64,000 nucleotides of DNA from Geodermatophilaceae bacterium NBWT11 (lineage in GTDB: Bacteria > Actinomycetota > Actinomycetes > Mycobacteriales > Geodermatophilaceae), in the NCBI GenBank assembly GCA_014218215.1, contig CP043652.1, positions 1,736,001 through 1,800,000 of the forward strand, in the 5' to 3' direction. The first letter of the stretch is position 1. Every line of letters starts with the position of its first letter. The translations under genes were made by a program, and so were the position numbers. Positions 1-64,000 of this stretch are shown one piece after another. A model generated the notes under the pieces. The model did not search any database. It was not told the origin of the DNA and saw only the letters and a program-made list of their open reading frames with translations.

Positions 1-631
1 TCACCGTGGCGTCGGCGAACTGCGGGTTGGCGTCGGCGGCCTCGGTGAGCGAGCCGTCGACGTCCTCCAGCAGGGCCTGGGCCTCGTCGGCCTTGCCGAG
101 GGCCTCGCCGATCATCGTGGTGGCCTCGTCCCGGCCGACCAGGAAGGCGTCGGAGCCCTCGGGGCGGGCGAGCACCGGCACGAGCTGGGAGAGCTGGTCG
201 TACTCCTCCTGCTCGATGCCGCTGCCGATCGCGATCACCAGGTCGGGCTCCAGGGCCAGCACGTCCTCGACGGTGGGCACCTCGGCGACCGGCAGCAGCT
301 CGATGTCGCCCTCGGCGGCCGGCTCGTCCTGCGCCCACGGGCCCAGGCCCGGGACGGTGGCGTCGGGGAAGGTGGAGAACTCCTGGAAGGCCACCGGGGT
401 GACGCCGAGCGCGAGCACCGTGTCGACGTCGGTGTAGCCGGTGACCACGACGCGCTGGGGCTCGGACTCGATCGTGGTCTCCCCGAAGGCGTTCGGGATG
501 GTGACCGGGAAGGCCCCGTCGGAGGCGGTCGAGGACCCCTCGGCGGCGGGCTCGTCGGACCCGCCACCGCAGGCGGTCAGGGTCAGGGCAGTGACCGCGG
601 TGAGGGCGGCCAGGGTGGTGCGTCGGGACAT
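1..631 (-). CDS. Iron-siderophore ABC transporter substrate-binding lipoprotein (3' end outside window)
   Basis: The N-terminal 210 codons of an extracytoplasmic ferric-siderophore binding protein (FecB/FhuD-type, periplasmic_binding_2 fold). The protein starts MSRRTTLAALTAV and has a lipobox LTAC followed by a Gly/Ser-rich linker, so it should be a membrane-tethered lipoprotein. The motif FPVTIPNAFGETTIESEPQR followed by VVV is typical of the family. ATG at 629-631 is preceded by GAGGAA. It lies 25 bp downstream of a close paralogue on the same strand and is probably co-transcribed from the same iron-regulated promoter. The reading frame is open to the window edge, so the C-terminal lobe is not seen. 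Confidence 0.85.
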   Translation of the reverse strand, partial: MSRRTTLAALTAVTALTLTACGGGSDEPAAEGSSTASDGAFPVTIPNAFGETTIESEPQRVVVTGYTDVDTVLALGVTPVAFQEFSTFPDATVPGLGPWAQDEPAAEGDIELLPVAEVPTVEDVLALEPDLVIAIGSGIEQEEYDQLSQLVPVLARPEGSDAFLVGRDEATTMIGEALGKADEAQALLEDVDGSLTEAADANPQFADATV

Positions 632-656
632 CGGGGTTCCTCGTCGGGTCGTGGGG

Positions 657-1673
657 TCAGGCGGCGCTGGTGGCGGCGAGCGCCTGCACCAGCAACGGGG
701 TGAGCTGCTCGACGGCGAAGGGCGCCGAGAGCACGGTGTTGTAGGACATCGCGCCGCGCAGGTCGGCGTCGGGCAGCACGAGGCCACCGGCGGTCACCAC
801 AGGCAGGCCCTGGAGCACGGCGTCGGCCTCGACGACCGGTGCGCTGGCCTCGTCGGTGAGCACCACGAGCGCGTCCCCGTCGGCCAGGTCCAGGCGCTCG
901 CTGGACAGCTCGACGTAGAAGCTCTCCCCGGTGTCCTCGGCGAGGATGCCCTCGGGGACGGACAGGCCCAGCTGGTCCATGACCTGGCCACGAGCGTCGG
1001 CCGGCAGGTACGCGCCGTAGACCCCGCTGTAGGGCAGCAGCACCGCGGCGGTCGCACCCGCGAACTGCGGGTTGGCCGCGACGGCGTCGTCGAAGGCCGC
1101 GTCGGCGGTCTCGATCAGCTCCTCGCCCTCGGCCTCCTTGCCCAAGGCCTGCGCGATCATCCGGGTCGCGTCGTCCCGGCCCACGCCGTAGGCAGCGGTG
1201 CCCGCGGGGCGCACCAGGGTGGGGGCGACCTGGGAGAGCTGCTCGTAGACGGTCTCGTCGAAGCCGGCGGAGATGCCCACGATCAGGTCGGGGTCGAGAG
1301 CGGCGACCTCCTCGACGCTGACCTCGGCGGTCGGGTCGAGCACGGTCAGCTCGGCGCCGTCCAGGTACTCCTCCGCCCAGGGCCCCACGCCCGTCTCGGC
1401 GTAGAAGGAGAACGGCTGGACGGCGACCGGGACGACCCCGAGGGCCAGGATCGGGTCGGAGTCGGTCACCCCGAGAGCGACCACCCGCTCGGGGGCCTCC
1501 TCGATCGTCGTGCTGCCCCAGATGTGGTCGACGGTCACCGGGAAGGCCGCCGAGGACGACCCGGGTGCCGTGCCCGCTGCGGCGGGCTCGTCGTCCCCGG
1601 ACCCGCAGGCGGCCAGCCCCCCGACCAGCAGGGACGTGGACAGGACGGCGGTCAGACGGGCAGTGCGGCGCAA
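657..1673 (-). CDS. Iron-siderophore ABC transporter substrate-binding lipoprotein
   Basis: A complete 338-aa ferric-siderophore binding lipoprotein. It has a signal peptide with lipobox LAAC (Cys about residue 23), a Ser/Ala linker, then the two-lobed binding fold: VTVDHIWGSTTIEEAPERVV near 46-65 and EVAALDPDLIVGISAG near 123-138. It is a paralogue of the next gene downstream, so the locus has a tandem pair that may bind different siderophores. ATG start with GAGGAG about 6 bases upstream. A 19-bp IdeR/DtxR-like box (1694-1712) lies about 20 bp upstream of the start, so iron repression is likely. No permease or ATPase is in the window; they may lie beyond the left edge. Confidence 0.9.
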   Translation of the reverse strand: MRRTARLTAVLSTSLLVGGLAACGSGDDEPAAAGTAPGSSSAAFPVTVDHIWGSTTIEEAPERVVALGVTDSDPILALGVVPVAVQPFSFYAETGVGPWAEEYLDGAELTVLDPTAEVSVEEVAALDPDLIVGISAGFDETVYEQLSQVAPTLVRPAGTAAYGVGRDDATRMIAQALGKEAEGEELIETADAAFDDAVAANPQFAGATAAVLLPYSGVYGAYLPADARGQVMDQLGLSVPEGILAEDTGESFYVELSSERLDLADGDALVVLTDEASAPVVEADAVLQGLPVVTAGGLVLPDADLRGAMSYNTVLSAPFAVEQLTPLLVQALAATSAA

Positions 1674-1693
1674 CGGAGCTCCTCGGTCAGTGG

Positions 1694-1712
1694 TGAGGGC
1701 AGCCTAACCTGA
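1694..1712 (-). promoter_or_regulatory. Candidate IdeR/DtxR iron box
   Basis: Read on the minus strand this is TCAGGTTAGGCTGCCCTCA, which matches the IdeR/DtxR consensus TTAGGTTAGGCTAACCTAA at 15 of 19 positions, with the left half nearly perfect. It ends about 20 bp before the start of the siderophore-binding lipoprotein gene, where a metal-dependent repressor would block transcription. It overlaps the last codons of the upstream acyl-CoA dehydrogenase gene. Confidence 0.7.
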
Positions 1713-2714
1713 GCTGGGCAGCAGCTGTGTCAGCAGTGCCGCGCGGATGCTCGGTCGGGAGCCGAAGACGAGCAGGAACAGCGCCTCGCGGGCCAGCCGC
1801 TCCGCCGGGTGCCCGCGGCCGACCGAGCGGCTGCCGGTGGCCACGGCGAGCAGTCCGCTCGCGCGGTGGGCCAGCGCCGCGGCGGCCGCCCGGGCGGCGG
1901 GCAGCTCCGCCGGGCCGGCGGCGTCCAGCTGTGCGCGGACGGCGGCGAGGTCGGCGTCCAGGGCGGGCAGCTCGGCCAGCCGGGCGCACCGGGCGGCCAC
2001 CCCGAGGGCCAGCGAGCCGTTGGGGCGCAGCCCCGCCGGGTCACCGGCCTGCCAGCGGGCCATCGGCACGGTGCGCACCAGCCGGCCGGCCGGCACCCGG
2101 TGGCCACGCACCGACAGCTCGACGGTGGAGCTGGCCTCCACCGCGACCAGCCGCTGCGGGTCCGCGGTGAGCGTGGGGCCCTCGACGGCGTCGACGAGCA
2201 GGAAGTGCACGACGTCCGCGGCGTCCCGGGCAGCGACCAGGAGCACGTCCACGTGTGCCCAGCCGGTGACCCACGGGACCCCGCCGTCCAGCACGAACTC
2301 CGCACCCTCCCGACGCACGGTGATCGCCGGGGGCCCGGGCCGGGTGGCGGCCAGCAGCGCGATGCCCGAGCGGGTGCGGCCGGCGCAGAGGTCGGCCAGG
2401 AACTCCTCGCGCAGCGCCGCGGGCGCCTCGGCGACCATCCGGGGCACGCCCAGGTGCTGCAGCCAGACGAACGTGGTCGCCAGGTCGCCCCCGGCGAGTG
2501 CCTCGACCACCGCGTGCACCGTGGCCTGGTCGGCACCTGCCCCGCCGGCAGCCACCGGGCCGGTCAGCCCGTAGAGCCCGGCCGCGGCCAGCGTCTGCAG
2601 GTGCGAGGTGGGCACCACCCCGGCGGCGTCCACCTCACCGGCGACCGGGAAGAACACGTCGTCGGCGATCGTCTGGGCCCGTGCGATGAGCTCGTCCACC
2701 CCGCCATCGTCCAC
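1704..2714 (-). CDS. Acyl-CoA dehydrogenase family protein
   Basis: A 336-aa flavoprotein-like acyl-CoA dehydrogenase. The N-terminal helical domain contains LAAAGLYGLTGPVAAGGAGA (about 43-62). The central beta domain has the FAD/substrate loop VLDGGVPWVTGWAHVDVLLV, the counterpart of the usual G(x)KxWxTxA segment. The C-terminal part is shorter and more divergent than in typical 380-aa family members, so the exact substrate and even catalysis are uncertain. The start is near a divergent mechanosensitive channel gene. Its stop codon lies inside the iron box of the next gene; I see no functional link to iron uptake. Confidence 0.8.
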   Translation of the reverse strand: MDDGGVDELIARAQTIADDVFFPVAGEVDAAGVVPTSHLQTLAAAGLYGLTGPVAAGGAGADQATVHAVVEALAGGDLATTFVWLQHLGVPRMVAEAPAALREEFLADLCAGRTRSGIALLAATRPGPPAITVRREGAEFVLDGGVPWVTGWAHVDVLLVAARDAADVVHFLLVDAVEGPTLTADPQRLVAVEASSTVELSVRGHRVPAGRLVRTVPMARWQAGDPAGLRPNGSLALGVAARCARLAELPALDADLAAVRAQLDAAGPAELPAARAAAAALAHRASGLLAVATGSRSVGRGHPAERLAREALFLLVFGSRPSIRAALLTQLLPSSG

Positions 2715-2737
2715 ACTGCACGGGTGGGAGCGCCGGG

Positions 2738-3655
2738 GTGAGCGGGCTGAGCGACATCACCGACTGGTTCGCCGGCCGGTTCCTCGAGGCCGTGCTGATC
2801 GTGCTGGGCGCGGTGCTGCTGGCCCGCCTCGCCGGCTGGACCGGTGGCCGGATCACCAGGCGGATCGACACCGCCGCCGCGGCGTCCGGTGAGCTGGTGC
2901 GCTCCGAGGCCGCCAAGCACCGGCACTCCCTCACCCAGGTGGTCACCTGGGCCGCGGTCGTGCTGGTCTACACCGTCGCCGTCGTGCTGGTGCTCTCCAC
3001 CCTGGGCGTGCCGATCACCAGCCTGGTCGCACCGGCCACCGTGCTCGGTGTCGGGCTCGGCTTCGGTGCCCAGCGGCTGGTCCAGGACGTGCTGGCCGGG
3101 TTCTTCATCATCACCGAGCGGCAGTACGGCTACGGCGACTCCGTCGGCATCGTCACCCTCGGCGGGCAGGCCGACGCCTACGGCACCGTCGAGGACGTCA
3201 CGCTGCGGATCACCCGGCTGCGCTCCCCGGACGGCGAGGTCGTGCACATCCCCAACGGCCAGGTCATCCGGGCGGTCAACTACTCCCGGGACTGGGCCCG
3301 CGCGGTCATCGACGTGCCCGTGCCCGCCGGCAACGACCCCGAGCGCTTCGACGCCCTGCTGCAGACCGTCGGCGAGCAGGCCTTCGCCGACCCCCAGCTG
3401 GGCCCGATGCTGCTCGACCCGCCCACCGTCATGGGAGCCGAGAGCCTGGAGCTCGACCAGGTCGACGTCCGCGTCGTGGCCCGCACGCTGCCGGGCAAGC
3501 AGTTCGACGTCAGCCGGGAGCTGCGTGCCCGGATCGCCCGCGCGCTGGCCCGCGAGGGCCTGGCCAGCACCCCGCAGGACGCCACGCCGCCGGCCGCCGG
3601 ACCGCCCACCGACGGTGAGCGCGCCGCCGTCCGCACCCGGGACGACGGCGCGTGA
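2738..3655 (+). CDS. Mechanosensitive ion channel (MscS family)
   Basis: A 305-aa small-conductance mechanosensitive channel protein that releases solutes on hypo-osmotic shock. It has an N-terminal membrane helix (about 15-35), a second at 68-90, then the pore-lining TM3 region with the Gly/Ala-rich pattern TVLGVGLGFGAQRLVQDVLA and the typical FIITERQYGYGDSV and VEDVTLRITRLRSPDGEVVHIPNG beta-domain motifs. The C-terminus is a Pro/Thr-rich tail. The start is GTG. The gene overlaps the next one by 4 bases (GTGA), so the two are likely translated together. Confidence 0.92.
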   Translation: MSGLSDITDWFAGRFLEAVLIVLGAVLLARLAGWTGGRITRRIDTAAAASGELVRSEAAKHRHSLTQVVTWAAVVLVYTVAVVLVLSTLGVPITSLVAPATVLGVGLGFGAQRLVQDVLAGFFIITERQYGYGDSVGIVTLGGQADAYGTVEDVTLRITRLRSPDGEVVHIPNGQVIRAVNYSRDWARAVIDVPVPAGNDPERFDALLQTVGEQAFADPQLGPMLLDPPTVMGAESLELDQVDVRVVARTLPGKQFDVSRELRARIARALAREGLASTPQDATPPAAGPPTDGERAAVRTRDDGA

Positions 3656-4170
3656 CCCGGCCCCCGGACCCCGCCGACCAGCACCCCACCGAGGTCGTCC
3701 CGACGGTGGGTCGCGCCGACACCGCCCCGGTGCCGACCGTCGAGCCCGCCCCCAGCGGGCGGGAGCGGCTGTTCCCCCGGTCCCGGCCCGGCCACCTCGG
3801 CCCCCTGCGCACCTCGACCGTCGTCCTGGCCGTGCTGTTCGTCGCGGTGTTCGCGCTGTGGGTGACGGTGCGGCCCCCGACGCCGCAGACCGAGGGCACC
3901 ACGACCCCGGCGGTGCAGACCACCGTGGAGCAGCCGGTGCCCACGACCGAGGCCCCGGCGCCCACGACGACGGCCCCGGCCACCACGAGCGACGAGCCCA
4001 CGACGACCCCGCGGACGACGACGACCAGCCGCCCCACCACCACCGCGCCGACCACCACCGGGGACGACGACCCGACCTCGACGCCGGCAACCACCACCCC
4101 GGCGCCCACCACGACCCGTCCACCGGCCACCACGCAGCCGCCGACGTCCTCCGAGGCCCCGGAGACCTGA
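3652..4170 (+). CDS. Single-pass membrane protein with Thr/Pro-rich extracellular tail
   Basis: 172 aa, no recognised enzyme domain. It has a charged cytoplasmic N-terminus of about 55 residues, one membrane segment (TSTVVLAVLFVAVFALWVTV, about 59-78), and then about 90 residues almost entirely Thr, Pro, Ala and Glu, resembling an O-glycosylated stalk. The GTG start overlaps the stop of the MscS gene, suggesting a partner role at the membrane or cell wall, but this is inference. It is followed by a strong stem-loop. Function unknown. Confidence 0.75.
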   Translation: MTRPPDPADQHPTEVVPTVGRADTAPVPTVEPAPSGRERLFPRSRPGHLGPLRTSTVVLAVLFVAVFALWVTVRPPTPQTEGTTTPAVQTTVEQPVPTTEAPAPTTTAPATTSDEPTTTPRTTTTSRPTTTAPTTTGDDDPTSTPATTTPAPTTTRPPATTQPPTSSEAPET

Positions 4171-4173
4171 CCG

Positions 4174-4232
4174 TCGAGTGCACGACTGCCGTGGGCACCG
4201 GGGCTCCGGGACCACGGCAGTCGTGAACTCGA
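4174..4232. terminator. Bidirectional stem-loop terminator
   Basis: Perfect 14-bp arms CACGACTGCCGTGG (4181-4194) and CCACGGCAGTCGTG (4212-4225) separated by 17 nt, extended by a further 6 bp (4174-4179 with 4227-4232) after one mismatch. It sits between the ends of two convergent genes, four bases after the plus-strand stop and 18 bases from the minus-strand stop. No U-tract is present, as is usual in high-GC actinobacteria. Confidence 0.8.
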
Positions 4233-4249
4233 GGGCCGACCGCGGTGGG

Positions 4250-7200
4250 TCAGTCGGCGGTGCGGCGCCGGCGGACGGTCAGCAGGGCCGTGCCGCCGCC
4301 GAGCAGCAGCACCCCGAGCAGCGCGGTCAGGGCGACCGGGGACCCGGTGCTGGCCAGCCCCCCGGGCCGGGAGCCCTCGGCCGTGCCCCCGCCGGCGCCG
4401 TCGCCGCCGTCGGGCCGGGTCACCCCGGGACCGCCCGGCGCACCGGGCACACCGGGCGCCGTCGGACCGCCCGTGCCGGGGCCGGCCGGGCCACCCGTGC
4501 CAGGACCCCCGGTGCCAGGACCACCCGTGCCGGGACCCCCGGTGCCAGGGCCACCCGTCCCCGGGTCGGCGCCGGCCACCGTGAACAGCCGGACCTCGGA
4601 CAGGTCGACCGCGCCGTAGGGGTCCGTCGTCCGCACGTACCAGCCGTGCGTGCCCACCCCCGGGTCAGCCCAGGTCGCGGTGACCCGGGTGCCGCTGGGC
4701 ACGTCGGCCACCGTGGCGATGGTCGAGGTGGTCAGCAGCTCGACGGCGAACCCGTCGGTGGCCAGCGTCTTGGTCCGCTGCTCCAGGCCGATCGCCGCGA
4801 ACGGGATCGTGAACTCCTGGTGCTCGGGGGCCAGCGTCGGGTCCTCGGAGTCGTACTGCATCAGGTACGGGGAGAAGGTGCGGGCCAGCACCTGCTGGTC
4901 GGCAGTGGAGAAGTGCAGCAGCCGCAGGAAGGACTGCCCGCCCTCCGGCAGGCCCTGGTAGTCGAAGAGCACCTGGTAGACCGAGCGGTCCGCGGCGCCG
5001 TCCCCGTCGTCGTCGAACTCGTCGACCCGGGTGAAGGCGTCGTGGTAGTGCCCGGAGAACACCATGGCCACGTTCGGGTTGGTCGCGACGACCTCGTCGT
5101 AGACCTGCTGCGGCACCGGGCCGAGCCCACCGGTGGTGAGCATGTACTCGTGCAGGTTGATCACGGCCGTGCGCTCGGGGTACTGGGCCAGCACCTCGTT
5201 CATCCAGTCGATCTCGGCCTGGCCCGGTCCCCAGCCCATGTAGAGCATCAGGAAGTCCATCCCGCCCGCGGTGATCAGGTCGTAGTGCCCGCGGTTGTCC
5301 TGGTAGCTCTCCCCGTACCAGGGGTTGCCGGCGAACCGGGCCTCCCCGAAGAACCGGCTGAACTCGGTGTAGTCCCCGTCCATCTGGCCGACGTCGTGGT
5401 TGCCGGCCAGCACGCCGTAGGGCAGGCCGGCCTCGTCGAGGGCGCGGTAGGCCGGGTCGGCGTTGGCCCACTGGGCCGGGTCGCCGGCGTCGTCCACGAC
5501 GTCGCCGGTGTGGAAGACGTACTGCAGGTTGAGCTCGTCGCGGCGGTCGAGGAAGTAGTCGTGGATGTCGGTCTGCCGCTGCGGGTAGCTGGCGTTGTAG
5601 TACTGGGTGTCGGACTCCCAGCCGAGGGTGAAGTCGTAGTCCGAGCGCGGGGTGTCCTCGGGGTGGAACGGGTCCACCGGGGTGGCCGACGTCGACAGGT
5701 CGGCCCCGGCGAAGCCCTCCGAGTGCTGCACCAGCACGGTGATGGCCCCGTCGGTGACGTGTCCGGCGACCGGGACCAGTGCGGCGAGCTCGAAGTCGGT
5801 GGCGGCCCCGTCGGTGGTGACGTACCGGTCCACCTCGATCCAGCCCCCGGTGGCCGCGTCCTGCACGTACAGCAGGACCTTGGCCTCGGCGTTGGCCGAG
5901 CCCGACCAGCTGACCCGGGCCAGGGCGTCCTCCGTGCCGGCCGGGACGGCGACCCGGAACAGCTGGTAGGGGAAGGCGCTGTCCGAGCTCACCCCGGTGT
6001 CCAGGCCGTCGACGCCGGACAGCGCCGCGACGTCGGCCCCGGTGAGCAGCTGGGCGTCGCTGCGGTCGGTGCCCGCGGCGATGCCGGTCACCCCCTGCGA
6101 GCTGGTGACCCCGGCGTCCCCGGGCACCAGCCGGTGGCCCTCGGCGAACTCGACGTCCAGGACGTCGCCGCTGGGGTCGGTGACCGTCGCGGACAGCTCC
6201 GCCGAGCCGTCCACCGCAGCCCCGTCCGCCGGACCGCCCAGGGTCGCCTCGGGCTGCTCGACCGGGGTCGTGAAGACCACGGTGCGGACCGCCTCGTTGC
6301 CGACGGCGTCCGTGGCCGTGACGACGAACCGGTGGTCCCCGGCCGGCAGCGTGAGCGAGGACGTGGCCAGCGGCAGCGTCACCGGGGCCCCGTCCAGCGT
6401 GGCCTCCAGCGACGCGAGCCCCGAACCGGCGTCGGTGCCGGTGGCCCCGACGGTGAAGTCCCCGCGGTAGGTGACGCCGTCCCCGACCGTGGTCGCGACC
6501 GCCGGCGCGGTGTTGTCCACCACGACGGTCGCCGCAGCCGAGTCGGTGCCGTCGGTGGCGGCGACGGTGTGCGGGCCGTCGGCGACAGCAGTGGTGTCCC
6601 AGTCGTGGGCCACCGCGGTGAACGCGTCGCCCGGCAGGGTGAACCGGGCGTCGTAGTAGTCGAGCTTGCCGGCGCTGTCGCCCATCGACAGCACCCGCGT
6701 CGGGTCGTCGTACCCGGCCGGGGTCAGGGTGCGACCGTCCGGCAGCACCAGGCGCAGGCCCCGGATGGTGAAGTCGTCGTTGTTCTCGTCCGGGTCGATC
6801 TCCGGGGCGGCCTTCGTCCCGGCCCACACGCTGACGACGAGCTCGTCGCCCTGACGCACGTAGGACAGCGGCACCGCGGTGCTCACCGTCTGGTACCCGG
6901 TGGGCGGTCCGTCGTCGACGACGGCGAGGACGTCCTCCCCGACCAGGATGCCGTTGCGGAAGAACGTGTTGACCCCGGCGATCTCCACGACGAACTGCGG
7001 GGCGGACTCCAGCGCCGGCGCGACATCGCCCACCGGACTGCCGTCGATGGACAGCTGCACGGCCGCCGGGTACGTGTCCCCCGCGGCGGAGACCGTCGTC
7101 GTCCCGCTGACGAAGCCGCCGCCGGTGACCGACAGCCGCACCGGGGAGGTGTCCACCCCGGCGATCGGCACCCGCACGACGTCGGTGCGGGTGGTCGAGG

Positions 7201-8786
7201 TGCCGTCGGATGCCTCGAACCAGTACTCGTAGAACGTCTTGCCGGTCAGGTCGGCCGCCGCGATCGTCGTCGCGTAGCCGGCCTGGCCGTCGGTGGTCAG
7301 GGCCAGCACCCGTTCGGTGTCGTCGACGTCGCTGCGCAGGTGCAGGGTGACCCGGCGGACGAGCACGTCGTCGGTGACCGTGGCCGCGACGACCGCGTCG
7401 GCGGTGGGGTCGAGCTCGGCGGGCGTGGTGTCGGTGACGACCGGGGCGGTGGTGTCGGCCGGGATCTGCACCGGCGCGGCCGGGCGCTGGTCGGCGGTCA
7501 CGGCGCCCGGGGACGCGACGTCGGTGCGCAGCAGCGCCCGGCGCAGCGGGTCTGCCGGGTCGGACCCGTACTGGATGCCCCGGTCGGCGTCGACGTCGTC
7601 GGCCCCGGCCAGGTTGTAGTAGGCCCGGCTGAACGGGACGCCGGTGGAGGTGCCGACCTCCAGTCCGCGGGCGGAGCCGTTGGCCATGCCCCCGACCGAC
7701 ATCTCGACCAGGTCGACCCCGGCGGTCAGCGCGGTGCCGAAGTGGGTGTTGAAGTCGGCCGCGGTGAGGGCGTCGTTCGGGCCGTTCTTGACCCAGAGCA
7801 CGAGCGTGCCCCCGGCCGGGACGACGACGTCACCCGGGACAGCGGGCCAGTCGACGACCTGGGAGCTGGTGAGGTCGGCCAGCGGGTAGAGGTAGCGCAG
7901 CGTCAGGTCCGCGTAGGGCACGGGCGCCGTCGTGGGGTTGTGCAACTCGACGAACTCGTACCCGTCCGCGCTGCCGACGTTGCGGCTGTCGGGCAGCAGC
8001 TCGGTGACGACCAGCGGGCTGACCGCGCCCGCCGGGACCTCGGGCTCGGGCTGCGGGTCGGGCTGCGGCTCGGGGTCGGGCTCGGGGTCCGGCTCGGGGT
8101 CCGGCTCGGGGGCCGCCGGCGGGACCAGGGCGGCCGGGTCGACGAGACCCGGCGAGGGCGGGGCCGGCGAGGTGCGCAGCAGGGCCGCGCCCGGGGCGGC
8201 CGGGACGCCGAAGTGCGCCGAGGCGTCGACCCCGACGGAGCCCGCCGGGTAGAACGACCAGCTCAGCAGGCTGCCGTCGCCGTCCACCAGCCGGATCGAC
8301 CGGTTGCCGCCGTTGGCGAGACCGGGCTGCCCGGTGACCCGCACCAGGTCGAACCCCTCGGCCGCGGTGCCACCGACGGAGGCCGCGTGGGCGCGGAAAC
8401 TCCTCCTCCGAGCGCGCGGGGCTGTCGACCGAACCGCTCACGTAGTCGACCCAGAGCACCAGCGGGCGTCCGGGCTGGACGACGGTCCCGGCGGGGACGC
8501 TCAGCGGCACGTCGCGGGCGCGGTCGTCGGAGTCCACGTAGCCGTAGGCCACCGTGACACCGCGAGCGGACAGGTCGATCGGCGCACCGGTGGTGTTCAC
8601 CAGCTCCACGAACTCGAAGTCGTCGGCGCCGCCACCCCCGACCGTCGTGGTGTCCGGGGCGATCTCGGAGACGAACAAGGGCGGCGGGGTGGCGGCCGCG
8701 GCGGGCGGTGCCAGCAGCGCCACGGTGCCGACGGCCAGCGCCGCGGCCAGGACGCCAGAGGCGATCCGGTCTCTCAGGGGGTGCAC
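4250..8786 (-). CDS. Surface-anchored lamin-tail/Ig-like/calcineurin-like metallophosphoesterase, frameshifted near 8397
   Basis: A very large cell-surface protein of about 1511 aa, interrupted by a single-base frameshift. Frame 1 (8786 to about 8398) gives a signal peptide ending AAAA and a lamin-tail domain (LFVSEIAPDT, FEFVELVNTTGAPIDL). Frame 2 (about 8396 to 4250) continues that domain (GFDLVRVTGQPGLANGGNRS). It then has a Pro-Glu-Asp repeat linker, a second lamin-tail domain, Ig-like domains, and a calcineurin-like phosphoesterase with SDTQYY, HTGDVVDD, GNHDVG, NLHEY and SGHYHD metal-binding motifs. The C-terminal end is a GPGTG repeat, LASTG sorting signal, membrane helix and RRRR tail, so class E sortase anchoring is likely. 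GTG start with GAGG. Deleting one A of the AAA at 8397-8399 restores one frame. Either a sequencing error or a recent inactivation. Confidence 0.82.
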
Positions 8787-8872
8787 AGGGGGTCCTCACG
8801 AGGTGGTCGGTCGGTTCCCGGCAAGGACACAGACCGGCCACGACCCCGAGGTGGCCACGACGGGGCCCACCG

Positions 8873-8901
8873 GGTGAACACCGCGTTGAGAGGTGGTGAG
8901 C
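8873..8901 (-). promoter_or_regulatory. Possible PHO-box-like direct repeats
   Basis: On the minus strand GCTCACC (8901-8895) and GTTCACC (8879-8873) lie exactly 22 bp apart, two 11-bp turns, with a weaker CTCAACG between them. Actinobacterial PhoP boxes are 11-bp direct repeats of GTTCACC-like units. The site is about 87 bp upstream of the metallophosphoesterase start, so phosphate control is plausible but unproven. Confidence 0.35.
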
Positions 8902-8905
8902 CCCG

Positions 8906-9391
8906 CTAACGGCTGAGGCGCCGCTCCAGGGCCACCGGGTCGAAGGACCGCGGCCTGCGGCGGAACGCGAAGGTCGACCCCGCGCCGACCTCCTCGTGCG
9001 TGGGCGGGGTGTCGGCCGGGACGCCGCCCACCGGGTGGGGCTCCCCCGGCAGCTGGTCGACAGCGTGGTCCCAGCGCAGGCCGGCGAGGTCGGCGGCCCG
9101 GTGCAGCAGGCCGGCGACCACCCAGACGTCGCGTCGGTCCAGCGGCCCGGCGGCGACCACCACCAGCGCCGACACCGCGGTGCGCAGCAGCTCGGGGTCC
9201 CGACTGCGGACGACGCGGGTCGCAGCGTCCTCGACCCAGCCCAGCAGCACCCAGGCTCGCCCGACGGACAGCGCCTCCGCCGTCCACCCGGACGGATCCT
9301 GCCGCAGCGACCGCTCGACCTGCGCCTCCCAGGGCGAGCCGAGCGCCGGGACGCCGTCCCCGGGGTGCGCGTCGAGCAGCGGCAGCACCAT
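8906..9391 (-). CDS. Hypothetical protein
   Basis: 161 aa, cytoplasmic, mostly helical, rich in Arg, Ala, Leu and Trp; no family recognised. The central segment (VSALVVVAAGPLDRRDVWVVAGLLHRAADL) suggests a small all-alpha fold. The last third is Pro-rich with HPVGGVPADTPPTHEEVGAG. The ATG overlaps the stop of the upstream alcohol dehydrogenase by 1 base, so it is translationally coupled to it. Real by coding bias and coupling; function unknown. Confidence 0.6.
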   Translation of the reverse strand: MVLPLLDAHPGDGVPALGSPWEAQVERSLRQDPSGWTAEALSVGRAWVLLGWVEDAATRVVRSRDPELLRTAVSALVVVAAGPLDRRDVWVVAGLLHRAADLAGLRWDHAVDQLPGEPHPVGGVPADTPPTHEEVGAGSTFAFRRRPRSFDPVALERRLSR

Positions 9392-10407
9392 CAGAACGCG
9401 GTGACCACCGTGACGCCGGGGCGTCGGCCGACCTCGACCAGTGCCGGGCCGGCGTCGTCCAGCGCGATCTCCCGGGTGACCAGGTCCTGCGGGCGGAGCC
9501 GGCCGGCGTCGATCATCGCCAGCATCGCCGGGTAGTCCGCGGCGGCCATGCCGTGGCTGCCGAGCACCGCCAGCTCACGGGCGACGACCAGCTCCATGGG
9601 GACGACGGCCCGGCCCTCCGACGGCGGCAGCAGACCGACCTGGACGTGCCGGCCGCGGGGGCGCAGCGCGGCGATCGAGGCCTCGCAGGTGGCCGGGGAG
9701 CCCAGGCAGTCCAGGGACAGGTGCGCCCCGCCGCCGGTGAGCTCGACGACGCCCTCGGCCGAGGCCAGCACGTGCTCGGCGCCCATCGCGGTGGCCAGGT
9801 CCCGCGCCCCGGGCGAGGGGTCCACGGCGACGACCCGGGCCCCGCAGGCGACCGCGACCTGGACGGCGGACAGCCCCACCCCGCCGCAGCCGAGGACCGA
9901 CACCCACTCCCCCGGCCGCACCGCACCCACCCCGGTGACCGCCCGGAACGCGGTGGCGAACCGGCAGCCCAGCGCGGCCGCGGTGGAGAACGGCAGCTCG
10001 TCGGGCAGGGCCACCAGGTTGACGTCGGCGGCGTCGAGGGCGACCAGCTCGGCGAAGGAGCCCCAGTGCGTGAAGCCCGGCTGGGTCTGGCGCAGACAGA
10101 CCTGACCGGCCCCCTCCCGGCACGGCGGGCACGTGCCGCAGGCGCAGACGAAGGGCACGGTCACCCGGTCACCGACCGACCAGCGGCGCACCCCGGCACC
10201 GACGGCGGCGACCGTGCCGGCCAGCTCGTGCCCGGGCACGTGCGGCAGGACGACGTCGGGGTCGTGCCCGGACCAGGCGTGCCAGTCGCTGCGGGACACC
10301 CCGGTCGCACCGACCCGCACCACGACGCCGTCCGGGGTGGGGGTGGGGTCGGCCACCTGCCGGACGGTCAGCGGACCGGAGAACTCCTCGAAGACGAGTG
10401 CGCGCAC
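9391..10407 (-). CDS. Zinc-dependent alcohol dehydrogenase family protein
   Basis: Medium-chain dehydrogenase/reductase of 338 aa from GTG at 10407 (an upstream start at 10458 would add 17 poorly coded residues). It has the N-terminal GroES-like domain with LPHVPGHELAG, the structural zinc cluster CGTCPPCREGAGQVC, then a Rossmann domain VSVLGCGGVGLSAVQVA for NAD(P)H. It most resembles the Zn_ADH6-like group (PGFTHWGSFAELV, LGCRFATAFRAVTG). One oddity: the first catalytic-zinc ligand, Cys in the family motif GVCRSDWH, is Ser here (GVSRSDWH, Ser38). Oxidises or reduces an unknown alcohol/aldehyde. Coupled to the small downstream gene. Confidence 0.85.
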   Translation of the reverse strand: MRALVFEEFSGPLTVRQVADPTPTPDGVVVRVGATGVSRSDWHAWSGHDPDVVLPHVPGHELAGTVAAVGAGVRRWSVGDRVTVPFVCACGTCPPCREGAGQVCLRQTQPGFTHWGSFAELVALDAADVNLVALPDELPFSTAAALGCRFATAFRAVTGVGAVRPGEWVSVLGCGGVGLSAVQVAVACGARVVAVDPSPGARDLATAMGAEHVLASAEGVVELTGGGAHLSLDCLGSPATCEASIAALRPRGRHVQVGLLPPSEGRAVVPMELVVARELAVLGSHGMAAADYPAMLAMIDAGRLRPQDLVTREIALDDAGPALVEVGRRPGVTVVTAF

Positions 10408-10419
10408 GCCGCCAGCCTG

Positions 10420-10477
10420 CTGGACGTCACATCGAGCGGGGTCCGGGGGTCCGGTCACCGCTCGATGTCACATCCAG
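10420..10477 (-). terminator. Stem-loop terminator downstream of tatA
   Basis: 20-base arms 10420-10439 and 10458-10477 pair with only two non-Watson-Crick positions around an 18-nt loop. The structure lies 14 bases past the tatA stop and just before the ADH start, so it separates two same-strand genes. Confidence 0.7.
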
Positions 10478-10490
10478 CGGCGGGGGCGGG

Positions 10491-10775
10491 TCAGGAGGAC
10501 AGCTCGCGCCGTTCGGCGTCGGCGCGGGCCCGGGCGGCCTTGGCGCGGGCCTCGAGGGCGACGGCCTCGGCCTCGCGGGCCTCGGCCTCCAGGTCGGGGG
10601 CGGCGGGGGCGGCAGCGGCGGCGCGGGCCTCGTCGTCCTTCATGCCGCCCATCTCGCCCTTGAAGATGCGCAGCGACCGGCCGATGGACCGCGAGGCGTC
10701 GGGCAGCTTCTTGTAGCCGAACAGCAGGAACACGGCCAGCACGATGAGGAGGATCTCCGGCGCACCCAGGTTCAT
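10491..10775 (-). CDS. tatA: Sec-independent protein translocase subunit TatA
   Basis: 94 aa from ATG at 10775 ([20 protein letters not shown]). It shows the classic TatA layout: one short N-terminal membrane helix, the hinge FGYKKLPD, an amphipathic helix [16 protein letters not shown], then a long charged Ala/Glu/Arg-rich tail. TatA oligomers form the pore for folded protein export by the twin-arginine pathway. The FGxxKLP motif and F after the membrane segment support TatA rather than TatB. It is monocistronic here, with no tatC neighbour, as is common in actinobacteria. Confidence 0.93.
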
Positions 10776-10815
10776 GCGTCCAGGGTGCACCTGCCAGCTG
10801 TGCGGGAGCTGGACG

Positions 10816-11235
10816 TCAGCCGTCCACGAAGCGACGGAGCAGCCGGGCGAGCTCGGCGCGCTCGTCGGCGGGGATGCGGCCCAGGGCGGCCCGGGCGTCG
10901 GCGGCGCGGGCGGCGGACACCTCGGCCTGCACCCATCGTCCCTCGTCGGTGAGCTGCACGAGCACCGCGCGCCGGTCGGTGGGGTCGGGCACCCGCTCGA
11001 CCAGGCCGCGCCCGGCGAGCCCGTCGACCACCTCGGTCGCCGAGCGCGGGGCGATCCGCAGGCCCTCGGCCAGCGCGGACAGCCGCAGCCCCTCGGCGCG
11101 ACCGACGACGCCGAGGGCGCGGGCCTGGTGCGGGGAGAGGTCCCAGGGCTCCAACACCTCGCGCCAGCGGCCGCGCAACGAGCGGGCCGCCCGGACGATC
11201 AGCTCGCCCAGGTCGTCGTCGGGTGAGGGGGGCAC
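10816..11235 (-). CDS. MarR family transcriptional regulator
   Basis: 139-aa winged-helix repressor. It has helix-turn-helix [33 protein letters not shown] (about 50-82) and wing [16 protein letters not shown] (about 84-99), the hallmark DxRxxxxxLT of MarR. It starts with GTG at 11235 and is divergent from a multidrug-type ABC exporter with an 82-bp gap that contains a perfect 8-bp inverted repeat. By analogy with other MarR/exporter pairs it probably represses the exporter and itself until a small-molecule ligand binds. Confidence 0.92.
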
Positions 11236-11263
11236 GCGGGAATGCTAGCGGGCATCGCGTTGC

Positions 11264-11280
11264 TACCTCACCGTGAGGTA
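11264..11280. promoter_or_regulatory. MarR operator candidate
   Basis: Perfect inverted repeat TACCTCAC-C-GTGAGGTA (8-bp arms, 1-bp centre) in the divergent marR/ABC exporter intergenic region, 28 bp from the marR start and 37 bp from the exporter start. Size and symmetry fit a MarR dimer site. Confidence 0.75.
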
Positions 11281-11317
11281 ACCTCAGCAATGCCCCTCGA
11301 CGTGAAGGAGGACGTGG

Positions 11318-13114
11318 ATGCCACGCCCCGAGACCGGCCGGCCCAGCCCGGCAGACAAGACCCAGCTCGAGCGCAACCCGGTGCGACTGCGCCGCGTCCT
11401 CGCGCTCTTCCGCCCCTACCGGCTGCAGGTCGGCGTCGTCATGGCGCTGATCGTGGCCAGCTCGGCGATCGCCCTGGCGACGCCGTTCCTCGTGCGCACC
11501 GTCATCGACGACGCACTCCCCCAGCAGGACGTCCGGCTGCTGGCCTGGGCCGTCGCCGCCATGGTCGGCGTCGCCGCGGCCACCTCGCTGCTCGGCGTGG
11601 TGCAGACCTGGATGTCCACCACCGTCGGCCAGCGGGTCATGCACGGCCTGCGGACGTCGGTCTTCAGCCACCTGCAGCGCCAGTCGCTGGGCTTCTTCAC
11701 CCGCACCCGCGGCGGTGAGGTGCAGTCCCGGCTGACCAACGACATCGGCTCCATGCAGTCGGTGGTCACCTCCACCGCGACGAGCCTGGCGTCCAACGCC
11801 ACCACCGTCGTCGGCACCGCGGTCGCGATGGCCGCGTTGAGCTGGCGGCTGTCCCTGCTCTCCCTCGTCGTGCTGCCGCCGGCGATCTGGCTGACCCGCC
11901 GGGTCGCGCTGATGCGCCGCGAGGTCACCGCCGCCCGGCAGCGCCGGATGGCCGACATGCAGACCCAGGTCGAGGAGGGCCTGTCGATCTCCGGCGTCCA
12001 GCTGGGCAAGACCCTGGGCACCGGTCCGGCGCAGTCCGCCCGCTTCGCCGACACCTCGGCCGACCTGGTGGCCCTCGAGGTGCGCTCCCAGCTCGCCGGT
12101 CGCTGGCGGATGGCCACCATGAGCATCGTCTTCGCCGGCATCCCCGCGCTGATCTACCTGTTCGCCGGGCTGCCGGCGACCTCGGGCGGGATGACGATCG
12201 GCACCCTGGTCGCCTTCACCGCGCTGCAGGGCACGCTGTTCCGCCCGCTCATGGGCCTGCTCGACGTCGGCGTGCAGCTGACCAGCTCGATGGCCCTGTT
12301 CAGCCGGGTGTTCGAGTACCTCGACCTGCCGGTGGACATCGCCGACCCGGAGACGCCGCAGACCCTCGCCGCGGCGCGGGGCGAGGTGCGCCTGGAGCAC
12401 GTCGGCTTCCACTACGGCGACCCCGGGCGGCCGGCGCTCACCGACGTCGACCTCGTCGTCCCGGCGGGCAGCACGCTGGCCCTGGTCGGGGAGACCGGAT
12501 CGGGCAAGACCACGCTGGCCTCGCTGGTCAGCCGGCTCAACGACGTGACCGCGGGGCGGGTGACCATCGACGGCGTCGACGTCCGCGACCTGTCGCTGGC
12601 CGAGCTGGCCCGGGTGGTCGGCGTGGTCAGCCAGGAGACCTACCTGCTGCACACCACGATCCGGGAGAACCTCCGGTACGCGAAGCCCGACGCCACCGAC
12701 GCCGAGATCGAGGACGCCGCCCGCCGGGCCCAGGTGCACGCGGTGATCGCGGCGCTGCCCGACGGCTACGACACCCTCGTCGGCGCCCGCGGGCACCGGT
12801 TCTCCGGCGGGGAGAAGCAGCGGCTGGCCATCGCCCGCACGCTGCTGCGCGACCCCCGGGTGCTGGTGCTCGACGAGGCCACCAGCGCGCTGGACAACGA
12901 GACCGAGCGGGCCGTGCAGGCGGCGCTGGACGAGGTCGCCCGCGGCCGGACGACGATCACCATCGCCCACCGGCTGTCCACCGTCCGGGACGCCGACACC
13001 ATCGCGGTGCTGGCCCACGGCCGGGTCGTCGAGCAGGGCAGCCACGACGAGCTGGTCGCCCGCGGCGGCCGGTACGCGGCTCTGGCCGGCTCGCCGGTGG
13101 GCGTTCCCGCCTGA
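11318..13114 (+). CDS. ABC transporter, fused permease/ATP-binding half-transporter (multidrug type)
   Basis: 598-aa half-transporter, expected to work as a homodimeric exporter. Residues 25-330 are the six-helix ABC transmembrane domain, with the coupling segment GFFTRTRGGEVQSRLTNDIG. Residues 355-598 are the ATPase: Walker A GETGSGKTT (391-399), Q-loop VSQETYLLH, signature FSGGEKQR, Walker B VLVLDEATSALD and H-loop IAHRLST. All ATP-binding motifs are intact. ATG with AAGGAGG 7 bases upstream. It is divergent from a MarR gene and shares its operator, so it is likely induced by a toxic substrate. The substrate cannot be told from sequence. Confidence 0.93.
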   Translation: MPRPETGRPSPADKTQLERNPVRLRRVLALFRPYRLQVGVVMALIVASSAIALATPFLVRTVIDDALPQQDVRLLAWAVAAMVGVAAATSLLGVVQTWMSTTVGQRVMHGLRTSVFSHLQRQSLGFFTRTRGGEVQSRLTNDIGSMQSVVTSTATSLASNATTVVGTAVAMAALSWRLSLLSLVVLPPAIWLTRRVALMRREVTAARQRRMADMQTQVEEGLSISGVQLGKTLGTGPAQSARFADTSADLVALEVRSQLAGRWRMATMSIVFAGIPALIYLFAGLPATSGGMTIGTLVAFTALQGTLFRPLMGLLDVGVQLTSSMALFSRVFEYLDLPVDIADPETPQTLAAARGEVRLEHVGFHYGDPGRPALTDVDLVVPAGSTLALVGETGSGKTTLASLVSRLNDVTAGRVTIDGVDVRDLSLAELARVVGVVSQETYLLHTTIRENLRYAKPDATDAEIEDAARRAQVHAVIAALPDGYDTLVGARGHRFSGGEKQRLAIARTLLRDPRVLVLDEATSALDNETERAVQAALDEVARGRTTITIAHRLSTVRDADTIAVLAHGRVVEQGSHDELVARGGRYAALAGSPVGVPA

Positions 13115-13126
13115 CCCGACGAGGGC

Positions 13127-13132
13127 TAGCGT
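13127..13132 (+). promoter_or_regulatory. Candidate -10 element of a leaderless transcript
   Basis: TAGCGT ends 7 bases before the GTG of the gene at 13140, the spacing expected when the transcription start coincides with the start codon. No Shine-Dalgarno sequence is present. A weak -35 (TTCCCG, 13104-13109) lies 17 bp upstream. Confidence 0.4.
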
Positions 13133-13139
13133 CGGTCGG

Positions 13140-13643
13140 GTGCCCGCACCCGCCGACCCCGCCGTGGCCGCGCGCTGGGAACGCCTGTGCGCCCTGCTCG
13201 ACGACGACGAGCACCTCTGGCCCGCCGTCCGGCAGGCCCTGCTCGACCCTGCCGGCTACCTGGCGGCCCGGGCCGGCAGCCCGCTGGCCCCCACCGACCC
13301 GGCCGACGTCGACCCGTGGGTCGCGCTGATCGACGGCCTGGACGACGCCGGCGCGCTGGCCTACCTCGACCCCGGCGACCAGGGCGAGGAGCTCGCCGAG
13401 GCCCTCGCCGCGCTGCCCCGGGTGGTCCGCGCCAGGCTCGACCTGGGCCCGGTCACCGACACCGACGGCGACGTGCCCACCGCGGTGCGGGCGGCCGATG
13501 CGGTGCTCGCCCCCGCCGGGCTCTGCCTGGTGCACCTGCACGAGGACGACGAAGCACACCCGCTGGTCGTCGTCCGGGCCGTCGACCACGCCGAGATCAC
13601 CGCCACCGCGCAGGCCCTGGGGCACCGGACCGACCTGGACTGA
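13140..13643 (+). CDS. Hypothetical protein (DUF6630-like)
   Basis: 167 aa, acidic, soluble. The N-terminal half has DDDEHLWPAVRQALLDPAGY and the phrase DGLDDAGALAYLDPGDQGEE, which recall the DUF6630 family; the assignment is from memory and not certain. The C-terminal half contains a small alpha/beta domain (GLCLVHLHEDDEAHPLVVV). GTG start with a -10-like hexamer 7 bases before it, so probably leaderless. It follows the ABC exporter on the same strand by 25 bp but appears to have its own promoter. Function unknown. Confidence 0.65.
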   Translation: MPAPADPAVAARWERLCALLDDDEHLWPAVRQALLDPAGYLAARAGSPLAPTDPADVDPWVALIDGLDDAGALAYLDPGDQGEELAEALAALPRVVRARLDLGPVTDTDGDVPTAVRAADAVLAPAGLCLVHLHEDDEAHPLVVVRAVDHAEITATAQALGHRTDLD

Positions 13644-13674
13644 GCCCACGGGTGCACGCCCCGCCCGGGCGTCC

Positions 13675-13680
13675 TACGAT
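13675..13680 (+). promoter_or_regulatory. -10 element for the metY-metX leader
   Basis: TACGAT lies 6 bases before the first paired base of the SAM riboswitch, so transcription should begin at the riboswitch 5' end (about 13687). The -35 region is weak. Confidence 0.5.
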
Positions 13681-13686
13681 CGGCAC

Positions 13687-13790
13687 GGCTCACGAGAGGC
13701 AGCGACAAGCACCTGGCTGGCTGCCCGGCAACCGCTACTCCGTCTGCGGTGCTCCAGGGGAAGAGCCGGTGTGGACGGCGCCCGCCGTCC
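13687..13790 (+). ncRNA. SAM-IV (SAM-I/IV clan) riboswitch
   Basis: Closing stem P1 is GGCUC (13687-13691) with GAGCC (13763-13767). Inside are the conserved segments ACGAGAGGCAGC, CUGGCUGCCCGGCAACCGC and GCGGUGCUCCAGG, which form the P2/P3 arms and the SAM-binding core shared with SAM-I/SAM-IV. Directly after P1 is a hairpin GGACGG-cgcccg-CCGUCC (13773-13790), as expected for the extra 3' stem of SAM-IV found in actinobacteria. It precedes metY by about 57 nt. It should switch off methionine biosynthesis genes when S-adenosylmethionine is high, probably by hiding the ribosome site. Confidence 0.88.
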
Positions 13791-13846
13791 GCGCAACCGA
13801 CGGAGCGCCCGTTCGCCCGGGTCTCCCGACACAGGAGGACGTGGCC

Positions 13847-15139
13847 ATGACCGACCCCAGCGGCTGGAGCTTCGAGACCCGGCAGATCCACGCCGGCACG
13901 AGCCCCGACCCCACCACCGGCGCCCGCGCACTGCCCATCTACGCGACCACGAGCTACCAGTTCCGCGACAGCCAGCACGCCGCGGACCTGTTCGCCCTCG
14001 CCGAGATGGGCAACATCTACACCCGGATCATGAACCCGACGCAGGACGCGCTGGAGCAGCGCGTGGCGTCCCTGGAGGGCGGCGTCGCCGCCCTGGCGGT
14101 GTCCTCGGGGCAGGCTGCGGAGACGCTGTCGATCCTCAACCTGGCCGAGGCCGGCGACCACGTCGTGGCCTCCGCCTCCCTGTACGGCGGCACGTACAAC
14201 CTGCTTCACCACTCGCTGCCGAAGATGGGCATCACCGTCTCCTTCGTCGAGGACCCCGACGACCCGCAGGCCTGGCAGTCGCTGGTCCAGGACAACACCA
14301 AGGCCTTCTACGCCGAGACGATCGGCAACCCCAAGGGCGACGTGCTCGACATCTCCGCGGTCAGCGAGGTCGCCCACCGCAACGGCGTCCCGCTGATCGT
14401 GGACAACACCGTCGCCACCCCCTTCCTGATCCGGCCCATCGAGTTCGGCGCCGACGTCGTCGTGCACTCGGCGACGAAGTACCTGGGCGGGCACGGCACG
14501 GCCGTGGCCGGCGTGATCGTCGACAGCGGCAACTTCGACTGGACCGCGGGCAAGCACCCCGGCTTCACCACCCCCGACCCGACGTACCACGGCGTGGTCT
14601 ACGCCGACCTCGGTGCACCGGCGTTCGCGCTCAAGGCCCGGGTGCAGCTGCTGCGCGACCTCGGCCCGGCGATCTCACCGTTCAACGCCTTCCTCGTGGT
14701 GCAGGGCATCGAGACCCTGTCGCTGCGCATGGAGCGGCACATCGCCAACGCGCAGAAGGTCGCCGAGTGGCTGGAGACCCGCGAGGAGGTGGAGTCGGTG
14801 CACTACGCCGGGCTGCCCTCCTCGCGCTGGTACGAGGCGGGCAGGAAGTACGCCCCGCTGGGCACCGGTGCCGTGCTGGCCTTCGAGATCGTCGGGGGCG
14901 TCGCGGCCGGCAAGGCGTTCGTGGAGGCCCTGGAGCTGCACAGCCACGTGGCCAACATCGGCGACGTGCGCAGCCTGGTCATCCACCCGGCGTCCACCAC
15001 GCACTCGCAGCTGACCCCGGAGGAGCAGGTCACCACCGGTGTCACCCCCGGCCTGGTGCGCCTGGCCGTCGGCCTGGAGGGGATCGAGGACATCCTCGCC
15101 GACCTCGACGCCGGCTTCCGCGCCGCGAAGGCAGCCTGA
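13847..15139 (+). CDS. metY: O-acetylhomoserine sulfhydrylase (O-acetylhomoserine aminocarboxypropyltransferase)
   Basis: 430-aa PLP enzyme of the Cys/Met metabolism family that makes homocysteine from O-acetylhomoserine and sulfide. It shows TSYQFRDSQHAADLF, IYTRIMNPTQDALEQRVASL, the Tyr/Gly ring ASASLYGGTYNL, the Asp that pairs with PLP nitrogen (LIVDNTVATPF) and the PLP-lysine motif VHSATKYLGGHGTA (Lys211). The insert and length fit MetY rather than MetB. ATG at 13847 is set by AGGAGG 9 bases upstream; longer upstream starts would run through the riboswitch. It is followed two bases later by metX, so both are under the SAM riboswitch. Confidence 0.96.
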   Translation: MTDPSGWSFETRQIHAGTSPDPTTGARALPIYATTSYQFRDSQHAADLFALAEMGNIYTRIMNPTQDALEQRVASLEGGVAALAVSSGQAAETLSILNLAEAGDHVVASASLYGGTYNLLHHSLPKMGITVSFVEDPDDPQAWQSLVQDNTKAFYAETIGNPKGDVLDISAVSEVAHRNGVPLIVDNTVATPFLIRPIEFGADVVVHSATKYLGGHGTAVAGVIVDSGNFDWTAGKHPGFTTPDPTYHGVVYADLGAPAFALKARVQLLRDLGPAISPFNAFLVVQGIETLSLRMERHIANAQKVAEWLETREEVESVHYAGLPSSRWYEAGRKYAPLGTGAVLAFEIVGGVAAGKAFVEALELHSHVANIGDVRSLVIHPASTTHSQLTPEEQVTTGVTPGLVRLAVGLEGIEDILADLDAGFRAAKAA

Positions 15140-15140
15140 G

Positions 15141-16277
15141 GTGACGGGGGTCCGGGAGACCTCGTCCCGGACCCCCCTCCGGTCCGGCGGGTGGGTCGAG
15201 GGCGACCCGTCCGGTGACCGGCAGTTCCTCGACCTGGGCCCGCTGGACCTGGAGCGCGGGGGCGCCCTGCCCGCCGTCCGCGTCGCCTACGAGACGTGGG
15301 GGACCCTCGCCGCCGACGGGTCCAACGCGGTGCTCGTCGAGCACGCGCTGACCGGGGACAGCCACGTCGTCGGCCCCACCGGGCCCGGCCAGCCGACCCC
15401 GGGCTGGTGGGACGGCCTGATCGGCGACGGCGCCCCGCTGGACGGCCGGTTCGTCGTCTGCGCGAACGTGCTGGGCGGCTGCCAGGGCACCACCGGCCCG
15501 TCGTCGACCGCGCCGGACGGCCGGCCCTGGGGGTCGCGCTTCCCCGCGGTCACCATCGCCGACCAGGTCGCCGTCGAGCGCCGCCTGGCCGAGGCGCTCG
15601 GGGTGGACCGCTGGTCGGCCGTGATCGGCGGGTCGATGGGCGGCATGCGGGCCCTGGAGTGGGCGGTCGCGCACCCGGACCGGGTCGAGCGGCTGTTCTT
15701 CCTGGCCTCGGGCGCGGTGGCCACCGCCGACCAGATCGGCACCCAGACCACCCAGCAGACCGCGGTCACCACCGACCCGCGGTGGGCCGGCGGGGACTAC
15801 GCGGCCGGCGAGGGCCCGGTCGCCGGGCTCGGCACCGCCCGGCGGATCGCCCACCTGACCTACCGCAGCGCCGAGGAGCTGGAGACCCGGTTCTCCAACC
15901 GGACGGCCGCTGCTGGGTACTTCGACGTGGCCAGCTACCTCGACCACCACGCCGCCAAGCTCGCCGCCCGGTTCGACGCCGGCAGCTACGTGGTGCTCAC
16001 CGAGGCGATGAACACCTGGGACGTCGGCCGCGGCCGCGGCGGCGTGGAGGCCGCCCTGGCCAGGGTCACCGCGACCGCGGTGGTCGGTGGCATCGACAGC
16101 GACCGGCTCTACCCGGTCGCCGAGCAGCAGCGGGTCGCCGACGCCCTGGGCGTGCCGCTGCGGGTGGTCCCCTCCCCGTACGGCCACGACGGCTTCCTGG
16201 TCGAGGTCGAGGCGGTCGGTGCGCTGGTCCGGGAGCTGTTAGCCGCCCCCGCCGGGGGGCTACCGTCAGCGCGGTGA
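15141..16277 (+). CDS. metX: Homoserine O-acetyltransferase
   Basis: 378-aa alpha/beta-hydrolase-fold acyltransferase that makes O-acetylhomoserine, the substrate of MetY, from homoserine and acetyl-CoA. It has the family motifs VAYETWGTL, HALTGDSH, ANVLGGCQGTTGPSS, the nucleophile elbow GGSMGGM (Ser165), the Asp of GIDSDRLYP and the His of YGHDGFL. GTG at 15141 is one base after the metY stop and has no good Shine-Dalgarno, so translation probably depends on coupling. A 12-bp stem-loop lies over codons 2-12. It overlaps the next gene by 4 bases. Confidence 0.95.
   Translation: MTGVRETSSRTPLRSGGWVEGDPSGDRQFLDLGPLDLERGGALPAVRVAYETWGTLAADGSNAVLVEHALTGDSHVVGPTGPGQPTPGWWDGLIGDGAPLDGRFVVCANVLGGCQGTTGPSSTAPDGRPWGSRFPAVTIADQVAVERRLAEALGVDRWSAVIGGSMGGMRALEWAVAHPDRVERLFFLASGAVATADQIGTQTTQQTAVTTDPRWAGGDYAAGEGPVAGLGTARRIAHLTYRSAEELETRFSNRTAAAGYFDVASYLDHHAAKLAARFDAGSYVVLTEAMNTWDVGRGRGGVEAALARVTATAVVGGIDSDRLYPVAEQQRVADALGVPLRVVPSPYGHDGFLVEVEAVGALVRELLAAPAGGLPSAR
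15146..15176 (+). promoter_or_regulatory. Strong stem-loop at the metX translation start
   Basis: Perfect 12-bp arms GGGGGTCCGGGA (15146-15157) and TCCCGGACCCCC (15165-15176) with a 7-nt loop, beginning 5 bases after the first base of the metX GTG. It could restrain independent initiation at metX, pause ribosomes, or partially terminate between metY and metX. Confidence 0.5.
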
Positions 16278-16579
16278 CCACCCCCGAGGCCCGACCCGTG
16301 GTCCGGCTGTTCGCCGACCACTCCTCCCCGTACCCGCTGTGGTCCGGCTCGGGCAAGGGCGAGGCCCTGGACCCCGTCGAGCTGGGTGTGTCCCCCGACC
16401 TGACCGAGGCGCTGCGCGCCTGGGTCGGCCATTGGACGAAGCACCAGGACGAGCTGTCGGGCTGGGACCCGCCGTCGGCCCGCGAGACCCACCAGGTCCA
16501 GGGCCACCGGCTCTTCCTGGCCCTCGTCGAGCAGCTCGGCGACCGCTACGACGTCGTCCGCCCGAGCCTGGGCCACTGA
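16274..16579 (+). CDS. Hypothetical protein
   Basis: 101 aa, soluble, no family recognised. The sequence contains VVRLFADHSSPYPLWSGSGK near the N-terminus and GHWTKHQDELSGWDPPSA in the middle; it is acidic and compact. GTG start overlaps the metX stop (GTGA), so it is the last gene of the met transcript. Many actinobacteria have a small gene of unknown role after metX, but a link to methionine is inference. Confidence 0.6.
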   Translation: MTTPEARPVVRLFADHSSPYPLWSGSGKGEALDPVELGVSPDLTEALRAWVGHWTKHQDELSGWDPPSARETHQVQGHRLFLALVEQLGDRYDVVRPSLGH

Positions 16580-16698
16580 TCCGGACGAACGTGTCTCGCG
16601 ACATCCGGTGCCACACGACCGACCGCCCGCCGATCTGAGGGGCAGGCGACCGCTCCAGTGCCGGTACACCTCTGGCCCGGTCGCCCACGGGGGTCTCG

Positions 16699-17205
16699 AT
16701 GAGAGCACGGCGGACGATGGTCGTCCTGGGCGCAGCACTGCTGGTGGCCGGCGGCGGCGTGGCGACGGCGAACTGGCTGTTGGAGGGCACCGGCCCCGGG
16801 GCCACGTCGGGGGCCACGATCCAGCCCCTCGAGGTCTCGGCGGGGACGCCCACCACCGGGCTCTACCCGGAGCCCACCGGCGGGTACCCCTCGCTCAGCC
16901 CCGCCGTCGGCACGGTGGTCGCCCAGGTGCGCAACCCCAACAGCTTCCCGGTCCGGTTGACCTCGGCGACCGTGGGTCAGATCGACGTGACGGCGGCGGC
17001 CAACCGCACCTGCGCCGCGGGCAACGTGGTGGCCGCGGCCACGACCGTCACCATGCCCACGGCGGCCCCGGTCGTGGTGGCGCCCGGGGCGACGAGCGTG
17101 CAGGTCATGGTCCCGGCTGCGGTCCGGATGCTGCCCACGGCCCCGATCGGCTGCCAGGGCGTGCTGGTCAACGCCTCGCTCACCTTCGCCGGCGTCCCCG
17201 CCTGA
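16699..17205 (+). CDS. Exported hypothetical protein
   Basis: 168 aa. The N-terminus MRARRTMVVLGAALLVAGGG is a signal peptide or membrane anchor. The mature part is beta-rich (GTVVAQVRNPNSFPVRLTSA, APVVVAPGATSVQVMVPAAV) and has two Cys (about 111 and 155) that may form a disulfide. The pattern of alternating Val/Thr and 'NPNSFPV' recalls domains that describe secreted beta-sandwich proteins. It is followed 4 bases later by another exported protein. Function unknown. Confidence 0.65.
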   Translation: MRARRTMVVLGAALLVAGGGVATANWLLEGTGPGATSGATIQPLEVSAGTPTTGLYPEPTGGYPSLSPAVGTVVAQVRNPNSFPVRLTSATVGQIDVTAAANRTCAAGNVVAAATTVTMPTAAPVVVAPGATSVQVMVPAAVRMLPTAPIGCQGVLVNASLTFAGVPA

Positions 17206-17209
17206 CCCG

Positions 17210-17653
17210 GTGCGCCGACGCAGCGCCGCGGTCGCCGTCCTCACCGTGGTCCTCGCGACCTGGACGACGACGGCGGCCTCGGCGGCCTGGGACGTGCGCG
17301 GGGTCGGGCCGGGTCAGGCGGCGGCGGGCGTCCTGCCCGCGTCCCCGGTGCCCGTCGTGTCCGAGCAGACGGTCCTCGGGGTCCGCACGGTCACGGTGAC
17401 CTGGCCGGCCCCGCCGGACGGGGTCCCGCTCACCGGGTGGCGGGTGGTCCGTTCCGGCGGCACCGGCCTCCTCGGCGGCACGTGCGCCGGGGTGCGGACG
17501 CCGCTGGGCGTCAGCGGCGTCCTCACCACGGTCGGGCTCACCGGAGCGGTGAGCTGCACCGACCCGGCCACCGGGTCGGTCCGCTACGCGGTCGCCCCGG
17601 TGGCCGGGACCTGGGTGGGCGAGCCCTCCGCCTGGTCCCTGCCCACGGGCTGA
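17210..17653 (+). CDS. Exported fibronectin-III-like hypothetical protein
   Basis: 147 aa with an N-terminal signal peptide (MRRRSAAVAVLTVVLATWTT, cleavage after ASA). The mature region resembles one fibronectin type III domain: VRTVTVTWPAPPDGVPLTGW, RVVRSGG, RYAVAPVAGTWVGEPSAW. Two Cys could form a disulfide. GTG start 4 bases after the preceding exported protein, so the two are likely secreted together. Its stop lies 3 bases from the end of the convergent chemotaxis operon. Confidence 0.6.
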   Translation: MRRRSAAVAVLTVVLATWTTTAASAAWDVRGVGPGQAAAGVLPASPVPVVSEQTVLGVRTVTVTWPAPPDGVPLTGWRVVRSGGTGLLGGTCAGVRTPLGVSGVLTTVGLTGAVSCTDPATGSVRYAVAPVAGTWVGEPSAWSLPTG

Positions 17654-17656
17654 CCG

Positions 17657-18145
17657 TCAGGCGAGGACCACCGACAGCGCGCCCGGGCCGTAGCCGGCGA
17701 CGGTGACGGCCAGGTCGAGCCGGTTGGTGGAGCCGGTCAGCACGGCGACGTCGGCCGGCAGCACCTCGCCCGGGGCGATCAGCCGGTCCAGCTTGGAGTG
17801 CGTGACCCCGCCGGCGTTGAGCAGCGCGGCGGCCACGTTGACCACCTCGTGCAGCACCTCCAGGTGCATGTCCGACAGCTCGCCCTCCTCGACCGCGTCC
17901 TCCAGACCGCCCTTGGGCAGCAGTGCCAGCGCGCCGGCGCACCAGGCGGCCAGCGGCAGGTCGACCAGGCAGACGGCGGTCAGCGAGGACGTCGGGTCGA
18001 CGTAGACCGCGGCCGCGGCCGGCCGGGACGGGGTGGGGGTGACCGGGGCGCCGGGCGCCACGGTCACGTCGCGGCCGAGCAGGCCGGTGAGCAGGTCGCG
18101 GACGTCCTTGGCGGTGGGCAGGGCCGTCCCGAGCACGGCGGTCAC
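17657..18145 (-). CDS. CheC/CheX-like chemotaxis protein
   Basis: 162 aa, last gene of the chemotaxis operon. The helix MHLEVLHEVVNVAAALLN carries E100-x2-N103, matching the E-x-x-N catalytic pair of CheC/CheX/FliY phosphatases that dephosphorylate CheY-P. The remainder is a beta/alpha fold with short linker VTPTPSRPAA. Only one clear copy of the motif is present. GTG start overlaps the upstream cheY stop by 4 bases. It differs strongly from the CheX-like protein two genes upstream, so the operon has two putative phosphatases paired with two CheYs. It could instead be a non-catalytic adaptor. Confidence 0.65.
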   Translation of the reverse strand: MTAVLGTALPTAKDVRDLLTGLLGRDVTVAPGAPVTPTPSRPAAAAVYVDPTSSLTAVCLVDLPLAAWCAGALALLPKGGLEDAVEEGELSDMHLEVLHEVVNVAAALLNAGGVTHSKLDRLIAPGEVLPADVAVLTGSTNRLDLAVTVAGYGPGALSVVLA

Positions 18146-18504
18146 GCGAGCACCGACCCGAGCTGGTCGCGGAAGGTGTCGGCGGTGAAGGGCTTGGCGA
18201 TGAGGAACAGCGCACCGGCCTCGGCGGCGGTCTCCCGCATCTCCGGGGAGCCCTCGGAGGTGACGAAGCCGAAGGGCACCGCCGACCCGCGGGCGCGCAG
18301 CTCGCGCAGGCAGTCGATGCCGGTCATCTCGGGCATGTTCCAGTCCGAGAGCACGAGGTCGGGGTCCTCCTCGGCGATCTTGACCAGGGCGTCGGCCCCG
18401 TCGACGGCCTCGACGACGTCGACGTCGTCCCAACCGGCCTGGCGCAGGGTGCGGATGACGATCTGCCGCATGACACGGCTGTCGTCGGCGACCAGGATCT
18501 TCAT
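18142..18504 (-). CDS. cheY: Chemotaxis response regulator CheY
   Basis: 120-aa stand-alone receiver domain. Acidic pocket D7-D8, phospho-acceptor Asp54 in VLSDWNMPEMTG, Thr/Ser switch in VTSEG, and Lys104 in IAKPFTAD. No output domain. It would carry the signal from CheA to the flagellar motor or another target. ATG overlaps the stop of the cheX-like gene. It is the second of two CheYs in this operon; the two are about half identical, so they may have different targets or one may act as a phosphate sink. Confidence 0.92.
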   Translation of the reverse strand: MKILVADDSRVMRQIVIRTLRQAGWDDVDVVEAVDGADALVKIAEEDPDLVLSDWNMPEMTGIDCLRELRARGSAVPFGFVTSEGSPEMRETAAEAGALFLIAKPFTADTFRDQLGSVLA

Positions 18505-18983
18505 GGCGTGACCTCCGTGGTGGGGTGGTGCGCAGGGGCCTCCGTGGCGCCCTGGACGGTGATGGTGAGCGGGTGGCCGCGCCAGGTGGCGCCGACCGGT
18601 CGGACGTCGGTGCCCGGCTGCGGGGGCGTGCCGGTCTGCGGCAGCCCCAGCGTCGACGGGCCGGGGAGCAGGGACTTCACGTTCCCGCCGAGGATGTTGG
18701 CCAGCTCGCGCAGCACGTCGTCGACGTCCTCGTCGGCGAGCTCCTCGGCCGGTGCCAGCTGCAGCACCGCCCGGGTGAGGTCGTCGGTGGCCGACGCCGA
18801 GCAGGTCAGCACGACCAGCCCGGACCACGGGCCCTCGACGCCCACCCAGGCGCTGCGCCCGTCGGCGACCGGGCCGTCACCGGGGACGAGCACCTCGTCC
18901 TCGCCGACCAGGGCGCTCCACACCTCGGCGGCGACGGCGTTGACGGTCTCGTCGTCGAGCAGGGTGGCGATCGGCGCGCTCAC
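18501..18983 (-). CDS. CheX-like CheY-P phosphatase
   Basis: 160 aa. The segment DDVLRELANILGGNVKSLLP holds E93-x2-N96 with following Gly-Gly-Asn, a good match to the CheX catalytic helix. The N-terminal half is a beta-rich segment with WVGVEGPWSGLVVLTCSASA, which fits the CheX/CheC fold. The C-terminus is Pro-rich. Expected to remove phosphate from one of the flanking CheY proteins. It overlaps both neighbours by 4 bases (cheY on each side), consistent with a cheY-cheX-cheY unit. Confidence 0.8.
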   Translation of the reverse strand: MSAPIATLLDDETVNAVAAEVWSALVGEDEVLVPGDGPVADGRSAWVGVEGPWSGLVVLTCSASATDDLTRAVLQLAPAEELADEDVDDVLRELANILGGNVKSLLPGPSTLGLPQTGTPPQPGTDVRPVGATWRGHPLTITVQGATEAPAHHPTTEVTP

Positions 18984-19363
18984 GCCGGGACGCCGTGCGG
19001 CAGCAGACCCAGCAGGGCGAGCTTGTCGCCGATCGCGTCGGCGGTGAACGGCTTGATCACGTACTCGTGGGCGCCGGCGGCCAGCGCCCGGACGATCTGG
19101 CCGTGCTCGCTCTCGGTGGTGACCATCATCAGGGTCACCTGACGCCAGGCCGGGTTCGCCCGGACGGCGGAGACGAACTGCAGCCCGTCCATCACCGGCA
19201 TGTTCCAGTCGATGCAGGCCAGGTCGGGGACCCAGCCCTCCTCGAGGACGTCGAGGGCCTCGCGTCCGTGCCCGGCGGGCCGGGTCTCGTACCCGAAGCC
19301 CTCCAGGATCGAGCCGACGATCCGGCGCATCGCGCGGGAGTCGTCGATCACCAGCGCTCGCAT
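18980..19363 (-). CDS. cheY: Chemotaxis response regulator CheY
   Basis: 127-aa receiver domain with D7-D8, phospho-acceptor Asp52 (CIDWNMPVMDG), T82-T83 switch and Lys104 (YVIKPFTAD). No DNA-binding output. The ATG (19361-19363) is one base before the cheR stop triplet (19365-19367), so it directly follows cheR. Overlaps the cheX-like gene downstream by 4 bases. The pattern DDSRAMRRIVGSILEGFGYE is common in actinobacterial CheYs. Confidence 0.93.
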   Translation of the reverse strand: MRALVIDDSRAMRRIVGSILEGFGYETRPAGHGREALDVLEEGWVPDLACIDWNMPVMDGLQFVSAVRANPAWRQVTLMMVTTESEHGQIVRALAAGAHEYVIKPFTADAIGDKLALLGLLPHGVPA

Positions 19364-19364
19364 C

Positions 19365-20198
19365 TCATGCCCCTCTCGGGCGGTAGGCGGAGCCGCGGCC
19401 GCAGGCGACCCGCTCCCAGGTGTCGTCGACCCCGAGGGTCGTCTCGGCTGCGCCCAGGAAGAGCCAGCCGTCCGGGCGCATCAGGCGACGCACCCGCTGG
19501 AGGACGTCCCGCTTCGTCGCGGGGTCGAAGTAGATGAGGACGTTGCGCAGGTACACGACGTCGAAGGGCCCCAGGCGGGGCAGCGGGGCGGCCAGGTTCA
19601 GCTCGCTGGCGGTGACCATGGCGCGCAGCTGGGGGGCCACCTCCCACTCGGTACCCACCCGGCAGAAGTGCCGGACGAGCATCGAGGCGGGGAGCCCGCG
19701 GTTCACCTCGAGCTGGCTGAACCGGCCGGCGCGGGTGCGCGCCACCATGTCCCGGGACAGGTCGGTGGCGGTGATCTGCACCCTGCCGGAGGCGTTGGGC
19801 AGCGCGTCGGCCAGCAGCATCGCGACCGTGTAGGCCTCCTGGCCGCTGGAGCAGGCCGCCGACCAGATCCGCAGCGCCTCCCCGGGCCGGCGGGCGGCCT
19901 GCAGGGCGGGCAGGACGGTCGAGGTGAGCGCGGTGAACGGGTCGCCGTCCCGGAACCAGGACGTCTCGTTCGTGGTGAGCGCCTCCACGATCCGGCGGCT
20001 CAGCGCGGCGTCGGGGCGTGCCCGGACCCGGTCGACCAGCTCGGCCACGCCGGACAGGCCCAGCGACCGGGCCACCGGCAGGAGCCGGGCCTCCACCAGG
20101 TACTCCTTGCCCGGGGCCAGCACGATGGCGGACTCCCGGCGGACCAGCTGGCAGACCCAGTCGAAGCCGGTCGGGGACAGCGCGGTGGCGGCGGTCAT
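19365..20198 (-). CDS. cheR: Chemotaxis protein methyltransferase CheR
   Basis: 277-aa SAM-dependent methyltransferase that methylates glutamates on chemoreceptors for adaptation. N-terminal helical domain (about 1-75) includes VEALTTNETSWFRDGDPF; the catalytic domain has RIWSAACSSGQEAYTVAML (SAM site), ITATDLSRDM, and FDVVYLRNVLIYFDPATK. The ATG at 20198 overlaps the cheB stop. Longer upstream in-frame starts would run through cheB and are not real. All expected motifs are intact. Confidence 0.95.
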   Translation of the reverse strand: MTAATALSPTGFDWVCQLVRRESAIVLAPGKEYLVEARLLPVARSLGLSGVAELVDRVRARPDAALSRRIVEALTTNETSWFRDGDPFTALTSTVLPALQAARRPGEALRIWSAACSSGQEAYTVAMLLADALPNASGRVQITATDLSRDMVARTRAGRFSQLEVNRGLPASMLVRHFCRVGTEWEVAPQLRAMVTASELNLAAPLPRLGPFDVVYLRNVLIYFDPATKRDVLQRVRRLMRPDGWLFLGAAETTLGVDDTWERVACGRGSAYRPRGA

Positions 20199-21283
20199 GC
20201 CGGCACCCGGGACAGCGTGGGACGACGGGCGGGCAGCCGGCGCAGCACCGCGTCGGCGACCCGGTCCAGCGGCAGCACCTCGTCGGCCAGTCCGGCCTGG
20301 GTGACCGCACCGGGCATGCCCCAGACCACCGAGGTGGCCTGGTCCTGGGCGAGCACGGTGCCCCCGGCGTCGCGCACCAGCGCGGCCCCGTCGCGTCCGT
20401 CGTGGCCCATCCCGGTGAGGACGACGGCCAGCACGGCGCCGTCGTAGGCGGCGACCGCGGAGCGGAACAGCACGTCCACGGCCGGCCGGCAGAAGTTCTC
20501 CGGGTCGCCCTGGTCCAGCGCGGTGCGGCGCAGCCCGCCGGTGGAGGACACGGTGAGGTGGAAGTCGCCGGGGGCCACGTGCACGGTCCCCGGGCGCAGC
20601 GGGGTGCCGGCCACGGCCTCCACCACGCTCAGCGGGCTCAACCGGTCGAGCCGGGCGGCGAACTGGGCGGTGAAGACCGGGGGCATGTGCTGCACGACCA
20701 GCACCGGGACGGCGAGGTCGGCCGGCAGCCGGGGCAGCACCTTGGACAGGGCGTCCGGACCGCCGGTGGAGGAGCCGATGACCAGCACGGCCGGGGTGCG
20801 CCGGACACCGGTCCGGGCCGGGGCGGGCGTCGCCGGTGCGGCCGCGCGGGGTGCGGGGAGCACCGGGTCGACCCGTCGTCCGGTCAGGGCCTTGATCCGG
20901 GGCACCAGCTGCTGCCGGACGCTCTCCATGGACGCACCGATGCTGCCCACGTTGGCCGGCTTGGTGACGTAGTCGTCGGCACCGGCGGCGAGGGCGTCCA
21001 GGGTGGCGGTGGCCCCGCGCTCGGTGAGCGTGGAGAACATGACGATCGGGACCCGGTTGCCGGCCGCGCGGATGGCGGTGACCGCGCCGATGCCGTCCAG
21101 CTCGGGCATCTCGATGTCCATCGTGACCAGGTCCGGGCGCAGCGTCTCCAGCTTGGCCAGCGCCACCCGTCCGTTGACCGCGGTGCCGACGACCTCGATG
21201 GCCGGGTCGGCGGAGAGCACGTCGGTGACGAGCTTGCGGACGACGACCGAGTCGTCGACCACCATCACCCTGATCGGAGCCAC
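20195..21283 (-). CDS. cheB: Chemotaxis protein-glutamate methylesterase CheB
   Basis: 362 aa. An N-terminal receiver domain with phospho-acceptor Asp56 (VTMDIEMPELDG) is joined by an Ala/Pro linker (about 145-170) to the methylesterase domain with the catalytic triad: Ser in VIGSSTGGPDAL, His in VVQHMPPVF and Asp in GMGHDGRDGA. It removes methyl groups or deamidates receptors when phosphorylated by CheA. GTG at 21283, with AGAGG just upstream. A FliA-type promoter (21335-21360) lies about 50 bp upstream, so cheB-cheR and downstream genes can be transcribed apart from cheA. Confidence 0.95.
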   Translation of the reverse strand: MAPIRVMVVDDSVVVRKLVTDVLSADPAIEVVGTAVNGRVALAKLETLRPDLVTMDIEMPELDGIGAVTAIRAAGNRVPIVMFSTLTERGATATLDALAAGADDYVTKPANVGSIGASMESVRQQLVPRIKALTGRRVDPVLPAPRAAAPATPAPARTGVRRTPAVLVIGSSTGGPDALSKVLPRLPADLAVPVLVVQHMPPVFTAQFAARLDRLSPLSVVEAVAGTPLRPGTVHVAPGDFHLTVSSTGGLRRTALDQGDPENFCRPAVDVLFRSAVAAYDGAVLAVVLTGMGHDGRDGAALVRDAGGTVLAQDQATSVVWGMPGAVTQAGLADEVLPLDRVADAVLRRLPARRPTLSRVPA

Positions 21284-21334
21284 GGGGCCTCTGCTCTCTG
21301 GTCTCGGTCCCCCGGCGGGGGGACTCGGTGGTGT

Positions 21335-21360
21335 TTCGGCACGGCCCGGGCCGTGTTGAG
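21335..21360 (-). promoter_or_regulatory. FliA-type promoter upstream of cheB, with palindromic spacer
   Basis: Minus strand CTCA (21360-21357), 16 bp, GCCGAA (21340-21335). This equals the CTCA-N15-17-GCCGAA consensus that I recall for FliA-family sigma factors of Actinoplanes missouriensis. The spacer is almost wholly the perfect 16-bp palindrome CACGGCCCGGGCCGTG (21340-21355), which could bind a repressor or form a hairpin. Confidence 0.6.
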
Positions 21361-21369
21361 CCGGTGCCC

Positions 21370-22308
21370 TCACCCGTGCGGGTGGTCCTGGGCGGGGACG
21401 GCAGCGGTGCTGCCGCCGGGGGGCCAGTCGCCGTGCGCGAGCACCCACGGGGCGCACAGCAGCTCCGACGAGGTCTCGTCGAGGAGGTCGGCGACCGCCA
21501 GGGCCTGCACGCAGCCGGCGACGGCGTTCCAGACCCCGCGGGCACCGTCGGCGGGGGTGAACCCGGCGTCGACGAAGCCGCCCACGGCCAGCAGCTGGGC
21601 CGCGGCGAGCGCGCGGGTGCGGCCGGAGACGTGCGCGGCCCACGAGGCGCCGTGCATGGCCGCGGCCCAGGAGCGCCGGCCCTCGCGCACCTCCTCGACG
21701 GCGGCGCGCCACCGCACCCGGTCGGCGTCGTCGCAGGTGCGCAGCCGGGTGACCAGCGCGTGCAGCCCCACGGCGGACGGGCCCAGGTCGGGGGTGCCGG
21801 GCGGTCCGGCCCGGTCCACCGCCGCGGAGAAGGCCCGGCGGTCCCGGCCGGGCAGCGCGGCAGCGGCCCAGGCCGCGACCGCCCCGTCGGCGAGGACGTC
21901 GGCGGCCAGCGCGGTGACGTCGGGACCGGCGTCGGCCGCGGCCGGGGAGTCCGGGCCCAGGACGTCGTCCCGGATGACCCGTTCGACCGCTGCGGCGCTG
22001 CCGATGGTGCCCTGCTCGAGCAGCTCCACCAGGGCAGCGGTCCGGGTGGCCGGGTCCAGGCCGGGGCCGGTGACCCGGAGCGAGGGCACCCCGGCCTCGG
22101 CGAGCTCGCGGACCCGGCGCGACCGGACGGCCCAGCGGCCGCGTTGGGCCGGGGTGCCGGTGGCGACCGGGTGCGCCGCGGCGAGCCGTTCCAGCGTCGC
22201 TGCGTCGGCGGCCAGCCCGGTCAGCAGCACCGCGGCCACGGCCGGGCCGGCCGGCAGCCGCACCAGGTCGAAGCCCAGCGTGGCCGCGCTGACCAGGGAG
22301 TAGGGCAC
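21370..22308 (-). CDS. Unknown protein encoded within the chemotaxis operon
   Basis: 312 aa, soluble, no family recognised. Mainly helical, very Ala-rich, with few motifs: LVRLPAGPAVAAVLLTGLAA near the N-terminus, VRSRRVRELAEAGVPSLRV around 60-78, and a C-terminal half with EVREGRRSWAAAMHGASWAA. It lies between a chemoreceptor (4-bp gap upstream) and cheB, separated from cheB by a FliA-type promoter. Position suggests a receptor-linked or adaptor role, but nothing in the sequence proves it. The Ala-rich helices could pack like a HEAT-type repeat; this is speculation. Confidence 0.6.
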   Translation of the reverse strand: MPYSLVSAATLGFDLVRLPAGPAVAAVLLTGLAADAATLERLAAAHPVATGTPAQRGRWAVRSRRVRELAEAGVPSLRVTGPGLDPATRTAALVELLEQGTIGSAAAVERVIRDDVLGPDSPAAADAGPDVTALAADVLADGAVAAWAAAALPGRDRRAFSAAVDRAGPPGTPDLGPSAVGLHALVTRLRTCDDADRVRWRAAVEEVREGRRSWAAAMHGASWAAHVSGRTRALAAAQLLAVGGFVDAGFTPADGARGVWNAVAGCVQALAVADLLDETSSELLCAPWVLAHGDWPPGGSTAAVPAQDHPHG

Positions 22309-22312
22309 CGGC

Positions 22313-23926
22313 TCAGTGCTGGAAGCGCGCGACGGCGCCGCGCAGCTCGTCGGCCATCCGGGACAGCTCGTCCACCGACGCCCGGGTCGAGGCCAGTGCT
22401 TCGGTCGTGGACCCGGCCGCGGCCGAGACCGCGGTGATCGACCCGGCGATGCCGGTGCTGCCCGCGGCGGCCTCGGCGACCGACCGGGACATCTCGTTGG
22501 TGGTGGCGGTCTGCTCCTCCACGGCGGAGGCGATCGTGGTCTGGAAGTCGTCGATCTGGCCGATGACCGCCCCGATCCGGCCGATCGCCTCGACCGCTCC
22601 CCCGGTGTCGGCCTGGATCGCCTCCACCCGGCGGGCGATGTCCTCGGTCGCCCGCGCGGTCTCCTGCGCCAGCTCCTTCACCTCGGTGGCGACCACGGCG
22701 AAGCCCCTGCCGGCGTCCCCGGCCCGGGCGGCCTCGATGGTCGCGTTGAGCGCCAGCAGATTGGTCTGCTCGGCGATCGACCGGATGGTCTTGACGACGT
22801 CCCCGATCTCGCGGGAGGAGTCCCCGAGCCGGCCGACCGTGGCGTTGGTGGCGGCGGCCTCGGTGACGGCGGACCCGGCGACCCGGGCGGCCTCCCCGGC
22901 GTTCTGGGCGATCTCCCGGATGGAGGCGCTCATCTGCTCGGCGCCCGCGGCGACCGTGGCCACGCTGTCGGACACCCCGCCGGCGGCCACGGACACGGCC
23001 TCGGACCGGGAGCTGGTCTCGGCCGCGGAGGCGGCGATCTGCGCGCTGGCCGCGGACAGGTCCTGCGCGGAGGCGGCGACCGCGTCGGCGGAGGTGGAGA
23101 GCCGGCGGACCAGGCCGCGGACCTCGGTGACCGCGGCGTCCAGGGCAGCGCCGGTGCGGCCGACCTCGTCGGCACGGCGCAGGCCCGTGGTCCGGGTGAG
23201 GTCGCGGGCACCGACGGCCTCGGCGACGACCCGGATCCGCTCGAGCGGGCCGACCACCGAGCGGGTGACCAGCCAGGCCAGCAGCGCGGCGAGGGCCAGA
23301 CCGAGGGCCCCGGCCGACCACAGCAGCCAGGTCGCCCGCGACTGGGCGGCGGACTGCTCGTCGGCCAGCCCGGCCAGCCGGTCCTGCGCGGAGGCGGCGA
23401 TGTCGTCGGCGATGCCGAGGACGACGGTGTACCCCTCGCCGGCCTCCCCGCCGTTGATCGAGGTCTGCGCGGTGGCCAGACCCTCCCGGGTGCCGGGTCG
23501 GACCCAGTCGACGACCTGGTCGTCCCAGGCGAAGTAGCTGTCCCACGCCGGGCGCAGCCGGTCGAAGTCGGCGCGCTCGGCCGGGCTCATCGCCCGGGTG
23601 TCCACAGCGTCCAGCCAGGCGTAGACCGAGGCCTTGCTGGCGAGGAAGCCGGCCCGGTTGTACGAGTCGTCGGCCAGCGCGGCCTCGGGGCCGAAGGCGG
23701 CGACGTCGGCGAGCACGAAGCCCTGCCAGCCGGTGGCGTCGGCGATCTGGAAGCGCATCGTCTCGGCGTCACGGAGCACGCCGTCGGCGGCGGTGACCTC
23801 CTGGGCGAGCCCGCGCTGCTCGCTGACCGCGGCGACCCCGCCGACGGCGCAGCCCACGACGAGCAGCGCCACCCCGCCGAAGGCCAGGCCGAGCCGGGTC
23901 CGCAGCCCCACGTCGGTGATCCTCAC
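22313..23926 (-). CDS. Methyl-accepting chemotaxis protein
   Basis: 537-aa chemoreceptor. TM1 about 10-33, extracellular four-helix-bundle sensor about 35-185 ([30 protein letters not shown]), TM2 about 195-217, HAMP domain about 218-270, then the long cytoplasmic coiled-coil with hairpin tip motif [20 protein letters not shown] that binds CheA/CheW, and methylation helices. No C-terminal NWETF-like pentapeptide for CheR tethering. ATG overlaps the stop of the upstream receptor. Its signalling half is clearly diverged from the near-identical pair upstream. Confidence 0.93.
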
Positions 23927-25515
23927 CAGGAGAACCGCCCCACCGTGGTGCGGAGGTCCGCGGCCATCCGGGACAGCTCGTCGACGGCGACCCGGGTCTG
24001 ACCGAGCGCCTGGGTCGTCGAGCTCGCGGCGGTGGAGACGCCGGTGATGTTCGCGGCGATCTCGGTCGACCCGCCGGCGGCCTCGGCCACCGAGCGCGAC
24101 ATCTCGTTCGTCGTCGCCGTCTGCTCCTCCACCGCACTGGCGATGGTCAGCTGGTGGTCGTTGATCTGCCCGATGACCGCACCGATCCGCCCGATCGCCG
24201 CCACCGCCCCGCCGGTGTCGGCCTGGATCGCCTCCACCCGCCGGGCGATGTCCTCGGTCGCCCGGGCCGTCTCCTGCGCCAGCTCCTTCACCTCGTTGGC
24301 CACGACGGCGAAGCCCTTCCCGGCCTCCCCGGCCCGCGCCGCCTCGATGGTGGCGTTGAGCGCCAGCAGGTTCGTCTGCTCGGCGATGGACGTGATCACC
24401 TTGACGACGTCACCGATCTCCTTGGAGGAGACGCCCAGCTTGGTGATCGTCGCGTTGGTGGTCTCGGCCTCGGTGACCGCACCGGCGGCGACCCGGGCCG
24501 CCTCGTTGGCGCTCTGCGCGATCTCCCGGATCGAGGCGCTCATCTGCTCGGCCCCCGCCGCGACCGTGGCCACGCTGCGGGACACCTCGTCGGCGGCACC
24601 GGACACCACCCCGGACTGCACGGAGGTCTCCTCCGCCGACGCCGAGATCTGCGCCGACGACGCCGACAGCTCCTCACTCGACGCGGCCACCGCGTCCGCG
24701 GAGCCGGCGACCGAGGCCATCAGCGCCCGCAGCTGGGCCTGCGCGGCGACCAGCGAGGCGGCCATCTGACCCAGCTCGTCGGCGGAGCGGACCTCCGGGG
24801 CCACCGTCAGGTCACCCAGGGCGAGGGCCTCGACGGCGGTGCGCACCGAGCGCACCGTGCGCAGCAGGCGGCGGACGACGAGCACGGTGAGCGCGACGGC
24901 TGCCGCCACGCCGAGCGCGAGCACGGTCCAGATCAGGGTCAGCGCGGTGCCGGCCTCCTCGTCCCCCTGCGACGAGCGGGAGGCGGCCAGCGCGGACTGC
25001 GCCTCGGACTCGGCCTGCAGCGGCTCCACCACCGCGGTGGTCTGCGGGCGCACCTCGTCCTGGAACACCTGGGCGAAGGCGGCGGCGTCACCGGCGTCGG
25101 CCAGCGGGAAGAGGGTGTCCTCGGCCAGTGCGTAGTACGTGTCGAGCTGCTCGGTGAAGGCGGCGAACGCCGCGGGGTCGGCCGCCGCGGCCCGGTAGCC
25201 CTCGATCTGGGCGGTGATCTCGGCCCGGCGCTCGGTCAGGTCGGTGCGCAGCTCGGCGCGGGTGGCCTCGTCGGCGATGCCGTACTGCACCACCCGGGCG
25301 CGGTCGCCCTGGAAGCTGCGCTGGATCTCCGACAGCTCGGTCAGCGGCACGACGGTGTCCCGGTAGAGGACGTCGGCCGAGTCGCGCAGCGACCCGATCC
25401 GGACGGCGGCCAGCGTCGCGACGGCGACCGCCACGAGGGCGAGGGCCAGGACCGCGGTGCCGATCTTGACCGCGATGGGGCGGTCGGCGGTCCAGCTGCG
25501 GGACGGCGTGCTCAT
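23923..25515 (-). CDS. Methyl-accepting chemotaxis protein (twin of the next receptor)
   Basis: 530-aa receptor: TM1 about 16-38, four-helix-bundle ligand domain about 40-185 ([20 protein letters not shown]), TM2 about 190-212, HAMP, signalling hairpin [20 protein letters not shown]. From about residue 265 to the end it differs from the receptor at 25572-27188 at essentially one position plus the last two residues, while their sensor halves are unrelated. This suggests duplication with sensor swap or recent gene conversion. ATG start; it overlaps the downstream receptor by 4 bases. Confidence 0.93.
23934..24710 (-). repeat. Direct repeat copy A: chemoreceptor signalling domain
   Basis: About 775 bp nearly identical at DNA level to 25583-26359 (offset 1649 bp), covering the cytoplasmic signalling half of two adjacent receptor genes. 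DNA differences are few and mostly synonymous. Confidence 0.8.
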
Positions 25516-25544
25516 GGGTGGTTCTCCCCCGTGGAGGTGTGGTC

Positions 25545-25564
25545 GGGCGGGGTCGTCCCCGCCC
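25545..25564. other. Intercistronic stem-loop between receptor genes
   Basis: GGGCGGGG (25545-25552), 4-nt loop, CCCCGCCC (25557-25564): a perfect 8-bp stem in the 56-bp gap between two receptors. It may attenuate or stabilise segments of the chemotaxis mRNA. Confidence 0.4.
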
Positions 25565-25571
25565 GGGGTGG

Positions 25572-27188
25572 TCAGTAGGTGAAGCGGCCGACGGTGGTGC
25601 GCAGGTCGGCGGCCATCCGGGACAGCTCGTCCACGGCCACCCGGGTCTGACCGAGCGCCTGGGTCGTCGAGCTCGCAGCGGTGGAGACGCCGGTGATGTT
25701 CGCGGCGATCTCGGTCGACCCTCCGGCGGCCTCGGCCACCGAGCGCGACATCTCGTTCGTCGTCGCCGTCTGCTCCTCCACCGCGCTGGCGATGGTCAGC
25801 TGGTGGTCGTTGATCTGCCCGATGACCGCGCCGATCCGCCCGATCGCCGCCACCGCCCCGCCGGTGTCGGCCTGGATCGCCTCCACCCGCCGGGCGATGT
25901 CCTCGGTCGCCCGGGCGGTCTCCTGCGCCAGCTCCTTGACCTCGTTGGCCACGACGGCGAAGCCCTTGCCGGCCTCCCCGGCCCGCGCCGCCTCGATCGT
26001 CGCGTTCAGCGCCAGCAGGTTCGTCTGCTCGGCGATGCTCGTGATCACCTTGACCACGTCACCGATCTCCTTCGAGGAGACCCCGAGCTTCGTGATCGTC
26101 GCGTTCGTCGCCTCGGCCTCGGTCACCGCACCGGCGGCCACCCGGGCCGCCTCGTTCGCCGACTGGGCGATCTCCCGGATGGAGGCCGACATCTGCTCGG
26201 CACCCGCCGCGACCGTGGCCACGCTGCGGGACACCTCGTCGGCGGCACCGGACACCACCCCGGACTGCACGGAGGTCTCCTCCGCCGACGCCGAGATCTG
26301 CGCCGACGACGCCGACAGCTCCTCACTCGAGGCCGCGACCGCGTCGGCGGAGGAGACGACCGTGGCCATCAACGTCCGCAGCGTGCCGGTCGCGGTGTCC
26401 AGGGCCCGGCCCATCCGGCCGAGCTCGTCGTCGGTGGTCAGGTCCGACGTGGCCGTCAGGTCCCCGGCGGCGAGGGCGTCGGCGGTGACCTGCACCCGGC
26501 GCAGACCGCGGGCGATCGTGGTGGCGACGAACCAGCCGATCGCGACCGCCGCCAGGACCCCGGCCACGAGCACCACGAGCGTCGTCGTCAGGGCGGTGCC
26601 GGCGGCGTCCTGGGCGGCCGCCGCCGCCGTGGCCGCGTCGGCCTGCTCGCTCGCGGTGAGCTCGCCCAGCGCCTCGGCTGCCTCGGTCAGCAGCAGGTTC
26701 TCGCTGTTCGCGGCGTACCAGCCGGTGGTGTCCTTCGCCGCCGCGAGCGGGGCCAGGGTGGTGTCGAAGAAGTCCCCCCACCGGGCGACGGCCTCGTCGG
26801 CCCCGTCGACCAGTGCCTGCTGCTCGGCGGACAGATCCACCGCGTAGGTGGCCATCTCCTCCGTGTACCGGTCCTGCAGCTGCGCGATCTCCGCCAGCAC
26901 CGCGTCGGTCTCGGCCTCCGGTGCCAGCACGGCGTTCCGCGAGGCGATCCGCAGGTCGCTGAGGGTGACGTCGACGGCGGCCAGCTGGGAGACGCTCATC
27001 AGGTTCGACGCGTAGACCTCCTGCCCGGCGTCGGCCGCCGAGCCGGTCGCGGTGATGCCGACGACGCCGATGGCCACCGAGGCGACCGCGCCGGCGGCGA
27101 CCGCGGTGAGGACCTTCGTCCTCAGGCTGCGGTCCCCCCACCAGGCCCGGGTGGACGGCTGCGGTGTGGACGTGCTGGACGTGGGCAT
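25572..27188 (-). CDS. Methyl-accepting chemotaxis protein (twin of the previous receptor)
   Basis: 538-aa receptor. TM1 about 25-48; periplasmic-side helical sensor about 50-190 beginning [22 protein letters not shown]2 about 193-215; HAMP about 216-268; cytoplasmic signalling coiled coil with [20 protein letters not shown]. The N-terminal sensor resembles four-helix-bundle (4HB_MCP/Tar-like) domains. Its signalling half is almost identical to that of the receptor just downstream. ATG start with GGAGCG upstream. First receptor after cheW. Confidence 0.93.
25583..26359 (-). repeat. Direct repeat copy B: chemoreceptor signalling domain
   Basis: Partner of the repeat at 23934-24710. The two copies are the same orientation and 1649 bp apart, so homologous recombination between them could delete or amplify one receptor. 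Confidence 0.8.
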
Positions 27189-27251
27189 GCGGGAGCGCTC
27201 CTCAGGAGTCGGGGGACGGAGCGGGGGAGGGTGCTGGGGAGGGGGAGCGGG

Positions 27252-27692
27252 TCAGGCTGCGACGGCGCGGCCGACGTCGAGGGCGAGCAGCAGCCGGCCG
27301 TCGAGCTTGTAGGCGCCGCGGATGAGCTCGCGGGCGCGGCCGTCCAGGGTGTCCGGCGGCTGTTCGAAGTCCACGGCGTCCACGTGCACGACGTCGGCGA
27401 TGCCGTCGACGAGGAAGCTGACGGCCTCCCCGTGCATCCGGACGACGATCACGACCGAGTCCGCGCCCGCCGGGCGGGCCGGTCGGCCGAGCCGCTCGCG
27501 CAGCTCGATGGCGGTGACCACCTGGCCGCGCAGGTTGATCAGCCCGGCGACCGCCGGTGGGGCCAGCGGCACCCGGGTGAGCTTCTGCGCCCGGAGCACC
27601 TCCTGGACGTGGGCCACCTCGACGCCGTAGAGGTCGCCGTCCAGCCAGAAGGTGGCCAGCTGGGTCGTGCGGCTGGTGGTGGGTGCGCTCAT
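27252..27692 (-). CDS. cheW: Chemotaxis coupling protein CheW
   Basis: 146-aa single CheW domain that bridges receptors and CheA. Conserved core: LATFWLDGDLYGVEVAHVQE, VAGLINLRGQVVTAIELRERLG, VVRMHGEAVSFLVDGIADVV. The Arg of NLRGQ that contacts the receptor tip is present. It begins 1 base before the cheA stop codon triplet, so it is directly coupled to cheA. No second cheW is in the window, but CheA itself ends with two CheW-like domains. Confidence 0.95.
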   Translation of the reverse strand: MSAPTTSRTTQLATFWLDGDLYGVEVAHVQEVLRAQKLTRVPLAPPAVAGLINLRGQVVTAIELRERLGRPARPAGADSVVIVVRMHGEAVSFLVDGIADVVHVDAVDFEQPPDTLDGRARELIRGAYKLDGRLLLALDVGRAVAA

Positions 27693-27693
27693 C

Positions 27694-29979
27694 TCAGACC
27701 GCCAGCAGACCGGTCGGGACGCCGTCGGCGTGCTCGGCGCCCTCGAAGGCGTAGAAGGACGGGTCGGCGGCGAGGATGGCGGCCCGGACGTCGAGCAGCT
27801 CGGTGACCTTGTCGCCGAACACCGCCGAGCCCAGCAGGCCGTGGTCGTCGATGTCGGAGTGCAGCGCCTCGGCGTCGTCGACGATGTCCAGGATCTGCTC
27901 CACCACGATGGCGACGGATCGGTCGTGGTCGGCGTAGACGATCACCTCGAGGACGTCCCGCGAGGGGCTGTCGTAGGAGGAGGCGCCCAGGAGCCGGTCC
28001 AGCCGCACGATCGGCAGGATCGCGCCGCGGTACTGGACCACCTCGCGCGAACCGACCCGCTCGACACCGGCCGCGGGCAGCTGCTCCAGCCGGGTGACGG
28101 TGTCCAGGGGGATGGCGACCCGTCGTCCGCCGCCGATGGTGGCCAGCAGCATCCGCTGCCGCTCGACCGGCCCGGCGGCCCGGTCGTGGGCCTGCGCCTG
28201 GGCGCGCTGCTCGGCCCGTTCCGCGCTCTCGGCCCGCAGCGCCCGCCGGGCCAGGGCCTGCACGTCGAGGATGAGCGCCACCGTGCCGTCGCCCAGGACG
28301 GTCGCCCCGGAGTACAGCCCGATGGACTTCAGCTGAGCACCGACTGCCTTCACGACGATCTCCTCGGTGTTGACGACCCGGTCCACGACCAGGCCGAAGC
28401 GGCGGCCCTCGGACCGCAGGACGGCGATGACCACGTGCCCGTCGTGCCGGTCGGACGTCAGCCCGAACACGTCGGCCAGCTGCACCAGCGGCAGCAGCTC
28501 CCCGCGCAGCCGGTAGACCCGGGCACCGCCGATCTCCTCGACCGCGCTGGCCGCCTTCTCGGCGTCCAGGCTGACCAGCTCCTGCAGGCTGACCTGCGGG
28601 ATCGCGTAGCGGTCGCCGGCACACTCCACGGTCAGCGCCGGCACGATCGCCAGGGTCAGCGGGATGCGCAGCCGGGTGCAGGTGCCCCGGCCGGCCTCGG
28701 ACTCGATCTCGATCGTGCCGCCGATGGCCTCGATGTTGGTCTTGACCACGTCCATGCCGACCCCGCGGCCGGACACGTTGGTGACCGCGGCGGCGGTGGA
28801 GAACCCGGGGGCGAAGACGAGCTGCAGCACGTCGGCCTGGCTCATCCGGGCCAGCGCGTCGGCGGTGACCAGCCCGCGTTCGACGGCCTTGGCCCCGACC
28901 CGGACGGGGTCGATCCCGGCGCCGTCGTCGGCGACCTCCACCACGACCTGGCCGGACTCGTGCCGGGCCCGCAGGCTCAGCACGCCGTCGGGCCGCTTGC
29001 CGGCGGCGAGCCGCGCCTCCGGGGTCTCGATGCCGTGGTCGACGGAGTTGCGGACCAGGTGGGTCAGCGGGTCCTTGACCGCCTCCAGGAGCGTCTTGTC
29101 CAGCTCGGTCTCGGCGCCCTCCATCGCGAGGGTGACCGACTTGCCGCACTGCTGGCCCAGGTCGCGGACGACGCGGGGCAGCTTGGACCAGATGTGGTCG
29201 ATGGGCTGCATGCGCGTCTTCATGACGCCCTCCTGCAGCTCGCTGGCGATCAGGTTCAGCCGCTGGCCGGCCCGCACGAGGTCGGTGTCGGACTGCCGGG
29301 AGACGTACTGCACGATCTGGTTGCGGGTCAGCACCAGCTCGCCGACCAGCTGCATCAGCGCGTCGAGCAGGTCGACGTCGACCCGGATGGTGGCGTCGGC
29401 GACGGCCCGGCGACCGGGGACCGGCTCCTCGTGGTGCTCCTCGACGGCCGGGGGCACGGGGGCGACCACGTCGGTGTGCCGGACGGGGACGGCGTCCACC
29501 ACCTCGGCGGCCTCGGCGAGCACGGCGGTCGCCTCGGCCGTCGTCCCGACCGTGGCCTCGACCGGTGCCGGGGCGACGCCCACGGCGACCGGCACGGCCT
29601 CCATCGAGGCGACGATCGCGGCCACGGCCGGGGCGACGTCGACCGCACCCTCGCTGCCGGTGGTCTCGATCGAACCCAGCAGCGCCCGGACCGTGTCGAC
29701 CATCGTCAGCAGCGCGTCGGTGCGGTGCGGGGTCAGCTCCAGGACCCCGTCGCGCAGCCGGGACAGCATGTTCTCCCCGACGTGGGTGACCTCCTCCAGC
29801 TTGCCGAAGGCGAGGAAGCCGCTGGTGCCCTTGATGGTGTGGATGGTCCGGAAGATGCTGGACAGCTGCTCGCGGGAGCCGGGGTCCTGCTCGAGGGCCA
29901 CCAGGTCGCGGTCCAGCTGGTCCAGGTTCTCGTGGCTCTCCACGAGGAAGTCCTCGACGATGTCGTCCATGCCGTCCAC
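27694..29979 (-). CDS. cheA: Chemotaxis histidine kinase CheA
   Basis: 761 aa. Order: Hpt domain (1-110) with phospho-acceptor His47 in RTIHTIKGTSGFLAF; Ala/Val/Glu linker (about 115-190); dimerisation helices with LVGELVLTRNQIVQ; ATPase domain with N-box LVRNSVDHGIE, G1 VADDGAGIDP and G2 NVSGRGVGMDVVKTNIE; then two CheW-like regulatory domains (about 460-600 and 625-755). The second CheW-like domain is unusual and may bind extra receptors. Start is GTG 29979 (GAGGGC upstream) or ATG 29970. First gene of the chemotaxis operon; upstream lies a 545-bp repeat-rich region. Confidence 0.95.
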   Translation of the reverse strand: MDGMDDIVEDFLVESHENLDQLDRDLVALEQDPGSREQLSSIFRTIHTIKGTSGFLAFGKLEEVTHVGENMLSRLRDGVLELTPHRTDALLTMVDTVRALLGSIETTGSEGAVDVAPAVAAIVASMEAVPVAVGVAPAPVEATVGTTAEATAVLAEAAEVVDAVPVRHTDVVAPVPPAVEEHHEEPVPGRRAVADATIRVDVDLLDALMQLVGELVLTRNQIVQYVSRQSDTDLVRAGQRLNLIASELQEGVMKTRMQPIDHIWSKLPRVVRDLGQQCGKSVTLAMEGAETELDKTLLEAVKDPLTHLVRNSVDHGIETPEARLAAGKRPDGVLSLRARHESGQVVVEVADDGAGIDPVRVGAKAVERGLVTADALARMSQADVLQLVFAPGFSTAAAVTNVSGRGVGMDVVKTNIEAIGGTIEIESEAGRGTCTRLRIPLTLAIVPALTVECAGDRYAIPQVSLQELVSLDAEKAASAVEEIGGARVYRLRGELLPLVQLADVFGLTSDRHDGHVVIAVLRSEGRRFGLVVDRVVNTEEIVVKAVGAQLKSIGLYSGATVLGDGTVALILDVQALARRALRAESAERAEQRAQAQAHDRAAGPVERQRMLLATIGGGRRVAIPLDTVTRLEQLPAAGVERVGSREVVQYRGAILPIVRLDRLLGASSYDSPSRDVLEVIVYADHDRSVAIVVEQILDIVDDAEALHSDIDDHGLLGSAVFGDKVTELLDVRAAILAADPSFYAFEGAEHADGVPTGLLAV

Positions 29980-30082
29980 GCGTCACCGCCCTCGTCTGTT
30001 CGTGCGACGACGGACGTGCTCCGCTGTCGGAGGCGGTTACGGCGTCCGGTGCGGACTCTCAACCCGAAGTGCCGAACCCGTT

Positions 30083-30344
30083 CCGGGACCATTCCTCGGC
30101 CCTCGTGACGACCATTCTGGGAATGGCCGACGACCGGTCCCGGCAGCCTCAGGAGCCCCACGGTCATCACCCGCCCCAGGTCGACCCGAGCCCTGCACCA
30201 GCACCGTTTCCCCAGCAGGAGGCCCGTTCCCGGGCCCTGCGAGCGGGCCGGTCACCACGCTGGCCGGGTCGACACGTCGAGGACCCCGGAATGGTCACCC
30301 GACCCCGGAGTCGACACGACGACCCGGGACTCCCCGACCATTCC
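30083..30344. repeat. Cluster of GACCATTCC repeats in the cheA-prfC intergenic region
   Basis: The 545 bp between cheA and prfC (29980-30524) hold no gene that I can support. They contain GACCATTCC at 30087-30095 and 30336-30344, GACCATTCT at 30110-30118 joined to an inverted half (CCATTC-tgg-GAATGG, 30112-30126), and the inverse GGAATGGTC at 30288-30296. GTCGACACG occurs at 30268-30276 and 30310-30318. Such A/T-containing 9-mers are unlikely to recur by chance in DNA this GC-rich, so I read them as binding sites controlling cheA, prfC or both. Confidence 0.6.
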
Positions 30345-30524
30345 CGGAGAACGCGACGGACGTCACCAGAACGTGACCGGCCGGCACCCGTGGTCGTCGT
30401 CCCGCGCACGGACCGGGGCCCGCGCCGACCGCCGTAGACTCGGTGGGTCCCCCGCGTCGCCGGGCCACCCGCACGACCCAGCACCGCCCCCGTCCGCGGG
30501 TACGCCGGTGAGGACAGGAGCACC

Positions 30525-32105
30525 GTGAGCACCGCCGCCACCGAGGCCGCGCGCCGGCGCACCTTCGCCGTCATCAGCCATCCCGACGCGGGCAAGTCCA
30601 CGCTCACCGAGGCCCTGGCCCTGCACGCCCACGTGATCGGCCGCGCCGGCGCGGTGCACGGCAAGGCCGGCCGTGGCGCCACCGTGTCGGACTGGATGGA
30701 CATGGAGAAGGCCCGCGGCATCTCCATCACCTCGGCCGCGCTGCAGTTCGCCTACCGCGACGCCGTGGTCAACCTGGTCGACACCCCCGGGCACGCCGAC
30801 TTCTCCGAGGACACCTACCGGGTGCTCACCGCCGTGGACGCCGCGGTGATGCTGGTCGACGCGGCCAAGGGCCTGGAGACCCAGACCATGAAGCTGTTCG
30901 CGGTCTGCCGGCACCGTGGCATCCCGATCATCACCGTGGTCAACAAGTGGGACCGCCCCGGCAACGAGGCCCTCGCGCTGATGGACGAGATCTCCGACCG
31001 CACCGGCCTGCAGCCCACCCCGCTGACCTGGCCGGTCGGCATCGCCGGGGACTTCCGCGGCGTGCTGGACCGCCGAGACGGCTCCTACCGGCACTTCACC
31101 CGCACCGCCGGCGGCGCCACCATCGCCCCCGAGCAGGTCATGCCCGCCGACGCGGCCCTGGCCCAGGAGGGCGACGCCTGGACCACGGCGGTCGAGGAGG
31201 CCGAGCTGCTCGGCGAGACCGGCGCCGACCACGACCAGGAGCTCTTCCTCGCCGGCGCCACCACCCCGGTGCTCTTCGCCTCGGCCGTCTCGAACTTCGG
31301 CGTCGCCGCCCTGCTCGACACCCTGGTCGACCTGGCCCCGCCGCCCGGGGACCGGCCCGACGTCGACGGCAAGCCGCGCGCCATCGACGACCCGTTCAGC
31401 GCCTTCGTGTTCAAGGTGCAGGCCGGCATGGACACCGGGCACCGCGACCGGCTGGCCTACATGCGGGTGTGCACCGGGGTGTTCGAGCGCGGCATGGTGG
31501 TCACCAACGCCGCCAACAACCGGCCCTTCGCCACGAAGTACGCCCAGCAGGTGTTCGGGCGCGACCGGGAGACCATCGAGACCGCCTACCCCGGTGACGT
31601 CGTCGGGCTGGTGAACGCCCAGGCCCTCGGGGTGGGAGACACCCTCTACGTCGACTCCCCCGTGGTCTACCCGCCGATCACCACGTTCGCCCCCGAGCAC
31701 TTCGCCGTCGCCCGGGTGGCCGACACCAGCAAGTACAAGGCCTTCCGCAAGGGGATGGACACCCTGGCCGGCGAGGGCGTCGTCCAGGTGCTCATCAGCG
31801 AGCGCCGCGGGGACGGCGCCCCCGTGCTCGCCGTCGTCGGACCCATGCAGTTCGAGGTCGCCCAGCACCGGATGGAGCACGAGTTCGGCGCCAAGGTGAG
31901 CCTGGAGAACCTGCCCTACTCGCTGGCCCGCGCCACCGACGCCGAGTCGGCCGAGGAGATCAGCCGTGCCCGGGGCGCGGAGGTCATGACCCGCCCCGAC
32001 GGCGAGCTGCTGGCCCTGTTCACCGACAAGTGGTCACTGCGGGCCCTGGAGCAGAACAAGCCGCACCTCACCCTCACCCCCCTCGTCGCCGCCGAGCTCT
32101 CCTAG
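30525..32105 (+). CDS. prfC: Peptide chain release factor 3
   Basis: 526-aa translational GTPase that recycles RF1/RF2 from the ribosome. G1 SHPDAGKSTLTEAL, switch-I region with WMDMEKARGISITSA, G3 VDTPGHADFSEDTYR, G4 VVNKWDRPG; then domain II and the C-terminal domain ending LTLTPLVAAELS. Length matches RF3. GTG start with AGGA about 7 bases upstream. Divergent from the chemotaxis operon, followed by a strong terminator. Confidence 0.96.
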   Translation: MSTAATEAARRRTFAVISHPDAGKSTLTEALALHAHVIGRAGAVHGKAGRGATVSDWMDMEKARGISITSAALQFAYRDAVVNLVDTPGHADFSEDTYRVLTAVDAAVMLVDAAKGLETQTMKLFAVCRHRGIPIITVVNKWDRPGNEALALMDEISDRTGLQPTPLTWPVGIAGDFRGVLDRRDGSYRHFTRTAGGATIAPEQVMPADAALAQEGDAWTTAVEEAELLGETGADHDQELFLAGATTPVLFASAVSNFGVAALLDTLVDLAPPPGDRPDVDGKPRAIDDPFSAFVFKVQAGMDTGHRDRLAYMRVCTGVFERGMVVTNAANNRPFATKYAQQVFGRDRETIETAYPGDVVGLVNAQALGVGDTLYVDSPVVYPPITTFAPEHFAVARVADTSKYKAFRKGMDTLAGEGVVQVLISERRGDGAPVLAVVGPMQFEVAQHRMEHEFGAKVSLENLPYSLARATDAESAEEISRARGAEVMTRPDGELLALFTDKWSLRALEQNKPHLTLTPLVAAELS

Positions 32106-32120
32106 CCCCAGGGACTGCGG

Positions 32121-32158
32121 CCCCCTCTGACGAGAAGGGCGCTCCTCGTCAGAGGGGG
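32121..32158. terminator. Bidirectional terminator between prfC and a carbonic anhydrase gene
   Basis: Perfect 14-bp arms CCCCCTCTGACGAG (32121-32134) and CTCGTCAGAGGGGG (32145-32158) with a 10-nt loop, 16 bases after the prfC stop. It overlaps the stop codon of the convergent gene. Confidence 0.85.
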
Positions 32159-32679
32159 CGGAGGGCGCGGTGCTGGTCGAGGCGGTCGGTGTAGCTGGTG
32201 GCGTTGGCGCGGATCGGGCCGACTGCGGCCTCGCCGAGCTCCTTGACCACCTTCGCCGGCACTCCGGCGACCAGCGAGCCGGCCGGGACGACGGCGTTCT
32301 CGGTGACGACGGCACCGGCGGCGACGATCGACCCGGAGCCCACGTGGGCCCCGTTCATCACCACCGCGCCCATGCCGACCAGCACGTCGTCCTCGATCCG
32401 GGCACCGTGCAGCACCACCCGGTGGCCCACGGTGACCCGGTCGCCGAGGACGAGGGGGAAGCCGGGGTCGCTGTGCAGGGTGGAGCCGTCCTGGACGTTC
32501 GAGTCGGCGCCGATCGAGATCGTCTCGGCGTCGGCCCGCACGATCGCGCCGTACCAGACCGAGGACCTCGGACCCAGGGTCACGCTGCCCAGCACCACGG
32601 CGGTGGGGGCGACGAAGGCGGTCTCGTCGACGGCGGGGACTCGGTCGCCCAGGGCGGCGATCAGGGGTGCGCTCACCAC
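32149..32679 (-). CDS. Gamma-carbonic anhydrase-like protein
   Basis: 176-aa left-handed beta-helix protein. Hexapeptide repeats run through the whole sequence (PTAVVLGSVTLGPRSSVWYG, SNVQDGSTLHSDPGFPLVLG, GSIVAAGAVVTENAVVPAGS). The His ligands of gamma-class carbonic anhydrases fall in GSTLHSD, VGHRVVLHGA. It likely binds zinc or iron and may hydrate CO2, although many such proteins (PaaY/YrdA type) are weakly active or bind CoA-related substrates. Start is one of two adjacent GTG codons. Confidence 0.88.
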   Translation of the reverse strand: MVSAPLIAALGDRVPAVDETAFVAPTAVVLGSVTLGPRSSVWYGAIVRADAETISIGADSNVQDGSTLHSDPGFPLVLGDRVTVGHRVVLHGARIEDDVLVGMGAVVMNGAHVGSGSIVAAGAVVTENAVVPAGSLVAGVPAKVVKELGEAAVGPIRANATSYTDRLDQHRALRPL

Positions 32680-32690
32680 CCCTGACTACC

Positions 32691-33086
32691 TCACTGGCGG
32701 GTGCGCCGCGCCTTCAGCACGTCGAGGCGCTCGCTGAGGAGCTCGTCGAGGTCCTTGATCTCGCGGCGCTCCAGCAGCATCTCCCACGGGGTCTTGCTCA
32801 CCCGCGGCGGGCCGGTCTTCCGGGCGCGTCCCCGGGTCGGCGAGGCCTCGCCGTCGGCCAGCACCGGGGCGACCGGGGTGTCGGGGGTGACCACGAGGAT
32901 CGAGGTCTGGCCGTGGTTGGGGCAGGCCCAGGCGTTCGGCGGAACCGCGTCGGCGGCGAAGGTGACCCGCACGTCGTGACCCAGGGGGCACTCGTACGTG
33001 TGGGTCATGGTCTCGGCGAGCACGGCCCCGCGAACGGACTCGAGGCTGGTGGTCCCCATCCGGGAACCGCGGAGGTTGTCAGGCAC
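32691..33086 (-). CDS. rbpA: RNA polymerase-binding protein RbpA
   Basis: 131-aa actinobacteria-specific RNA polymerase and sigma-factor binding protein that stabilises open promoter complexes. N-terminal LRGSRMGTTSLESVRGA, core TYECPLGHDVRVTFAADA and WACPNHGQ with two Cys, then a basic linker (RGRARKTGPPRVSK) that contacts promoter DNA, and the sigma-interaction helix TPWEMLLERREIKDLDELLS. All RbpA regions are present. GTG start. A -35/-10 pair is seen at 33187-33192 and 33164-33169 (minus strand). Confidence 0.96.
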   Translation of the reverse strand: MPDNLRGSRMGTTSLESVRGAVLAETMTHTYECPLGHDVRVTFAADAVPPNAWACPNHGQTSILVVTPDTPVAPVLADGEASPTRGRARKTGPPRVSKTPWEMLLERREIKDLDELLSERLDVLKARRTRQ

Positions 33087-33163
33087 GGTGGGGCCTCTCA
33101 GTCGTGACCGACCGGAGCGGGCGAAGGGATCGCCGGGGCAGTCGGACGTCGTCGTCCCTGACC

Positions 33164-33192
33164 AAGATAGCCCTGCCGAGGCAGATGCAAAC
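33164..33192 (-). promoter_or_regulatory. Promoter of rbpA
   Basis: Minus strand -35 GTTTGC (33192-33187), 17-bp spacer, -10 TATCTT (33169-33164). A 12-base inverted repeat TGTGAC-N6-GTCACA (33214-33231) lies 21 bp upstream of the -35. Confidence 0.55.
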
Positions 33193-33244
33193 GCTGTTTA
33201 CGCTCGTCGGGCCTGTGACCCTGACGTCACATCCCCACCTCGGA

Positions 33245-33532
33245 TCAGCTGAGCGGGCTGGGCACGATCCGCGGTCCGCGGCGCGGGGCCGCAGCGGCCT
33301 GCTCCACCGCGGTGCGGTGCGCCGACACGAGCTGGGAGACCCGGTTGCGGGTCACCCCGGCCTCGCGGGCGACGGCGGAGGGGGCGTGGCCCGCCTCGAC
33401 GGCGGCGACGAGGGCCGCCTCCCACCGCCGCTGGGCGTCGCGGGCTGCCGACTGCGCCGCCTGACGCTCGACGTCGGCGAGCCGGATGGCGCGCACCGCG
33501 GCGTGGGTGGTCGTGTCTGAGCTGCCCGTCAT
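33245..33532 (-). CDS. Small helix-turn-helix DNA-binding protein
   Basis: 95 aa. Helical N-terminal region (VRAIRLADVERQAAQSAARD) then a clear HTH, APSAVAREAGVTRNRVSQLV (about 53-72), and a basic tail (PRRGPRIVPSPLS). Similar small proteins recur in actinobacteria; the target is unknown. ATG at 33532 is preceded at 7 bases by TATCGT on the minus strand, so the mRNA may be leaderless. Longer upstream in-frame starts run antisense through the neighbouring acetyltransferase. Confidence 0.7.
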   Translation of the reverse strand: MTGSSDTTTHAAVRAIRLADVERQAAQSAARDAQRRWEAALVAAVEAGHAPSAVAREAGVTRNRVSQLVSAHRTAVEQAAAAPRRGPRIVPSPLS

Positions 33533-33594
33533 GCGCCCCACGATAGGCGCTCGCACCCCTGCCCGGGGGCCCCCGGAGCCCGGAGTCGCCCGGC

Positions 33595-34245
33595 TCACGC
33601 CTCTCCCACCAGCCCGAACGCCGTTGAACAGGCCGCCGACCAGCCCTCCACACGGACCGGCCAGGGGCTGGAGAAGCCCTCGGCGCGCAGCCGGAAACGC
33701 AGCGACCGGGCCGGGCGGCCCTGCCGCACCAGCCGGTCCTCGCCGTCCGGGCGGTACCCCAGCCGTCGGGTGACGGCGATCGAGGCCGCGTTGTCCTCGA
33801 AGGCCTCGGTGGTGGCGTGCTCGGCGCCCAGCGTGCCGAGGGCGAAGGACAGCACCGCGGCCCGCATCCGGGTGCCGATGCCGCGACCCTGGTGCTCCCG
33901 GCCGACCCACGAGCCGGTCGCGACCTCGCGCAGCACCGGCAGGTCGTGCGCGGACAGCTCCTGCATGCCGACGACGACGCCGTCCTGCAGCGCGACCACC
34001 GGCCAGCACCACCGTTGCGGGGTCCAGGACCCCCGCACCTGCCAGTGGTACTGCACCGTGCGGCGGGCCCGGTCGGCGCCGGTGCCCACCGTCCACGGCT
34101 GGGTGAAGGGCATCTCGTCCTCGCCGTGCACCCCGGCTGCCGCCAGCGCGCCGAGCTCGGTCAGCCGGGCCTCGTCGGGGAGCTGGAGGACCAGCCCGTC
34201 CACGTGCAACCGCACGTCCGCCGGGGGCCAGGTCGGGGTGTCCAC
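33595..34245 (-). CDS. GNAT family N-acetyltransferase
   Basis: 216-aa acetyltransferase. The central acetyl-CoA motif is GREHQGRGIGTRMRAAVL (Q/RxxGxG/A), followed by HATTEAFEDNAASIAVTRRL and LGYRPDG, typical of RimJ/RimL-type GNATs. N-terminal segment VDTPTWPPADVRLHVDGLVL is close to the true start; GTG at 34245 chosen because upstream frame is antisense. Substrate unknown; RimJ-like members act on N-terminal amino acids or small amines. Confidence 0.85.
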   Translation of the reverse strand: MDTPTWPPADVRLHVDGLVLQLPDEARLTELGALAAAGVHGEDEMPFTQPWTVGTGADRARRTVQYHWQVRGSWTPQRWCWPVVALQDGVVVGMQELSAHDLPVLREVATGSWVGREHQGRGIGTRMRAAVLSFALGTLGAEHATTEAFEDNAASIAVTRRLGYRPDGEDRLVRQGRPARSLRFRLRAEGFSSPWPVRVEGWSAACSTAFGLVGEA

Positions 34246-34353
34246 GGCTCCACCCTGGCCGGTCGGGCAACCGGTTTCGGCCGTGCCGGCCGGTGGTGAC
34301 AGTCGGTCGCCAGCGGACTCACCACGACGAGGGAGACGTCGCCCGGACGGGGG

Positions 34354-34380
34354 CTCAAGTCGAGATCCGATCCGGTCGAT
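34354..34380 (+). promoter_or_regulatory. Possible FliA-like promoter of the exopolysaccharide operon
   Basis: CTCA (34354-34357), 17 bp, GTCGAT (34375-34380), followed 7 bases later by the ATG at 34387. The -35 part and spacing match the CTCA-N15-17-GCCGAA form seen before cheB, but the -10 is only 4 of 6. If real, the transcript would be almost leaderless. Confidence 0.25.
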
Positions 34381-34386
34381 GCCGGA

Positions 34387-35412
34387 ATGGTGACGTTCCG
34401 CATCCCCGGTCTCCTCGCCGCACTCCTCGTGGCCGGCCTGCTGGCCCTGGTCGGGGCCACGCCGGCGGTCGCGGCGCCGTCGCTGAAGCCGGCCAAGGCG
34501 ACCGGCACCGCCGCCCGTCCCGCGGCCGCCGCTCCCGCCCCGACCGGGCGGGCCACGGCGCTGCGCTTCGGGGTCAGCGTCCCCGGTGGGCCCACCGCAT
34601 CGGCCGAGCTGGACGCCAGTGCCACCGCCGCCGGCGAGCGCCCCAGCGTCGTCCTCTCCTACGCCGACTTCACCACCGCGCCCCCGCTGGCCGGCCTGGA
34701 CGCCGTCCGCGCCCGGGGCGCCGACCCGGTGGTCACCTGGGAGCCCTGGACCTGGGGGTCGGCCGACCGCACCCGGTTCTCGATGTCGAGCATCGCCGCC
34801 GGCGCCCACGACGCCTACCTGCGCACCTGGGCCGACTCCCTCCGCCGCTGGGGCAGCACCGTGTACCTGCGCTTCGCCCACGAGCAGAACGGCGACTGGT
34901 ACCCGTGGTCGGTCGGCGGCGGCACCACGGCGGCGGACTACACGGCCGCCTGGCGGCACGTCGCCCAGCTGTTCGACCAGGCCGGCGCCGGCAACGTCCA
35001 GTTCGTCTGGAACCCCAACGTCTCCTACGCCGGCTCGTCGCCGATGGCGGCCACCTGGCCCGGCGCCGACGTCGTCGACGTGGTCGGTCTGGACGGCTAC
35101 AACTGGGGCACCTCCCAGTCCTGGAGCTCCTGGCAGTCGCCGCAGACCGTCTTCGCCGGCAGCCTCGCCGAACTGCGCACCCTCGCCCCCGGGAAGCCGG
35201 TGGTGATCGGCGAGGTCGCCTCCGCGGAGGCCGGCGGGGACAAGGCCGCCTGGATCCGCGACCTGGTCACGTGGCTGGACGCCCAGCGCGACGTCGCGGC
35301 CGTCGTCTGGTTCGACCACGCCAAGGAGACCGACTGGCGGATCGCCAGCTCCCCGGCGTCCGCACGCGCCCTGACCACCGCACTGGACCTCCGATCGGGG
35401 CAGCACGCATGA
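34387..35412 (+). CDS. Exported GH26-like glycoside hydrolase
   Basis: 341 aa. Signal peptide about 1-30 (ends AVAA), Pro/Ala linker, then a GH26 (beta-mannanase/endoglucanase clan A) TIM barrel. Catalytic acid/base Glu166 lies in RFAHEQNGDWYPW and the nucleophile Glu276 in VVIGEVASAE; both are present. Other GH26 landmarks: VVTWEPWTWG, VWNPNVSY, GLDGYNWG. It probably cleaves a beta-linked polysaccharide. It overlaps by 4 bases the GAF-PP2C gene and starts the six-gene operon with a membrane GT2, so it may trim or release the polymer made by that enzyme. Confidence 0.88.
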   Translation: MVTFRIPGLLAALLVAGLLALVGATPAVAAPSLKPAKATGTAARPAAAAPAPTGRATALRFGVSVPGGPTASAELDASATAAGERPSVVLSYADFTTAPPLAGLDAVRARGADPVVTWEPWTWGSADRTRFSMSSIAAGAHDAYLRTWADSLRRWGSTVYLRFAHEQNGDWYPWSVGGGTTAADYTAAWRHVAQLFDQAGAGNVQFVWNPNVSYAGSSPMAATWPGADVVDVVGLDGYNWGTSQSWSSWQSPQTVFAGSLAELRTLAPGKPVVIGEVASAEAGGDKAAWIRDLVTWLDAQRDVAAVVWFDHAKETDWRIASSPASARALTTALDLRSGQHA

Positions 35413-36644
35413 CCACCACCGACGTGGTCCACCACCTGGACCCCGAGCTCCTGCGTCAGCGGGCGGTCGACGCCCTCCAGCTGATCGGCACCCCCGCCGA
35501 GGAGCGCTTCGACCGGATCACCCGGATCGCCCAGCGGGTCTTCGGGGTGCCGATCGCGACGGTCACCCTGGTCGACCACGACCGGCTCTGGTTCAAGTCC
35601 TGCGCCGGGATGGACGTGCCCGAGGCCCCCAGACAGGCCTCCTTCTGCGACCGCACGGTGAGCCTGGCCGAGACCGTCGTCGTCCCCGACACCCTCGACG
35701 ACCCGTGGTTCGCCGACACCCCGGCGGTCACCGGGCCCCCGCACATCCGCTTCTACGCCGGCCACCCGCTGGTCGGTCCGGCCGGGCAGGTCGTGGGCAC
35801 GTTCTGCCTCTTCGACGTCCGCCCCCGGCGGCTGGACACCACCCAGCTGGCCCTGCTCGACGAGCTGGGCGAGTGGGCCCAGCGGGAGCTCGCGCACTCC
35901 GCGGAGATGGAGCGCGCCCAGCAGGTGCAGCGGGGCCTGCTGCCCTCCACGACCCCGGACGTCCCCGGGTGGGACGTCGACGGGCTGTGCATCCCGGCCC
36001 AGGCCATCGGCGGCGACCTCTACGACCACGAGCCGGTGCCCGGCGGGCTGGCGCTCACCGTCGCCGACGTCATGGGCAAGGGCACCGGGGCGGCCATCCT
36101 GATGGCCACCGTGCGCGCCGTGCTCCGCGGTGCGGCCCGTACGGCGGAGTCCCGGCCCGGCCGGGGCGGCGAACCGCCCTGGGCCGGGGTCTCCCTGGGC
36201 GAGGTGTTCGCCGCGACCAACCGCGACCTCGAGCCCGACCTCGCGCGCTCCGGCAGCTTCGTCACCGCCTTCCACGCCCGGCTGGACCCGGCGACCGGCG
36301 TGCTCCGGTACGTCGACGCCGGCCACGGGCTCTCCCTGGTGGCGCGGGCCGACGGCACGACCGAGCACCTCTCCGGCGGGGACCTGCCGCTGGGCCTGGA
36401 CCGGGACGCCACCTGGACCGAGCGGCAGCTGGTGCTGCTGCCCGGGGACACCCTCGCGGTGTTCAGCGACGGCCTGTTCGACGTCTTCGGCGGGACCACG
36501 GACTCCCTGGACGCCCTCTCCGCCCTGGTGCGGCGCGACCCCGAGCCGGCCGCGGTCGTGGCCGCCGTCCGCGCGCTCACGTCGGTCTCGGCCCCGCTGG
36601 ACGACGTCACCGCGCTGGTGGTCCGCCGACGGCCCGACGTCTGA
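35409..36644 (+). CDS. GAF-PP2C (SpoIIE/RsbU-like) serine phosphatase
   Basis: 411 aa, no membrane segment. A GAF sensor (about 20-165: RFDRITRIAQRVFGVPIATV, GMDVPEAPRQASFCDR) is followed by a short coiled coil (WAQRELAHSAEMERAQQVQR) and a PP2C SpoIIE domain (about 172-411) with metal-binding IGGDLYD (Asp203), VADVMGKGTGAA (Asp220), VTAFHARLDP and the final LDDVTALVVRR. It should dephosphorylate the phospho-Ser of the STAS protein encoded two genes on. The Cys/His-containing GAF may bind a small ligand or sense redox. ATG overlaps the GH26 stop; TGATG overlap with the GT. Confidence 0.9.
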   Translation: MTTTDVVHHLDPELLRQRAVDALQLIGTPAEERFDRITRIAQRVFGVPIATVTLVDHDRLWFKSCAGMDVPEAPRQASFCDRTVSLAETVVVPDTLDDPWFADTPAVTGPPHIRFYAGHPLVGPAGQVVGTFCLFDVRPRRLDTTQLALLDELGEWAQRELAHSAEMERAQQVQRGLLPSTTPDVPGWDVDGLCIPAQAIGGDLYDHEPVPGGLALTVADVMGKGTGAAILMATVRAVLRGAARTAESRPGRGGEPPWAGVSLGEVFAATNRDLEPDLARSGSFVTAFHARLDPATGVLRYVDAGHGLSLVARADGTTEHLSGGDLPLGLDRDATWTERQLVLLPGDTLAVFSDGLFDVFGGTTDSLDALSALVRRDPEPAAVVAAVRALTSVSAPLDDVTALVVRRRPDV

Positions 36645-38638
36645 TGGGCCGTGCACGGGGGGAGCGCGCGGTCCCGCTGACCGGTCGGTTGGTGGTCATC
36701 CGCACGCTGGTGCTGCTGACGGTCCTGCTGGGGCTGAACTACATCGTGTGGCGCTGGCTGTTCAGCGTGAACTGGTCGGCCTGGTGGCTGGCCGTGCCGC
36801 TGGTGGTCGCCGAGACCTACAGCCTGATCGACTCGCTGCTGTTCGGGCTGACGATGTGGCGCTACCGGCAACGCGGGGAACCGCCGCCGGCGCCTCCCGA
36901 GGCGACCGTCGACGTGCTGATCGCGACCTACAACGAGCCGCTGGACCTGGTCATGCGCACCGCCCGGGCCTCGGTGGCGATCACCCACCCGCACCGGACC
37001 TGGGTGCTCGACGACGGCGCCCGCCCCGAGCTGCGGGAGCTCGTCGAGGCGGAGGGCATCGGGTACATCACCCGCTCGGTGGACTGGACCGACCGGCCCC
37101 GGCACGCCAAGGCCGGCAACCTGAACAACGCGCTGCTGGCCACCGACGGGGAGTTCCTCCTCATCCTGGACGCCGACCAGGTGCCCGAGCCGGGCATCCT
37201 GGACCGCACGCTCGGGTACTTCACCGACGAGCGGGTCGCCCTGGTGCAGACCCCGCAGTACTTCGTCAACGTGCCCGAGAACGACCCGCTGGGCAGCCAG
37301 GCGCCGCTGTTCTACGGGCCCATCCAGCAGGGCAAGGACGGCTGGAACTCGGCCTTCTTCTGCGGCTCGAACGCGGTGCTGCGCCGCGAGGCGCTGATGC
37401 AGCTGGGGGTCACCCGCTACGTCACCGAGCTCGAGGTCAGCCTGGACCGCAGCCTGCGCACCTCCGGCGCGGTGCTCGAGCGGGCCCGGGCCGGGGTGGA
37501 CCCCGAGCAGAAGGTGGTGGCCCGGGCGCTGGGCTACGTGGCGTTCTCGCTGCGCCAGGCCCGCAACGAGCTGGCCCTGGGCCACGCCATCGCCGACGTC
37601 ACCTGGTCCTTCCAGCAGCGGGTGGACGCCGCCGCGGCCGAGGTCGTCGCCGCCGACGTCAAGGCCCTGGAGGCCGACCTGGCCTCCATCCGGGAGCTGA
37701 CCGCCGAGCTCGGCGACGAGGGCGGGCTCGCCGAGATCGACCCGGCGGCGCTCCGTCAGCTGGCCGGCCGGGGCTGGTCGCCGCTGGGCGCGCTGGAGAC
37801 GGTGCGCACGCTGGTCCGCTCGGTCGACGTCGACCGGGACGACGAGGCGCAGCCGGTGATGCCGCTGGCCACCATCTCCGTCACCGAGGACATGGCCACC
37901 TGCATGCGGCTGCACGGGCTGGGCTGGCGCTCGGTCTACCACCACGAGGTGCTGGCCCTGGGCCTGGCGCCGGAGGACCTCGGCACGATGCTGACCCAGC
38001 GGCTGCGCTGGGCCCAGGGCACCGTGCAGGTGATGCTGCGGGAGAACCCGCTGGTCCAGAAGGGGCTCTCGCTCACCCAGAAGCTGATGTACACGGCCAC
38101 GATGTGGAGCTACCTGGCGGGCTTCGCCGCGCTGGTCTACATCGCCGCCCCGATCGTCTACCTGCTGGTCGGCGTGCTGCCCGTGCAGGCGCTGAGCTCG
38201 GACTTCTTCGTCCGGCTGGTGCCGTTCCTGGTGGTCAACCAGCTGCTGTTCCTCGTCGTCGGCCGCGGTGCTGCGACCTGGCGCGGCCAGCAGTACTCCC
38301 TGGCCCTGTTCCCGGTGTGGATCCGCTCGGTCACCTCCGCGGTGGCCAACGTGTACCGCGGCCGCAGCCTCGGGTTCGCCGTCACCCCCAAGACCAAGCA
38401 GGGCGGCGACGAGCTGCCCTGGCACCTGGTGAAGCCCCAGCTCACCGTGATGGTGCTGCTGGTGGTCGCCGCCGTCGTCGGGCTGATCCGACTCGCCGTC
38501 GGCCAGGCCACCCCGCTGGGCACCTGGGCCAACCTCGTCTGGGTCGTCTACGACCTCGCCGTCTTCTCCGTCGTCATCACCGCCGTCCGCTACCGCGGGT
38601 TCTCCCCCGCCCCCATCCCAGAGAAGGTCCCCTCGTGA
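36644..38638 (+). CDS. BcsA-like membrane glycosyltransferase (GT2) with helical insertion
   Basis: 664-aa processive beta-glycosyltransferase related to cellulose synthase. Two N-terminal membrane helices (about 19-39, 47-70), cytosolic catalytic domain with VLDDGARPEL, DxD Asp176/Asp178 in ILDADQVPEPG, TED at 414-416 and QRLRW at 452-456, then about four C-terminal membrane helices. Oddities: about 150 helix-rich residues (256-410, coiled-coil-like) are inserted between FFCGSNAVLRREAL and TED, where BcsA has only a short loop. I see no PilZ domain, so c-di-GMP activation as in BcsA is unlikely. Product polymer unknown. Confidence 0.9.
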   Translation: MGRARGERAVPLTGRLVVIRTLVLLTVLLGLNYIVWRWLFSVNWSAWWLAVPLVVAETYSLIDSLLFGLTMWRYRQRGEPPPAPPEATVDVLIATYNEPLDLVMRTARASVAITHPHRTWVLDDGARPELRELVEAEGIGYITRSVDWTDRPRHAKAGNLNNALLATDGEFLLILDADQVPEPGILDRTLGYFTDERVALVQTPQYFVNVPENDPLGSQAPLFYGPIQQGKDGWNSAFFCGSNAVLRREALMQLGVTRYVTELEVSLDRSLRTSGAVLERARAGVDPEQKVVARALGYVAFSLRQARNELALGHAIADVTWSFQQRVDAAAAEVVAADVKALEADLASIRELTAELGDEGGLAEIDPAALRQLAGRGWSPLGALETVRTLVRSVDVDRDDEAQPVMPLATISVTEDMATCMRLHGLGWRSVYHHEVLALGLAPEDLGTMLTQRLRWAQGTVQVMLRENPLVQKGLSLTQKLMYTATMWSYLAGFAALVYIAAPIVYLLVGVLPVQALSSDFFVRLVPFLVVNQLLFLVVGRGAATWRGQQYSLALFPVWIRSVTSAVANVYRGRSLGFAVTPKTKQGGDELPWHLVKPQLTVMVLLVVAAVVGLIRLAVGQATPLGTWANLVWVVYDLAVFSVVITAVRYRGFSPAPIPEKVPS

Positions 38639-38973
38639 TCGACTTCCAGACGCACACCCGGGACGACGGCATCGGGGTGCTCGCCCCCGTCGGCCGGCTG
38701 ACGATGGTCGCCGCACCCCAGCTCCGCGGGCTGGTCAGTCAGCTCGTCGAGCAGGGCCACCCGCGCATCGTGGTGGACCTCTCCGGCACCGAGTTCATCG
38801 ACAGCTCCGGCCTCGGCGCGCTCATCGCCGGGCTCAAGACCACCCGGCAGGCCGGCGGTGACCTGCGGCTGGCCGCGGTCGGCCCGCAGGTGCAGGCCGT
38901 GCTGGAACTGACCAACCTGCACCGCGTGCTGCGCCCGCGCCCCGACGTCGCGGGCGCCTTCGATGGCGACTGA
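38635..38973 (+). CDS. STAS-domain anti-sigma-factor-antagonist-like protein
   Basis: 112 aa, single STAS domain like SpoIIAA/RsbV. GVLAPVGRLTMVAAPQLR, IVVDLSGTEFIDSSGLGALI with the phosphorylatable Ser57 in the DSSG motif, and the helix LKTTRQAGGDLRLAAVG. GTG start with AGAAGG. It is placed between the GT2 and an RsbW-like ATPase and shares the operon with a PP2C phosphatase, so it is the expected switch protein: bound by the ATPase kinase when unphosphorylated, released when phosphorylated, reset by the phosphatase. Confidence 0.92.
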   Translation: MIDFQTHTRDDGIGVLAPVGRLTMVAAPQLRGLVSQLVEQGHPRIVVDLSGTEFIDSSGLGALIAGLKTTRQAGGDLRLAAVGPQVQAVLELTNLHRVLRPRPDVAGAFDGD

Positions 38974-39409
38974 CGGCGTCGAGCACGTCCTGCGGGTCAG
39001 CGCCCGCCCCGAGAGCCTCGAGCAGGTGCACGAGCTGCTCGCCGCCCTCTGGGCGGACGACGCCATGCCCGCCCTGGACCGGATGCACTTCGAGACCGCG
39101 GTCGCCGAGGTGGCGGCCAACATCGTCGAGCACGCCACCCGGGGCACCGCGGTGACGCTGGTGCTGCGGGTCAGCGGCTGGCCCGACCGGGTCGAGGCCC
39201 GCTTCGAGGACGACGGCGCCGAGGCCCACGTCGACCTGGACGCAGCCTCCATGCCCGAGTCCGGCGACCCCGACGACCTGGACGCCGTGCTGGCCCTGGC
39301 CGAGGACGGCCGCGGCCTGGCGCTGGCCCGGGCCGCCGTCGACGAGCTGGTCTACGAGCGGGAGGGGTCGACCAACCGCTGGTTCCTGGTCCGCCGGCGG
39401 TCGCGGTGA
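38963..39409 (+). CDS. RsbW/SpoIIAB-like ATP-binding protein (anti-sigma-factor kinase type)
   Basis: 148-aa HATPase_c protein. N-box FETAVAEVAANIVEHATRG (Glu49, Asn53, His57), then RFEDDGAEA (degenerate G1) and EDGRGLALARAAVDELVYER (G2). Probably phosphorylates the adjacent STAS protein. It might bind a sigma factor or, since no sigma gene is nearby, another target such as the GT2. Start ATG overlaps the STAS stop by 11 bases; its stop overlaps the next gene by 4. Confidence 0.85.
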   Translation: MATDGVEHVLRVSARPESLEQVHELLAALWADDAMPALDRMHFETAVAEVAANIVEHATRGTAVTLVLRVSGWPDRVEARFEDDGAEAHVDLDAASMPESGDPDDLDAVLALAEDGRGLALARAAVDELVYEREGSTNRWFLVRRRSR

Positions 39410-41871
39410 GGCGCGCCGGGCTCCTCGCCGTCCTCGTCGGACTCCTCGTCGCACTGGGGGTCGCCCCCGCCTGGGCCGCCCCGCGCGAGGCCCTCACCCC
39501 GCCGGCCGGCGCCCCCTACGTCGGCCCGGCGCTGGACTGGACCAGTGACGGCGCCGCCGACTACGCCGACCGGCTCGGGGAGTCCCCCAGCCTGTTCGCC
39601 CAGTCCGTCCGCTACCCGCTGACCGACGACGACGAGCTCTACCTGCGCCAGTTCGTGGAGCAGGCCACCACCACCGGCGCGCTGGCCGTCCTGACGCTGG
39701 AGCCGACGGAGTCCCTCGGCGACCTGACCGCCGAGGACGCCCAGCGGCTGGCCGACGAGCTCGCCGAGCTGACCGAGGCCGACGACGCCGCGTTCTGGGT
39801 GCGCTTCGCCCCGGAGATGAACGGCTCCTGGACCCCCTGGGGCCAACAGCCCGCGGCCTACGTCGACGCCTTCCGCACCCTGGCCGACGTCGTGCACGCC
39901 ACCGCGCCGGGTGCGGCGATGACCTGGGCCCCGGCCTACGGCGCGGGCTACCCGTTCGGCACCGCCCGCGGCGAGGTCGAGGGCTCCGGCCCGCGCGAGG
40001 AGTCCGCCCTGGACACCGACGGGGACGGTGCGGTCACCGACGCCGACGACCCCTACGCCCCGTACTGGCCCGGCCCCGGGTACGTCGACGCCGTGGGGCT
40101 GTCGGCCTACCACTACGGCCTGCAGCAGGACTTCGGCGCCAACGACGTCCCGCCCGCCGGCAAGTACGAGGCACTGCTGTCCGGCACCGAGGGATGGAGT
40201 TCGCCCACCGGCGCCGGTCGCGACTTCTACGGCACCTACGTGACCGGCCAGGACCTGAGGATGGTGGTGCAGACCGGCGCGTTCTTCGCCCCCGGCGACC
40301 CGGGCGCGGACGCCGCCCAGGAGCTCGCGGTCAAGCAGGGCTGGTGGCGCCAGGTGTTCGCCGCCGCCCCGCAGTTCCCCGGGATCGCCGCCGTCGTGTG
40401 GCTGGAGCAGGAGCGCCCCGAGGCCGAGGCCGACGACGCCCTCGTCGACTGGCGGGCCACTGCCACCCCCGAGCTCGCGACCGCGTTCGCCGCCGACCTC
40501 ACCGCCGCCGGGTTCACCACCGGGGCGGTCACCACGGTGCAGGACCTGCAGTCCGGCGGCACGGCACTGGCCCAGGACCGCGCCCGGACGACGACCGGCG
40601 GCGGCGACGAGATGGGCTGGATCGTCTTCTGCGCCGCGCTGGCGCTGCTGCTCTTCTACGCCTCCGGGCTGGCCGGACGGTTCCTGCCGTCCTGGCGGTA
40701 CCCGGACGAGCACGACCCCCGCGACCGGCGGCTGGACCTGTTCCGCGGCTGGATCATCGTGGCGGTCGTGGTGACCCACATCGAGGTCGCCGGGCTGTTC
40801 TCCTACGTCACGCTCAACGCCATCGGCGCGATCACCGGCGCGGAGATGTTCGTGCTGCTCTCGGGCGTCGTGCTCGGCATGGTCTACCCGGTCGCGGTCC
40901 GCCGGGCCGGCGCGTGGCCGGCCGCCAAGGCCGCGTTCCGCCGGGCCGGTCGGCAGTACCTCACCGCGCTGGGCGTCGTCGTCCTGGTGTTCGTGCTGTC
41001 GTACGTGCCCTTCATCGACGCCTCGGTGATCACCACGTTCACCGACCGGGGCACCGGCGCCGACGGCAGCGCCGGGGCGGGCACGGTCTACGACCTGTAC
41101 GCCAACGCCGGTCAGCTGCTGGGCTACCCGCCGCCCTGGTACGCGGTGCAGCAGCTGCTGCTGCTCCAGATGGGCCCCTGGGTCTTCAACATCATGGGCC
41201 TGTTCGTGCTGCTGTCGCTGCTGGTGCCGCCGCTGGTGTGGCTGCTGCAGCGCCGGCTCTGGTGGCTGGTGCTGGCGGTCAGCTGGGGCCTCTACGTGCT
41301 GCACGCCCAGACCGACCTGCGGGTGCTGCCCTCCCAGTTCGAGGACTCGTTCCCCCTGCTGGTCTGGCAGATCGCCTTCACCCACGGCCTGGTCGTCGGC
41401 TTCTACCGCCGGCAGATCACCGCCGCGCTGTCCCGGGTGCGCGGGAAGGTGCTCGTCACCGTGCTGATGACCGCCTACGTCGGCACCCTCGTCGTCCTGT
41501 GGGCGGGCTCGGTGTTGCACGTGGAACCACTGGAGGGCGTCTACGACGGGCTCTACGAGACCTTCTACCAGCGCACCGACCTGCAGGTCGGCCGGTTGGT
41601 CGACCTGGCCCTCGTGGTCGTCGTCGCCTACGCGGTGCTGACCACGATGTGGAAGCCGGTGAACGCCGCCGTCGGCTGGTTCTACACACCGCTGGGGAAG
41701 GTCAGCCTCTACGTCTTCATCGTGCACGTGTTCTTCGCCCTGGCCGTCGGCAACATCCCGGGCCTGGACCGGACGAACCCGTGGGTGGGCACCGCCGTGC
41801 ACGCCGTCGTGCTGGCCCTGGTGTGGCTGATGGTGAGGTTCAAGGTCGGGTTCCGTTTCATCCCGACCTGA
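39406..41871 (+). CDS. GH26-like domain fused to OpgC/acyltransferase-3-like membrane domain
   Basis: 821 aa. Signal peptide (1-25), GH26-like domain (about 35-370), a linker, then a C-terminal OpgC-type membrane domain (about 410-821) with 9-10 helices and DRRLDLFRGWIIVAVVVTHI, the OpgC hallmark with its conserved His. In the GH26 domain the acid/base Glu137 is kept (RFAPEMNGSWTPWG), but the residue expected as nucleophile is Gln289 (MVVQTGAFF, usually ETG). An EF-hand-like Ca loop DTDGDGAVTDAD (203-214) lies between. It probably binds the polymer outside and adds acyl groups. GTG start; convergent, 3 bases from the EamA gene. Confidence 0.88.
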   Translation: MRRAGLLAVLVGLLVALGVAPAWAAPREALTPPAGAPYVGPALDWTSDGAADYADRLGESPSLFAQSVRYPLTDDDELYLRQFVEQATTTGALAVLTLEPTESLGDLTAEDAQRLADELAELTEADDAAFWVRFAPEMNGSWTPWGQQPAAYVDAFRTLADVVHATAPGAAMTWAPAYGAGYPFGTARGEVEGSGPREESALDTDGDGAVTDADDPYAPYWPGPGYVDAVGLSAYHYGLQQDFGANDVPPAGKYEALLSGTEGWSSPTGAGRDFYGTYVTGQDLRMVVQTGAFFAPGDPGADAAQELAVKQGWWRQVFAAAPQFPGIAAVVWLEQERPEAEADDALVDWRATATPELATAFAADLTAAGFTTGAVTTVQDLQSGGTALAQDRARTTTGGGDEMGWIVFCAALALLLFYASGLAGRFLPSWRYPDEHDPRDRRLDLFRGWIIVAVVVTHIEVAGLFSYVTLNAIGAITGAEMFVLLSGVVLGMVYPVAVRRAGAWPAAKAAFRRAGRQYLTALGVVVLVFVLSYVPFIDASVITTFTDRGTGADGSAGAGTVYDLYANAGQLLGYPPPWYAVQQLLLLQMGPWVFNIMGLFVLLSLLVPPLVWLLQRRLWWLVLAVSWGLYVLHAQTDLRVLPSQFEDSFPLLVWQIAFTHGLVVGFYRRQITAALSRVRGKVLVTVLMTAYVGTLVVLWAGSVLHVEPLEGVYDGLYETFYQRTDLQVGRLVDLALVVVVAYAVLTTMWKPVNAAVGWFYTPLGKVSLYVFIVHVFFALAVGNIPGLDRTNPWVGTAVHAVVLALVWLMVRFKVGFRFIPT

Positions 41872-41874
41872 TGC

Positions 41875-42831
41875 TCAGCGGACGACGGTCTCCGGCACCG
41901 GGTCCACGTCCACCACGGCCGCCGGGCGCTCCCCGGCCCGGACCAGCACGATCCCGGCCAGGACGACGACCCCGCCGAGCAGCTGCACCGGGCCGGGCTC
42001 CTGGCCCAGCAGCAGGGCGGCGAACAGGACGGCGAAGAGCACCTCGGTGAGCCCGACGAAGGAGGACAGGCGCGAGCCCAAGCGGCGGATGGCGGCGACC
42101 CCGGTCGCGTAGGCGAGCGCCGCGGCGAGCAGCGCCAGTCCGAGCACCGGGACGAGCCAGGTGACCTGCGCGCCGGCGAGCTCGACGTCGGCTGCGCTGG
42201 TCCGCCAGGGCACCAGGCCCACCGCGGCCGCCAGCCCGAGGGCGACCGCGCCCACACCGAGTCCGCCCCAGGCGCTGACCAGCGGGGGCAGGGCGCCGTC
42301 CGAACGCGCGGAGATGACGAAGTAGGACGCGAGCCCGACCGCGGCCAGCAGTCCCCAGACCACACCGAGCGGGTCGATCTGGGCGCCCCGGACGACGTCG
42401 AGCACCAGCACCAGGCCGACCACCGCGACGGCGACGCCGGTGGCGGTGACCGGGCTGGGCCGCTGCCCGTGCCGCAGCCAGGTCCACAGCACGACCAGGA
42501 CGACGCCGGAGTACTCCAGCAGCAGCGCCACCCCGACCGAGAGCCGGCCGACGGCGAGGAAGTACGCGAGCTGGCAGCCGGCGACGGCCAGCAGGCCGAA
42601 GGCGAGCACCGAACCGACGTTGCTGCGCAGCAGGTGCCAGCGCCCGCGCAGCTGCAGCACCGCCGGCACGGTGAGCACCAGCGCGGCCAGCCCGACCCGG
42701 ACGGTGACGGCGGCCGCGGCGCTCCACCCGGCGTCCAGCAGCGCGGTGGCGAACACCCCGGAGGTGCCGAAGGCGGCGGCCGAGGCCAGGGCGAGCAGCA
42801 GTCCGGTCAGCCCGGCGCGACGGTCCAGCAC
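41875..42831 (-). CDS. EamA/DMT superfamily transporter
   Basis: 318-aa drug/metabolite transporter with ten membrane helices in two five-helix EamA repeats (about 10-145 and 155-300). Typical features: FGTSGVFATALLDAGWS at the start, LEYSGVVLVVLWTW around 105-118, and the second-repeat GLTEVLFAVLFAALLLGQEP. Exports an unknown small metabolite. ATG at 42831, divergent from a CGNR regulator gene with repeated operator-like sequences in between, so that regulator likely controls it. Confidence 0.9.
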   Translation of the reverse strand: MLDRRAGLTGLLLALASAAAFGTSGVFATALLDAGWSAAAAVTVRVGLAALVLTVPAVLQLRGRWHLLRSNVGSVLAFGLLAVAGCQLAYFLAVGRLSVGVALLLEYSGVVLVVLWTWLRHGQRPSPVTATGVAVAVVGLVLVLDVVRGAQIDPLGVVWGLLAAVGLASYFVISARSDGALPPLVSAWGGLGVGAVALGLAAAVGLVPWRTSAADVELAGAQVTWLVPVLGLALLAAALAYATGVAAIRRLGSRLSSFVGLTEVLFAVLFAALLLGQEPGPVQLLGGVVVLAGIVLVRAGERPAAVVDVDPVPETVVR

Positions 42832-42849
42832 GGTGGATCTCCTCGAGAC

Positions 42850-42907
42850 GCGTCAGGACCGTTGAGACGTACACTCCTGACGTGCCGGACCGTAGCAGAC
42901 GTCAGGA
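42850..42907. promoter_or_regulatory. Triple operator in the EamA/CGNR intergenic region
   Basis: ACGTCAGGA at 42899-42907 and its exact inverse TCCTGACGT at 42875-42883 (15-bp gap), plus a third copy GCGTCAGGA at 42850-42858. The copy nearest the CGNR gene also supplies its AGGAG ribosome site. Spacing fits dimers of a regulator acting on both divergent genes. Confidence 0.6.
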
Positions 42908-42912
42908 GCAAC

Positions 42913-43482
42913 ATGCTCTTTGCCCATGACACCGAGGTCGGGCTGAACGCGGCCGCCGAGCTGGTGAACACCGCCTCCGGGTCGGGCACCGGCACCGAGC
43001 TGCTCCCCGACCCGCCGGCCCTGGCCGCCTTCCTGGACGCCTGGCAGTTCACCGGCGACCGGGCCGGTGACGCCGCCGAGCTCGCCGGGGTGCACGCGCT
43101 GCGCGCCGAGCTGTGCGAGATGTGGGACGCCGAGACCGAGGCCGTCGTCGCCGTCGTCAACCGGTTGCTGCGCGAGGGGCAGGCCCGGCCGCAGCTGGTC
43201 CGGCACGACGACTGGGGCTGGCACGTGCACGCCACCGAGCCGCACGCCCCGGTGCCGCACCGGATGGCCGTCGAGGCCGCGATGGCCGTGGCCGACCTGG
43301 TCCGCGCCGAGCAGCTGGACCGGCTGGGCCGCTGCGAGGCCGAGGGCTGCGGCGCCGCCCTGGTCGACCTGACCCGCAACCGCTCCCGCCGGTTCTGCGA
43401 CGCCAGCTGCGCCAACCGCACGCACGCCGCCGCCTACCGCGCCCGCCGCGCTTCCCCGAACGGGGTGGGCCCGGCAGCATGA
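42913..43482 (+). CDS. CGNR zinc-finger / ABATE-domain regulator
   Basis: 189 aa. N-terminal ABATE-like domain (LFAHDTEVGLNAAAELVNT, ALAAFLDAWQFTG) and a C-terminal zinc finger CEAEGCGAALVDLTRNRSRR followed by FCDASCANRTHAAAYRARR. The usual CGNR signature is CANR here. Proteins of this type are putative stress-responsive transcription factors. ATG with AGGAG. Divergent from the EamA exporter and probably its regulator. Its stop is 4 bases before the next gene. Confidence 0.9.
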   Translation: MLFAHDTEVGLNAAAELVNTASGSGTGTELLPDPPALAAFLDAWQFTGDRAGDAAELAGVHALRAELCEMWDAETEAVVAVVNRLLREGQARPQLVRHDDWGWHVHATEPHAPVPHRMAVEAAMAVADLVRAEQLDRLGRCEAEGCGAALVDLTRNRSRRFCDASCANRTHAAAYRARRASPNGVGPAA

Positions 43483-43486
43483 CGGC

Positions 43487-44053
43487 ATGGCCGACGAGTT
43501 CGAGCGCCGCTCCTTCGCCACCATGGACGAGGCGCACGCCTGGTTCGACGAGCACGGCGCGGACGCCCCGGGCCTCTCGGTGCTGCTGGCCAAGAAGAAG
43601 GCCTTCCCCTCGGTCACCTGGGAGGAGCTCGTCCAGGTGCTGCTCTGCCACGGCTGGATCGACGGGCGCAGCAACCGCTTCGACGACACCGGGTACCTGA
43701 TCCGGGTCACGCCCCGCCGCAAGCGCAGCATCTGGTCGGCCAAGAACGTCGCCACCGTCGCCGAGCTGACGGCCGAGGGCCTGATGCGGCCCGCAGGGCT
43801 GGCCCAGGTCGAGGCCGCGCAGGCCGACGGCCGGTGGGAGCAGGCCTACGCCGGGCCCGCCGCGATGACCGAACCCGAGGACCTGACCGCGGCCCTGGCT
43901 GCCACCCCGGGCGCCCGGGGCGCCTTCGACGCGCTGCCGAAGACGGCCCGGTACGCCGTGCTGCACCGGGTCACCACCAAGCGCACCACGGCCGGCCGGG
44001 CCGCGACCATCGCCGACATGGTCGACCGGGTGGCGACCGGCAAGCCCATCTGA
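43487..44053 (+). CDS. YdeI/OmpD-associated family protein
   Basis: 188 aa. Typical motifs: FATMDEAHAWFDEHGADAPG, VTWEELVQVLLCHGWIDGRS, RVTPRRKRSIWSAKNV, and the C-terminal helical segment ALPKTARYAVLHRVTTKRTT. Family members are implicated in cell-envelope stress and bacteriocin protection, but the biochemical role is not known. ATG, 4 bases after the CGNR gene, so probably co-transcribed. Confidence 0.88.
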   Translation: MADEFERRSFATMDEAHAWFDEHGADAPGLSVLLAKKKAFPSVTWEELVQVLLCHGWIDGRSNRFDDTGYLIRVTPRRKRSIWSAKNVATVAELTAEGLMRPAGLAQVEAAQADGRWEQAYAGPAAMTEPEDLTAALAATPGARGAFDALPKTARYAVLHRVTTKRTTAGRAATIADMVDRVATGKPI

Positions 44054-44145
44054 GGACGGTCTCGTCAGGGGAGGGCTGTTCTCGCTACGCTCTCGCTCGT
44101 CGAACGCCCGTCGGACGACGGGATCCGCAGCCCTGAGGAGTCCTC

Positions 44146-45534
44146 GTGACCACCACCGAGCAGCCCGTCACCGAGTCCGGCACGTACGGCCCGGGGAGCA
44201 TGGACAACCTGTGGCTGCACTTCTCCCGGATGGGCGGCTACGCCCACCAGCCCCCGCCGGTGATCGTCAAGGGCGAGGGCGCCTACATCTGGGACGACCG
44301 GGGGCGGAAGTACCTCGACGGGCTGGCCGGGCTCTTCGTCGTCCAGGCCGGGCACGGACGACGGGTGCTGGCCGAGGCGGCCGCGAAGCAGGCCGAGACG
44401 CTGGCCTTCTTCCCGCTGTGGTCCTACGCGCACCCGGCGGCGATCGAGCTGTCGCACCGGCTCGCGGCCGAGGCCCCCGGTGACCTGAACCGGGTCTTCT
44501 TCACCACCGGGGGCGGCGAGGCCGTGGAGACCGCGTGGAAGGCGGCCAAGCAGTACTTCAAGCTGACCGGCAAGCCGTCCAAGCACAAGGTGATCAGCCG
44601 GGCGGTGGCCTACCACGGCACCACGGCCGGGGCGCTGTCCATCACCGGGCTGCCCGCGCTCAAGCAGGACTTCGAGCCGCTGGTGCCCGGGGCCTTCCGG
44701 GTGCCCAACACCAACATCTACCGCGCGCCGTACTTCGGTGACGACCCCAAGGCGTTCGGCCGCTGGGCCGCCGACCAGATCGAGCAGCAGATCCTCTTCG
44801 AGGGCCCGGACACCGTGGCCGCGGTGTTCCTGGAGCCGGTGCAGAACGCCGGCGGCTGCTTCCCGCCCCCGCCCGGCTACTTCGACCGGGTGCGCGAGAT
44901 CTGCGACCAGTACGACGTCCTGCTGGTCAGCGACGAGGTCATCTGCGCCTTCGGCCGGCTGGGGACGACGTTCGCCTGCTCCAAGTTCGGCTACGTGCCC
45001 GACATGATCACCTGCGCCAAGGGGATGACCTCGGGCTACTCCCCCATCGGCGCGATGATCGCCAGCGACCGCGTGATGGAGCCCTTCCTGCGTCCGGGCG
45101 TCTCCTTCCCGCACGGCTACACCTTCGGCGGGCACCCCGTCTCGGCCGCCGTGGGCCTGGCCAACCTGGACCTGTTCGAGGCCGAGGGGCTCAACCAGCA
45201 CGTGCTGGACACCGAGCACGACTTCCGCCGCACCCTGGAGAAGCTCACCGACCTGCCGATCGTGGGCGACGTCCGCGGCGACGGGTTCTTCTACGGGATC
45301 GAGATGGTCAAGGACAAGGCCACCAAGGAGACCTTCGACGACGCCGAGAGCGAGCGGCTGCTCCGCGGGTTCCTCTCCCAGGCCCTCTTCGACGCCGGCC
45401 TCTACTGCCGCGCCGACGACCGCGGCGACCCGGTCATCCAGCTCGCCCCGCCGCTCATCGCCGGCCAGGCCGAGTTCGACCTCATCGAACAGACCCTGCG
45501 CTCGGTGCTCACCGAGGCCTGGTCCCGCCTGTAG
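44146..45534 (+). CDS. Class III aminotransferase (omega-amino acid/diamine:pyruvate type)
   Basis: 462-aa PLP-dependent aminotransferase. N-terminal GAYIWDDRGRKYLDGLAGLF, substrate loop TGGGEAVETAWKAAKQY, FLEPVQNAGGCFPPP, VSDEVICAFGRLG (Asp that holds PLP) and the PLP-lysine in CAKGMTSGYSPIGA. Closest in pattern to beta-alanine/putrescine-pyruvate aminotransferases. GTG start with GAGGAG. A possible -10 TACGCT is at 44086-44091. Nearby APC permease and reductase suggest uptake and breakdown of an amine or amino acid. Confidence 0.92.
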   Translation: MTTTEQPVTESGTYGPGSMDNLWLHFSRMGGYAHQPPPVIVKGEGAYIWDDRGRKYLDGLAGLFVVQAGHGRRVLAEAAAKQAETLAFFPLWSYAHPAAIELSHRLAAEAPGDLNRVFFTTGGGEAVETAWKAAKQYFKLTGKPSKHKVISRAVAYHGTTAGALSITGLPALKQDFEPLVPGAFRVPNTNIYRAPYFGDDPKAFGRWAADQIEQQILFEGPDTVAAVFLEPVQNAGGCFPPPPGYFDRVREICDQYDVLLVSDEVICAFGRLGTTFACSKFGYVPDMITCAKGMTSGYSPIGAMIASDRVMEPFLRPGVSFPHGYTFGGHPVSAAVGLANLDLFEAEGLNQHVLDTEHDFRRTLEKLTDLPIVGDVRGDGFFYGIEMVKDKATKETFDDAESERLLRGFLSQALFDAGLYCRADDRGDPVIQLAPPLIAGQAEFDLIEQTLRSVLTEAWSRL

Positions 45535-45575
45535 CGGAGGGTGGGAGGGCAGGATTCCTGCCCTCCCACCCTCCG
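45535..45575. terminator. Bidirectional terminator with 20-bp perfect arms
   Basis: Arms 45535-45554 and 45556-45575 are exact inverse complements with a single central base, between the convergent aminotransferase (stop at 45534) and uspA-like gene (stop at 45577). In practice a small loop forms in the centre. Confidence 0.85.
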
Positions 45576-45576
45576 G

Positions 45577-45996
45577 TCACTCGGGCTCGGCGGGGACGCA
45601 GAGGACCGGGCGGGTGGACAGGTGCAGCAGCTTGTAGGCCACCGAGCCCAGGAACGCTCCGCGCAGGGGGCTCTCGCCGTACGTGCCGACGACGATGACG
45701 CGCGCCTCGTGCCGGTCCCCGGCCGCCAGAAGCGCGGGCACCGGCTTCTCGGCGACCACCTCGACGACCGTCGCGACGCCGGCCGCGTCGGCAGCGGTGA
45801 CGGCGTGCGCCAGCGCCGTCCGGCCGATCTCGGCCAGCGCCTTGCCGTGCTCACCGGCCTCCTCGCCGACCACGCCGGGCGGGGCGGCGCCGTAGACGAG
45901 CACCAGCTCCTCGTCCAGCTTGGCGGCCAGGTCGATGGCCAGGCCCAGGGCGCGACGGGCGCCCGGGGACTCGTCGTAACCCAGAACGATGCTCAC
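45577..45996 (-). CDS. Universal stress protein family protein
   Basis: 139-aa single UspA domain. MSIVLGYDESPGARRALGLA at the N-terminus and the ATP-binding motif VVGTYGESPLRGAFLGSVAY (G-x2-G-x9-G-S) near the C-terminus are intact, so it should bind ATP. Separated by 17 bases from the APC permease gene upstream on the same strand, so they are likely co-transcribed, suggesting a regulatory role for the transporter. Confidence 0.92.
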   Translation of the reverse strand: MSIVLGYDESPGARRALGLAIDLAAKLDEELVLVYGAAPPGVVGEEAGEHGKALAEIGRTALAHAVTAADAAGVATVVEVVAEKPVPALLAAGDRHEARVIVVGTYGESPLRGAFLGSVAYKLLHLSTRPVLCVPAEPE

Positions 45997-46013
45997 TCAG
46001 ATCTCCCAGACGG

Positions 46014-47543
46014 TCACGGGGCGGGGTCCTCGACGGCTGCTGCGGTGCGGCCGGCGGCGATGTCGGCCTGCAGCCGCTCGGCCGTCGTCGTCTTCTCGGC
46101 CCAGAAGCGGGCGTCCTTGACCCGCCACACGAACATGAAGACGACGCCGACCAGGAAGATGCCGATCCCGATCACCAGCGGCGGGCCCACCCCGAACCAG
46201 GACACCCCGCTGTAGGAGTTCGCCGGGTCGGCCAGGTCGCCGATGGACTCGACGAGCAGCCAGATGAGCAGCAGCGAGCCGATCACGGGGCCGACGCCGA
46301 TGAGCAGGAGGTCCTTCACGCTGCGGGTCAGCTGGCGCCGGTGGAACACCGCGCAGGCGATGCCGGTGAGGGAGTAGTAGAAGGCGATCAGCAGCGAGAG
46401 CGCGGTGAGGGAGTCGAACAGCGCGTTCTCGCTGATCAGGTTGACCACCAGGTACCAGGCGATGGCGATCGCCGCGACGGTCCAGGTGGAGACGTCCGGG
46501 GTGCGGAAGCGGGGGCTGATCCGGGCCAGGGACGAGGGCATCGCGTGCCGCCGGGCCATCGACAACCCGGTGCGGGAGGCCGGCAGGATCGTCGTCTGGG
46601 TGGAGGCGATCGCCGAGGTGGACACCGCGGCCAGCAGCACCCAGTCCCACGGGCCCATCACCTCGGTCGCCAGGGTGGCGAAGATCGTCTCCTCCTCCCC
46701 CGACCGGTCGGCGAGGAACGCCGTCCCGAAGTAGCTGAGGATCGCGATGGTCACGCCGAGGTAGGTCACCAGCAGCACGACGGTGGACACGATCGCGGCC
46801 TTGCCGGGGGTGGACTCGGAGTCCTGGGTCTCCTCGGTCAGGTTGACCGCGGACTCCCAGCCCCAGTAGATGAAGACGCCGAGCAGCAGCCCGCCGGTCA
46901 GCGCGGCCCCGCCGGCGCCGAAGGGGTTCAGCCACGACAGGGACGGCGTCAGGCCACCGCCCTCCACGCCGTCCCCGGACAGGCCCTTGACCAGCGCGAT
47001 CCCGGCGAAGACGAGCAGCGCGCCGACCTGGGCGATGATCAGCCCGTTCTGCAGCTTGGCGCTGAACTCGGTGCCGATCACGCACACCGCGGTCATCGCG
47101 ATGATGAGCAGCACGGTCAGCGTGCGGACGACGAAGGTGTTGCCGGCCAGCCCGTCCAGCTGCAGCGCGAGCAGCCCGAACCGGACGCCGACGTCGGCGA
47201 GGGAGCCGATGACCAGCACCCCGGTCATCGCGATCGCCCAGCCACCCAGCCAGCCGATCCACGGGCCCATCGCCCGGGTGACCCAGGAGAACGTCGTCCC
47301 GCAGTCCTGGTCGGCCCGGTTCAGGTAGTAGAAGGCCGAGGCGATGAGCAGCATCGGCACGAACGAGGCGAGGAAGACCCCCGGGGCGTACACCCCGACC
47401 AACGCGACGACGGCCCCGACGACGGCGGCCAGCGAGTAGGCCGGTGAGGTCGAGGCCAGCCCGATGACCAGTGCGTCGACGAAGCCGATCGCGCCGGACT
47501 TCAGCTGCGGCTGCGCCTCCGTCCGCGGCGTCGGCGTGCTCAC
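46014..47543 (-). CDS. APC family amino acid/amine permease
   Basis: 509-aa transporter with about 12 membrane helices. N-terminal FVDALVIGLASTSPAYSLAA, GCTFSWV-type segment CGTTFSWVTRAMGPWIGW, and AASTSAIASTQTTILPASRT in the middle. Belongs to the amino acid-polyamine-organocation superfamily. GTG start with weak Shine-Dalgarno. Divergent (154-bp gap) from a saccharopine dehydrogenase-like gene and near the class III aminotransferase, so likely imports an amine or amino acid that these enzymes degrade. Confidence 0.9.
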   Translation of the reverse strand: MSTPTPRTEAQPQLKSGAIGFVDALVIGLASTSPAYSLAAVVGAVVALVGVYAPGVFLASFVPMLLIASAFYYLNRADQDCGTTFSWVTRAMGPWIGWLGGWAIAMTGVLVIGSLADVGVRFGLLALQLDGLAGNTFVVRTLTVLLIIAMTAVCVIGTEFSAKLQNGLIIAQVGALLVFAGIALVKGLSGDGVEGGGLTPSLSWLNPFGAGGAALTGGLLLGVFIYWGWESAVNLTEETQDSESTPGKAAIVSTVVLLVTYLGVTIAILSYFGTAFLADRSGEEETIFATLATEVMGPWDWVLLAAVSTSAIASTQTTILPASRTGLSMARRHAMPSSLARISPRFRTPDVSTWTVAAIAIAWYLVVNLISENALFDSLTALSLLIAFYYSLTGIACAVFHRRQLTRSVKDLLLIGVGPVIGSLLLIWLLVESIGDLADPANSYSGVSWFGVGPPLVIGIGIFLVGVVFMFVWRVKDARFWAEKTTTAERLQADIAAGRTAAAVEDPAP

Positions 47544-47628
47544 CGGGAGGTCCCTGACTCGGTCATGCGACGGTTATCGCAGGTGGAGCCCGCTGCCACA
47601 AGGGTTTCCCGTGTTACGAGTTGGTGCA

Positions 47629-47645
47629 GCGACGGATGCCGTCGC
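47629..47645. promoter_or_regulatory. Inverted repeat between the APC permease and reductase genes
   Basis: GCGACGG-atg-CCGTCGC (7-bp arms, 3-bp centre) in the divergent intergenic region. A -10-like TAGGGT at 47668-47673 lies just downstream on the plus strand, so the repeat could be an operator upstream of the reductase promoter. Confidence 0.35.
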
Positions 47646-47697
47646 GAACGTGCTGGTCGTCCCCTAGGGTCGGCGCCACCTGCGAGAGAGGACCCCC

Positions 47698-48912
47698 ATG
47701 CGCATCCTGTTGGTCGGAGCCGGCGGCGTCGGCAGCGCCTTCGCCGCCATCGCCGCCCGCCGTGACTTCTTCGAGGCCGTCGTGGTGGCCGACTACGACG
47801 GGGCGCGCGCGGAGAAGGTGGTCGCCGCCGCCGGGGGCGACACGCGCTTCAGCGCGGTGGGGTCGCTGGACGCCGGGGACGAGGCCGCGGTGGCGGCGCT
47901 GCTGACCGAGCGCGGCTGCGACGTGCTGATGAACGCCGTCGACCCGCGGTTCGTGATGCCGCTGTTCCGGGCCGCGCTGAGCGCCGGCGCCACCTACGTG
48001 GACATGGCCATGTCCCTGTCGCACCCCCACCCGGAGAACCCCTACACCGAGACCGGGGTGAAGCTCGGCGACGAGCAGTTCGCCCTCGCCGGTGAGTGGG
48101 AGTCCGCCGGGCAGCTCGCGCTGGTCGGGATGGGCGTGGAGCCCGGGTTGTCCGACGTGTTCGCCCGCTACGCCGCCGACCACCTCTTCTCCTCCATCGA
48201 CGAGCTGGGGGTGCGGGACGGCGCGAACCTGGAGGTCGAGGGCTTCGAGTTCGCCCCGTCGTTCTCCATCTGGACCACGATCGAGGAGTGCCTCAACCCG
48301 CCGGTGGTCTACGAGGAGGGCCGCGGGTTCTTCACCACCGCGCCCTTCAGCGAGCCCGAGGTGTTCGAGTTCCCCGAGGGCATCGGGCCGGTCGAGTGCG
48401 TGAACGTCGAGCACGAGGAGGTGCTCCTCATGCCGCGCTGGGTGGACGCGAAGCGGGTCACCTTCAAGTACGGCCTGGGCACCGAGTTCATCGACGTCCT
48501 CAAGGCACTGCACAAGGTCGGCCTGGACAAGACCGCGCCGGTCACCGTGAAGGGCGTGCAGGTCAGCCCGCGCGACGTGGTCGCCGCCTGCCTGCCCGAC
48601 CCGGCCACCCTGGGTGACGCGATGACCGGCAAGACCTGCGCCGGGCTGTGGGTCTCGGGCACCGGGAAGGACGGCGAGCCCCGGCAGGTCTACCTGTACC
48701 ACGTGGTCGACAACGAGTGGTCCATGCGCGAGTACGGCCACCAGGCCGTGGTCTGGCAGACCGCGGTGAACCCCGTCGTCGCCCTCGAGCTCGTCGCGGC
48801 CGGCACCTGGAGCGGGGCCGGCGTGCTCGGCCCGGAGGCCTTCGACAGCCAGCCGTTCCTGGACCTGCTCACCGCCTACGGCTCCCCGTGGGGCATGCGC
48901 GAGGGCGGCTGA
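47698..48912 (+). CDS. Saccharopine dehydrogenase family reductase
   Basis: 404-aa NAD(P)-dependent oxidoreductase. Rossmann motif MRILLVGAGGVGSAFAAIAA, then CDVLMNAVDPRFVMPLFRAA, GATYVDMAMSLSHPHPENPY and GVEPGLSDVFARYAADHLF, all characteristic of Lys9/saccharopine dehydrogenase-like enzymes. It could act on saccharopine or on carboxynorspermidine-type substrates. ATG with GAGAGGA. Divergent from the APC permease; fits the amine catabolism theme. Exact substrate unknown. Confidence 0.92.
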   Translation: MRILLVGAGGVGSAFAAIAARRDFFEAVVVADYDGARAEKVVAAAGGDTRFSAVGSLDAGDEAAVAALLTERGCDVLMNAVDPRFVMPLFRAALSAGATYVDMAMSLSHPHPENPYTETGVKLGDEQFALAGEWESAGQLALVGMGVEPGLSDVFARYAADHLFSSIDELGVRDGANLEVEGFEFAPSFSIWTTIEECLNPPVVYEEGRGFFTTAPFSEPEVFEFPEGIGPVECVNVEHEEVLLMPRWVDAKRVTFKYGLGTEFIDVLKALHKVGLDKTAPVTVKGVQVSPRDVVAACLPDPATLGDAMTGKTCAGLWVSGTGKDGEPRQVYLYHVVDNEWSMREYGHQAVVWQTAVNPVVALELVAAGTWSGAGVLGPEAFDSQPFLDLLTAYGSPWGMREGG

Positions 48913-48962
48913 CCCGCAGGCTCCTCCCAGCTCCCGTCCAGCAGGACGGGCACCGACCGCTC

Positions 48963-49589
48963 GTGACCGCCCTGCTCGAACGCCTGCTGTCGGTGCCCGC
49001 GATCTGGGTGTACGTCCTCGTCACCGCGCTGGTGTTCGTCGAGGACGCGTTGTTCGTGGGGTTCGTCGTCCCCGCCGAGACCGCCGTCGTGCTCGGCGGG
49101 GTGGCCGCCGAGCAGGGGCGGCTCAGCGTGTGGCTGCTCGGTGCACTGGTGGTCGTCGCCGCGATCGGCGGGGACAGCGTGGGCTACGAGGTGGGCCGGC
49201 GCGCCGGCCCCCGACTGCTGCGCAGCAGGATCGCCCAGCGGCACTCCGCCGGCATCGAGCGGGCCTCGGACACCCTGGCCCGACGCGGTGGCCCGGCCGT
49301 CCTGCTCGCCCGGCTCACCGCGTTCCTGCGCGCGGTCACCCCGGCGCTGGCCGGCGTCGCCCGGATGCGCTACCGCACGTTCCTGGCCTGGAACGCCGTC
49401 GGCGGGGTGCTCTGGGGCGTCGCCGCGGTGGCCATCGGCTACCTGGCCGGCGCCTCGTGGGAGACCGTGGCCACCCAGGTCGGCCGAGGAGGAGCGATCG
49501 TCGTCGGCGCCGTGGTGGTCGTCGGCGCCGTTGTGTGGAAGGTGCGGGAGCACCGGCGTGCGCCGCAGCCGGCCTCGTCCCGAGGGTGA
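48963..49589 (+). CDS. DedA family membrane protein
   Basis: 208 aa, about five membrane segments. DedA landmarks: VEDALFVGFVVPAETAVVLG near the N-terminus, GDSVGYEVGRRAGPRLLRS, and RLTAFLRAVTPALAGVARMRYRTFLAWNAVG. DedA/VTT proteins act as undecaprenyl-phosphate or lipid scramblases/flippases. GTG start chosen to follow the preceding gene; Shine-Dalgarno weak. Convergent with the NlpC/P60 gene. Confidence 0.9.
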   Translation: MTALLERLLSVPAIWVYVLVTALVFVEDALFVGFVVPAETAVVLGGVAAEQGRLSVWLLGALVVVAAIGGDSVGYEVGRRAGPRLLRSRIAQRHSAGIERASDTLARRGGPAVLLARLTAFLRAVTPALAGVARMRYRTFLAWNAVGGVLWGVAAVAIGYLAGASWETVATQVGRGGAIVVGAVVVVGAVVWKVREHRRAPQPASSRG

Positions 49590-49656
49590 GCCGCCGGCCC
49601 GGTCGCAGGGACCCGGGGCGTGCGGAGCGCGTCCTGGGGGGCGATCGGGTCCTTCG

Positions 49657-50694
49657 TCACGCGGTGGGGCGGCGGGCGCCGGCGTAGCCGGGCTTGTCGA
49701 CGCTGGTCACGGCGACCGGGCGGCCGCTGACGCTGGCGTGCACCATCTGGCCGTTGCCGATGTACATGCCGACGTGGCTCACCGGGGAGTAGAAGAAGAC
49801 CAGGTCCCCGGGCTGCAGGTCGGCGCGGGAGACGGCGGCGCCCATCGTGGACTGGGTGCGGCTGGAGTGCGGCAGCGAGACGCCGGCAGCGGCGTAGGCG
49901 AACTGGGTGAGGCCGGAGCAGTCGAAGCCGTTGGGGCCGGAGGCGGCGACGACGTAGGGCTTGCCGACCTGGGCCAGCGCGGTCTGCACCGCGATCGCAG
50001 CGGCCTCGGTCGGGGCCGCGGCCGGCGCGGCGGCAGCGGCCGCGGCCGTCTGGGCGCCGGAGACCTCGGGGCCGGCCACGGCGGTGACGACGGCGGCCTG
50101 CTGCACGGCGCTGAGCCGGGCGAAGTCGGCCTCGTAGCCGGCCAGGTCGGCCTCGAGCTGGGTCTGCTGCGCGGTCACGGCGTCCAGCGCGGCGGTGGCG
50201 GCGGCCGCGGCGGCGTCGGAGGTGGCGCGGGCCGCGGCGGCGGCGTCCTGGGCGACGGTGAGGTCGGCCAGCAGGTCGTTGGTGTTGTCGGTCAGCTGCC
50301 CGTAGAGCGCCCAGCGCTGCAGGGCCTCGTCGGCGGACTCGCTGGAGAGCACCAGCTCCATGCCCGACTGCGGGCCCGACAGGATGCCGCTGAGCACCAG
50401 CGCACGGACCCGGGGCTGGAGCGCGGCCACGTCGGCGTCCGCGACGTCGGCCGCCGCGTCGGTGGTGGCGGCGTCGGCGAGGGCGGCGTCGGCGGCCAGC
50501 TGCGCGTCGTTGACCTGCTCGGCCAGGACCTCCACCTGCCGGGACGTCTCGGCGACCGCGGTCGCGGCGTCAGCGGCGGTGGTGGGTGCGGCGGTCGCGG
50601 TCCCGGGGACCAGGGTGACGGCGAAGCCGGCGGCCACGGCGAGGGCGGCAGCACGAGTCGTGCGTCGGGTCGTCAGTCGAGTCGCGGCAGTCAC
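49657..50694 (-). CDS. Secreted NlpC/P60 peptidoglycan endopeptidase
   Basis: 345 aa. Signal peptide with TAT-like RLTTRRTTRAAALAVAAG and cleavage after ATAA; a long Ala-rich coiled-coil region (about 40-215) as in RipA/Cwl-type hydrolases; a Pro/Ala linker; then the catalytic NlpC/P60 domain (last 115 residues) with Cys in GPNGFDCSGLTQFAY, His in SHVGMYIGNGQMVHA and DLQPGDLVFF. It cuts peptide cross-links between D-Glu and diaminopimelate during division. GTG start. No c-di-AMP riboswitch is visible upstream, unlike many relatives. Confidence 0.93.
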   Translation of the reverse strand: MTAATRLTTRRTTRAAALAVAAGFAVTLVPGTATAAPTTAADAATAVAETSRQVEVLAEQVNDAQLAADAALADAATTDAAADVADADVAALQPRVRALVLSGILSGPQSGMELVLSSESADEALQRWALYGQLTDNTNDLLADLTVAQDAAAAARATSDAAAAAATAALDAVTAQQTQLEADLAGYEADFARLSAVQQAAVVTAVAGPEVSGAQTAAAAAAAPAAAPTEAAAIAVQTALAQVGKPYVVAASGPNGFDCSGLTQFAYAAAGVSLPHSSRTQSTMGAAVSRADLQPGDLVFFYSPVSHVGMYIGNGQMVHASVSGRPVAVTSVDKPGYAGARRPTA

Positions 50695-50818
50695 GAGGGC
50701 CTCCAGCGGGCGCCCGTCCACCTGGGGAGGAGTGGATCTCCGAGCGCGTCCTGGCGGACGGTAACGACACGCGGGCACAGCGTGGGGTCGCCACGCGGTG
50801 TGGCGTCCATCGCGGCGG

Positions 50819-51124
50819 TCAGCCTGCTGCGGGCTCCTGGCACTCCAGCGCCTCGACCGCCGCCGCGTCGCGCAGCACGGCGCACAGCTCGGCCGACGTC
50901 CACGGTTCGCAGCAGTCGCAGTCCCCGTCGGCGCCGAAGCTGCGCAGGCCCAGGGTGCCCGCGGCGTGGTCCTCGAGGATCTGCAGCTGACCGTCGGCGG
51001 GGTCGCGGTGGCAGCGGCACTGGGGCGCACACATGCCCAGGCCCCAGCCGGCGACGACGGTGACGCCGTCCTCCTCGCGGACCTCGCCCAGCTGGAAGAC
51101 CGACGGCTTCTGGTTCCGCGTCAC
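50819..51124 (-). CDS. Cys-rich hypothetical protein
   Basis: 101 aa with eight Cys arranged as MCAPQCRCH, DCDCCEP, ELCAV and LECQE, which could bind one or two metal ions. Two Trp and a conserved-looking QLGEVREEDGVTVVAGWGLG. Not recognised as a known family. ATG start. It lies between the NlpC/P60 and a surface protein and probably has its own promoter in the 143-bp upstream gap, where I see no clear elements. Confidence 0.55.
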   Translation of the reverse strand: MTRNQKPSVFQLGEVREEDGVTVVAGWGLGMCAPQCRCHRDPADGQLQILEDHAAGTLGLRSFGADGDCDCCEPWTSAELCAVLRDAAAVEALECQEPAAG

Positions 51125-51267
51125 GGTGCTGCCCCCTCGCCCCGCCCCGGCGTGGACGGTCTCGTCGTGCTCTGGACCCGAGTGTCACGCCGCGTCGTTT
51201 CCGCGCCGTGTCCGCGCCGTGAGAGCTGCGTTCCGTCACCGGTCCCGGGAGGCACCGGGCCACGGGG

Positions 51268-52686
51268 TCAGCGGGCTGCCGGACGCCGTCCGAGGAGGAG
51301 ACAGACGGACCCCAGGAGGACCGCGAGGACCCCGGCACCGGTGCCCGCAGCGGTCGACACCCCCGTCGCGGCGAGCTGGGGGGCCGGTGCCGGGGCGGCG
51401 GCCGGGTTCGGAGCCGCCACACCGACCGGGACCCCCGGGGTCGGGACAGCGACGCCGGCCACCACCGTGACCGGGACGTCGACCGCCTGGACCACCGTCA
51501 CCCCCGGCCCGGAGACGACCACACGGTTGGGCCCGGCATCGCCGACGAGGGCCGGGGCGACGGTGGAGAACCGGAAGGTGAAGACACCGGGCACACCGGC
51601 GTCCGCCTCGGGCACCACGAAGCTGCCCAGCCAGGTCAGGTCCTGCCCGGCGACCGACGGGTCGCCCCGGAGGTCACCGCTCGTGGAGGCCGACCGGTAC
51701 GTGAACCCCGCGGGCAGCGTGTCCACGATCGAGGTGACCGTCTGCGGCACCGCGCCGGTGTTCCTGATCGTGATGACGAACCCGCCCTCCCCGTCGGCGA
51801 CCACGTCCTGGGTGAGCAACCCCTGCGAGACCTCCAGCGGGCTGGCCCCCAAGGGCGAGAAGGTCGTGTAGTGGGCCACCCGCGCGGTGCCACCGGAGGG
51901 GACGGTCACGGGCCAGCTCAGGCCGACGCCGTTGTCGATCTCCTCGTCGCACAGGCAGGTGTCCGGGAACGGGAGGCCGGTGGCGATCGCCGTCCAGACG
52001 TCGTCGTAGGCGCCCTCCAGGTGGCTGCTGCCCGGAGTGAGCGGGTAGAGCTGCTCGATGCGGTCGGGCTCGTCGGCAGCTGCTCCGGCCCGACAGGCGA
52101 CGGCCGTGCCGGTGACCGTGCCGCGGCCGGAGTCGGAGTCCTGCAGGTAACAGTCACCCGCCCGGTAGACCACCGCGTCGACGGCGCCGGGCCCGGGGTT
52201 CGCGACGACGACGTCGGTGCGGTACGCCTCGGCCCCGACCACGTAGCGGTCCGTCTGGGTGACCGTCAACCCGGTGTCGCCCAGGCCGACCACCGTGACG
52301 AGCGTCAACGGGTCGGTCTCGGTACCGGCACCCGTGGCCGCCGTCTGGGAGACCGGGGTGGAGACCACGTACTGCGGCGTCCCGGTCAGCACCCCGCCCG
52401 CCGGCAGGTCGGCGGGCCCGAAGACGGCGCCGTCCACCGCGACGAACGTGCCGCAGGCGCCGTCGCCGCCGGTGGGGAACCACTCGGACTGTTGGTCATC
52501 CGCGCGGGTCACCTGGCAGTTCAGCGTCGGCGAGGTCGTGATCTGCGTCAGCGGGCCGGCCGACGCGATCACCCCCGCCGGAGCGGCCGCTGCGGACTGC
52601 AGGGGGAGCACCGCACCGGTGACGAGCGCAGCGAGTCCGAGGACCTGGAGGGCGCGGCGGCCGGACCGGCGCATCGAGGTGGTCAC
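51268..52686 (-). CDS. LAATG-anchored surface protein with DUF11-like domain
   Basis: 472 aa from GTG 52686 (ATG 52674 also possible). Signal peptide ends about VLPLQSAAAA. Extracellular beta-rich domain with several Cys (NCQVTR, DGACGTF, DCYLQ, TCLCDEE), then a DUF11-like repeat GGFVITIRNTGAVPQTVTSI, and at the C-terminus LAATGVSTA, a hydrophobic helix and RRPAAR tail, a class E sortase signal. Probably displayed on the cell wall. No catalytic motif found. Confidence 0.75.
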   Translation of the reverse strand: MTTSMRRSGRRALQVLGLAALVTGAVLPLQSAAAAPAGVIASAGPLTQITTSPTLNCQVTRADDQQSEWFPTGGDGACGTFVAVDGAVFGPADLPAGGVLTGTPQYVVSTPVSQTAATGAGTETDPLTLVTVVGLGDTGLTVTQTDRYVVGAEAYRTDVVVANPGPGAVDAVVYRAGDCYLQDSDSGRGTVTGTAVACRAGAAADEPDRIEQLYPLTPGSSHLEGAYDDVWTAIATGLPFPDTCLCDEEIDNGVGLSWPVTVPSGGTARVAHYTTFSPLGASPLEVSQGLLTQDVVADGEGGFVITIRNTGAVPQTVTSIVDTLPAGFTYRSASTSGDLRGDPSVAGQDLTWLGSFVVPEADAGVPGVFTFRFSTVAPALVGDAGPNRVVVSGPGVTVVQAVDVPVTVVAGVAVPTPGVPVGVAAPNPAAAPAPAPQLAATGVSTAAGTGAGVLAVLLGSVCLLLGRRPAAR

Positions 52687-52752
52687 GACCGGGAGTGAGG
52701 CACACCGCGGACGCGAGACGCACCGTTCTCGATCGGACACGCACGGCGTCGG

Positions 52753-53847
52753 TCACACGCGACGCGTGTGCCCCTCCCGGTACAGCTGCAGGTGCGCCGC
52801 TGCCGCGGCGTCCCAGTCGTGCCCGAACGCCAGCGCCCGGCCCGCCTCCGCCCGGGCCGGCTCCCGTGCGCCCGCCCCCGCGAGCAGCGCCGCCGCGAAG
52901 CCGGCCGGGTCGGTGGCGAACGCCGCGGCGCCGCCGAAGACCTCGCGCAGCACCGGGAGGTCCCGGGTCACCAGCGGCACGCCGGCGGCCAGGGCCTCCA
53001 TCGCGGCCAGTCCGAAGCCCTCCTTGGTCGAGGGGAAGGCGAACACCTCGGCGCCGGCCACCAGGGTGGGCAGCTCGTCGTCGGCGACCGGCCCGAGGAC
53101 CACCGGCACGACGCCGAGCTCCGCGGCCCGGGCCTCGACGTCGGCCCGGTAGGCGCGGTGGTCGAACAGGGTCTCCCCACCGGCCACCACCAGCTCCAGG
53201 TCGGGCCGCTCCCGCTGCACCAGCGCCATGGCCTCGACCAGGTCCCGGCTGCCCTTGCGCGGCTCGATCCCGCCGACGGCCAGCACGTAGCTGCCGAGCC
53301 GGTCCCGCCAGCGGCGCCGCCCGGCGTCCCCGTCGGGTCCGGCGGCGACGGCGAACCGGGCGCCGTCCACGCCGTTGGGGATGACGGTGGCGACCCGGCC
53401 CCAGCCGGTGGCCACCTCGGCGGCGACCGCCGCCGAGACGCAGACCAGGGCCCGCGGGGTGACGATCGCGCGCTCGTGGCAGGCGGCCAGCTCCGGGGTG
53501 GTGAAGACGTCGAGGTGGTGCACGGTGCGCAGGCAGTCCGGGACGGCGTTGGCCGAGATGCAGTCCTGGGCGTGCACCACGTCGTAGTCACCGCCGAAGG
53601 CGGCCCCCAGCACGGCGATCGACCGCACGATGCGGGCGCCGACGTCCTCGCCCGCCAGCTCGGGGAACGGCACCAGCCGCAGGGTCACCCGGGGGTCGAT
53701 GGGGCGGAAGAACGCACCGTCACCACCGCGGCCCAGTGCCCAGACGTGCACGTCGTGCCCGGCCCGGGCCATCGCCTCGGCCAGGGCCAGGGTGTGCACG
53801 ACCCCGCCCCGGGGCTTGGTGGAGTAGGTGAGCAGCGCGATCCTCAC
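52753..53847 (-). CDS. MSMEG_0565-type GT4 glycosyltransferase (Nit1C cluster)
   Basis: 364 aa. GT-B fold GT4: N-terminal VRIALLTYSTKPRGGVVHTL, HAQDCISANAVPD, C-terminal IPNGVDGARF, VLAVGGIEPRKGSRDLVEAM, VFAFPSTKEGFGLAAMEALA (E-x7-E). It is at the distal end of the nitrilase cluster, where homologues in other genomes are called MSMEG_0565 family. Donor and acceptor unknown. Start overlaps the upstream gene by 4 bases (GTGA). Confidence 0.9.
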   Translation of the reverse strand: MRIALLTYSTKPRGGVVHTLALAEAMARAGHDVHVWALGRGGDGAFFRPIDPRVTLRLVPFPELAGEDVGARIVRSIAVLGAAFGGDYDVVHAQDCISANAVPDCLRTVHHLDVFTTPELAACHERAIVTPRALVCVSAAVAAEVATGWGRVATVIPNGVDGARFAVAAGPDGDAGRRRWRDRLGSYVLAVGGIEPRKGSRDLVEAMALVQRERPDLELVVAGGETLFDHRAYRADVEARAAELGVVPVVLGPVADDELPTLVAGAEVFAFPSTKEGFGLAAMEALAAGVPLVTRDLPVLREVFGGAAAFATDPAGFAAALLAGAGAREPARAEAGRALAFGHDWDAAAAAHLQLYREGHTRRV

Positions 53848-54659
53848 GCGTAGGCCTCCGGACGGCGTTCGCGCAGGTGGGAGAGGTTGAGCCGGGAGCG
53901 GCTGACCTCGGCGGCGACGTCCAGGTCGGCGCAGGCGAGCCCGGCCTTCGCCCAGGTGCGGGCCAGCACGTCCCCGCCGGGGCCGACCACCTTGGACTGG
54001 CCGAGGAAGCGCAGCCGGCCCATCGTGCCGGTCTGGTTCGCCGAGACCACGACCACCTGGTTCTCCGCGGCGCGCGCGCAGTCGTAGAGGTCGAAGAGCC
54101 GGGACTGCCGGTCCTGGGCCAGCCGGGGTGCCCGGTCGGTGAGCGAGGCCGGCCAGGCCGACAGGCAGGCCAGCAGCTGCGCGCCGTCCCCGGCGAGGGT
54201 GCGGGCGGCCTCGGGGAAGGTCTTGTCGTAGTCGACGAGCATCCCCAGCCGACCGACGGGGGTGTCGAAGGCGGCGAAGCGGTCGCCCGCGGCGTACGCC
54301 GCGACCTCCCCCACCGGCTGGTGCACCTTGCGGTGCCGGCCGAGCACGCCGTCGCCGGTCAGGCAGACGGCGCTGTTGAAGAACCGGCCTGCGTCGGACT
54401 CCCGCCAGGACAGGCAGACCACCGTCGGTCCCGCCGCGGCGGCGAGCCGGTCGAAGACCGGGTCGTCGGCCGGGAAGGCCGGCGGCATGCCGGTCGCGCC
54501 CACCGCACCGAAGCCGCCGAGGTACCCGCCGATGGTCGCGCCGGGGAACACCAGCAGGTCGACGCCCCGCGCCCGGGCGTCGGCGGTGATCGCCTCGATC
54601 TTGGCCAGGCAGGGCTCGACGTCCCGGCCGAAGTGCGCCGAGACGGCGGCGACCCTCAC
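53844..54659 (-). CDS. Nitrilase-superfamily protein lacking catalytic Glu and Cys
   Basis: 271 aa, carbon-nitrogen hydrolase fold and clearly related to the active nitrilase two genes upstream. The catalytic lysine is kept (HRKVHQP, Lys111), but the glutamate position is Gly40 (FPGATIGGYL; active form PEATLGGYL) and the cysteine position is Asp143 (LVDYDKTFPE; active form ICYDKAFPE). It is therefore probably a pseudoenzyme that binds a nitrile- or amide-like ligand, or pairs with the active nitrilase in a mixed spiral oligomer. Overlaps both neighbours by 4 bases, so it is translated stoichiometrically with them and is under selection. Confidence 0.88.
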   Translation of the reverse strand: MRVAAVSAHFGRDVEPCLAKIEAITADARARGVDLLVFPGATIGGYLGGFGAVGATGMPPAFPADDPVFDRLAAAAGPTVVCLSWRESDAGRFFNSAVCLTGDGVLGRHRKVHQPVGEVAAYAAGDRFAAFDTPVGRLGMLVDYDKTFPEAARTLAGDGAQLLACLSAWPASLTDRAPRLAQDRQSRLFDLYDCARAAENQVVVVSANQTGTMGRLRFLGQSKVVGPGGDVLARTWAKAGLACADLDVAAEVSRSRLNLSHLRERRPEAYA

Positions 54660-55984
54660 GCCATGCGGGAGGCGGACGACGCGGCGGCAGCCGCCAGCGC
54701 CGGCCCCAGCCCGGTGGGGGACCCGGCGGCGCTGAGCTCGGTGATCCGGTCGGCCACGTGCTCGGCGTCCCGGGCGATGCCGGAGAAGCGGCCCGATCCC
54801 CAGGTGTGCAACCACGGCAGGCCCAGCACGAAGAGGCCCGGGGCCGAGGTGACGCCGCGGTGGTGGGTCGGGTAGCCGCGGCCGTCGAACACCGGCACCT
54901 GCACCCACGACCAGTCGGCCCGGAAGCCGATCGCCCAGACCACGCTGGTGATCTCATCGACGTCCAGGGCCACCGGGTCCTCCGCCGGCGCCCAGACCGG
55001 CACGTAGCGGGGCTCGGTCGGGGCGTCGATCCCGGCTGCGGCGATGTGCCGGTCGATGACGTCCTTGGCCGAGTCGTCCACGGCGTCGGCGTGGTCCAGG
55101 TGGGCGGTGAGGTCCGGGCGGAAGGTCAACCGGCCCCCGGTCAGCCCGGTGAGGGTGCCGTAGAGCTGCATGCCCTGGCTCGCGAAGGTCCGCAGGTCGA
55201 TGTCGCGGCCGCCGTCCCGGCCGGTGACGTAGTGGTTGGTGCCCACCCGGGCGGCCTCGCCGTCCCGGTGCTGCTCGACCGGCATGTCGTAGTGGCCCAG
55301 GTCGTGCAGCCAGGCGACGACGTCGCGGCCGCGGTACCGCCGGGCGATCCGGGGGGCGCTGCCGACCGCGAGGTGCACCCGTCGGCCCGCCAGGTGCAGG
55401 TCCTCGGCGATCTGCGCGCCGGACTGCCCGGTACCGACCACGAGCACGTCGCCGTCGGGCAGCTGGTCGGGGTTCTTGTACTGCTGGGAGTGCAGCTGGG
55501 TGACGCGCGCGGGCAACGCCGTGGCGTACGGGGGGACGACGGGCAGGTGGTAGCCGCCGACGGCCAGCACGACCTGGTCGGCGTGCAGCTCCCCCGCACT
55601 GGTGGTCAGCAGGTAGCCACCCGCCGGCGCCGGGGACAGCCGGGTGACGGCGACGCCCTCGTGCACCGGCGGGTCGAACGACGCCGCGTAGGAACGCACG
55701 TAGTCGACGATCTCGTCGCGCAGCATGAACCCGTCGGGGTCGTCCCCGGCGTAGGGCCAGCCGGGCAGCTGGCACTGCCAGTTGGGCGTGACCAGGCAGA
55801 ACGTGTCCCAGCGGGCGTCCACCCACTCGTGGGCGACGGTCTCCCGCTCCAGGACGACGTGCTCGATCCCGCGCTGCACGAGGTGCCAGGAGAGCGACAA
55901 CCCGGCCTGTCCCCCGCCGACGACGGCGACCGGCACGTGGGTGGGCAGCCCGGTCCGGGTGGGCGCGGTCTCGGTGAGCGTCAC
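54656..55984 (-). CDS. MSMEG_0569-type flavin-dependent monooxygenase
   Basis: 442 aa. FAD-binding VAVVGGGQAGLSLSWHLVQ, the flavin-monooxygenase stretch DTFCLVTPNWQCQLPGWPY, NADPH site DVLVVGTGQSGAQIAEDL and C-terminal VWAIGFRADW. Typical of the flavin-dependent oxidoreductase of nitrilase (Nit1C) clusters, where the substrate is not known. GTG start overlaps the nitrilase stop by 4 bases. Confidence 0.92.
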   Translation of the reverse strand: MTLTETAPTRTGLPTHVPVAVVGGGQAGLSLSWHLVQRGIEHVVLERETVAHEWVDARWDTFCLVTPNWQCQLPGWPYAGDDPDGFMLRDEIVDYVRSYAASFDPPVHEGVAVTRLSPAPAGGYLLTTSAGELHADQVVLAVGGYHLPVVPPYATALPARVTQLHSQQYKNPDQLPDGDVLVVGTGQSGAQIAEDLHLAGRRVHLAVGSAPRIARRYRGRDVVAWLHDLGHYDMPVEQHRDGEAARVGTNHYVTGRDGGRDIDLRTFASQGMQLYGTLTGLTGGRLTFRPDLTAHLDHADAVDDSAKDVIDRHIAAAGIDAPTEPRYVPVWAPAEDPVALDVDEITSVVWAIGFRADWSWVQVPVFDGRGYPTHHRGVTSAPGLFVLGLPWLHTWGSGRFSGIARDAEHVADRITELSAAGSPTGLGPALAAAAASSASRMA

Positions 55985-56838
55985 GCCACGGCCCCGACGC
56001 CGTAGGTGTCGGGACGGCGGTCCCGCAGGTGCCCCATCGCGCGGCGGGCGCCCTCCAGCGCGGCACCGACGTCCACGCCGGCCACCGCGGTGCCGGGCGC
56101 GACGCCGGTGGTCGCCAGCACGTCCCCGCCGGGACCGACCACCTTCGCGCTGCACACGAAGCGCAAGGAGCCGAAGGTGCCCGACTGGTTCGCCGACACC
56201 CACACGATCTGGTTCTCCAACGCCCGGGCCTGGTCGAACAGGTCGAAGCGACGGGTCCAGCGGTCCTCGGCGAGGTCGGCCACCGCCCCGGTCCGCGAGC
56301 CCGGCCACGCCGACATGCAGGCCACGATCTCCGCGCCGTCCATGGCCAGCGTGCGGGCCGCCTCGGGGAACGCCTTGTCGTAGCAGATCATCATCCCGAT
56401 CCGGCCCACGGGAGTCTCGAAGGCCCGGAAGCCGTCGCCGGCCGCGTAGGAGTTCGACTCCCCCAGCGGCTGGTGCACCTTGCGGTGCACACCCAGCACG
56501 CCGTCGCCGGTCACGGCCACCGCGGTGTTGTACCGGTCGGTGCCGTCGGACTCGCAGAACCCCGCGGTGACCACCATGTCCCCCGCGATCCGGGCCAGGC
56601 GCGCGACCTCCGGCCCGTCGACGTCCAGTGCCGGCGGCAGGGCGTGTTCGGGCAGCACCTCGGCCACCCCGTGGTCCCCGAGCGAGGCCAGGTACCCGCC
56701 GAGGGTGGCCTCGGGCAGCGCGAGCAGCTGCACCCCCCGGGCGCGCGCGTCGGCGACGAGGAGCTCGATCCGGGCGAAGGTCTCGTCGAGGTCGCGCCCG
56801 AAGGGGGCGGCGACCGCGGCGACCGTGGTGGTGGCCAT
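55981..56838 (-). CDS. Nitrilase (Nit1C cluster)
   Basis: 285 aa from ATG 56838. The catalytic triad is complete: Glu43 in LPEATLGGYL, Lys120 in VHRKVHQPLG, Cys152 in MMICYDKAFPE. Converts a nitrile (R-CN) to acid and ammonia; cluster homologues are linked to growth on cyanide as nitrogen source. C-terminal SANQSGTFGSLRFVCSAKVV. GGAG ribosome site lies inside the end of the upstream gene, and the ATG follows its stop by 1 base. Confidence 0.92.
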   Translation of the reverse strand: MATTTVAAVAAPFGRDLDETFARIELLVADARARGVQLLALPEATLGGYLASLGDHGVAEVLPEHALPPALDVDGPEVARLARIAGDMVVTAGFCESDGTDRYNTAVAVTGDGVLGVHRKVHQPLGESNSYAAGDGFRAFETPVGRIGMMICYDKAFPEAARTLAMDGAEIVACMSAWPGSRTGAVADLAEDRWTRRFDLFDQARALENQIVWVSANQSGTFGSLRFVCSAKVVGPGGDVLATTGVAPGTAVAGVDVGAALEGARRAMGHLRDRRPDTYGVGAVA

Positions 56839-56839
56839 G

Positions 56840-58246
56840 TCAGTTCTCCGTGGGGTGGGAGGCACCCAGACCGGTCACCGGACCGGTCAGGGCAGGGGTG
56901 GTCGAGCCGTCGGGCCAGCGCAGCCGCACGCCGGAGCCGGGGACGAGCTCGCCGCAGGTGGCACTGGTCGCCGGGCCTGCGGGGGCGACGGTGCGGTCGG
57001 CGTCGTCGGTGGTCAGGAAGGCCGAGCCGGGGAAGCAGGTGAACCAGTCCCCGACCGTGGCGCCGCCGGGGCGGGGTACGGCGGCGACGTCGAGCACCGC
57101 CCCGCAGCCGCTGGCCTCGGCGAGCATCCCGAGGGTGCCGACCAGCCCGGCCATGGAGACGTCCTTCGCCGCGGCCGGGGCGGTGCGGGCGACGACGGAG
57201 CCCATCAGCTGCAGCTCCGCCGTCGTCCGGCCGGTGGTGGAGTCCCACTGGCGGCCGGTCGCGCCGCGGCGCCACCCGCCACCGAGGTCGGCGGTCAGGC
57301 GCACGTGCTGGCCCGGCCGCCCCCCGGAGCCGGGCACCGGGTGGTCGGTGCGGCCCAGCGCGGTCACGCTCAGTGCCGCGGGCACGCCGAGCTGGGTGTG
57401 TCCGCCGAGCACCGGCACGCCCCAGGCCTGCGACCCGGCACGGAGTCCTGCCACGACCCGGGCGGCGAAGGAGGCGTCCCGGGCGCCGATGGAGTCCAGC
57501 AGCCCGAGCGGGGCGGCGCCCATCGCGGACAGGTCATTGACGTTGACCAGCACCCCGCACCAGCCGGCCCACTCCGGGTCGCGCTCGACCATCGAGGGCA
57601 GGATCGCGTCGCACGCCGCGACCACGTCGGTGCCGGGCACGGGGGCACCGTCGTCCCCGACGAACCCGGCGCCGCCCAGCTGGAAGCCGGCCAGCAGGCC
57701 ACCGAGCGGGGACTTGGTCGCCCGCGCCAGGGCAGCCAGCCGGCCGATCGGCCACGTCATGGCGGTGTGCGGGCGGCCGGCGAGCAGCGTCGGGCCGACG
57801 GTCTGCCAGCCGAGCCGGGTGAACAGCCCGGCGTACCGGTCCTGCACGGTGGCGTCGAAGCGCAGCGCACCGGCCTGCTCGGCCCGGGCGCAGGCCGCGG
57901 CGACCAGCGCCGGGCCGACCCCGGGCGGACCGTCCGGGGCCACGACCAGCCGCGACCCGGTCCACCAGCCGACGTCGGCACCCACCGGGGCCAACCGCAC
58001 GCCGCCGAGCACCTCGCCGCGTGTTCCACGTGCAACGAGGACCACGGTGCGGTCGTCGGCGTCGGCCTCGTCGAGGTCGGAGCCGGCGAACAGCCCCTGG
58101 GCCTCCACGAACGCCTGCCGGCGGAGCTCCTGGTGGGCCCGGACCCCGGCGGCGTCGGCCTGCTCGAGCTGCCAGCCCGGGCGGACGGCGGCCTGCCGGT
58201 GGTCGACCAGGAGCACGTTGCGCTCCAGTGACTGCAGGTCGTTCAC
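56840..58246 (-). CDS. MSMEG_0567/Sll0787-type GNAT-AIR synthase fusion
   Basis: 468 aa. The N-terminal about 170 residues are a GNAT-like acyltransferase (RQAFVEAQGLFAGSD, RTVVLVARGTRGEVLGGVRL). The rest is a PurM/AIR synthase-like ATP-dependent domain with VLVNVNDLSAMGAAPLGLLD, GVPVLGGHTQLGVPAALSVT and AKDVSMAGLVGTLGML. In some genomes the two parts are separate genes; here they are fused. GTG at 58246 overlaps the radical SAM stop. Role in the pathway unknown; may phosphorylate and acylate an intermediate. Confidence 0.9.
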   Translation of the reverse strand: MNDLQSLERNVLLVDHRQAAVRPGWQLEQADAAGVRAHQELRRQAFVEAQGLFAGSDLDEADADDRTVVLVARGTRGEVLGGVRLAPVGADVGWWTGSRLVVAPDGPPGVGPALVAAACARAEQAGALRFDATVQDRYAGLFTRLGWQTVGPTLLAGRPHTAMTWPIGRLAALARATKSPLGGLLAGFQLGGAGFVGDDGAPVPGTDVVAACDAILPSMVERDPEWAGWCGVLVNVNDLSAMGAAPLGLLDSIGARDASFAARVVAGLRAGSQAWGVPVLGGHTQLGVPAALSVTALGRTDHPVPGSGGRPGQHVRLTADLGGGWRRGATGRQWDSTTGRTTAELQLMGSVVARTAPAAAKDVSMAGLVGTLGMLAEASGCGAVLDVAAVPRPGGATVGDWFTCFPGSAFLTTDDADRTVAPAGPATSATCGELVPGSGVRLRWPDGSTTPALTGPVTGLGASHPTEN

Positions 58247-59307
58247 GCGCCCGCCGCCTGGAGTGCGCTGCACGCCCCGCAGGCCGCGCAGCCGGCGCCC
58301 TGGTCGGCGCCCCGCATGCCCAGTGCGCGCAGCCCGGCCGCGACCCGGGTGGTCACGTCCTCCAGCACCGCGGGGTCGGGCGCCCCGATGCCGTCGGCCA
58401 TCGCGAGCGTGCCGGCCAGCGGGCGGTAGGGGACGACGAAGGGGTAGACGCCGCGTCGGGCCAGGTCCAGCGCCCCGGCCACGAGCTCGTCGGGGTCCTC
58501 GCCCAGTCCGACCAGCAGGTAGGTGGACACCCTGTTGGCCCCGAACACCCGCACCGCCTCGGCCCAGGCGGCGTCGTACTGGCTCATCGGCACGCTGGCC
58601 TTGCCGGGCATCCAGCGGCCGCGCACGTCGTCGTCCAGGGACTCGACGTGGATGCCGATCGCGGTGGCGCCGGCGTCCTTCAGCTCACCGATGGCGTCGA
58701 GGTCCTGCGGGGCTGGGGGCTCGCACTGCACCTGGATCGGCAACCCCGGCACGGCTGCGGTGATCGCCCGGACGCAGCGGGCCAGGTGCCGGGCGCCGCG
58801 GTCGCGGCCGTTGGTGGTGCCGGTGGTGAGCACCATCTGCCGCACGCCGTCCAGCCGGACGGCGGCCTCGGCCACCTCGGCGAGCTGGGCCGGGGTCTTC
58901 ACCGCGGTGGTGGAGCCGACGGCGAGGGAGGCCTCGATGGCGCAGAACCGGCAGCGGTCGGCCTCGTCGTAGCGGATGCAGGTCTGCACCACGGTGGTGG
59001 CCAGCACGTCCTTGCCGTGCAGCCGGGCGAGCTTCTCGTAGGGCACGCCGTCGGCCGTGGACAGGTCGTAGAAGCGGGGCCGCTCGATCGCCTCGGCGTC
59101 GAAGCCCAGGTCGGCGCCGTCCAGCAGCAGCCTGCCCCCGCTGATCGAGTAGGGGCTGTCGGCGTTGAGCGGCAGCGCGGTCCCCATCCCGTTGAGCAGG
59201 ACGTGCCCGTCGTCGCTGGGGCCCGCCCCGGCCCGTCGCCGGACCGGGGCGTCGACCCGGACGCCGAGGATCGCGACGTCCACGCGGGTGCTCGTCGTCC
59301 GGGTCAT
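58243..59307 (-). CDS. MSMEG_0568-type radical SAM protein
   Basis: 354 aa. Iron-sulfur ligands are Cys110, Cys119, Cys122 (QTCIRYDEADRCRFCAIE), an atypical Cx8CxxC spacing rather than Cx3CxxC but usual for this family. A second Cys motif GCAACGAC at the C-terminus may bind an auxiliary cluster. RMxQ-like TTGTTNGRDRGARHL and QVQCEPPAPQDLDA follow. Overlaps the GNAT-AIRS gene by 4 bases and starts 10 bases after the MSMEG_0572-like stop. Confidence 0.9.
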   Translation of the reverse strand: MTRTTSTRVDVAILGVRVDAPVRRRAGAGPSDDGHVLLNGMGTALPLNADSPYSISGGRLLLDGADLGFDAEAIERPRFYDLSTADGVPYEKLARLHGKDVLATTVVQTCIRYDEADRCRFCAIEASLAVGSTTAVKTPAQLAEVAEAAVRLDGVRQMVLTTGTTNGRDRGARHLARCVRAITAAVPGLPIQVQCEPPAPQDLDAIGELKDAGATAIGIHVESLDDDVRGRWMPGKASVPMSQYDAAWAEAVRVFGANRVSTYLLVGLGEDPDELVAGALDLARRGVYPFVVPYRPLAGTLAMADGIGAPDPAVLEDVTTRVAAGLRALGMRGADQGAGCAACGACSALQAAGA

Positions 59308-59317
59308 GGCCGGGCGA

Positions 59318-59851
59318 CTAGAGGTTGTAGGTCGAGTTGATGATCGCGCCCTTGCGGGCGTAGTGGATCAGCGCGTCCTGCACGTCGAGCGGGTGGCAGG
59401 GGATGCAGCCGGCGATCAGGTCCTCCTCGCGGAGGCCGTGCAGGCTGAGCCCGAAGCGGCAGACGTAGACCGTGCCGCCCTCCTCGATGAACTTCTCGAT
59501 CTGGCTGTTGATGTTCTGCTCACCGGGGAAGGCGGAGTCGCCGGTGGTCGGGAAGCCGCGGGTGGCCATGGCGTTCATCGCGGCCGGGCCGTAGAAGTAC
59601 AGGACCGACTCGTAGCCCTTGCGCAGCGCGCGCAGGGCCTGCAGGCAGGCCACGAAGCTGACCGAGGACTCGTGCGCGATGCCGTGCACCAGCGTCAGGT
59701 AGCTCTCGCCCTCACCGGCCTGGTAGTCCGGGAAGATCTTGGTCGAGCCGTAGAGGTTGCTGCCCTTGGGGAGCGAGGGGTGCGGGACCTCGGCGAGGCT
59801 GGCCTCGGCGTTGGCCTTGATCTCCTCGGGCGTGGCGAGCGGTGTGGTCAC
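59318..59851 (-). CDS. MSMEG_0572/Sll0783-type nitrogen starvation response protein
   Basis: 177 aa, DsrE-like fold. KGSNLYGSTKIFPDYQAGEG, ESSVSFVACLQALRALRKGY, VLYFYGPAAMNAMATRGFPT and CIPCHPLDVQDALIHYARKG. Two conserved Cys (CIPC). Regularly the first core gene of Nit1C clusters and induced by nitrogen limitation in cyanobacterial homologues (Sll0783), as I recall. Followed by the radical SAM gene. Confidence 0.92.
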   Translation of the reverse strand: MTTPLATPEEIKANAEASLAEVPHPSLPKGSNLYGSTKIFPDYQAGEGESYLTLVHGIAHESSVSFVACLQALRALRKGYESVLYFYGPAAMNAMATRGFPTTGDSAFPGEQNINSQIEKFIEEGGTVYVCRFGLSLHGLREEDLIAGCIPCHPLDVQDALIHYARKGAIINSTYNL

Positions 59852-59882
59852 TGGTTCCTCCGTGGGTTGGGGTGCTGCAGGG

Positions 59883-60713
59883 TCAGGACAGGCGGTGGAG
59901 CTGCTCGAAGTTGCCGCGGAAGACCAGGTCGGCGAGCTCGCCGTCCCCGGTGGCCGCGGCCAGGCGGGCGTGTTCGCCCTCGAAGTCGCCCCAGGGCTGG
60001 TCGGAGGCGAAGAGCACGCGGTCGTGGCCGATGCCGTGCCGCTCGATCTCGGCGGCGAACCAGCGCGGGGCGAAGCCGATGGCCCAGCTGGTGTCGGTGT
60101 AGACCCGCTTGCCCTCGGCGACCCAGGCGAAGAACCTCTGTCCGATCAGCTTGATGTGGCCGCTCATCCCGCCGCCCATGTGCACCAGGTGCACGGCGAC
60201 GTCGTCGGCGTACCGGTCGACCAGCTGGCCCACCTCGTCGATGTCGCTGGCCGCGCCGGGGCTGGTGTGCACGTGGACGACGAGGTCGTGCTCGCGGGCC
60301 GTGGCGAAGATGCTGTCGAGCTGCGGGAGACACGCCTCGTCGGTGGCCCGCCCGCCCAGCAGGAAGGACAGCTTCAACGCACTCACGCCCTGCTCACCGG
60401 CGAGCGCGAGCGCCTTCTCGGTGGCGACGGCGTCCTGCGGCCGCGGGCTGGTCCACAGCCCCGCGCGGATCCGCTCGTCGGTCTGCGCGGCCTCGACGAC
60501 CAGCTCGTTGAGGGCGAAGGACGCGCTCGGGTCGGGCACCCCGTAGTTGGGGATGACCAGCGCGCACTCGGTGCCCTCGCGGTCCAGGTCGGCCTGCAGC
60601 TCGGCGATCGTGGCCCGGGCGGTGGTGTCGGGGTTGACCGGCGGACCGCCGTAGAACGGGAACGCGGGCAGCACGCCGAGGTGGCGGTGCGCGTCGTGCA
60701 CCCGCTGTGTCAT
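59883..60713 (-). CDS. Amidohydrolase family protein at the head of the nitrilase cluster
   Basis: 276-aa TIM-barrel metal hydrolase of the amidohydrolase_2 type. Metal motif DAHRHLG (residues 7-13), LKLSFLLGG, HVHTSPGA and VHLVHMGGG, and Asp in VLFASDQPWGDFEGEH. All His/Asp ligands expected for a zinc or manganese site are present. It is not a usual member of Nit1C clusters; it may hydrolyse the product or substrate of the pathway. ATG start; 31 bases upstream of the MSMEG_0572-like gene, so probably co-transcribed. Confidence 0.85.
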   Translation of the reverse strand: MTQRVHDAHRHLGVLPAFPFYGGPPVNPDTTARATIAELQADLDREGTECALVIPNYGVPDPSASFALNELVVEAAQTDERIRAGLWTSPRPQDAVATEKALALAGEQGVSALKLSFLLGGRATDEACLPQLDSIFATAREHDLVVHVHTSPGAASDIDEVGQLVDRYADDVAVHLVHMGGGMSGHIKLIGQRFFAWVAEGKRVYTDTSWAIGFAPRWFAAEIERHGIGHDRVLFASDQPWGDFEGEHARLAAATGDGELADLVFRGNFEQLHRLS

Positions 60714-60819
60714 GCACCCACCGTGGGCCCGCCAGGTTCCAGTGCGGTGACGTCGGGAACGAGATGTCGTTACGTGTGCGGCGCCGACCCCCCGCTCGCG
60801 TGACGGGCGTGTGTCCTGC

Positions 60820-61185
60820 TCAGCGCCCCGCCAGCCGGTGGGCGATCACGGGGACCGCCTCCACCCGGCCGGTGACGATCTCGGTGACCAGGGCGACGGC
60901 GTCCTCGTCGGAGACCGCCGACGGCTCGCCGGCCATCGCCATGAGGGTCAGCGCCGCGGCCAGCGCGAAGGGCCGGTTGCCCTCGGCCAGCGCCGAGGCC
61001 GTGACCAGGGAGTGCAGCAGCGCGGCCGCCTTCTCCGCGGTGGAGCCGTAGACGTCCTCGTCGCCGTCGGTGGCCTCGACCCGGGCCAGCGCCGCCACGA
61101 GGAGACCCCGGTCCCGGATCCGGACCTCCGGTCCGACCACCCGCTCGGCGATCTGCAGGAGGTCCGCGACCGTCAGTCCCGCCAC
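60820..61185 (-). CDS. Doc/Fic-like toxin with degenerate active-site motif
   Basis: 121 aa. The core ALLHSLVTASALAEGNRPFA matches the Doc/Fic motif HPFxDGNKR at E-G-N, but the key His is Ser64, and the K-R after GN is R-P. The N-terminus VADLLQIAERVVG is typical of actinobacterial Doc proteins. Probably reduced or no catalytic activity. GTG start overlaps the antitoxin stop. Read as toxin of a type II toxin-antitoxin pair. Confidence 0.75.
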   Translation of the reverse strand: MAGLTVADLLQIAERVVGPEVRIRDRGLLVAALARVEATDGDEDVYGSTAEKAAALLHSLVTASALAEGNRPFALAAALTLMAMAGEPSAVSDEDAVALVTEIVTGRVEAVPVIAHRLAGR

Positions 61186-61385
61186 CGGGCCAGCTCCCGG
61201 AGCGCGGCCCCGTGCCGGTCCAGCTCCGTGTCGAGCACGAGGTCCAGCGGCGTCGCCTCGTCGTGCAGGGCCAGGTAGTCCTCGAGCGCCCGCTTCGCCA
61301 CGTCCTGCATGGACACGTGCTCGGCCCGCGCCCGTCTCCGCAGCGCCTCGGTCTGGGCCGCCGTCAGTCGCAGCGTCATCGCCAT
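61173..61385 (-). CDS. Antitoxin (ribbon-helix-helix type)
   Basis: 70 aa from ATG 61385. N-terminal MTLRLTAAQTEALRRRARAE and VSMQDVAKRALEDYLALHDE form a typical ribbon-helix-helix DNA-binding fold; the C-terminal half (LVLDTELDRHGAALRELARW) would wrap the toxin. Overlaps the toxin start by 13 bases. An inverted repeat just upstream (61412-61433) is the likely autoregulatory operator. Confidence 0.85.
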   Translation of the reverse strand: MAMTLRLTAAQTEALRRRARAEHVSMQDVAKRALEDYLALHDEATPLDLVLDTELDRHGAALRELARWRD

Positions 61386-61411
61386 CTCGCACCCCCCGGT
61401 ACGCCGTCCGG

Positions 61412-61433
61412 GTGATACCACCTGCGGTACCAC
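61412..61433. promoter_or_regulatory. Antitoxin operator candidate
   Basis: GTGATACC (61412-61419), 6 bp, GGTACCAC (61426-61433): 7 of 8 arm positions are symmetric. It lies 26 bp upstream of the antitoxin ATG. Confidence 0.55.
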
Positions 61434-61539
61434 GTCGAGCCGGTTCTCTGTCCATCTCACCCTGCGTGTTCGAGACGGAACGGTTCGTCGAGCCAACGGG
61501 CCCGACACGCCGTCATTGTGCCCTGCATCTCACTACTCC

Positions 61540-61568
61540 TGGTGATCTGCGGGTGCGCTCCCTAGCTT
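61540..61568 (+). promoter_or_regulatory. Promoter of the Pro/Ala-rich exported protein
   Basis: -35 TGGTGA (61540-61545), 17-bp spacer, -10 TAGCTT (61563-61568), then 7 bases to the GTG at 61576, so the transcript is probably leaderless. Confidence 0.5.
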
Positions 61569-61575
61569 TCGCCCC

Positions 61576-62670
61576 GTGTTCGAGGCCGATCTCCCCGAGG
61601 GCGGCCGACCGCCGTCCCGGGGTCGGCCGTGGACCCGACGCCTGCTCACCGGAGCCGTGCTCGGGCTGGGGTCGGCGGCGGCCCTCACCGCCCTCGGCGG
61701 GCCCGCGTCCGCGGACGAGGCACCCGCGCCGGACACGGCGGCGGCGGCCCAGTCCGAGGAGTCGACCGCACCCGCGGAGACCGTCGAGGAGACGCCGACC
61801 GACCCCGTCGAGACGCCCACGGAGGCGGCCCCCGAGGACCCTCCTGCCGTGTCGGCACCGGTGGACGACCCCCTGACCGGCACGGACACCGGTCCGGCCG
61901 CGACCTCCAGCGTCGTGCTGTCGGCTGTGCAGGAGGACCCTGCCCCGGCACCGGAGGTCCCGTCCGATCCCGCGCCCGACCCCACGGCCACACCGGCCCC
62001 CGCACCCGTGCCGGATGCGGGGCCCGCCCCCGATGCGGGCCTCGCCCCGGCCGAGGCACCCGTGGCAGGTCCGTCCGTCGAGCCCGCTGCCGACCCCGCC
62101 GGGACGACGACCACCGAGGCCGCCGACCAGGTCGTCGCCGACCAGGCGGCCGCCGACCAGGCAGCACCCACCGTGGTCCCGGCCGATGGCACACCGCCGG
62201 GCACCACGGTCGGCACCGCTCTGCCGGCCGCCGAGTGCGGCGTCCCCACCGGGACGGGCGCGACCGCCGACCCGTCGTCCCGGACCGGCACCGGCCGGCA
62301 CACCCGGCCGGCGGGCGACGACACCCCGACCGGGCACACGGCCCTCACGGAGCAGACCGAGATCGCCCCCGGCCCGGCGCTGCTCCCGAACGCCGACCCC
62401 GGCCCCGGCCCCGGCCCCGGCGACCCCACCGGCCCGATGGCACCCCCGGTGCCCGGCTCGCCCGGCGCGCCCCTCGCTGTCGCCGTCGGCTGCGCCACCT
62501 CGACCACCGCCGGGCCCGGGCAGGGCTCCGGTGCCACCGGGGACCAGGCCCTCGCCGTCCTCACCACAGCCGTCCCCGCCCCCGAGGCCGGGACCGCCAC
62601 CGCGCGCACCCTCGCCGCCGTGGCCCCCGTCGTCGCCACCGACGACGACCCGGGTTCCCGCCCCGACTGA
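61576..62670 (+). CDS. Exported Pro/Ala/Asp-rich low-complexity protein
   Basis: 364 aa. N-terminal signal peptide (RRLLTGAVLGLGSAAALTAL, cleavage near ASA), then about 310 residues almost wholly Ala, Pro, Thr, Asp, Glu and Gly with no domain; repeats such as DPAPDPTATPAPAPVPDAGP and PGPGPGPG. Two Cys (about 222 and 310) might be linked. No sorting signal seen. GTG start with a promoter directly upstream and no ribosome site. Probably a wall-associated structural or spacer protein. Confidence 0.6.
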   Translation: MFEADLPEGGRPPSRGRPWTRRLLTGAVLGLGSAAALTALGGPASADEAPAPDTAAAAQSEESTAPAETVEETPTDPVETPTEAAPEDPPAVSAPVDDPLTGTDTGPAATSSVVLSAVQEDPAPAPEVPSDPAPDPTATPAPAPVPDAGPAPDAGLAPAEAPVAGPSVEPAADPAGTTTTEAADQVVADQAAADQAAPTVVPADGTPPGTTVGTALPAAECGVPTGTGATADPSSRTGTGRHTRPAGDDTPTGHTALTEQTEIAPGPALLPNADPGPGPGPGDPTGPMAPPVPGSPGAPLAVAVGCATSTTAGPGQGSGATGDQALAVLTTAVPAPEAGTATARTLAAVAPVVATDDDPGSRPD

Positions 62671-62810
62671 GTCGGCCGCCCGGCCCTCGCTGCCCGACTC
62701 GGCGTGCCCACGGGGGGCACCCCGCCGAACCCGGCGAGCGCCTCGCAGTGCCGCTCCTCCCATCACCCAGCGGTGCGCAACGGTGCGCACCCGGCAGAAG
62801 GACGACCCAG

Positions 62811-64000
62811 ATGAACCGAACTGTGCGCAACGGCCTGGCCGTCGCCACCATGGCCGGGGGGCTCTTCCTCCTCGGTCAGGCGGCGGCCAGCGCCGAGGAG
62901 GTCACCGCGACCTCCAGCTCCACCGACGGGACCGCGGTCACCGTCGTGGACGCAGGTGTCTCCGCCCCGGGCGGCAGCGCCGAGGGCACCACCGCCGAGA
63001 ACACCGGTGACGCCACCGGTGGGGCCGGCAGCAACGCAGGCTCCGCCACCAGCAGCGCGACCGTCGCCGTCGAGGCGACGAACGTGCACAGCGACGGGAA
63101 CGGCTCACCGACGACCAGCGTCGGACCGGCCATCAACACCAGCACCGGCGGCAACGGCGGCGCCGGCTCCGTCGCGGTGACCTCCAGTGGGGACACCGCG
63201 GCGGGCGGGGGCACCGCGAGTGCACCTGCTGTCACGGCGTCCTCGGAGTCCGTGGGCACCGGCGGAGGCAGCTCGGACACCGGGGCCTCGACCGGGGTCA
63301 GCGCTCCGGTCACCGCCGGCGGCGGCACGGCCACGGGCACCCTGGCCGGCAACGGCGGCAACGCCACCGGCGGCGCCGGCGGCAACGCCGGGTCGGCGAC
63401 CAGCGGGGCCGGCGTCGGTGTCGGCTGCGAGGACCTGCACAGCGACGGCAACTGCAGCCCGACCACGACCGTCGGCGGGGCGACCAACACCAGCACCGGC
63501 GGCAACGGCGGCGCGGGCACGATCGTCGTGGGCGCCAGCGGGAACACCACGGCCGGTGGCGGGACCGCCACCGGCGGGAGCGTGACGGCCAGCGCGGAGA
63601 GCGTCGACTTCGGCGACTTCCTCGAGTGGCTGCGGGTCAACGGCTACGAGTACGACAGCGTGGCCGGGACCGTCGTCTCCACCCCGGTGCGGGCAGGCGG
63701 CGGCACCGCCGAGGGCCAGCTCGCCGGCAACGACGGCAACGCCACGGGTGGGGCGGGCGACAACGTCGGCTCGGCCACCAGCGGCGCCGTCGTCACCGTC
63801 GTGTGCTTCAACTACAAGAGCCACAGCGCCTGCAACCCGGTCACCACGACCGGCGCGGTGACCAACACCAGCACCGGCGGCAACGGCGGCGCGGGCACGA
63901 TCACCGTCGTCGCGACCGGCACCACCACGGCCGGCGGCGGCACCGCCACCGGCGGGTCCACCACCGGCACCTCCGAGGCCGTCGGCTTCGGCGGCACCGG
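62811..64000 (+). CDS. Exported Gly/Thr/Asn-rich repeat protein (3' end outside window)
   Basis: 396 codons seen, open to the window edge. Signal peptide (LAVATMAGGLFLLGQAAASA), then three imperfect repeats of about 120 residues, each with the element NTSTGGNGGAG at nucleotides 63135, 63486 and 63864, preceded by NATGGAG and SATSGA and a Cys-pair segment such as CEDLHSDGNCSPT or CFNYKSHSACNP. The composition recalls glycine-rich spore-coat or chaplin-like surface proteins. ATG with AGAAGGA 9 bases upstream. Repeats in register suggest a beta-helix or beta-roll. Confidence 0.7.
   Translation, partial: MNRTVRNGLAVATMAGGLFLLGQAAASAEEVTATSSSTDGTAVTVVDAGVSAPGGSAEGTTAENTGDATGGAGSNAGSATSSATVAVEATNVHSDGNGSPTTSVGPAINTSTGGNGGAGSVAVTSSGDTAAGGGTASAPAVTASSESVGTGGGSSDTGASTGVSAPVTAGGGTATGTLAGNGGNATGGAGGNAGSATSGAGVGVGCEDLHSDGNCSPTTTVGGATNTSTGGNGGAGTIVVGASGNTTAGGGTATGGSVTASAESVDFGDFLEWLRVNGYEYDSVAGTVVSTPVRAGGGTAEGQLAGNDGNATGGAGDNVGSATSGAVVTVVCFNYKSHSACNPVTTTGAVTNTSTGGNGGAGTITVVATGTTTAGGGTATGGSTTGTSEAVGFGGT

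Follow-up and report, generated by a model that had tools for sequence, protein, structure and literature searches.

How is a bacterial glucan synthase switched on and off when it has no PilZ domain? Bacterial cellulose-type synthases are understood mostly through c-di-GMP and PilZ, and partner switching among a PP2C phosphatase, a STAS protein and an ATPase is known mainly for sigma factors, that is, for control of gene expression. A widespread PilZ-less branch of these synthases in actinobacteria raises the question, and the conserved linkage that we describe here offers a testable answer. In the window (the whole stretch of 64,000 nucleotides that was analysed), synthase and switch genes lie in one locus:

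34387..35412, + strand: GH26a, probably a secreted glycoside hydrolase (Pfam Glyco_hydro_26, 2.2e-10)
35409..36644, + strand: GAF-PP2C, SpoIIE-type serine phosphatase, the input of the switch (Pfam SpoIIE 7.9e-36, GAF 8.7e-15)
36644..38638, + strand: GT2, PilZ-less membrane glucan synthase of the BcsA type (Pfam Cellulose_synt 3.6e-21, plus GT2 families)
37409..37858, + strand: helical insert of about 150 residues within GT2 (residues 256-405), between FFCGS and TED
38635..38973, + strand: STAS protein with DSSG motif, GTG start (Pfam STAS 8.8e-19)
38963..39409, + strand: RsbW/SpoIIAB-like HATPase, predicted STAS kinase (Pfam HATPase_c_2 5.5e-13)
39406..41871, + strand: GH26b-OpgC, degenerate GH26 fused to a membrane OpgC-type acyltransferase, GTG start (Pfam OpgC_C 1.3e-53)

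The first-pass annotation described six overlapping same-strand genes, which is confirmed by the coordinates, by overlaps of 4, 1, 4, 11 and 4 bases in order along the locus, and by the Pfam domains. Its assignment of a BcsA-like synthase finds support in the domains, the catalytic motifs and the PDB fold match. The motifs DDG, DxD, FCGS, TED and QRLRW are intact in all 85 related loci (with Y replacing the first F of FFCGS in three of them), and the FxVT(P)K gating motif of BcsA is retained. The best PDB match is 9b8v (E 1.2e-67 by sequence and 6.9e-20 by fold, the latter from a predicted structure of moderate quality, mean pLDDT 72.6), with plant CesAs as the next fold matches after BcsA. 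PilZ is missing: the window's GT2 has no Pfam match to it, and the chain past the gating motif is short, with 78 residues in the window and 68-117 across the 85 loci. Among seven outgroup GT2s, three matched PilZ, one of these below cutoff. At 344.6 bits the synthase stays under the cutoff of the NCBIfam CelA equivalog (699.1), and no BcsB-like conserved neighbour was seen in a partial clustering of gene families, in which L080-L099 were mostly not queries.

That the phosphatase, STAS and ATPase genes encode a partner-switching module, as first proposed, is borne out by Pfam domains and by invariant key residues. The metal-binding Asp columns of the PP2C are conserved in 63-67 of 67 sequences; the NCBIfam model for SiaA matches this protein at 2e-6, far below cutoff. 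The STAS protein scores over the TIGR00377 cutoff, and its DSS motif carries an invariant Ser (75/75). By analogy with SpoIIAA, we take the phosphorylated Ser of DSSG to be the second one, Ser58. In the ATPase, the N-box residues E49, N53 and H57 are invariant (E/N/H in 75/75), the GRG of the GxGL motif is found in 74 of 75 sequences with one gap, and the second ATP motif varies more at its D (58/75). A phmmer search at E<=0.1 found no solved relative of this protein, which we predict from its sequence to be the kinase of the STAS protein.

The exact six-gene order of the window was looked for in the 85 related loci and recurred in none. The conserved unit is a four-gene core, PP2C-GT2-STAS-ATPase, contiguous in this order in 62 of the 85 loci; the idea of a conserved operon thus stands for the core, which is widespread, and not for the hydrolases and OpgC, which vary across loci. 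Since STAS and ATPase genes lie close to GT2 in 75 of 85 loci, the linkage is not by chance. Four of these 75 are rearranged yet close (L015, L072, L079 and L083), no PP2C was found near GT2 in eight, and L019 carries an ATPase-REC-PP2C fusion. The ten loci without the module show a pattern that fits two losses, and an Arthrobacter clade has kept the GT2 motifs after losing the module. An evenly drawn class sample, counting insert-bearing GT2s with usable flanks, gave 18 further synthases, all 18 with STAS and ATPase within 1.5 kb; 14 of them are not identical to earlier loci. In the outgroup of BcsA-like GT2s, both the module and the insert are absent (0/7 each). With queries up to L080, the partial clustering found no other gene family in more than 20 of the 85 loci, leaving aside shadow-frame clusters, which were recognised by the position of their representative; the next commonest families were an SDR (20/85) and an OmpR-type regulator (17/85).

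Many soil actinobacteria carry the insert-bearing synthase together with the switch. Plasmid carriage was considered and rejected: no plasmid match was obtained at E<=1e-80, and none at 1e-25 covered 80% of the query.

As to the product, the nearest solved relative of GH26a is the C. thermocellum lichenase Lic26A (2bv9, E 2.5e-49; the PDB entry is named Endoglucanase H), the best mannanase match reaching 1.5e-10. Its catalytic residues E166 and E276 are intact, both Glu being present in 24 of 24 sequences, and a signal peptide was judged by eye. We predict a Lic26A-like lichenase, and because of this nearest relative the polymer is probably a β-glucan. Of the two GH26 domains announced by the first-pass annotation, both belong to the family by profile comparison (hhalign, 100% probability), even with GH26b just below the Pfam cutoff (18.3 versus 20.2 bits), but the second copy is probably non-hydrolytic here, its nucleophile apparently lost: the presumed nucleophile position is Q289 in the window. 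In 37 relatives this position holds E (22), Q (8), R (3), D (3) or S (1), two more being gapped, and in the hhalign alignment the GH26a Glu sits one column from it. The OpgC_C match (PF10129) of the fused acyltransferase covers 352 of 358 positions.

We judge it fairly probable that a phosphorylation partner switch controls this membrane β-glucan synthase post-translationally, with the ATPase, in the simplest version, as a releasable inhibitor whose binding to GT2 is predicted. A direct on/off role in polymer production is suggested because a PilZ-less, insert-bearing synthase lies nearly always beside switch genes. Free ATPase would phosphorylate the STAS serine, and would bind and restrain GT2. 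A signal perceived at the GAF domain would activate the PP2C, leading to dephosphorylation of the STAS protein, which in this state would capture the ATPase and so release the synthase. The partner switch would stand in for c-di-GMP/PilZ gating, GH26a would trim the polymer, and GH26b-OpgC would probably hold and acylate it. Since GT2 motifs were kept after module loss in the Arthrobacter clade, an inhibitor fits better than an essential activator.

The module could also be an ordinary anti-sigma system, its ATPase holding a SigB/F-type sigma factor encoded far away, on which transcription of this operon or of others would depend. Its domain set is indeed that of RsbU/RsbV/RsbW, and a SigB/F-like sigma factor was found in 45 of 52 module-bearing genomes tested (27 of them scoring above the curated cutoff, the others in between), so that a sigma target is conceivable in these; the host genome has such a factor. 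The other seven, however, show only primary-type or FliA-type sigma factors: all 12 of their matches to the SigBFG model at E<=1e-10 have RpoD/primary-type (11) or FliA/WhiG (1) as best models, so that the usual SigB/F target seems to be missing there. The host encodes six sigma factors with region 3, all of them outside the window, in agreement, for factors of this kind, with the earlier statement that none is nearby. Its SigB/F-like factor (C1:98353-99024) has HATPase genes close by (C1:95996 and 97658), and some 1.67 Mb separate it from the locus. Across the 85 loci, a SigF-like gene flanks just two, as judged with SigF/RpoD-like queries only. An anti-sigma role hence strikes us as quite improbable, and the initial suggestion that the ATPase may act on GT2 or another non-sigma target gains weight, at the level of sequence, from the conserved linkage and the seven genomes apparently lacking SigB/F. 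Somewhat less improbable, but still unlikely, is that the switch acts on another partner of polysaccharide production encoded elsewhere, in a Hsb/Sia-like manner; candidates would be a transcription factor, a diguanylate cyclase, or a protein acting in export or in the cell wall. Such targets have precedents, namely SiaC acting on the cyclase SiaD (PMC8457831) and HsbR/HsbA with RpoS (PMC6482189), and the mechanism of SypA was described as unknown in 2015 (PMC4517449). At our loci, however, the partial clustering showed no conserved gene of this kind, the next families being the SDR and the OmpR-type regulator, and the constant partner of the switch is GT2.

Where direct control of the synthase would be exerted is a separate matter. 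The insert is present in 85/85 loci, with 152-162 residues in the family as against three at this site in the outgroup. Its site presumably corresponds to that of the class-specific region in plant CesA. The predicted structure of the insert is moderate (pLDDT 74.3), and a fold search against the PDB gave no match under E 0.1, thus no clear structural relative. Sigma mimicry was rejected: among the 25 most frequent of 76 Pfam families matched by the 85 inserts there is no sigma family, the commonest being TraB/PrgY/gumN (34/85, best E 3e-4), and the window's own insert has no Pfam match at E<=1. Coevolution was likewise rejected as evidence for a docking site. Raw distance correlations over 68 rows were 0.862 for insert versus STAS and 0.78 for the core, but rate-matched non-insert GT2 columns did equally well (0.851 for STAS and 0.856 for ATPase, compared with 0.858 and 0.855 for the insert), the insert being ahead in 71.5% (STAS) and 44% (ATPase) of paired draws. 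Of conserved positions, 2/14 in the insert and 1/106 and 2/93 in the core changed with module loss, nearly all in one clade, and the comparison is uninformative.

Lying beside the active site, the insert is the most likely candidate for a control surface. It may instead be a structural or oligomerisation element unrelated to the switch, which would then use another face of GT2, e.g. the gating loop; this concerns the site only and is compatible with direct control of GT2. We give it a little under an even chance: the insert is retained in all ten loci without the module and therefore has a module-independent role or is tolerated, it shows no special coevolution with STAS or ATPase, and plant CesAs, the next fold matches, have their insertion at the corresponding site. 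Against it stands the co-occurrence of insert and module in the class sample and the lack of both in the outgroup, a co-occurrence that may be one ancestral event. In the full proposal, the switch gates a processive synthase directly via a dedicated helical insert in its catalytic domain, in place of c-di-GMP/PilZ; RsbV/RsbW proteins would then work without a sigma factor and be directed at a membrane glycosyltransferase, in at least a dozen actinobacterial genera. This is put forward as tentative and rather doubtful in its entirety. Direct control of GT2, if true, would extend partner switching to an enzyme as target, and could hint at how other STAS proteins without known targets, such as SypA, act.

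Among known systems, BcsA, the UDP-forming cellulose synthase of E. coli and C. sphaeroides, has its fold, catalytic motifs and gating motif in common with GT2, which differs by the absence of PilZ, by the insert of about 150 residues and by a score far under the CelA equivalog cutoff. The (1,3;1,4)-β-glucan synthase RiGT2 of Romboutsia ilealis is likewise a BcsA-like enzyme, from a Gram-positive bacterium, whose activity was not raised by c-di-GMP (PMC10374906); its activity depends on a PilZ domain, and the cited part of that paper mentions neither an insert nor a switch, the word STAS not occurring in it. PP2C, DSSG-bearing STAS protein and HATPase kinase are shared with RsbU/P-RsbV-RsbW and SpoIIE-SpoIIAA-SpoIIAB, whereas 83 of our 85 loci have no linked sigma factor (SigF/RpoD-like queries only) and the constant partner is a glycosyltransferase. 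In Vibrio fischeri SypE/SypA, biofilm formation that depends on polysaccharide is governed by a STAS protein under phosphorylation control, without evidence of a sigma target in the cited part of the source (PMC4517449). By its description, SypE is set apart from the module here as a multidomain response regulator in the Gram-negative syp locus. Pseudomonas aeruginosa SiaABCD employs the PP2C SiaA in a phospho-switch that acts on an enzyme (PMC8457831, PMC7647112, PMC7278518); this enzyme being a diguanylate cyclase, the control is exerted via c-di-GMP, whereas the target proposed here is the synthase itself.

The window covers positions 1736001-1800000 of a single-contig genome (C1) of 4,594,226 bases, and the genes of the operon overlap successively by a few bases.

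Features of the operon region (window coordinates)
34387-41871, plus strand, six-gene operon with successive overlaps of 4, 1, 4, 11 and 4 bases
41875-42831, minus strand, EamA transporter (Pfam), first gene downstream of the operon

Pfam searches confirmed the GH26, GAF plus SpoIIE-type phosphatase, cellulose-synthase-like GT2, STAS, HATPase_c_2 and OpgC_C domains of the operon. In a consensus scan, sigma-70-type promoters were absent, and the single site resembling a terminator is not above the number in shuffles. Neighbouring regions encode a release-factor-3-like GTPase upstream (30525-32105) and an ABATE/CGNR zinc-finger regulator downstream (42469-43482).

At E<=1e-80, a search of 200 genomes from the order found full-length relatives of the GT2 in six (own counted) and in none of five other sampled members of the genus; in the phylum sample they were found in 2 of 396 genomes (own counted, E<=1e-60). 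Scanning a collection of 84,980 species confirmed 436 relatives, the best 80 of which were combined with 5 from the order-wide search. The resulting 85 loci contain near-duplicates and two loci of one strain (L042 and L060). In Nocardioides sp. CFH 31398, for example, the locus is present on two contigs with identical GT2s (L025 and L026), which reflects either an error of assembly or a duplication of recent date. The GT2 of a record titled Kitasatospora arboriphila (L078) falls on short branches within the Williamsia group, so this record is mislabelled, contaminated or the gene recently transferred.

Gene orders at the 85 loci
PP2C>GT2>STAS>ATPase>GH26-OpgC: 26 loci
PP2C>GT2>STAS>ATPase: 16 loci
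GH26a>PP2C>GT2>STAS>ATPase: 15 loci
GT2>GH26-OpgC: 7 loci
GT2>STAS>ATPase: 6 loci
Remaining gene orders: one locus each

The first-pass annotation had suggested looking for the exact six-gene order in other actinobacterial genomes. This order occurs at none of the 85 loci, but the four-gene core is contiguous at 62 of them (counted from the gene orders), and the order in the window merges the two most frequent extended arrangements. STAS and ATPase are present at 75 loci, a PP2C with phosphatase domain at 67, a GH26-OpgC match at 39 (in 4 of which the aligned frame lacks the OpgC part) and GH26a at 24.

Residues 14-255 and 408-644 of the GT2 align with BcsA, and BcsA structures are the best fold matches of a full-length AlphaFold model (9b8v, E 6.9e-20), with plant CesA coming next. 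The catalytic motifs tested are invariant at all 85 loci. According to Pfam, the window's GT2 lacks a PilZ domain, the stretch from the FAVTPK gating motif to the chain end being only 78 residues. Residues 256-405 constitute an insert which, modelled alone, forms three long helices, with ten-residue pLDDT means that range from 77 to 94 once the first block is passed, and then short helices of unsure prediction. This insert has no match in Pfam and none by fold in the PDB below E 0.1. Among the aligned inserts of the 85 relatives, 34 weakly match TraB/PrgY/gumN (Pfam, best E 3e-4).

The residues required for the phosphatase, the phosphorylatable STAS protein and the kinase are conserved. The input domain of the phosphatase varies by locus, being GAF in the window and a receiver in L019; at several Arthrobacter loci, the PP2C match begins after the GAF. 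L019 has a natural kinase-phosphatase fusion within the module: a single open frame (11295-13265) combines HATPase_c_2 (the ATPase), a response-regulator receiver and SpoIIE (the PP2C), and all three domains exceed their Pfam cutoffs.

Switches of this type usually target SigB/F. We searched 55 genomes with this GT2 (52 module-bearing and 3 module-less, picked for spread and not at random) with the SigBFG model TIGR02980, a census confined to SigBFG-type queries, with ECF sigma factors outside its scope. The curated cutoff was exceeded in 27 genomes, and the best match was intermediate in 21 (E 8e-69 to 3e-54). It was no better than E 3e-40 in seven (L024, L033, L040, L072, L083, L085 and L097), which are draft or unrated assemblies, so that the gene could be missed in any one of them. 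All seven keep STAS and ATPase. Repeating the search at E<=1e-10 yielded 12 matches in these genomes, 11 of them best on primary or primary-like (RpoD type) sigma models and one on FliA/WhiG; one of the two sigma matches in the L097 genome is best on PRK07921, a primary-like actinobacterial 'SigB' model. In this search, SigF of the window's genome scores 295.7 bits, and its primary and WhiG sigma factors 130.8-141.9 bits. This SigF has HATPase genes nearby and lies ~1.67 Mb from the operon; a SigF-like gene is found in the flanks of 2 of the 85 loci. In line with the non-sigma target proposed earlier for the ATPase, the census suggests that in at least some genomes the switch does not act on a sigma factor.

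On a quick GT2 tree (insert columns omitted, root not inferred), the 10 module-less loci represent two changes and are nested in groups with module-bearing members. The larger loss clade comprises nine genomes, eight of which (all but L058) were searched with the L040 ATPase; they gave only 27-32% matches, as opposed to 63-92% in other sister-clade members, which points to a real loss of the module. Distant module-bearing loci match this query at only 31-37%, so that a diverged, moved ATPase copy is a less likely explanation. The GT2s of the module-less loci retain both insert and motifs. Arthrobacter agilis 4041 carries two GT2s of the family on different tree branches (L042 and L060), with no STAS or ATPase in the stretch examined. 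In a fresh and evenly drawn class sample of 394 genomes, we read the flanks of 19 further full-length GT2s. STAS and ATPase lie <=1.5 kb from the GT2 in 18, of which four GT2s are identical to previously found loci; the remaining one (L120) stops at a contig end. A broken GT2 (L125), matching only about residues 39-253 plus a short later piece and adjoined by a remnant PP2C match, was excluded from this count. Seven other BcsA-like GT2s of the sample, serving as outgroup, have three residues at the insert position, no match to STAS, ATPase or PP2C within 1.5 kb, and a PilZ match in three cases (one below cutoff). Among GT2s given a locus (14 weaker class-sample matches were left out), insert and module thus coincide, yet they may have a single origin and so not represent many independent events.

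We consider direct control of the synthase by the switch the best reading of these comparisons, and a fairly probable one. The partner switch would set synthase activity, with the ATPase as an inhibitor of the GT2 that is released by STAS. This role is more likely than that of an essential activator, because GT2s persist with intact motifs where the three switch proteins have all been lost. The insert, beside the active site, would be a natural candidate for the control surface; a coevolution test gave it no support beyond evolutionary rate.

As to the polymer, the synthase alone is not decisive. The nearest relative of GH26a is the lichenase Lic26A, and therefore a β-(1,3;1,4)- or β-(1,4)-glucan is likely. 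GH26b of the window retains the acid/base Glu and has Gln at the presumed nucleophile position, a column uncertain by one residue; in 37 relatives this position is E (22), Q (8), R (3), D (3) or S (1). The acid/base is Q in 3 of the 22 with E. The reverse of the window, Gln as acid/base and Glu as presumed nucleophile, is seen in the GH26-OpgC of two Kocuria and one Arthrobacter agilis (L060, L079 and L083). Most simply, GH26b would be read as a domain that holds the glucan for the OpgC acyltransferase.

Judged by title and the opening of the abstract, no paper on a partner switch linked to a cellulose-type synthase was found among the matches listed, with subscription papers and preprints mostly outside the scope of the search. 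The terms 'Nocardioid' and 'Clavibacter' do not occur in the main text of PMC7112194; parts of PMC10374906, PMC4517449, PMC11418112 and PMC8461298 were consulted for comparison. The system is real and conserved, and it would represent a new variant form of partner switching as well as of bacterial glucan synthase control.
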